DNA of 17,842 bases, taken from NCBI GenBank assembly GCA_016926695.1, contig JAFGOB010000114.1, positions 1-17,842 of the forward strand. The letters are read 5' to 3'. How positions within the stretch are numbered: position 1 is the stretch's first letter; each line of letters begins with the position of its first letter. The notes under the pieces were generated by a model that saw nothing but the letters and a program-made list of their open reading frames with translations, was not told where the DNA came from and searched no databases. The position numbers were made by a program, and so were the translations under genes. Source of the stretch: Dehalococcoidales bacterium (lineage in GTDB: Bacteria; Chloroflexota; Dehalococcoidia; Dehalococcoidales; UBA3254). Below are positions 1 to 17,842 of the stretch, one piece after another.

Positions 1-1
1 A

Positions 2-143
2 TTATAATAGACTTTCCGGAAATTGACCTGCATTAATCAAACGTTGAACTATCCGCTCCGGCCGTTTACTGGTCAGATCATAGGCATTTTGTAAATTCAT
101 CCAGATTGGCAGACGAAAAACTATGACACGAACTATTTGGTTT
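2..143 (-). pseudogene. Probable remnant of a HigA-type antitoxin C-terminus
   Basis: On the minus strand a frame open from about 143 down to a TAA at 2-4 encodes the segment LPIWMNLQNAYDL followed by about 22 residues. The W-x-N-L-Q-x-x-Y-D-L pattern is the one I know from the C-terminal end of HigA/VapI-type Xre antitoxins, where it follows the helix-turn-helix. The helix-turn-helix itself is absent and the frame has no start codon before a stop, so only a decayed C-terminal piece could be here. It lies directly beyond the yoeB stop codon, in a patch with two complete toxin-antitoxin modules. The match is short, so a chance resemblance is possible. Confidence 0.35.
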
Positions 144-153
144 TAATATGTTA

Positions 154-408
154 CTAATAATGATTTTTACAGGCGATAACGATGATGGTTTCCTTTTCGA
201 CTATATAAATCAATCTATCGACTTCGTTGATACGACGTGACCAGTATCCCGATAGATCGAATCTTAATGGCTCCGGTTTCCCTGAACCTTCAAAGGGTGA
301 ACGGTCAATATCCTTGAGAAGACGATGAATTTTCTTCACCGTCTTCGTATCGTTATCCAGCCAAAAGGTATAGTCCTCCCACCCGGTATCTGTAAAGAGC
401 TTCCTCAC
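154..408 (-). CDS. yoeB: YoeB-family mRNA interferase toxin (Txe/YoeB)
   Basis: Ribosome-dependent endoribonuclease of the RelE superfamily, which cleaves mRNA in the ribosomal A site and is neutralised by YefM. The product has 84 residues, the same length as E. coli YoeB. The residues known to be catalytic there are present at the same numbers: E46, R65 and the C-terminal H83-Y84 (end sequence CKNHY). Translation starts at a GTG (406-408) that overlaps the yefM TGA stop in a GTGA, so toxin synthesis is probably coupled to antitoxin synthesis. The frame ends with TAG at 154-156. All active-site residues are present, so the toxin looks functional. The family call is secure; activity is inferred. 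Confidence 0.95.
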   Translation of the reverse strand: MRKLFTDTGWEDYTFWLDNDTKTVKKIHRLLKDIDRSPFEGSGKPEPLRFDLSGYWSRRINEVDRLIYIVEKETIIVIACKNHY

Positions 409-653
409 TCGATTTCTACTTCTCTTAATTTACCGGATTCAGCCTGCTTCTTTCCCAGCAGAAGCCATTCGCGATTCGCCTTATTTCCAAGGACATGAAT
501 ATTTTCAATGATGTTGTCATATTCCTTTTTCGCAAGCATAACGACCTCCCGGCCGTTTGGCCTGGTGATGATCAGGGGTTCGTTATCATCTACCACTTTA
601 TCCATGAAATCTTTCAAGTTCTTTCTAACATCCGATGGATTAGCAGCCAGCAT
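405..653 (-). CDS. yefM: YefM-family antitoxin (Phd/YefM)
   Basis: Antitoxin and autorepressor partner of YoeB: the N-terminal Phd/YefM fold (about residues 1-55) binds DNA, and the C-terminal tail wraps the toxin. The N-terminus (MLAANPSDVRKNLKDFMDKV) is typical of YefM, as is the later stretch PLIITRPNGREVVML. I start the gene at the ATG 651-653 (82 residues) because a GGAGG at about 661-665 sits seven bases upstream of it. A GTG 15 bases further upstream overlaps that ribosome-binding site and would be too early. The stop overlaps the yoeB start by four bases. The gene is transcribed from a promoter whose spacer holds a perfect palindrome, consistent with autorepression. Confidence 0.94.
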   Translation of the reverse strand: MLAANPSDVRKNLKDFMDKVVDDNEPLIITRPNGREVVMLAKKEYDNIIENIHVLGNKANREWLLLGKKQAESGKLREVEIE

Positions 654-693
654 GGCTTTTCCTCCCACAACAGGCGATTAATTTGTACTTCAT

Positions 694-722
694 ATGGTAC
701 GTAATTACGTACATTTTGTCAA
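694..722 (-). promoter_or_regulatory. Promoter of yefM-yoeB
   Basis: Reading the minus strand, a consensus -35 TTGACA (717-722) is followed after 17 bases by a -10-like TACCAT (694-699, four of six matches to TATAAT). It lies about 40 bases before the yefM ATG. The weak -10 and perfect -35 fit a promoter held under operator control. Confidence 0.6.
697..712. promoter_or_regulatory. Palindromic operator for YefM/YoeB autoregulation
   Basis: GTACGTAATTACGTAC is a perfect 16-base palindrome filling most of the spacer between the -35 and -10 boxes of yefM. A further GTAC lies at 685-688. In E. coli, YefM binds palindromes with a TGTACA core in its own promoter, so the position and the GTAC cores argue for an equivalent operator. 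Binding itself is inferred. Confidence 0.65.
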
Positions 723-912
723 TGCATCAGTGACTAATTCCGAAAACTCTTAATTTACTAAAATCAGGTTCAAATTGATATTCAGAGTCGAACTAAACCC
801 ACAGAAGCGTCTTACTATCCGCCGGATAATCCAAAAGCTCGAAAACATCGATAATCATTGGAGCGCTAACTAGATTGCGCCTGTTTACCTGATAGAGTAA
901 CAAATTTCAATC

Positions 913-921
913 TGGTATAAT
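913..921 (+). promoter_or_regulatory. Extended -10 promoter of hicB-hicA
   Basis: TGGTATAAT is a perfect TATAAT with the upstream TG of an extended -10 element, 28 bases before the hicB start. No good -35 box is seen at 16-18 bases upstream, which extended -10 promoters can tolerate. The resulting leader would be only about 20 bases long. Confidence 0.5.
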
Positions 922-949
922 ATAAACTAATCCCGAGATGGAGGGAAAC

Positions 950-1153
950 ATGAGATTTAAGGTTGTTTTGGAGCCGCAAGAAGAAGGTGGTTATACCGTA
1001 TATGTTCCTTCGCTTCCAGGTTGCGTTTCTCAAGGAGAAACTATTCAAGAAGCTATGACCAACATCAAAGAGGCAATCGAATTATATCTAGAGAGCTTTA
1101 AAGAGCGCAAACTTTCTTTACCCCGAATTGAGGAGCGTGAAGTAGCTGTATGA
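950..1153 (+). CDS. hicB: HicB-family antitoxin (short form)
   Basis: Antitoxin of a HicBA module, with the partial RNase H-like fold that blocks the HicA active site. The pattern YTVYVPSLPGCVSQGETIQEA is the usual HicB core (residues about 15-36), followed by the helix NIKEAIELYLES. I prefer the ATG at 950 (67 residues): GGAGGG at about 940-945 is correctly spaced for it, whereas the ATG at 938 overlaps that site. The protein ends after the core fold and has no C-terminal helix-turn-helix or ribbon-helix-helix, so it may not bind DNA itself. The stop overlaps the hicA start in an ATGA. Gene order is antitoxin first, the reverse of E. coli hicAB but common elsewhere. Confidence 0.93.
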   Translation: MRFKVVLEPQEEGGYTVYVPSLPGCVSQGETIQEAMTNIKEAIELYLESFKERKLSLPRIEEREVAV

Positions 1154-1380
1154 GCCGAATGCCAATGCTGAGTTGGCGAGAGGTGGAGGCTGTCTTAAAA
1201 GGAGCGGGTTTTAAGTTTGATAGGCAAAAAGGTAGCCATATTGTTTATTATCATCCGCAGACCAACCGCACTGTAGTATTACCCAAGCATCAAGAGATAA
1301 AACGAGGTACATTCCGCGAGATTCTCAAGGAAATGAATATTTCAGAGGACGAATTCCGCAAGCTTCTGAGGAAACACTAA
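1150..1380 (+). CDS. hicA: HicA-family mRNA interferase toxin
   Basis: Small double-stranded-RNA-binding-fold toxin that cleaves mRNA independently of the ribosome. The catalytic motif GSH is present with H30 (QKGSHIVYYHP), followed by the usual basic VVLPKHQEIKRGT segment and a C-terminal helix ending in LLRKH. With 76 residues the length is normal for HicA. Its ATG overlaps the hicB TGA (ATGA, 1150-1153), giving translational coupling. ATGs at codons 4 and 6 are alternative starts, but the overlap favours the first. No obvious inactivating change is seen. No clear rho-independent terminator follows. Confidence 0.94.
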   Translation: MSRMPMLSWREVEAVLKGAGFKFDRQKGSHIVYYHPQTNRTVVLPKHQEIKRGTFREILKEMNISEDEFRKLLRKH

Positions 1381-1510
1381 ATTTTCTTTATTCAGTATAA
1401 AGACAGGTCCTAAAAAAAATATTCCCGCCTACCGCAATATTGTTTAGGTGAACCTCAGTACAATACTTCTATTTTGCCAGGCTTTATCTGTCCAGCAAAC
1501 CTGGCAGTCA

Positions 1511-1583
1511 GCAAGTAGATTTCGCCGATGAGTAAATTTTTGTCATAGCGTAGCAAGATTTTGTTAAAGTTTTGCAAGTAGAT
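1511..1583. repeat. Direct repeat abutting the tRNA 3' end
   Basis: GCAAGTAGAT occurs at 1511-1520 and again at 1574-1583, where its last base is the final base of the tRNA-Ile CCA end. The 200 bases from the hicA stop to the tRNA hold nothing else I recognise. Ten bases is too short to call an attachment site, and no integrase is present in the window. Confidence 0.3.
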
Positions 1584-1659
1584 GGTGGGCGCTAATGGTC
1601 TCGAACCATTGACCTCAGTCTTATCAGGACTGCGCTCTAGCCAACTGAGCTAAGCGCCC
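1583..1659 (-). tRNA. trnI: tRNA-Ile (anticodon GAU)
   Basis: Seventy-seven bases on the minus strand fold as a complete tRNA. The acceptor GGGCGCT pairs with AGCGCCC, followed by discriminator A and an encoded CCA. The D stem is GCTC/GAGC, the anticodon stem CAGTC/GACTG carries the loop CTGATAA (GAT anticodon), the variable region is AGGTC, and the T stem AATGG/CCATT has the loop TTCGAGA. No rRNA gene is visible nearby, so this is not the usual rRNA spacer copy as far as the window shows. Confidence 0.97.
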
Positions 1660-1671
1660 ATGAACATATTG

Positions 1672-1700
1672 ATTTTACGGTAATTCGGCATGAAAATCAA
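1672..1700 (-). promoter_or_regulatory. Promoter of tRNA-Ile
   Basis: On the minus strand TTGATT (1695-1700) and TAAAAT (1672-1677) are separated by exactly 17 bases. The -10 box ends 12 bases before the mature tRNA 5' end, which would give a very short 5' leader for RNase P removal. Confidence 0.6.
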
Positions 1701-1893
1701 GTGCCCCCAGGTAAAAACCCTGCGAAAAAAGCTCGTCTGAACGTAAACTGCTGTTTTTCTCCATGTACAAGCCGTTCCATCACCTTCTCTCCTGAAAAAC
1801 GGATGCCTCCCGTATCTTTTTTGATAATTGCCGGGCAACTGACTAAAATATAGAGAAAGAGAACAGAAAAATAGCGTTCTTCAGGAAAAACAC

Positions 1894-3135
1894 ATTACTT
1901 TTTCAGACGTACCAAAAAGAAAAAACCGCTTTTACTATGGTTATATCATAGTCGCAGCCTGCTTCTTCATCATGGTGATCGCTGTAGGATCACAGCTCAG
2001 TTTTGGCGTCTTTTTCACCCCTATGCTGGAAGAGTTCGGCTGGACCCGCGCAGCCACCTCCGCTCCCTTCTCTCTCAGCATGATTTTATCCGCCGTGCTC
2101 AATATTCTTTCCGGAAGGCTGAGCGACAGGTTCGGTCCCAGGAAAATAGTTTCCATGGGCGGATTATTTCTGGGTATGGGAATGATCCTTACTTCACAGG
2201 TCCATAACCTGTGGCAGATTTATCTTTCCTACGGCGTCCTGGTAGCCATTGGGATGGGCAGTATGTACGTCCCCATGACCTCCACGCTGACCCGCTGGTT
2301 CGGCAAGCGACGGGGGCTGATGGCCGGCATCGCTATTTCAGGCATCGGTCTGGGCATTGGCACCATACCCTCACTAGCCACCCGGCTCATTGAAATCCTG
2401 GAATGGCGCGGAGCTTTCATCGCCGTCGGTGCAGCCAACCTGATTCTGATCATTGCCCTGGCGCAACTGCTGAAAGCTACTCCGGATAAAGACCAGAATT
2501 CTCCCGAAAGCGAACCGCCTGCACCCGTAAGAGCAGTCGCCGTTGTAAAAGAGTACAGCTTTATGGAGGCTTTCAGGACAGGACAGTTCTGGATGATTAT
2601 CTTCGCCTGGATCTTTTACGGTATCCTGTTCCAGGCAGCCGTTATTCATATCGTGCCTTACGGCATCGATCTGGGTATGTCCGCTATGGCGGCTTCAATC
2701 ATACTGGTAATAATAGGGTTTTGCGGTATAGCCGGCAGGATAAGTATAGGTTTTTCAGGCGATAAATTCGGAAACAGCAATACCATGGTATTTGCCTACG
2801 CAGTGTTGGCGCTGGCCTTTTTCGGTCTTATCTTCAGCCATACACTCCCTATGCTGTATATTTTCGCCTTGCTATACGGCTTTTTCTCCGGTATAGGCAT
2901 CCTGATCACAGCCTTTGTAGCTGAACGCTTCGGCTTAAAAGCGCTGGGTGCCATAACCGGTGCTGTCATGGCGGCCAACTCTCTGGGAGGAGCAATCGGC
3001 CCCATCCTGGCCGGTAGCCTTTTTGATCTTGCCGGAGACTATAACATCGCTTTTCTGCTCTGCGGAATTCTGGGAATAGTCAACAGCGCCCTGATCTGTC
3101 TTTTAAGATATTCGGGATCCAGCGGTAAGACGTAA
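1894..3135 (+). CDS. MFS transporter, oxalate/formate antiporter-like (OFA) type
   Basis: Twelve-helix major facilitator predicted to move an organic anion, probably a monocarboxylate or dicarboxylate, across the inner membrane. Motif A is clear between helices 2 and 3 (GRLSDRFGPRKIV), with the degenerate copy GFSGDKFGN between helices 8 and 9. WFGKRRGLMAGIAISGIGLG is a segment typical of OFA/monocarboxylate carriers. A hydrophilic central loop joins the two halves. The first ATG (1972) falls inside helix 1: the frame is open from 1842 and encodes the expected start FYYGYIIVAACFF upstream of it. No ATG, GTG or TTG exists in that stretch. I therefore place the start at an ATT (1894-1896) with AGGA seven bases upstream, giving 413 residues. 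A sequence error or 5' decay is the alternative. The substrate is unknown. Confidence 0.85.
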   Translation: MTFSDVPKRKNRFYYGYIIVAACFFIMVIAVGSQLSFGVFFTPMLEEFGWTRAATSAPFSLSMILSAVLNILSGRLSDRFGPRKIVSMGGLFLGMGMILTSQVHNLWQIYLSYGVLVAIGMGSMYVPMTSTLTRWFGKRRGLMAGIAISGIGLGIGTIPSLATRLIEILEWRGAFIAVGAANLILIIALAQLLKATPDKDQNSPESEPPAPVRAVAVVKEYSFMEAFRTGQFWMIIFAWIFYGILFQAAVIHIVPYGIDLGMSAMAASIILVIIGFCGIAGRISIGFSGDKFGNSNTMVFAYAVLALAFFGLIFSHTLPMLYIFALLYGFFSGIGILITAFVAERFGLKALGAITGAVMAANSLGGAIGPILAGSLFDLAGDYNIAFLLCGILGIVNSALICLLRYSGSSGKT

Positions 3136-3192
3136 TCCTCCGGCAATCTATCCCCGGCCTGCTATATAACGCCGCAGGTTCGACGATGCTTC

Positions 3193-3221
3193 TTGTAAAT
3201 AGCAACAAGGGGTCGTAAAAT
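3193..3221 (+). promoter_or_regulatory. Promoter of the dehydrogenase-selenoprotein operon
   Basis: TTGTAA (3193-3198) and TAAAAT (3216-3221) are 17 bases apart, about 50 bases before the first gene. Inverted half-sites TGTAAA (3194-3199) and TTTACA (3225-3230) flank and overlap the promoter and could be an operator. The transporter upstream may also read into the operon, since no clear terminator is seen between them. Confidence 0.55.
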
Positions 3222-3269
3222 GTGTTTACATCATCGGTCCAGGTAAAATTTGTTTTAAGGAGGTAAATA

Positions 3270-4409
3270 TTGAAGAGTGTAAAATGCAAGGCTGCGGTAT
3301 TGTATGAATACGGAAAACCCCTGGTAATAGAAGAGGTAACACTGAACCCCGCAGAACCGGGAAAGGGCGAGGTAAAGATCCGGGTGGCTGCCACCAGCAT
3401 CTGTCACAGTGACGTACATTCCTTCAGGGGAGAGCACGGCCACCCCAAACTGCCCGCAGTGGGCGGACATGAGGTTACCGGTTACGTGGAGGAAGTTGGA
3501 GAAGGCGTTACATATGATGTTAAACCCGGCGACAGGGTTATTCTCGCTCTGGGAGCTATCGGCTGCGGACAGTGCTACTACTGCGTAAGGGGATTCCCCT
3601 ATATGTGCGAAAAAGGTAGACCGCCCCGTCCCAGGACAGGCGGATTCCAGGGAATCAGTGCGGTCGGACGCTATTTGAACAAGGACGGAGAACGCCTGAC
3701 TCAATTCGGCGGCCAAACGGCAGGATTCGTGGAACAGGTTATTGTGCATGAAGACAGATTGGTAAAAATTCCGGACAACATGCCCTTCGACAAGGCTGCC
3801 CCCCTGGCCTGCGGCGTCATGACAGGCTACGGTGCGGTGGTAAATCTGGCGCAAGTCAAACCGCGCAGCAGCGTATGTGTGGTGGGTACAGGCGGCGTGG
3901 GACTCAGCGCTATCCAGGGGGCGCGTCTGTCAGGAGCATACCCCATCATCGCCGTGGACATACTGGACAATAAGCTTGAGATGGCCAGGCGCTTCGGAGC
4001 TACCCACACAGTCAATTCCAAAATGGAAAAAGACCCTATCAACGCAGTCTGGCAAATAGCCGGCGGCAGGGGGGCCGACTACGTTTTCGTCTGCGTAGGA
4101 GGTATGGACGTCCTGCGCCAGGCCTTCATAATGTCGGGGCCCGGTTCATGGACGGTCATTATCGGGCATCACGGCAATGATACGCTTTCAGCCTTCGAAC
4201 CGACCGATTTATTCGGCAGAATTCTAACTGGCGGTGGAGGAAATGCCCGCATTAGGTATGATATTCCCGACCTTATCGAATACTATATGACCGGTCAGCT
4301 TAAACTGGATGAGTACATTACCGGGCATTATCCCCTGGAGAAAATAAACGAAGCCATCGAGGATATGCTAAGCGGACAGGGGCTGCGCCCTGTGATTATG
4401 TTCGAATAG
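3270..4409 (+). CDS. Zinc-dependent alcohol dehydrogenase (medium-chain dehydrogenase/reductase)
   Basis: NAD-linked oxidation of an alcohol or reduction of a carbonyl; the substrate cannot be read. The 379-residue product has catalytic-zinc ligands C45, H67-E68 (GGHE) and C181 (LACGVMTGYG). The structural zinc lobe has C99, C102, C105 and C113. The Rossmann motif GTGGVG lies at 206-211, and D230 at the end of the next strand suggests NAD rather than NADP. The start is a TTG at 3270-3272, chosen because a full AAGGAGGT (3257-3264) lies five bases upstream and the family's N-terminal strand follows at once. It is the first gene of the operon, 46 bases before the selenoprotein, so the two probably act on linked intermediates. 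Confidence 0.93.
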   Translation: MKSVKCKAAVLYEYGKPLVIEEVTLNPAEPGKGEVKIRVAATSICHSDVHSFRGEHGHPKLPAVGGHEVTGYVEEVGEGVTYDVKPGDRVILALGAIGCGQCYYCVRGFPYMCEKGRPPRPRTGGFQGISAVGRYLNKDGERLTQFGGQTAGFVEQVIVHEDRLVKIPDNMPFDKAAPLACGVMTGYGAVVNLAQVKPRSSVCVVGTGGVGLSAIQGARLSGAYPIIAVDILDNKLEMARRFGATHTVNSKMEKDPINAVWQIAGGRGADYVFVCVGGMDVLRQAFIMSGPGSWTVIIGHHGNDTLSAFEPTDLFGRILTGGGGNARIRYDIPDLIEYYMTGQLKLDEYITGHYPLEKINEAIEDMLSGQGLRPVIMFE

Positions 4410-4455
4410 CCGTTGAATATCAGTTCTCGTAAACATTTTGTGAGGAGTAGAAAAA

Positions 4456-6084
4456 ATGGAAAAGGTTAGCGTTCTGGACCCGCGGGGGCAGGCCCCGCTC
4501 TTGAGGCGAACACCTATGACCGAACGCCTGGATTCTCTCGATGATAAAACAGTATATATTGTACATGTTAACTGGCCTCATACCTTCCAGTTTACCGATG
4601 AATTACATAAGGTCTTATCAGGGAAATTCCCTAAAACCACATTCATCCTCAAAAGGAAACTGGGGCCTTACGCCCAGGACGATCCTAAACTATGGGCTGA
4701 AATCCAGGAAAAGGGCAACGCAGCAATCGTCTCGGTAGGACATTGAAGCACATGCGCGCCTGCGGTCGTCAGGCATAGCATGTCAATTGAAAAGAGGGGA
4801 ATTCCCACTGTAGGAGTGGTGACACAGGTTTTCGAGCCGCTGGCAAGACTATATTCCAAAATGGTGGGACGGCCGGAATTTCCGGTTGTCTTTGTTCCTC
4901 AACCTGTTAAACTGGTACCCGCGGAAAGATGCCGTCAGTATGCTGAGGGAAATGATCCCGTAACAGGTAGACCGGTAATCGACGAACTCGTCGAAGGGCT
5001 GACCAGGCCATTGACTTCCGGACAAAAAAAGTCCGGGTTTGAAGAAAGGCCCTCACCCAGGCTGCTGGAACCTGATACCGAAGAAAACCTGCATCGCTAT
5101 TTCCTTGAAAACAAAATGACTGACTTCCTGCCGATTTACCTGCCTACCGAGGAAAAGGTGGAAGCCATGTTAAAAGGGACCAGTCATGAACCTGATGAGG
5201 TTGTAGGTGAAATTCGCTCCGGATATGAGGCCATGAGTTTCACCGTAGAGAAGGTGGCCGCCAACGCGGTTATGGCCGGGGCCAGGCCTGAATACCTGCC
5301 GGTTATCCTGGCTATGGCTGCATCGGGTGTGGCCTGTATCGCCAGTTCCACGGGCTCCTTTACCAGCACTATCGTGATCAACGGACCTATCAGAAACGAG
5401 ATCAAGATGAATTCCGGGCTCGGCGCCATGGGGCCTTTTAACCAGGCCAATGCCGTGCTGGGCAGGGCCGGAACGCTCCTCTCTATAAGCGCCGGAGGCG
5501 GGCAGCCGGGCAGTACTTACTGGGGATACCAGGGCAATCCTCTCGATTATAACCACTGCACCTTCGCGGAAAACGAGGAACTGCTGCCCGCGGGATGGAA
5601 ACCCTTCCATGTTCAAAACGGCTTCGATCCCGGAGAAAGCGTAGTCAGCTTTATGCGGGCTTTCCACTACTGGGGCTGGAGCCATACCAACGAAAACGAA
5701 AAGCACAAGGCTATTCTTCAAATGGCCACATTCCTGTCTCCCTCAAGCTCGTATTGCCTGCTGCTCGATCCGATTGTAGCCGAGGAACTGGTCGGAGAAG
5801 GCTTCCCCACCAAGGAGTCAGTCAGCCAGTATGTCTATGACAACTCTTGGTTGACCTACAGTGATTACTGGAAATATGACGGCCCGGAGAACAACCGGCA
5901 GGATGCCGAGAGAGGAATTGAGCCCTGGGCTACCCTCCTGAAGCAGCCGCCTGGAGATTTGCTCCACCGCTTCGATACCCCGGCCGCTATCAGCCTGCTG
6001 GTTGTCGGCGGAAGGTCCAATGATTTCTGGAAAGCCGGCGATTGGGCCCATATCGGTAGTTATTCAATTGATGAATGGCGTTAG
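4456..6084 (+). CDS. UGSC-family selenoprotein with in-frame UGA (Sec97)
   Basis: One 542-residue gene interrupted only by TGA at 4744-4746, read here as selenocysteine. Upstream of it the frame ends in AIVSVGH; downstream it continues U-S-T-C-APAVVRHSMSIEKRGIPTV, which is the core of the UGSC domain, a redox-type family named for Sec-Gly-Ser-Cys. Sec97 and C100 form a U-x-x-C pair. The UGSC domain spans about residues 1-180. A longer C-terminal part (about 230-542), with the signature NAVMAGARPEYLPVILAMA, has unknown function. GAGGAG (4442-4447) lies eight bases before the ATG. A bacterial SECIS hairpin follows the UGA directly. The internal ATG at 4780 has no ribosome-binding site, so a separate downstream gene is unlikely. 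No signal peptide or membrane helix is seen, so it is probably cytoplasmic. The reaction is unknown; a selenolate-dependent redox or C-S/C-Se chemistry is inference. Confidence 0.92.
4747..4783 (+). promoter_or_regulatory. Bacterial SECIS element (selenocysteine insertion)
   Basis: Immediately after the UGA at 4744-4746 the mRNA can form a two-part hairpin. The lower stem ACATGC (4750-4755) pairs with GCATGT (4778-4783), all six pairs Watson-Crick. The upper stem GCCTG (4758-4762) pairs with CAGGC (4770-4774). The apical loop CGGTCGT carries the GGUC that SelB recognises in E. coli fdhF. The loop begins 17 bases after the UGA, within the normal range. This is strong independent support for recoding. 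Confidence 0.9.
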
Positions 6085-6096
6085 GAGGAAAAGGAC

Positions 6097-6633
6097 ATGA
6101 GTGACAGGGACGCTGCTGCAGGTCCGGTAACGGGAAAATCCCCCGGAGACGCCTATCCCGTGGGCTCCGTCGTTAAAATCCCGATCATTCCCGGATACGG
6201 TCCGGGACCGAAGATCGGCGATCTCCTGATTACGCTGTTAGAGGTTTTGCGGGGAAAAGAAATAGAGAACCGGCTCCCGCCGGGTGAAATACCGCCCGCA
6301 CCTGAAAAAGACGATATGGAGAACGTCGTATTCAGTCTGAAAGTGGAATATGCACGCTATGGGAGAAGTCCCAGGGAACAACCCTACATGCTGTCCGACG
6401 GGCAGTTCCTGGCCTGTTCATCGGATGGGGATACGGAATATCAGGTCATTCCTCTTTCCGATGAGAGCCGGGGAGGCCTGATCGGATACCTTTTTAAAGC
6501 GGGTGATTCCCGGCAGAACCGGCTCTATTGCCGGCTGCCTGTGGAGGAAAAAAAGCCTTACCTGCTTTACAGGCGTGAAAACGTGGAGAACGTCTGGGGA
6601 CTGTGGTCGGATATCTGGTTTAAGCTTTATTAG
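6097..6633 (+). CDS. DUF4352-like small protein, first of a tandem pair
   Basis: A 178-residue protein of unknown function. Its C-terminal two thirds resemble the DUF4352 (telokin-like beta-sandwich) pattern: a SDGQFLA strand, a GLIGYLFKAGD turn, then strands ending in an aromatic tail VWGLWSDIWFKLY. It is clearly paralogous to the next gene, sharing the N-terminal SPGxAxPVGSxVK-type motif and the aromatic tail. Unlike most DUF4352 proteins it has no signal peptide or lipobox, so it should be cytoplasmic. AGGAGG (6083-6088) overlaps the selenoprotein stop codon and is eight bases before the ATG, so the two are cotranscribed and probably translationally coupled. A binding or scaffold role for the selenoprotein is only a guess. 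Confidence 0.85.
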   Translation: MSDRDAAAGPVTGKSPGDAYPVGSVVKIPIIPGYGPGPKIGDLLITLLEVLRGKEIENRLPPGEIPPAPEKDDMENVVFSLKVEYARYGRSPREQPYMLSDGQFLACSSDGDTEYQVIPLSDESRGGLIGYLFKAGDSRQNRLYCRLPVEEKKPYLLYRRENVENVWGLWSDIWFKLY

Positions 6634-6682
6634 CCAGTTACCGTCATACTGCTTGTGCCGGGCGTGGATGAAGAAATTTTTA

Positions 6683-6700
6683 AGCAGAAAAAAATCTGCT
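6683..6700 (+). other. Intra-operon hairpin
   Basis: AGCAGA (6683-6688) and TCTGCT (6695-6700) form a perfect six-pair stem around a loop of six A bases, ending 11 bases before the AAGGAG of the next gene. No U-tract follows, so it is not a terminator. It could stabilise or mark processing of the mRNA between the two paralogous genes. Confidence 0.45.
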
Positions 6701-6725
6701 CTGGTCGATACAAGGAGAACAGATT

Positions 6726-7334
6726 ATGAAAGGTCCTGAAGAACCTAACAGGGCAGGAAGGATGGCGGGTGCTTCCCCGGGAGGGGCTGCACCTGTCGGA
6801 ACCGCTGTTAAGACCACGGTTGAACGCGGTCATGCCTATATGGTGCCCAGGCTTTACAACGTGGAAATTACGCTGAAAGAGATTGTCAGGGGTGAAGAAG
6901 CCCGTTTGCGTGCTGAAAAGCTGGCTATCGGTCCACCTGAAAAGGGCTTCGAGTACCTTCTGGCCTTTATCAAATTCGGCTATTTTGAACGCGGCAGGAT
7001 TGCGCCTCAGGTCTTATCCGATACGGGGACAAAGCAGTATGTATCATTCGGAGGAGGCAGTGTCGACATCACCTATACTCTTTCCGAAGGACAATTCTTA
7101 GCCGTATCGGCAGATGGCGAAACGGAGTATCCCGTCCCGTCTGTGACTCAGCAGCCGGAACCCGGCTTAATTGGCCGCGAGTTTCACCCGGGAGAAGCAT
7201 ACGAGGGCTGGATTCTCTTCCAGGTGCCGGAAGATGAAGATAAACCGCTGCTTATTTTCAAGCGAGAACATGTAGAAGGCGTCTACGGCATCTGGAGCTA
7301 TATCTGGTTCCGGCTTTACAGGGATACGGCTTAG
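6726..7334 (+). CDS. DUF4352-like small protein, second of a tandem pair
   Basis: A 202-residue paralogue of the preceding gene. It keeps the motif SPGGAAPVGTAVKT near the N-terminus, then LYNVEITLKEIVRGEEA, TLSEGQFLAVSADGETEY, and the segment GREFHPGEAYEGWILFQVP, which closely follows the DUF4352 consensus (a G-x-x-F-x-P-G-E turn, then G-W-x-x-F-x-V-P). It ends with the aromatic tail VYGIWSYIWFRLY. It is longer than its neighbour by an insertion around residues 95-115. There is no signal peptide or cysteine pair. AAGGAG (6712-6717) lies eight bases before the ATG, and the 92-base gap to the first copy holds a small hairpin. The function is unknown. Two divergent copies suggest a heteromer or two binding partners. 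Confidence 0.87.
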   Translation: MKGPEEPNRAGRMAGASPGGAAPVGTAVKTTVERGHAYMVPRLYNVEITLKEIVRGEEARLRAEKLAIGPPEKGFEYLLAFIKFGYFERGRIAPQVLSDTGTKQYVSFGGGSVDITYTLSEGQFLAVSADGETEYPVPSVTQQPEPGLIGREFHPGEAYEGWILFQVPEDEDKPLLIFKREHVEGVYGIWSYIWFRLYRDTA

Positions 7335-7346
7335 CATTGAAATGAA

Positions 7347-8768
7347 ATGACGGCATCCAAAGAACGGACATATTATTGCGCGATACAGACAGCGATTTCG
7401 GCTCTTAATACCAGGAATAGCCTGGAAGATGTGCTGGACAAAATAGTTTACGCCATCTCGGAGGCTATGAAGGCTGGAGTATCCTTGGTCCTGCTGGATT
7501 CCAGCAGGAAAAAGCTGGCCCACACCACCTCTCACGGACTGCCTCATGCCTACCTGCATAAGGGCCTGCTGGATGCTGAAAAAAGCCTGGGGGAAATGCT
7601 CCAGGGAAAAGTGGTGGCGATAAAGGATACCAAAAAAGACGGCCGGGTCCAGTATCCCGCACTTGCCGGGGAAGCCGGGATAGCAGCTATGCTGGGGGTC
7701 CCCCTCACCGTTGAAAACAAAATAGTGGGGGGAATCCGGGTATATATGAAGAGCCCCCGCAGGTTTCCAAAGGCGGATATTGAATTCGTGACCGCCATGA
7801 CCAGACTTATCGAGATAGCCGCCGGTAACCGGACCTTCCTTCCGGCTAAAACTGCGGACCGGCCGGATATGACCGGGATTGAACCGCAGCGCACTCTGCT
7901 TCAGCAGGTCCAGAAAGTAGTTTTTGCCCATCCCAGCGAAAAGGAGTTTGCTCGCTGGCTGGACTTCTATAACCTGGAATGGATCTATGAACCCCGCTCA
8001 TTTCCCCTGACATGGCAGGATAAAAAGGTTACTGAAATGTTTACCCCCGATTTCTACCTGCCCGGCCTTGATCTTTATGTCGAGTTGACTACCATGAAGC
8101 AGAGCCTGGTAACAGGGAAAAACCGCAAGCTGCGGCGACTGAAAGAGCTCTACCCTGACATCAAGATCACCCTCCTGTACAAGAAGGACTATGAGCGTCT
8201 GCTGGGTAAATACGGCCTGGGGCCTCTTTCTGAAACTCGCAGCCGGAGCATTGAAAGGGTCCTGTTTTCCGCGGTTGAAATACAGGAGAAGGTCCATGAG
8301 TTGGCCGGGCAGCTTTCCCGGGACTATGCCGGTTGTCATCCCGTCATGGTAGGGGTACTGCGCGGCGTTTTTTGTTTCATCTCGGACCTGGTCCGCGCTA
8401 TGACTATTCCCCTGGACGTAGATTTTATGGCTATCTCCTATTTTAGCGACGCGGACAACTCGGCAGTGAAAATTACCAGGGATATTGACTTCAACGTAAC
8501 CGGACGGCATGTCATCATGGTTGAAGATATTGTGGATACCGGAATGACCTTGAGCTACATCCTCAAGCATTTGAAAATGAGGGACCCGGCCAGTTTATCG
8601 GTATGTACTTTGCTGGACAAGCGGGTACGGCGCATCGCCGATATTACAATCGAATACACAGGTTTTGAAGTACCGGATGAATTCCTAGTTGGCTATGGTC
8701 TTGATTATAAAGAAGAATACCGCAATCTGCCTTATATCGGCATCCTGACACCGGGAAAAGAGGTATAA
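7347..8768 (+). CDS. GAF / nuclease-like / hypoxanthine phosphoribosyltransferase fusion
   Basis: Three domains in 473 residues. Residues about 10-160 are a GAF sensor (GIAAMLGVPLTVENKIVGGI). Residues about 190-290 resemble a Vsr/PD-(D/E)XK-type nuclease fold (FARWLDFYNLEWIYEP, then FTPDFYLPGLDLYVELTTMK with D235 and E246), but the ExK lysine is replaced (E-L-T), so cleavage is doubtful. Residues about 300-473 are a purine phosphoribosyltransferase: loop GVLRG (336-340), PRPP motif VIMVEDIVDTGMTL (389-402, acidic pair E393-D394), and the hpt-type end VGYGLDYKEEYRNLPYIGIL. I recall nuclease-like-hpt fusions elsewhere; the added GAF is less familiar. It begins 12 bases after the preceding stop with only a weak ribosome-binding site, suggesting coupling. 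It could salvage purines or act as a nucleotide-responsive regulator. Confidence 0.88.
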   Translation: MTASKERTYYCAIQTAISALNTRNSLEDVLDKIVYAISEAMKAGVSLVLLDSSRKKLAHTTSHGLPHAYLHKGLLDAEKSLGEMLQGKVVAIKDTKKDGRVQYPALAGEAGIAAMLGVPLTVENKIVGGIRVYMKSPRRFPKADIEFVTAMTRLIEIAAGNRTFLPAKTADRPDMTGIEPQRTLLQQVQKVVFAHPSEKEFARWLDFYNLEWIYEPRSFPLTWQDKKVTEMFTPDFYLPGLDLYVELTTMKQSLVTGKNRKLRRLKELYPDIKITLLYKKDYERLLGKYGLGPLSETRSRSIERVLFSAVEIQEKVHELAGQLSRDYAGCHPVMVGVLRGVFCFISDLVRAMTIPLDVDFMAISYFSDADNSAVKITRDIDFNVTGRHVIMVEDIVDTGMTLSYILKHLKMRDPASLSVCTLLDKRVRRIADITIEYTGFEVPDEFLVGYGLDYKEEYRNLPYIGILTPGKEV

Positions 8769-8776
8769 AAGCAGGT

Positions 8777-8796
8777 AAAAAAATCCTCCCAAGTAA
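8777..8796 (-). terminator. Rho-independent terminator of the small RNA
   Basis: The 3' arm (8784-8796) of the 13-pair end-closing stem is followed directly by seven U (8777-8783) on the minus strand. Unusually, the 5' arm is the very start of the transcript, about 95 bases away, so the stem would close the whole RNA. Confidence 0.65.
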
Positions 8797-8904
8797 CCTT
8801 TGCTTTAGGCATTCCTTTCGGTTCTGTTTCTTCCTTTCAGCTTTCGTCTGATCGGTTTTTACTTTACCTATCCTTTCGCCTTTTGCTCCAATTACTTGGA
8901 AGGA
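8777..8904 (-). ncRNA. Probable free-standing structured small RNA
   Basis: On the minus strand a transcript of about 125 bases would start near 8904. Its first 13 bases (8892-8904) pair along their whole length with 8784-8796, using 12 Watson-Crick pairs and one G-U pair, and a run of seven U follows. The G-U pair exists only in the minus-strand RNA; on the plus strand that position is a C-A mismatch, which fixes the direction. Inside, GC and GGC pair with GCC and GC around matching A-rich internal loops. Three GAAAGGA-type motifs lie in the centre. A consensus promoter is correctly placed upstream. I do not recognise the family. It lies convergent to the operon end. The rest of this gap (8939-9155) holds only a CCCGGCCGGG palindrome (9078-9087). 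Confidence 0.7.
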
Positions 8905-8909
8905 CTTCT

Positions 8910-8938
8910 ATATTAACAAACACCCGGTATCCTGTCAA
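8910..8938 (-). promoter_or_regulatory. Consensus promoter of the small RNA
   Basis: On the minus strand a perfect TTGACA (8933-8938) and TAATAT (8910-8915) are separated by exactly 17 bases. The expected start point, six to seven bases past the -10 box, is 8903-8904, which is the first paired base of the RNA. No open reading frame with a ribosome-binding site follows, so it serves a non-coding transcript. Confidence 0.75.
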
Positions 8939-9155
8939 AGTCGCTGGTGGTTAACCCGGAACAAATATAACCATCTTTAACGTTATACCTATACGTATTA
9001 TTCACAAAATCTTGCAGTTATTAAACAATAGGATGTTTTTGTAGATTACTAAATGCGTTTAAGAAAACCATTCCTGTCCCGGCCGGGAAAATATTACAAT
9101 TAATTAGTGGGTATAAAGAGTCAATTACATCCTGACCTTTAATCTCAAATACATC

Positions 9156-10346
9156 TCAAATAACCTTGTTGTAATGAAGCCGTCCCAGCCGTTCTTCATT
9201 CAACCCCAGCAATTGGCCGAAAACATATTGGTTGTCCTGTCCGCCTTCAGGAGACGGACAGCGACAGGCAAACGGAATATCCGCCAAACGGACAGGATTG
9301 GCATCGGTGATCGTTTCTCCCAGTACCGGATGCTGAAGTTCATGAAAAAAACCGCGCTCACGTAATTGAGGGTCACCTGCCAGATCCAGAGCGCTTTGCA
9401 CCACACCCGCTGGGACTCCCTCTCTCTGTAAAACGGACATTACCTCTCCGGCGGAATGCCGGCTCGTCCATTCCATAATAAGGTTATCCAGCATGTATGA
9501 ATTCTCTTTCCTGCCCTTTGCCGTTTCAAAACGCCGGTCATCCGCCCAGAGCGGATTTTTCAGCGCACGTTTAAATCCCTGCCATTCCGTTTCGCCTGTG
9601 ACCGAAACGGCACACCACTTATCAACGCCCAGACAGGCATATATTCCCTCGGGTGCAAACAGTGTCGATTCAATCCCCTTTCTATTCCCGAAAAGAGTAT
9701 AGTCCACAATTGTTTCGCATAACAGACTGATCATGGCTTCTGTTTCAGAAAGGTCGATATCTTGTCCCTGTCCCGTCCTGCTGCGATACTCCAGGGCGGC
9801 CAGCACAGCCACGGCACCGTAAAGTCCGGCGATATGATCGGCATAAGAATAACCTATTCCCGCGGGCGGACGGTCAGGATAGGAGGTAAGGCCTGTCATC
9901 CCGCACAAGGCCTGTACGGTGGGGCCGAAACCGCTGTAATGCAGCCAGGGGCCGCTATGCCCCATTATCGATAGGCTGAGATATATGATATCCGGACGTA
10001 TCTTTTTTGCTTCGGAATAATCAAGCCCCCAGTTTGACATTACCCTCGGGCTAAAATTTTCCACGATAACATCACTTTTTTTAATGAGGTCCCCGGCAAT
10101 TTTCTTGCCGTCCGGTTTGCTGGGATCAAGGGTAACGCCCAGCTTGCTGCGGTTCCAGTTATTGAAATACCCCCGGGAAAACCGGTCCCCGGCGCCGGGT
10201 GAAAGCGGCTGTACCTTGATCACCTCCGCTCCAAAATCGGCCAGAAAACGGGTAGCATACGGTCCGGCCAGTACCCAGCTAAAATCCAGAATCCGGATAT
10301 CTTCCAGTACCTGGCGGGAATGACTTTCGGCTGTTTTCTCAGCCAT
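9156..10346 (-). CDS. Class III CoA-transferase (CaiB/BaiF/Frc family)
   Basis: Moves CoA between carboxylic acids through an aspartyl-CoA anhydride. The N-terminus LEDIRILDFSWVLAGPYATRFLADFGAEVIKV is shown by its parts: LDFSWVLAGPYA and FGAEVIKV are the family's CoA-binding strand and loop. The catalytic Asp is in YSYADHIAGLYGA (D170 counted from the ATG), close to Asp169 of formyl-CoA transferase. The 396-residue length is normal. I choose the ATG at 10344-10346; a TTG four codons upstream is possible. Either start overlaps the response-regulator gene (8 or 20 bases), so the two are translationally coupled. Its position behind a two-component pair suggests that acid activation is made on demand. 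The acid and CoA donor are unknown. Confidence 0.93.
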   Translation of the reverse strand: MAEKTAESHSRQVLEDIRILDFSWVLAGPYATRFLADFGAEVIKVQPLSPGAGDRFSRGYFNNWNRSKLGVTLDPSKPDGKKIAGDLIKKSDVIVENFSPRVMSNWGLDYSEAKKIRPDIIYLSLSIMGHSGPWLHYSGFGPTVQALCGMTGLTSYPDRPPAGIGYSYADHIAGLYGAVAVLAALEYRSRTGQGQDIDLSETEAMISLLCETIVDYTLFGNRKGIESTLFAPEGIYACLGVDKWCAVSVTGETEWQGFKRALKNPLWADDRRFETAKGRKENSYMLDNLIMEWTSRHSAGEVMSVLQREGVPAGVVQSALDLAGDPQLRERGFFHELQHPVLGETITDANPVRLADIPFACRCPSPEGGQDNQYVFGQLLGLNEERLGRLHYNKVI

Positions 10347-10704
10347 TGTTTTTCCCAAGCTTGTTCAGTCGGTCAAGTAATAGCCTGTAATCGAATGGTT
10401 TGGTGATATAATCGTTAGCACCCAGGGACAAAGCCTTGGAGATCATTTCTGGACTATGTCTGGCGCTGACCACAACTATGGGAACAGATGAGAAAGCCCT
10501 TATCTGTTCGATAACTTCGATTCCATCTATATCCGGAAGTCCAAGGTCGATTATCACTCCGTCATAGGCATCATTCTGAAGCATTCTGATTGCCTCCAGT
10601 CCTTTGCTGGTGGAGGCCATAACGGATTCTGGATCATTTACTTCCAGGCAAAGATTTATCGATTCAACCGTCGCCAGATCATCCTCAATAAGAAGTAATT
10701 TCAT
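10339..10704 (-). CDS. Single-domain response regulator (CheY-like receiver)
   Basis: Receiver domain only, 121 residues, with no output domain. The acidic pocket is E7-D8-D9, the phospho-acceptor D53 (IIDLGLPD), the switch residue S80 (VVSA) and the conserved K102 (TKPF). AAGGAGA sits about eight bases before the ATG. It lies 90 bases downstream of the histidine kinase and overlaps the CoA-transferase gene, so all three are probably one operon. With no DNA-binding or enzymatic part, it must pass its signal by protein contact or by a further phosphorelay step. Partner choice (the adjacent kinase) is inferred from position. Confidence 0.94.
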   Translation of the reverse strand: MKLLLIEDDLATVESINLCLEVNDPESVMASTSKGLEAIRMLQNDAYDGVIIDLGLPDIDGIEVIEQIRAFSSVPIVVVSARHSPEMISKALSLGANDYITKPFDYRLLLDRLNKLGKNNG

Positions 10705-10725
10705 ATAACATCTCCTTTTGCTTAT

Positions 10726-10746
10726 CCCGGTATCTTACCGACCGGG
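10726..10746 (-). other. Hairpin between kinase and regulator genes
   Basis: CCCGGT (10726-10731) and ACCGGG (10741-10746) form a six-pair GC-rich stem with a nine-base loop in the 90-base gap, shortly before the regulator ribosome-binding site. No U-tract follows, so it is a candidate mRNA-processing or attenuation structure rather than a strong terminator. Confidence 0.4.
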
Positions 10747-10794
10747 GAATATCAATACTGATTAAGTATTAACTGTATTCCAACCGGTATTTTA

Positions 10795-13700
10795 TCATTT
10801 TATCGGTATACTAAAAACAAAGGTGCTTCCATTGCCAATCTGGCTGTTTACCCCGATTTTCCCGCCGTGGGCTTCTACGATTTGCCGGGCAACCGCCAGA
10901 CCAAGACCGATGCCGGGAAATTTCTGGCGGTCCTGCTCTACCCGGTGATAGGGTTGAAACAACCTGACCTGTTCTTCAGGAGTAATCCCTATACCGTTAT
11001 CCCGCACTTCCACCACCAGCTTTTTGTTCTTTACAAAGGCCTTAAAAACAATCTCCCCGTTTTCAGGGCTGAATTTACAGGCATTGGAAACAAGGTTGAG
11101 AATTACCTGCTCAAGGCGTGAAAAATCAATTAAAGCTGTGGGAAGCTGCGGTTGAATATCAGTTACCAGTATTTGGCGGTGCTGGTCAATCATGGGTTTG
11201 AACCTGGCAATAACATCCGCCAGGTATATATTCAGGTCCGTATTTTTAAGGTAAAGTTTAAACGTTCCCCTGGAATATCTGGCTATATCCAGCAGTTCCT
11301 CCAGTCGAAAGGCCAGTGTCTGTGTGCTGTTATATATATTTGCAATCAATTTTTTCTGTATGGCCTCACCATTCTCTATTATAATATCATTGAGCATGGT
11401 AGTCGAAGCCAGTATCGGTGTAAGCGGTGTCCTCAATTCATGTGCCAGCACATCCACGAAAAGGCCTCTCGCTCTGGCTTCTTCCTGTAGTTCCTCTCTG
11501 TGACTCTTTTCCATATTATAGAGCCGCTCCATCTCTTCCGCTGCCCGCTTGCGTTCTTTTTCGATCCTTCTCTGCTCAACCACTTTCCAGGCAGAATCCA
11601 TGAGCAGCTTAAGCTGGCGCACGTCTGACTGATCGTAATCCCAGGGCTTGTTGGCCACACCTACTACTGCCGCCACCTTATGATCGAATATTACCGGTAC
11701 AGTTAAAAAACGGACAATTTGTATGTCCCCTTGCCCGTTTGCGGCATTTGCCCGTGAATAATTGTTAAAATTGTTTTCGATCACCGGCTTGTGCTTCTGG
11801 GCTACATCACCCAGGAAACCGGCCTTTTCAATATGTAAAACTGTACTCTCTTCGGACAGTTTCCTGATCTCAGACACTCCCTTTGACCAGGATATCATGG
11901 TGAATTCCCGGCTTTCCTGGTTATAGCTTAGTATATGACCGGTACGGCTTTGTGTAAGCTTAACGGCTTCTTCCAGTGTAAAATCCAGCAGGTTCTGGAT
12001 ATCGGGTTCTTCATACTGTGCTATTTTCAGCAGACTTTCCAGGCGTGCTTCGTTGAAAAGTACCTGCTCTTCGGCTTTTTTCATCTCGGTAATGTCCGTC
12101 CAGTTTGAAAGAAAGTGCTTGAGTTTACCGTTTTCCAGGATTTTGCGGACCCTGACATCCACCCAGAACCTTTCGCCATTCTTCTTTATAAAGTTACGCT
12201 CTTTATGAACAGTATCTTTTTGTGTCTGCAAATCATTATGGTCGTAAGTGTATTGTTCAACATATTCCGGCGGCCACCACGGATAAGGGACCTTCAGACC
12301 GATTACTTCTATCTCCATATACCCGACCAGCTCTTCAAAGGCCGGATTGACATACCTGATCGATGTATCGGCATTCGTTACTATAATAGGATTGGGTGAA
12401 TTGGATTGAAGACTCAAGGCAAAGGATTCACTTTGCATCAATGCCCTTTCCATTTGTATTCTTTCAGTTACATCCCGGCCGATGCCGGTAAGGACACTCC
12501 TTTCACCTTGATCATCATAAATTATTGAAGTGCGGCTCTCTATCCATACAGGATTGCCGTTTTTGTGTATCCAGTGGGTGATGAAAGGTCCCTGGAAAAT
12601 ATTTTCACCTGCGGATATGAATTGCCGGATAAGCTGCCGGTCCTTAGGATGAACGGCATGGAGCATCCAGACAGGGTCATCCCTGATTTCTTCAGGGGAA
12701 TATCCCAATATCTTTTCAATGGAGGGACTGACGTAATCTATTTTTATTTTGGGTTTAAAATCTATACGAAATATCAGGTCCTGTGCTACTTCGGTTATTT
12801 TCCTGAACCGTTCTTCGCTTATCGCCAGGGCTTGCTCCGCCTCACTTCTTTTTCTTTCAATATCAAATTTATTCAGGGCAAAACCCAGGTCATCCGCCAG
12901 TTGCTGAATGAGCCCCGTCTCTTCTTTGCCAGGTTCGATTTCCTCTCTCGCCACAATAGCCAGGATCCCTTTAACCCTGCCGGCATAACGCATGGGAAAT
13001 ACGCTCGCAAATAAGCCCGGGGGTACACTTTCGAAGGCTGTACAGTCCTTATAAATTTTATCGCCGGATGTAAAAATCCCTGCCTGCCCGTTTTCCAGGA
13101 CCTGTTGGAAGCACCTGGGTAAAATGCCTTCATAGGCCTGTTTCTTTATCTCATTCAAATATTCCCCGGTACCCGATCCAGAGCATAAAACAACCCTGTT
13201 ATCATCATCCAGTACTATTGCCCAGCAGCGTAGCAGGTGCTGAATTTCAACGAATTTCTGACAGGTTGCATCCAGTAATTCCCTGGTGCTGTTTGTCTGA
13301 GTGATGAGCTGGTTGATCTCGCGCACAATCTGTAAAATCATGTTTTTACGGCGCAGCTCGGCTTCTGCCGTCTTTCGATCGGTAATATCCAGCGTAAGTA
13401 CAAATATCCCTTCGGGAACAGGCTCTATACTGAAGACCATCCAGCCCTTATCCCGGTTTCCCATTAGAAATTCGGACTCAACTACCCGAGGAATACGGGA
13501 ATCCATGCAGATTTTCATTGTTCTAAACCACACGGTCCGGTCGATACCCGGAAACACTTCCAGTATACTTTTATTCAGGAGTTGTTCTTTGGTCCTTCCG
13601 CATTGTCTGCATAGTGCGTTATTAACAAACAGGTAGCGCCATTCGCGGTCTGTTATCTGGCAGCCTTCGAGCATACTGTCCAGAATACTATACCGGTCCC

Positions 13701-13800
13701 GATTATCAGGAGTACTGGCCCTTTCTCCCCTGGACTTTTTATCCGTTACGTCGCTGTTTATAAGTTTTCCATCAACGTGTTTTTGCTTCACCCTGCACAC
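10795..13800 (-). CDS. Soluble multi-PAS/GAF sensor histidine kinase
   Basis: A 1001-residue cytoplasmic kinase with no membrane helix. Approximate order: PAS (35-145), GAF (165-320), PAS (340-455, ending in TGIGRDVTERI), PAS (465-575, ending in NWTDITEMKKAEE), GAF (590-750), a charged coiled coil (750-784), HisKA with H787 (LAHELRTPLTP), then HATPase_c with the N box NLVSNACKFS (N902/N906), G1 DNGIG (934-938) and G2 GIGLGLA (963-969). The phospho-acceptor and all ATP-binding boxes are intact. The start is uncertain: GTG at 13798-13800 gives the full frame but lacks a clear ribosome-binding site, and another GTG lies three codons later. Several ligand or redox sensors probably feed one kinase core whose partner is the adjacent receiver protein. 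Confidence 0.93.
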   Translation of the reverse strand: MCRVKQKHVDGKLINSDVTDKKSRGERASTPDNRDRYSILDSMLEGCQITDREWRYLFVNNALCRQCGRTKEQLLNKSILEVFPGIDRTVWFRTMKICMDSRIPRVVESEFLMGNRDKGWMVFSIEPVPEGIFVLTLDITDRKTAEAELRRKNMILQIVREINQLITQTNSTRELLDATCQKFVEIQHLLRCWAIVLDDDNRVVLCSGSGTGEYLNEIKKQAYEGILPRCFQQVLENGQAGIFTSGDKIYKDCTAFESVPPGLFASVFPMRYAGRVKGILAIVAREEIEPGKEETGLIQQLADDLGFALNKFDIERKRSEAEQALAISEERFRKITEVAQDLIFRIDFKPKIKIDYVSPSIEKILGYSPEEIRDDPVWMLHAVHPKDRQLIRQFISAGENIFQGPFITHWIHKNGNPVWIESRTSIIYDDQGERSVLTGIGRDVTERIQMERALMQSESFALSLQSNSPNPIIVTNADTSIRYVNPAFEELVGYMEIEVIGLKVPYPWWPPEYVEQYTYDHNDLQTQKDTVHKERNFIKKNGERFWVDVRVRKILENGKLKHFLSNWTDITEMKKAEEQVLFNEARLESLLKIAQYEEPDIQNLLDFTLEEAVKLTQSRTGHILSYNQESREFTMISWSKGVSEIRKLSEESTVLHIEKAGFLGDVAQKHKPVIENNFNNYSRANAANGQGDIQIVRFLTVPVIFDHKVAAVVGVANKPWDYDQSDVRQLKLLMDSAWKVVEQRRIEKERKRAAEEMERLYNMEKSHREELQEEARARGLFVDVLAHELRTPLTPILASTTMLNDIIIENGEAIQKKLIANIYNSTQTLAFRLEELLDIARYSRGTFKLYLKNTDLNIYLADVIARFKPMIDQHRQILVTDIQPQLPTALIDFSRLEQVILNLVSNACKFSPENGEIVFKAFVKNKKLVVEVRDNGIGITPEEQVRLFQPYHRVEQDRQKFPGIGLGLAVARQIVEAHGGKIGVNSQIGNGSTFVFSIPIK

Positions 13801-14321
13801 CCACCGGTCCCGATATATTTAATCTTTTTGTTTCGGTTGCCAAACCACAGCCGCGTAATCCGCTGCTAAAGAACGGGATTTTTACAGTATGGTTCCTGAC
13901 CGCGATCCTTCGGGACCAATATCAACATAACAGACTATACTATTAAACCATACTATCAAATCAGGTAGTCTATTTCACCCGTAATAAGGCCTCTAAACCA
14001 GGCATTGCCCGAATTATCAACATGAATCCTTTCAGCAGAGGCTGAAAAACATCATATGCCGGATTCCTGTTTTCCCGCCCTCAATATTATTGTATAAAAA
14101 ATAACGCCTGTCCGAATACAAAACTCAGTAAACGTCCAAAAACCCAACCTGAACAGATAATCCGGAAGATTCTCTCATAAAAACCTCAGAATGTGCTTAA
14201 CCTCAACCACGGGGCTGCCTACATCTGAAGCCGGAAAGGCCGGTGCGGGGCCACGCCGTCAGGCGTGCAAAGCCGCTTCATCATTGAAATCACACAATTG
14301 TTAAAAGATTATGTCAATCCG
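13801..14321. other. Intergenic region upstream of the kinase gene
   Basis: About 520 bases without a gene I can support. It must contain the kinase promoter (minus strand), but no box pair stands out. AGACTA (13932-13937) and TAGTCT (13966-13971) form an inverted repeat about 130 bases before the kinase start and could be a regulatory site. The part near 14226-14280 holds a GC-rich folded element described separately. No insertion-sequence, CRISPR or tRNA signal is seen. Confidence 0.5.
14226..14280. other. GC-rich folded element (nested hairpins)
   Basis: TGAAGC (14226-14231) pairs with GCTTCA (14275-14280), closing a 55-base element. Inside are a small hairpin GCC/GGC around GGAAA (14230-14240), and a strong hairpin CACGCC-GTCA-GGCGTG (14252-14267) whose base is extended by GGC and GCC across a CAAA bulge. 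It begins 42 bases beyond the stop of the minus-strand hydrolase. No U-tract follows on either strand, so it is not a standard terminator. I do not recognise it as a known riboswitch. Confidence 0.45.
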
Positions 14322-15269
14322 TTAAACCCATTTCTTTACCCATTCCAGCATTTTCTCGGGCCTTTCTTCAAAATAGCTGTAAGATTCAAATCTGTGAATA
14401 GTATTTTCTATCCAGTAAAACTCCTTGGGATTATCAGGTGTATCTTCAAAAAATCCCCGGATGTCGTTCAGCTCCGTCCAGGGATCATTCCGTGCCTGGA
14501 CATATAGTACCGGTACTTTCAGATCCCGGACGTATTCAGCGGGAGACATTTGTTCCAGCGGACGAGCCCCGCGCAGGGCAAGGCACTTTTTTATACCCGG
14601 CATCAGCAGCCCTATCCCCCAGGGAGTCAGCAACGTACCAGCATACTTGCGTACGAAAACCTCCATGGAAATGGGCTGAACAGCCATCAGGCATTTGACG
14701 TTGTTAAAAACCGCAGGCTCTTTGCTCATGGCTATAATGGTGGAATTGGCCCCCATGCAGAAACTGACAAAACCGATCGGTAAATCCCTCAGATCATCCC
14801 TTTTACTGATAAAAACCATGGCTGCCGCTACGTCCCTGTACTCCTCCAGACCAACGGCCGCCATCCCTTTGTTGGGTGCAGGACCGCTTTCTCCATGATT
14901 GCGCAGGTCGAACATCAATACCCGGTAGCCCTCTTTGTTCAAATGAGCAGCAGTCTTCAGGAACTGTACTTCCCTGTTGTAGAGCTTGGTCAGGTTTCTG
15001 TAAGAGGTTGTGGAGCCGTATCTGGTTAACCCGCCTACATGCGTCATCACAACAATGCCGCGTCCGGAACCCTTGATCAACCAGCCTTTGATGGTAACTC
15101 CATCGGATGTTTCAAAACTGATGTTTTCATAATCCATGCCGTAATCTCCGGGATTTTTGGGCAAAGGCTGCCGGTTTAAATATACGATTGTACCGGAAAG
15201 AATATAAGAAACCAGCCAGTAAATTGCCGCAATAAGCAAAACAACCAGTACTACAATCAAAGCAATCAA
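14322..15269 (-). CDS. Membrane-anchored alpha/beta hydrolase with Cys nucleophile
   Basis: A 315-residue alpha/beta hydrolase. Residues about 2-28 form one hydrophobic helix, probably an uncleaved anchor. The oxyanion region is THVGG (76-80), and FDLRNHGESG (120-129) is the usual strand-loop before the nucleophile. The elbow is V-S-F-C-M-G-A, placing C171 where most relatives have Ser. The acid is D262 (ARNDPW) and the base H292 (NTIHRF). A Cys-Asp-His triad recalls dienelactone hydrolase; the substrate is unknown. The start is TTG at 15267-15269, chosen because GGGAG (15276-15280) lies six bases upstream and the hydrophobic helix starts at once. It is divergent from the next hydrolase with a shared 259-base upstream region. 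Confidence 0.88.
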   Translation of the reverse strand: MIALIVVLVVLLIAAIYWLVSYILSGTIVYLNRQPLPKNPGDYGMDYENISFETSDGVTIKGWLIKGSGRGIVVMTHVGGLTRYGSTTSYRNLTKLYNREVQFLKTAAHLNKEGYRVLMFDLRNHGESGPAPNKGMAAVGLEEYRDVAAAMVFISKRDDLRDLPIGFVSFCMGANSTIIAMSKEPAVFNNVKCLMAVQPISMEVFVRKYAGTLLTPWGIGLLMPGIKKCLALRGARPLEQMSPAEYVRDLKVPVLYVQARNDPWTELNDIRGFFEDTPDNPKEFYWIENTIHRFESYSYFEERPEKMLEWVKKWV

Positions 15270-15482
15270 AGCAGTCTCCCGTGAAAAAGATCAAGCGTAT
15301 ATGTATCTTACCAGATGCCGTAAAACCTTATCAATTACCGGACACACAATCTGAGCACTGGAACAATACAGACCGGACTGCTTTCACAAAACAGCCGGAC
15401 GGACTACTGGAACCGTATCGGGGTATATGCTACTATTTAAGGCAAAATCCGGACGGTGCCAATATTAAGGTAAATCTTTCAA

Positions 15483-15501
15483 CCGGATCTTCCGGATCCG
15501 G
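15483..15501. repeat. CCGGATC repeat/palindrome before the CocE-type gene
   Basis: CCGGATC (15483-15489) is followed by the perfect palindrome CCGGATCCGG (15492-15501), just 16 bases before the GAGG of the downstream gene. It could be an operator or an mRNA hairpin controlling the hydrolase. The remainder of the divergent spacer (15270-15482) shows nothing I recognise. Confidence 0.4.
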
Positions 15502-15528
15502 CATATATTTTATTTCGAGGTAAATGCT

Positions 15529-17190
15529 ATGACTGCGGAACAAATTAACATCATATTCAGAAACCCCATTTCTCCGGCCCAGGGCGGATACCCTGGTTTC
15601 AGACAGCGCACCGTCAAAGCCATGGAGATGATCATTGAATACGATATTGCTGTGAAATTAAGGGATGAGAAGACGCTTTTCGTTGACATCTACCGTCCTG
15701 AAAGAGAGGCGAAATACCCTGTCATCCTGGCCTGGAGCCCGTATGGTAAACACGGCAGGCTGAAAAACGGCGATCTGGTGAACAGCGGACTGGATAACAT
15801 ACCTTCCAGCCAGTTTACTGTCTACCAGGGACCGGATGCGGTATACTGGGTACGCAACGGTTATATAGTTATAAATGCCGACCCGCGCGGCCTGTGGCAT
15901 TCCGAGGGCGAAGCGACCTTCATGAGCCCGCAGGAAACAGAGGACTGCTGTGATTTGATAGAATGGGCAGGCACCCGGAGATGGAGTACCGGCAAGGTAG
16001 GAATGCTGGGGGTCTCATATCCGGCCTGGATACAATGGAAAGCAGCAGCGGCAGCACCCCCTAATCTCGCGGCAATCTGCGTTTGGGAAGGAGCCAGTGA
16101 TTTTTACAGGGAAGTGGCCTTTCACGGCGGCATCCCCGAGACCTGGTTCTACCCCGTTTTCCAGATGAATGCCAGCTTCTCAATCTCTCATGTGGAAAAC
16201 CTGCTGGAAATGCAAAAACAGCACCCTTTGTTTGATGAATACTGGGCCGGTAAAAACGCCGACCTGTCAAAAATAAACGTACCGGCCCTTGTTGTGGCCG
16301 GTTGGAGCGACCACGGCCTGGATACGAGGGGAGCGCTTGAAGGTTTTAAAAAGATCTCTTCCCGTGAAAAATGGCTGATAGTACACGGCCGCAAGAAATG
16401 GCAGTTTTTCTACGATCCTGAAAGTGTCGAAAAACAGAGGCAGTTTTTCAACCGTTTTTTGAAAGGTCTTTATAACAGGGTCAGGGACTGGCCCAGGGTT
16501 ATGCTGGAAATCAGGCAAAGTTACTCCAGCGGAGAACTCCGTGCTGAAAACGAATGGCCCCTCATACGTACTCAATATACGAAATTGTTCCTCGATGCCG
16601 CAGAGTCCCGGATGGGCCCCTGCCTGCCGGTTGATGAGTCCCTGGCCCGTTACAGTAGCGTAGAAACCGGAGGCAAAATACATAACGCTGTTTTCGAGCA
16701 CAGGTTCGAGAACAGGACCGAACTCACCGGCCATATGAAACTCAAGCTGTGGGTGCAGGCTGAAGGCGGCGACGACATGGACCTGTTCGTCGCACTGGAA
16801 AAAATCGACCGTTCCGGTAATATCGTACACTTTCCCTATTTCGGCAATCATAACGACGGACCGGCAGCGCTGGGCTGGCTGCGCGTATCTCACCGCGAGC
16901 TGGACCCGGACAACTCGACTCCCGCTCAGCCGGTCTACGGACACCAGAAGAGGCAGAAGCTCAAGGAAGGAGAGATAGTGCCGGTTGAGGTAGAAATCTG
17001 GCCTTCCGGGACGCTCTTCGGACCGGGTGAAAAGTTAAGACTGACCGTACAGGGGAGCGATATCTACTCTTACCCCGAGGGCGGCTACAGCCAGAAACAC
17101 TCCTCCTCGGTCAACCGTGGAGAGCACGTGATATACACAGGCGGTCAGTATGATTCCCATCTTCTGGTCCCTGTCATCCCTGATCAGTAA
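15529..17190 (+). CDS. CocE/NonD-family serine hydrolase (X-Pro dipeptidyl-peptidase-like)
   Basis: A 553-residue hydrolase acting on esters, amides or acyl-peptides; the substrate is unknown. The N-terminal strand pattern YDIAVKLRDEKTLFVDIYRP (38-57) is the usual CocE/NonD opening. The oxyanion segment is NADPRGLWHSEG (116-127). The nucleophile elbow GMLGVSYPAW gives S163. GWSDHGLDTRG (259-268) carries the acid (D261 or D265), and H286 lies in VHGRKKW. Residues about 350-550 form the C-terminal jelly-roll domain found in this family. No signal peptide is visible. GAGG (15517-15520) lies eight bases before the ATG. The first 35 residues are an extension, so the ATG at codon 32 is an alternative. 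It could act with the divergent hydrolase on related substrates. Confidence 0.92.
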   Translation: MTAEQINIIFRNPISPAQGGYPGFRQRTVKAMEMIIEYDIAVKLRDEKTLFVDIYRPEREAKYPVILAWSPYGKHGRLKNGDLVNSGLDNIPSSQFTVYQGPDAVYWVRNGYIVINADPRGLWHSEGEATFMSPQETEDCCDLIEWAGTRRWSTGKVGMLGVSYPAWIQWKAAAAAPPNLAAICVWEGASDFYREVAFHGGIPETWFYPVFQMNASFSISHVENLLEMQKQHPLFDEYWAGKNADLSKINVPALVVAGWSDHGLDTRGALEGFKKISSREKWLIVHGRKKWQFFYDPESVEKQRQFFNRFLKGLYNRVRDWPRVMLEIRQSYSSGELRAENEWPLIRTQYTKLFLDAAESRMGPCLPVDESLARYSSVETGGKIHNAVFEHRFENRTELTGHMKLKLWVQAEGGDDMDLFVALEKIDRSGNIVHFPYFGNHNDGPAALGWLRVSHRELDPDNSTPAQPVYGHQKRQKLKEGEIVPVEVEIWPSGTLFGPGEKLRLTVQGSDIYSYPEGGYSQKHSSSVNRGEHVIYTGGQYDSHLLVPVIPDQ

Positions 17191-17193
17191 ACA

Positions 17194-17463
17194 ATGGGTG
17201 AAGATTGAAGCCGTGAGGAAGTAGAAGCAACCGTTGCTGACTACTTCGATATGTGGGATAAGGAGCTGCACGGTCTGGAATACAATAAGACCGAGCATAG
17301 GCATCGTCTCGCTGTTCTCCTTAACCGGCGCTCTGACGGGGCTATTGAGCGTAAGCATCAAAACATAAGTGCAGTTCTTGGAGCATTACATTTTCCATCA
17401 ATCGAGGGATACAAACCATTACGAAATTACCAGCAGCTTCTCTATAAGTCACTACATCGATGA
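17194..17463 (+). pseudogene. Broken N-terminus of a restriction/HNH-type endonuclease relative
   Basis: The frame begins ATG GGT GAA GAT, then has TGA at 17206-17208, and continues SREEVEATVADYFDMWDKEL to the stop at 17461-17463. From memory, intact relatives (often the N-terminus of HNH or DUF3883-type nuclease proteins) read W-S-R-E-E-V-E-A-x-V-A-D-Y-F, so the TGA replaces a Trp TGG. The middle segment, with YNKTEHRHRL, GAIERKHQNISAVL and EGYKPLRNYQ, is well preserved. The C-terminal nuclease part is missing. One point change plus truncation indicates a decaying gene starting only four bases after the CocE-type stop. Restart at the ATG 17251 would give a 70-residue fragment. The family name is from recall only. 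Confidence 0.7.
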
Positions 17464-17487
17464 AATTAAAAAAACTAACAAACAAAT

Positions 17488-17842
17488 CTAACCGTTTTGT
17501 TTTTCGAGTTGTGAATACCATTGGTTAAATTTAGGACAGGCTTTTCGAATTCGCTCTAAACCTATATGTTGGGCAATGCGGTAAGCATGGGCATTAATGC
17601 TTCGCCCCTTTTTGTAATTGTGGAAATACTATTGGATTCTTTTTGAAGGAGCAGTATCGTAACCATCATTAATGTCTTCACAACCCCCACAATCCTTCAC
17701 TATCTGTTCAAATGTCTCTTTCAGATACGTTTTTTCAAATACCTCAGCCATTTCATGCGTACACCGGTCTGAGAGAGCCGTAGTTCCGGTAGGTATAGAG
17801 CCAATGTTCCGGAACTGCGGGAACCATCCTTCCGGAGGTGAG
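17488..17842 (-). pseudogene. Unrecognised gene, C-terminal part, interrupted by an amber codon
   Basis: Entering from the right edge on the minus strand, a frame encodes 70 residues (including PTGTTALSDRCTHEMAEVFE and a CGGC cysteine pair) down to TAG at 17629-17631. The same frame then runs on for 46 coding-like residues (SINAHAYRIAQHIGLERIRK, FNQWYSQLEKQNG) to a second TAG at 17488-17490. Continuity of frame and composition across the first TAG suggests one protein broken by a nonsense change. The 5' part lies outside the window. I do not recognise the family. The neighbouring remnant is also broken by a nonsense codon, so local decay is likely. Confidence 0.6.

Follow-up and report, generated by a model that had tools for sequence, protein, structure and literature searches.

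The gene at positions 4456-6084 of the window, as we call the whole stretch of 17,842 nucleotides that was analysed, most probably encodes a single 542-residue selenoprotein, with selenocysteine (Sec) inserted at residue 97; judging from its sequence and that of its relatives, we put the probability of this joint claim, Sec insertion together with one continuous protein, at roughly 93%. An ATG at 4456 and a TAG at 6082-6084 lie in one frame, and the TGA at 4744-4746 (residue 97 of 542) is the sole stop within it, in agreement with a preliminary description of two same-frame segments parted by one TGA. The two open reading frames called here span 4456-4746, coding for 96 aa, and 4780-6084, coding for 434 aa. 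The product is a UGSC selenoprotein with a C-terminal domain of about 340 residues. The TGA falls on the column in which this family carries Sec or Cys, and it is itself conserved there, which makes its position more than a matter of chance. The features discussed below are collected in Table 1.

Table 1. Features of the selenoprotein locus and its immediate neighbours in the window.
Feature	Positions	Strand	Remarks
Zinc-binding alcohol dehydrogenase family protein	3270-4409	+	Directly upstream; related dehydrogenases in loci L005, L010 and L045
UGSC-domain fusion selenoprotein gene (probable)	4456-6084	+	542 residues, Sec at 97; GAGGAG just upstream
N-terminal UGSC domain	4456-5025	+	About residues 1-190; strands and helices alternate, Sec just after strand 89-95 (model)
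Sec codon UGA (probable)	4744-4746	+	Residue 97, in motif U-S-T-C (Cys100); column conserved
Predicted bacterial SECIS hairpin	4750-4783	+	Upper stem-loop 4758-4774, loop GGUC 4764-4767, 17 nt from UGA to loop
C-terminal domain	5053-6081	+	Residues 200-542; in some relatives encoded by its own gene next to a UGSC gene
Small protein, 178 aa	6097-6633	+	First of two downstream paralogues; relatives follow the Sec gene in L041, L042 and L045
Small protein, 202 aa	6726-7334	+	Paralogue of 6097-6633; DUF4352 similarity below cut-off

Automatic gene calling yields two genes: the window's own entry in the protein database (P0002) is the 434-aa C-terminal piece, which bears out the earlier suspicion of a mis-annotation. 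Taken at face value, this annotation describes a 96-aa protein ending at the TGA at 4744 and a separate 434-aa protein starting from an ATG at 4780, 33 bases past the TGA and with an AGG six bases before it. That AGG qualifies the earlier claim that the 434-aa segment has no ribosome-binding site of its own, although nothing better is found upstream of this ATG; sequences resembling ribosome-binding sites precede 4456 (GAGGAG), 6097 (AGGAGG) and 6726 (AGGAG). Among the 120 proteins listed of the 5933 that passed in the protein collection, P0002 among them, 27 are 560-611 aa long and 93 (P0002 included) are 372-443 aa; the relatives P0003-P0005 are 83-88% identical. Each of the 27 full-length homologues is one continuous protein. 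The 93 short ones, which are mostly known as protein entries rather than DNA, start at any of 16 positions between residues 106 and 174, none reaching residue 97; contig ends may have truncated some of them. The second start is thus not conserved, and loci L001, L002 and L011 lack an ATG at the corresponding site. Moreover, the 11 codons between the TGA and the ATG hold Cys100, invariant in an alignment of 26 sequences (A4), as well as the STC-class stretch STCAP, conserved in loci from several phyla, and two separate genes are hard to square with a constraint on third codon bases that begins and ends with the hairpin described below. We therefore consider two genes very improbable. Such varied short starts are what cutting at a Sec codon would be expected to produce, and many relatives look cut in the same way as the window's gene; three of the short proteins, all from Thermodesulfobacteriota (P0009, P0010 and P0044), bear the name 'UGSC family (seleno)protein'.

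The UGSC assignment of the single read-through protein rests on profile comparisons. With Cys in place of Sec, the joined protein scores 91.9 bits against PF24696 (gathering cut-off 25), as compared with 25.6 and 40.7 bits for the separate halves, and the match covers residues 6-164 unbroken, so that the UGSC residues run continuously across the TGA as had been proposed. The NCBIfam equivalog UGSC_fam (NF041046) gives 66 bits, under its cut-off of 125; the same model gives 143.5 bits on a relative of the G-S-C class (L017). The Sec motif reads U97-S-T-C100 and not U-G-S-C, and both the U/C and the C positions are invariant in alignment A4, which was built without any Leu, Met or Thr form. An AlphaFold2 model of the whole joined chain (Cys for Sec) has a pLDDT of 91.2 and a pTM of 0.88, with a pLDDT of 84.9 for the C-terminal domain. 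This second domain (residues 200-542) matched no family in Pfam or NCBIfam at E 10 and had no clear structural match, and it holds no invariant Cys in the alignment.

The two parts are not everywhere fused. Loci L029, L033, L034 and L037 encode the UGSC part and the remainder in two adjacent genes, with the C-terminal domain first in three of them and the UGSC part first in L034. The preliminary description had asked whether the two called segments are always separate genes in homologues; in these four loci the break falls at the domain boundary, between residues 183 and 215, and away from residue 97, and the separate UGSC genes also have the TGA. The occurrence of the two domains as neighbours in either order points to a functional pair.

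The TGA is conserved well beyond the window. A scan of one genome per species returned 10 loci, with titles naming Acidobacteria/Acidobacteriota, Deltaproteobacteria, Syntrophobacter, Rokuibacteriota and Dehalococcoidia; in all 10 the TGA stands at the same column, and each whole-protein match is free of any other stop. Three genome draws were also searched, those of G002 (36 of 395 genomes matching at E 1e-20), G005 (68 of 95) and G009 (33 of 400), the latter two at E 1e-30, and three plasmid loci were added to the genome-draw loci. Among 88 distinct places covering residue 97, which are the best matches of each search and not a random sample, 80 have TGA there, in loci from several phyla. 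The other eight comprise four in which the TGA is shifted in the alignment by a few residues (L026, L029, L033 and L107), two with the Cys codon TGC (L111 and L112) and two with the Thr codon ACC (the second copy in L041, and L102). Places sharing the same 96 bases were counted once, and matches that stopped short of residue 97 or were cut at a locus end were dropped. Homologues with Cys at the Sec position exist, as they would if a pseudogene or sequencing error had turned a Cys codon into TGA, but this reading is contradicted by the recurrence of the same TGA in every scanned locus and at 80 of 88 places, and we give it hardly any credence. A genome-wide reassignment of TGA to an ordinary amino acid, for which the open frame is the one point in favour, is contradicted within the window itself, where TGA ends four of the 12 other listed genes and internal stops occur in none of the 12; we hold this equally to be barely conceivable.

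Conservation of the in-frame UGA, or its replacement by Cys, holds throughout these comparisons with the exception of one Leu/Met clade. The 27 full-length homologues listed read CSTC (13), LDTC (11), LDTN (2) or MDTL (1) at residues 97-100, giving Cys at the Sec position in 13 and Leu or Met in 14, and some relatives therefore do without Sec; P0111 is an example of the Cys form. In a midpoint-rooted FastTree phylogeny built from 97 forms (67 U, 15 C, 13 L, 1 M and 1 T), six parsimony changes are required with Sec at the root, and the Leu/Met forms fall as a single clade inside the Sec forms. Locus L114 carries three consecutive UGSC-domain genes that have no TGA (5011-6765, about 6862-8658, and 8683-10425); by eye, Leu stands for Sec in the first, and in the other two Ser replaces Sec and Ala replaces Cys. 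These genes are apparently non-catalytic paralogues, and Sec forms occur in the same genome as well. In L003, two UGSC fusion genes that both contain a TGA but belong to different classes adjoin each other (4066-5781 and 6001-7638), the first with a signal peptide recognized by eye. A UGSC gene containing TGA also occurs from 3959 onward in L113, the IncP conjugative plasmid p2-T1 of Acidovorax sp. T1, whose record annotates just the part before the TGA (3965-4255) and in which the frame later enters unrelated sequence; an IS91-like transposase gene occupies positions 1-683 of that locus.

Directly after the TGA, the RNA is predicted to fold into a bacterial SECIS hairpin, in which a lower stem pairs 4750-4755 with 4778-4783 and an upper stem pairs 4758-4763 with 4768-4774. 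In this folding prediction the hairpin starts four bases past the TGA and has GGUC as its apical loop, both as previously claimed; the term 'perfect', which had also been applied to it, does not suit a structure with a bulged U (4769) in the upper stem and an internal loop with 2 bases on one side and 3 on the other. Criteria for bacterial SECIS elements set out in PMC13188914 comprise a loop of 3-9 nt, an upper stem of 4-16 bp, a G in the first two loop positions, a distance of 16-37 nt from the UGA and an energy of at most -7.5 kcal/mol. By these limits, the window's hairpin falls within range with its loop of 4 nt, its 6 bp with one bulge, its distance of 17 nt and its energy of -15.9 kcal/mol, the last being that of the whole hairpin; the Cys homologue L111 folds at -5.2 kcal/mol. 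Folding energy alone is marginal for the window's hairpin and not decisive, with z-scores of -1.17 over 50 nt (29 of 200 shuffles as good) and -1.98 over 39 nt (10 of 200). The fold energy of L010 is not unusual (z 0.27), and no Rfam family passed at the hairpin.

A comparison of codon third bases covered 51 distinct STC-class Sec genes, the window's included, matched over more than 480 residues, 26 of them from outside the phylum of G005, and counted the codons that are four-fold boxes in at least 80% of sequences (176 for the 26 genes, 206 for all 51). In the 26 genes the commonest third base has a mean share of 0.51, and only codons 101-105 reach 0.9 (0.92, 0.96, 0.92, 0.92 and 1.0); these sequences are related, so the comparison does not amount to a test on independent samples, but the background codons share that relatedness. 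The same five codons are the ones to reach 0.9 in the full set of 51. With the T of the TGA as nt 1, they span nt 13-27, taking in most of the upper stem and the loop, and the constraint starts and stops with the hairpin. Base pairing was compared among 29 distinct sequences of 40 bases: all 29 retain the closing pair 20-25, and 24 retain pair 19-26; pairs 17-28 and 18-27 are kept in 28, with the window alone breaking them by adopting another register, and the outer pairs 15-29, 14-30 and 13-31 are kept in 22, 21 and 25, respectively. In L043 and L047 the loop is AGUU and the stem is kept.

The G-S-C class (23 sequences) was compared with 500 shuffles on five measures. Paired cells make up 79.7% against 68.9% in shuffles, and cells changed on both sides number 12 against 4.6, neither value being equalled in any shuffle, while the covariation score was reached by two; the remaining two measures do not exceed the shuffles in this class, 246 of 500 shuffles reaching the number of doubly changed pairs and 495 of 500 the number of pair types. 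In a sliding control, double changes were 12 and 10 at offsets of +2 and +3, and paired cells fell from 79.7% to 20-52%.

The machinery for Sec insertion is present in most of the related genomes. Fifteen genomes with a TGA fusion were considered (G001-G010, G043, G058, G170, G209 and G218), and SelB exceeds its cut-off in 14 of them (10/10 of the first group and 4/5 of the second), SelA in 13 (8/10 and 5/5), and tRNA-Sec its gathering score in 14 (9/10 and 5/5). The corresponding counts in 14 well-known control genomes are two, one and five. Since tRNA-Sec passes in five controls, its gathering cut-off is not strict; the hits in related genomes score 68-78 bits against a gathering score of 47. 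G043, among the five closest, has a TGA fusion, SelA and tRNA-Sec and shows no SelB at E 1e-70. With absence of SelB judged at E 1e-70 and lists matched by eye, SelB accompanies the STC-class TGA fusion in 24 of 29 genomes of the G005 draw (Rokuibacteriota; lacking in G451, G456, G458, G477 and G488) and in 14 of 15 of the G009 draw (Dehalococcoidia; lacking in G824), and G461, G478 and G839 carry a TGA form of another class without SelB. SelB is common in the draws as a whole, with 83 of 95 genomes in the first and 307 of 400 in the second, and finding it is therefore weak support. On the selenoprotein reading, SelB with Sec-tRNA would bind the hairpin directly after the UGA at 4744-4746 and selenocysteine would go in at residue 97, so that translation would carry on to the TAG at 6082; under selenium shortage the UGA should stop translation, leaving a 96-residue fragment.

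Around the gene, the dehydrogenase at 3270-4409 is possibly part of the same operon. Relatives of the 6726-7334 protein follow the Sec gene in L041, L042, L043, L045 and L047, those of L043 and L047 being more distant. In L042 a GntR/FCD regulator is accompanied by a GSC-class Sec fusion, after which comes a thioredoxin-reductase-like gene, and by a TRAP-type substrate-binding gene and the STC-class Sec fusion. A GntR/FCD regulator is also present in L041, together with Sec fusions of the GSC and STC classes, a peptide-type substrate-binding gene and a Thr form that has a signal peptide by eye; in L004 a thioredoxin-reductase-like gene lies 96 bases past the Sec fusion. The thioredoxin-reductase-like proteins of L042 and L004 score 291 and 324 bits, below the NCBIfam cut-off of 343. 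The surroundings in these three loci suggest regulated uptake and reduction of a compound. Further away in the window, positions 154-668 of the minus strand carry a YoeB toxin and Phd/YefM antitoxin pair (PF06769, PF02604), and a single open reading frame at 7347-8768 combines a GAF domain with a hypoxanthine phosphoribosyltransferase domain, its middle segment matching nothing.

Less expected was the alignment of the UGSC domain, Sec on Sec, with selenoprotein B (GrdB), which belongs to the glycine/D-proline reductase class. When 26 UGSC domains were combined into a profile, it matched a profile built from five GrdB proteins with a probability of 95.3 and an E-value of 2.2e-8 over 93 columns; the five GrdB proteins come from genomes carrying UGSC fusions, TIGR01918 passing in five of 20 genomes. 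Three of four other UGSC proteins scanned (L017, L020 and L024) have sub-cut-off matches around the Sec to GrdB, GrdF, GrdH or PrdB models (E 0.0012 to 0.069), and the scan of the fourth, L003, gave no match to GrdB-type models; L020 also matches an unrelated macrolide phosphotransferase model (E 0.0033). Against the TIGR01918 cut-off of 65.45 bits, the best relative (L024) reaches 13.6 bits (E 0.025), and TIGR01918 is not among the matches of the read-through protein (P0001) at E 0.001. We regard distant homology between the UGSC domain and GrdB as probable, the alignment hinting at a reductive selenoenzyme. GrdB-like chemistry for the fusion is a tentative proposal, its odds held down by the presence of Cys at Sec+3 in only one of the five GrdB sequences aligned. 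In loci L129, L132, L133 and L135, TGA genes with a U-P-x-C motif show sub-cut-off similarity to selenoprotein B; their genomes also carry UGSC fusions, and L131 has Cys instead.

In the glycine and D-proline reductases, a pyruvoyl group binds the substrate that Sec attacks. Here the C-terminal domain lacks an invariant Cys, which makes a pyruvoyl partner of that kind unlikely in this chain. Under a GrdB-like mechanism, the UGSC domain would be Rossmann-like and distantly related to the Sec domain of the selenoprotein B of these reductases, with Sec97, together with Cys100, as the catalytic centre. The selenolate would attack a substrate held between the UGSC and C-terminal domains, Cys100 would resolve the selenium adduct, and a thioredoxin-type system would restore it; the substrate would probably be an imported organic compound. 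Alternatively, Sec may be inserted in a thioredoxin-type thiol/disulfide oxidoreductase instead of a GrdB-like reductase: PMC2398784 describes the UGSC protein as likely to have a thioredoxin-like fold, and a table in it gives a UxxC motif for UGSC as for many Trx-like and Prx-like families. We consider the oxidoreductase unlikely. More broadly, the UGSC fusions might constitute an additional, widespread branch within the glycine/D-proline reductase class, single chains in which a GrdB-like Sec domain is joined to a new partner domain that replaces the pyruvoyl subunit, cleaving compounds imported by adjoining transporters, with paralogues that carry Leu, Met, Thr or Ser for Sec serving as partners that are non-catalytic or work in another way; in this full form the proposal is rather doubtful.

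Gene callers cut at the Sec codon, and the protein collection consequently holds pieces of large selenoproteins without their active site, some of them bearing the family's name. Correct gene models would allow the family to be studied as one enzyme, and if the link to selenoprotein B is true its chemistry becomes directly testable, the question being whether selenolate attack reductively cleaves an imported compound.

A UGSC/Unknown_1 fusion selenoprotein was reported in 2008 from the Global Ocean Sampling survey (PMC2398784), and the window's gene is almost certainly a further member of this UGSC selenoprotein family already described from ocean samples. With that family (PF24696, NF041046), including the UGSC/Unknown_1 fusion, it shares Sec in a UxxC motif and a UGSC domain joined to a second conserved domain; it differs in the motif U-S-T-C and in an NF041046 score below the cut-off. 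With selenoprotein B of glycine, sarcosine and betaine reductase (TIGR01918) and with PrdB (TIGR04483), the UGSC proteins share a G-[ST] after the Sec, then a helix and the pattern E-x-x-G-[IL]-P-x-V, although they have no match to these models above the curated cut-offs; and the partner domain here, unlike the GrdB/PrdB system, has no invariant Cys able to become a pyruvoyl group. The predicted hairpin can be set beside the E. coli fdhF SECIS element: the window's bulge lies on the 3' side, whereas that of fdhF lies on the 5' side, as in most relatives of the window's gene, and the GGUC of the fdhF loop occupies nt 22-25 against nt 21-24 in the window, placing the two loops within one base of each other in their distance from the UGA.
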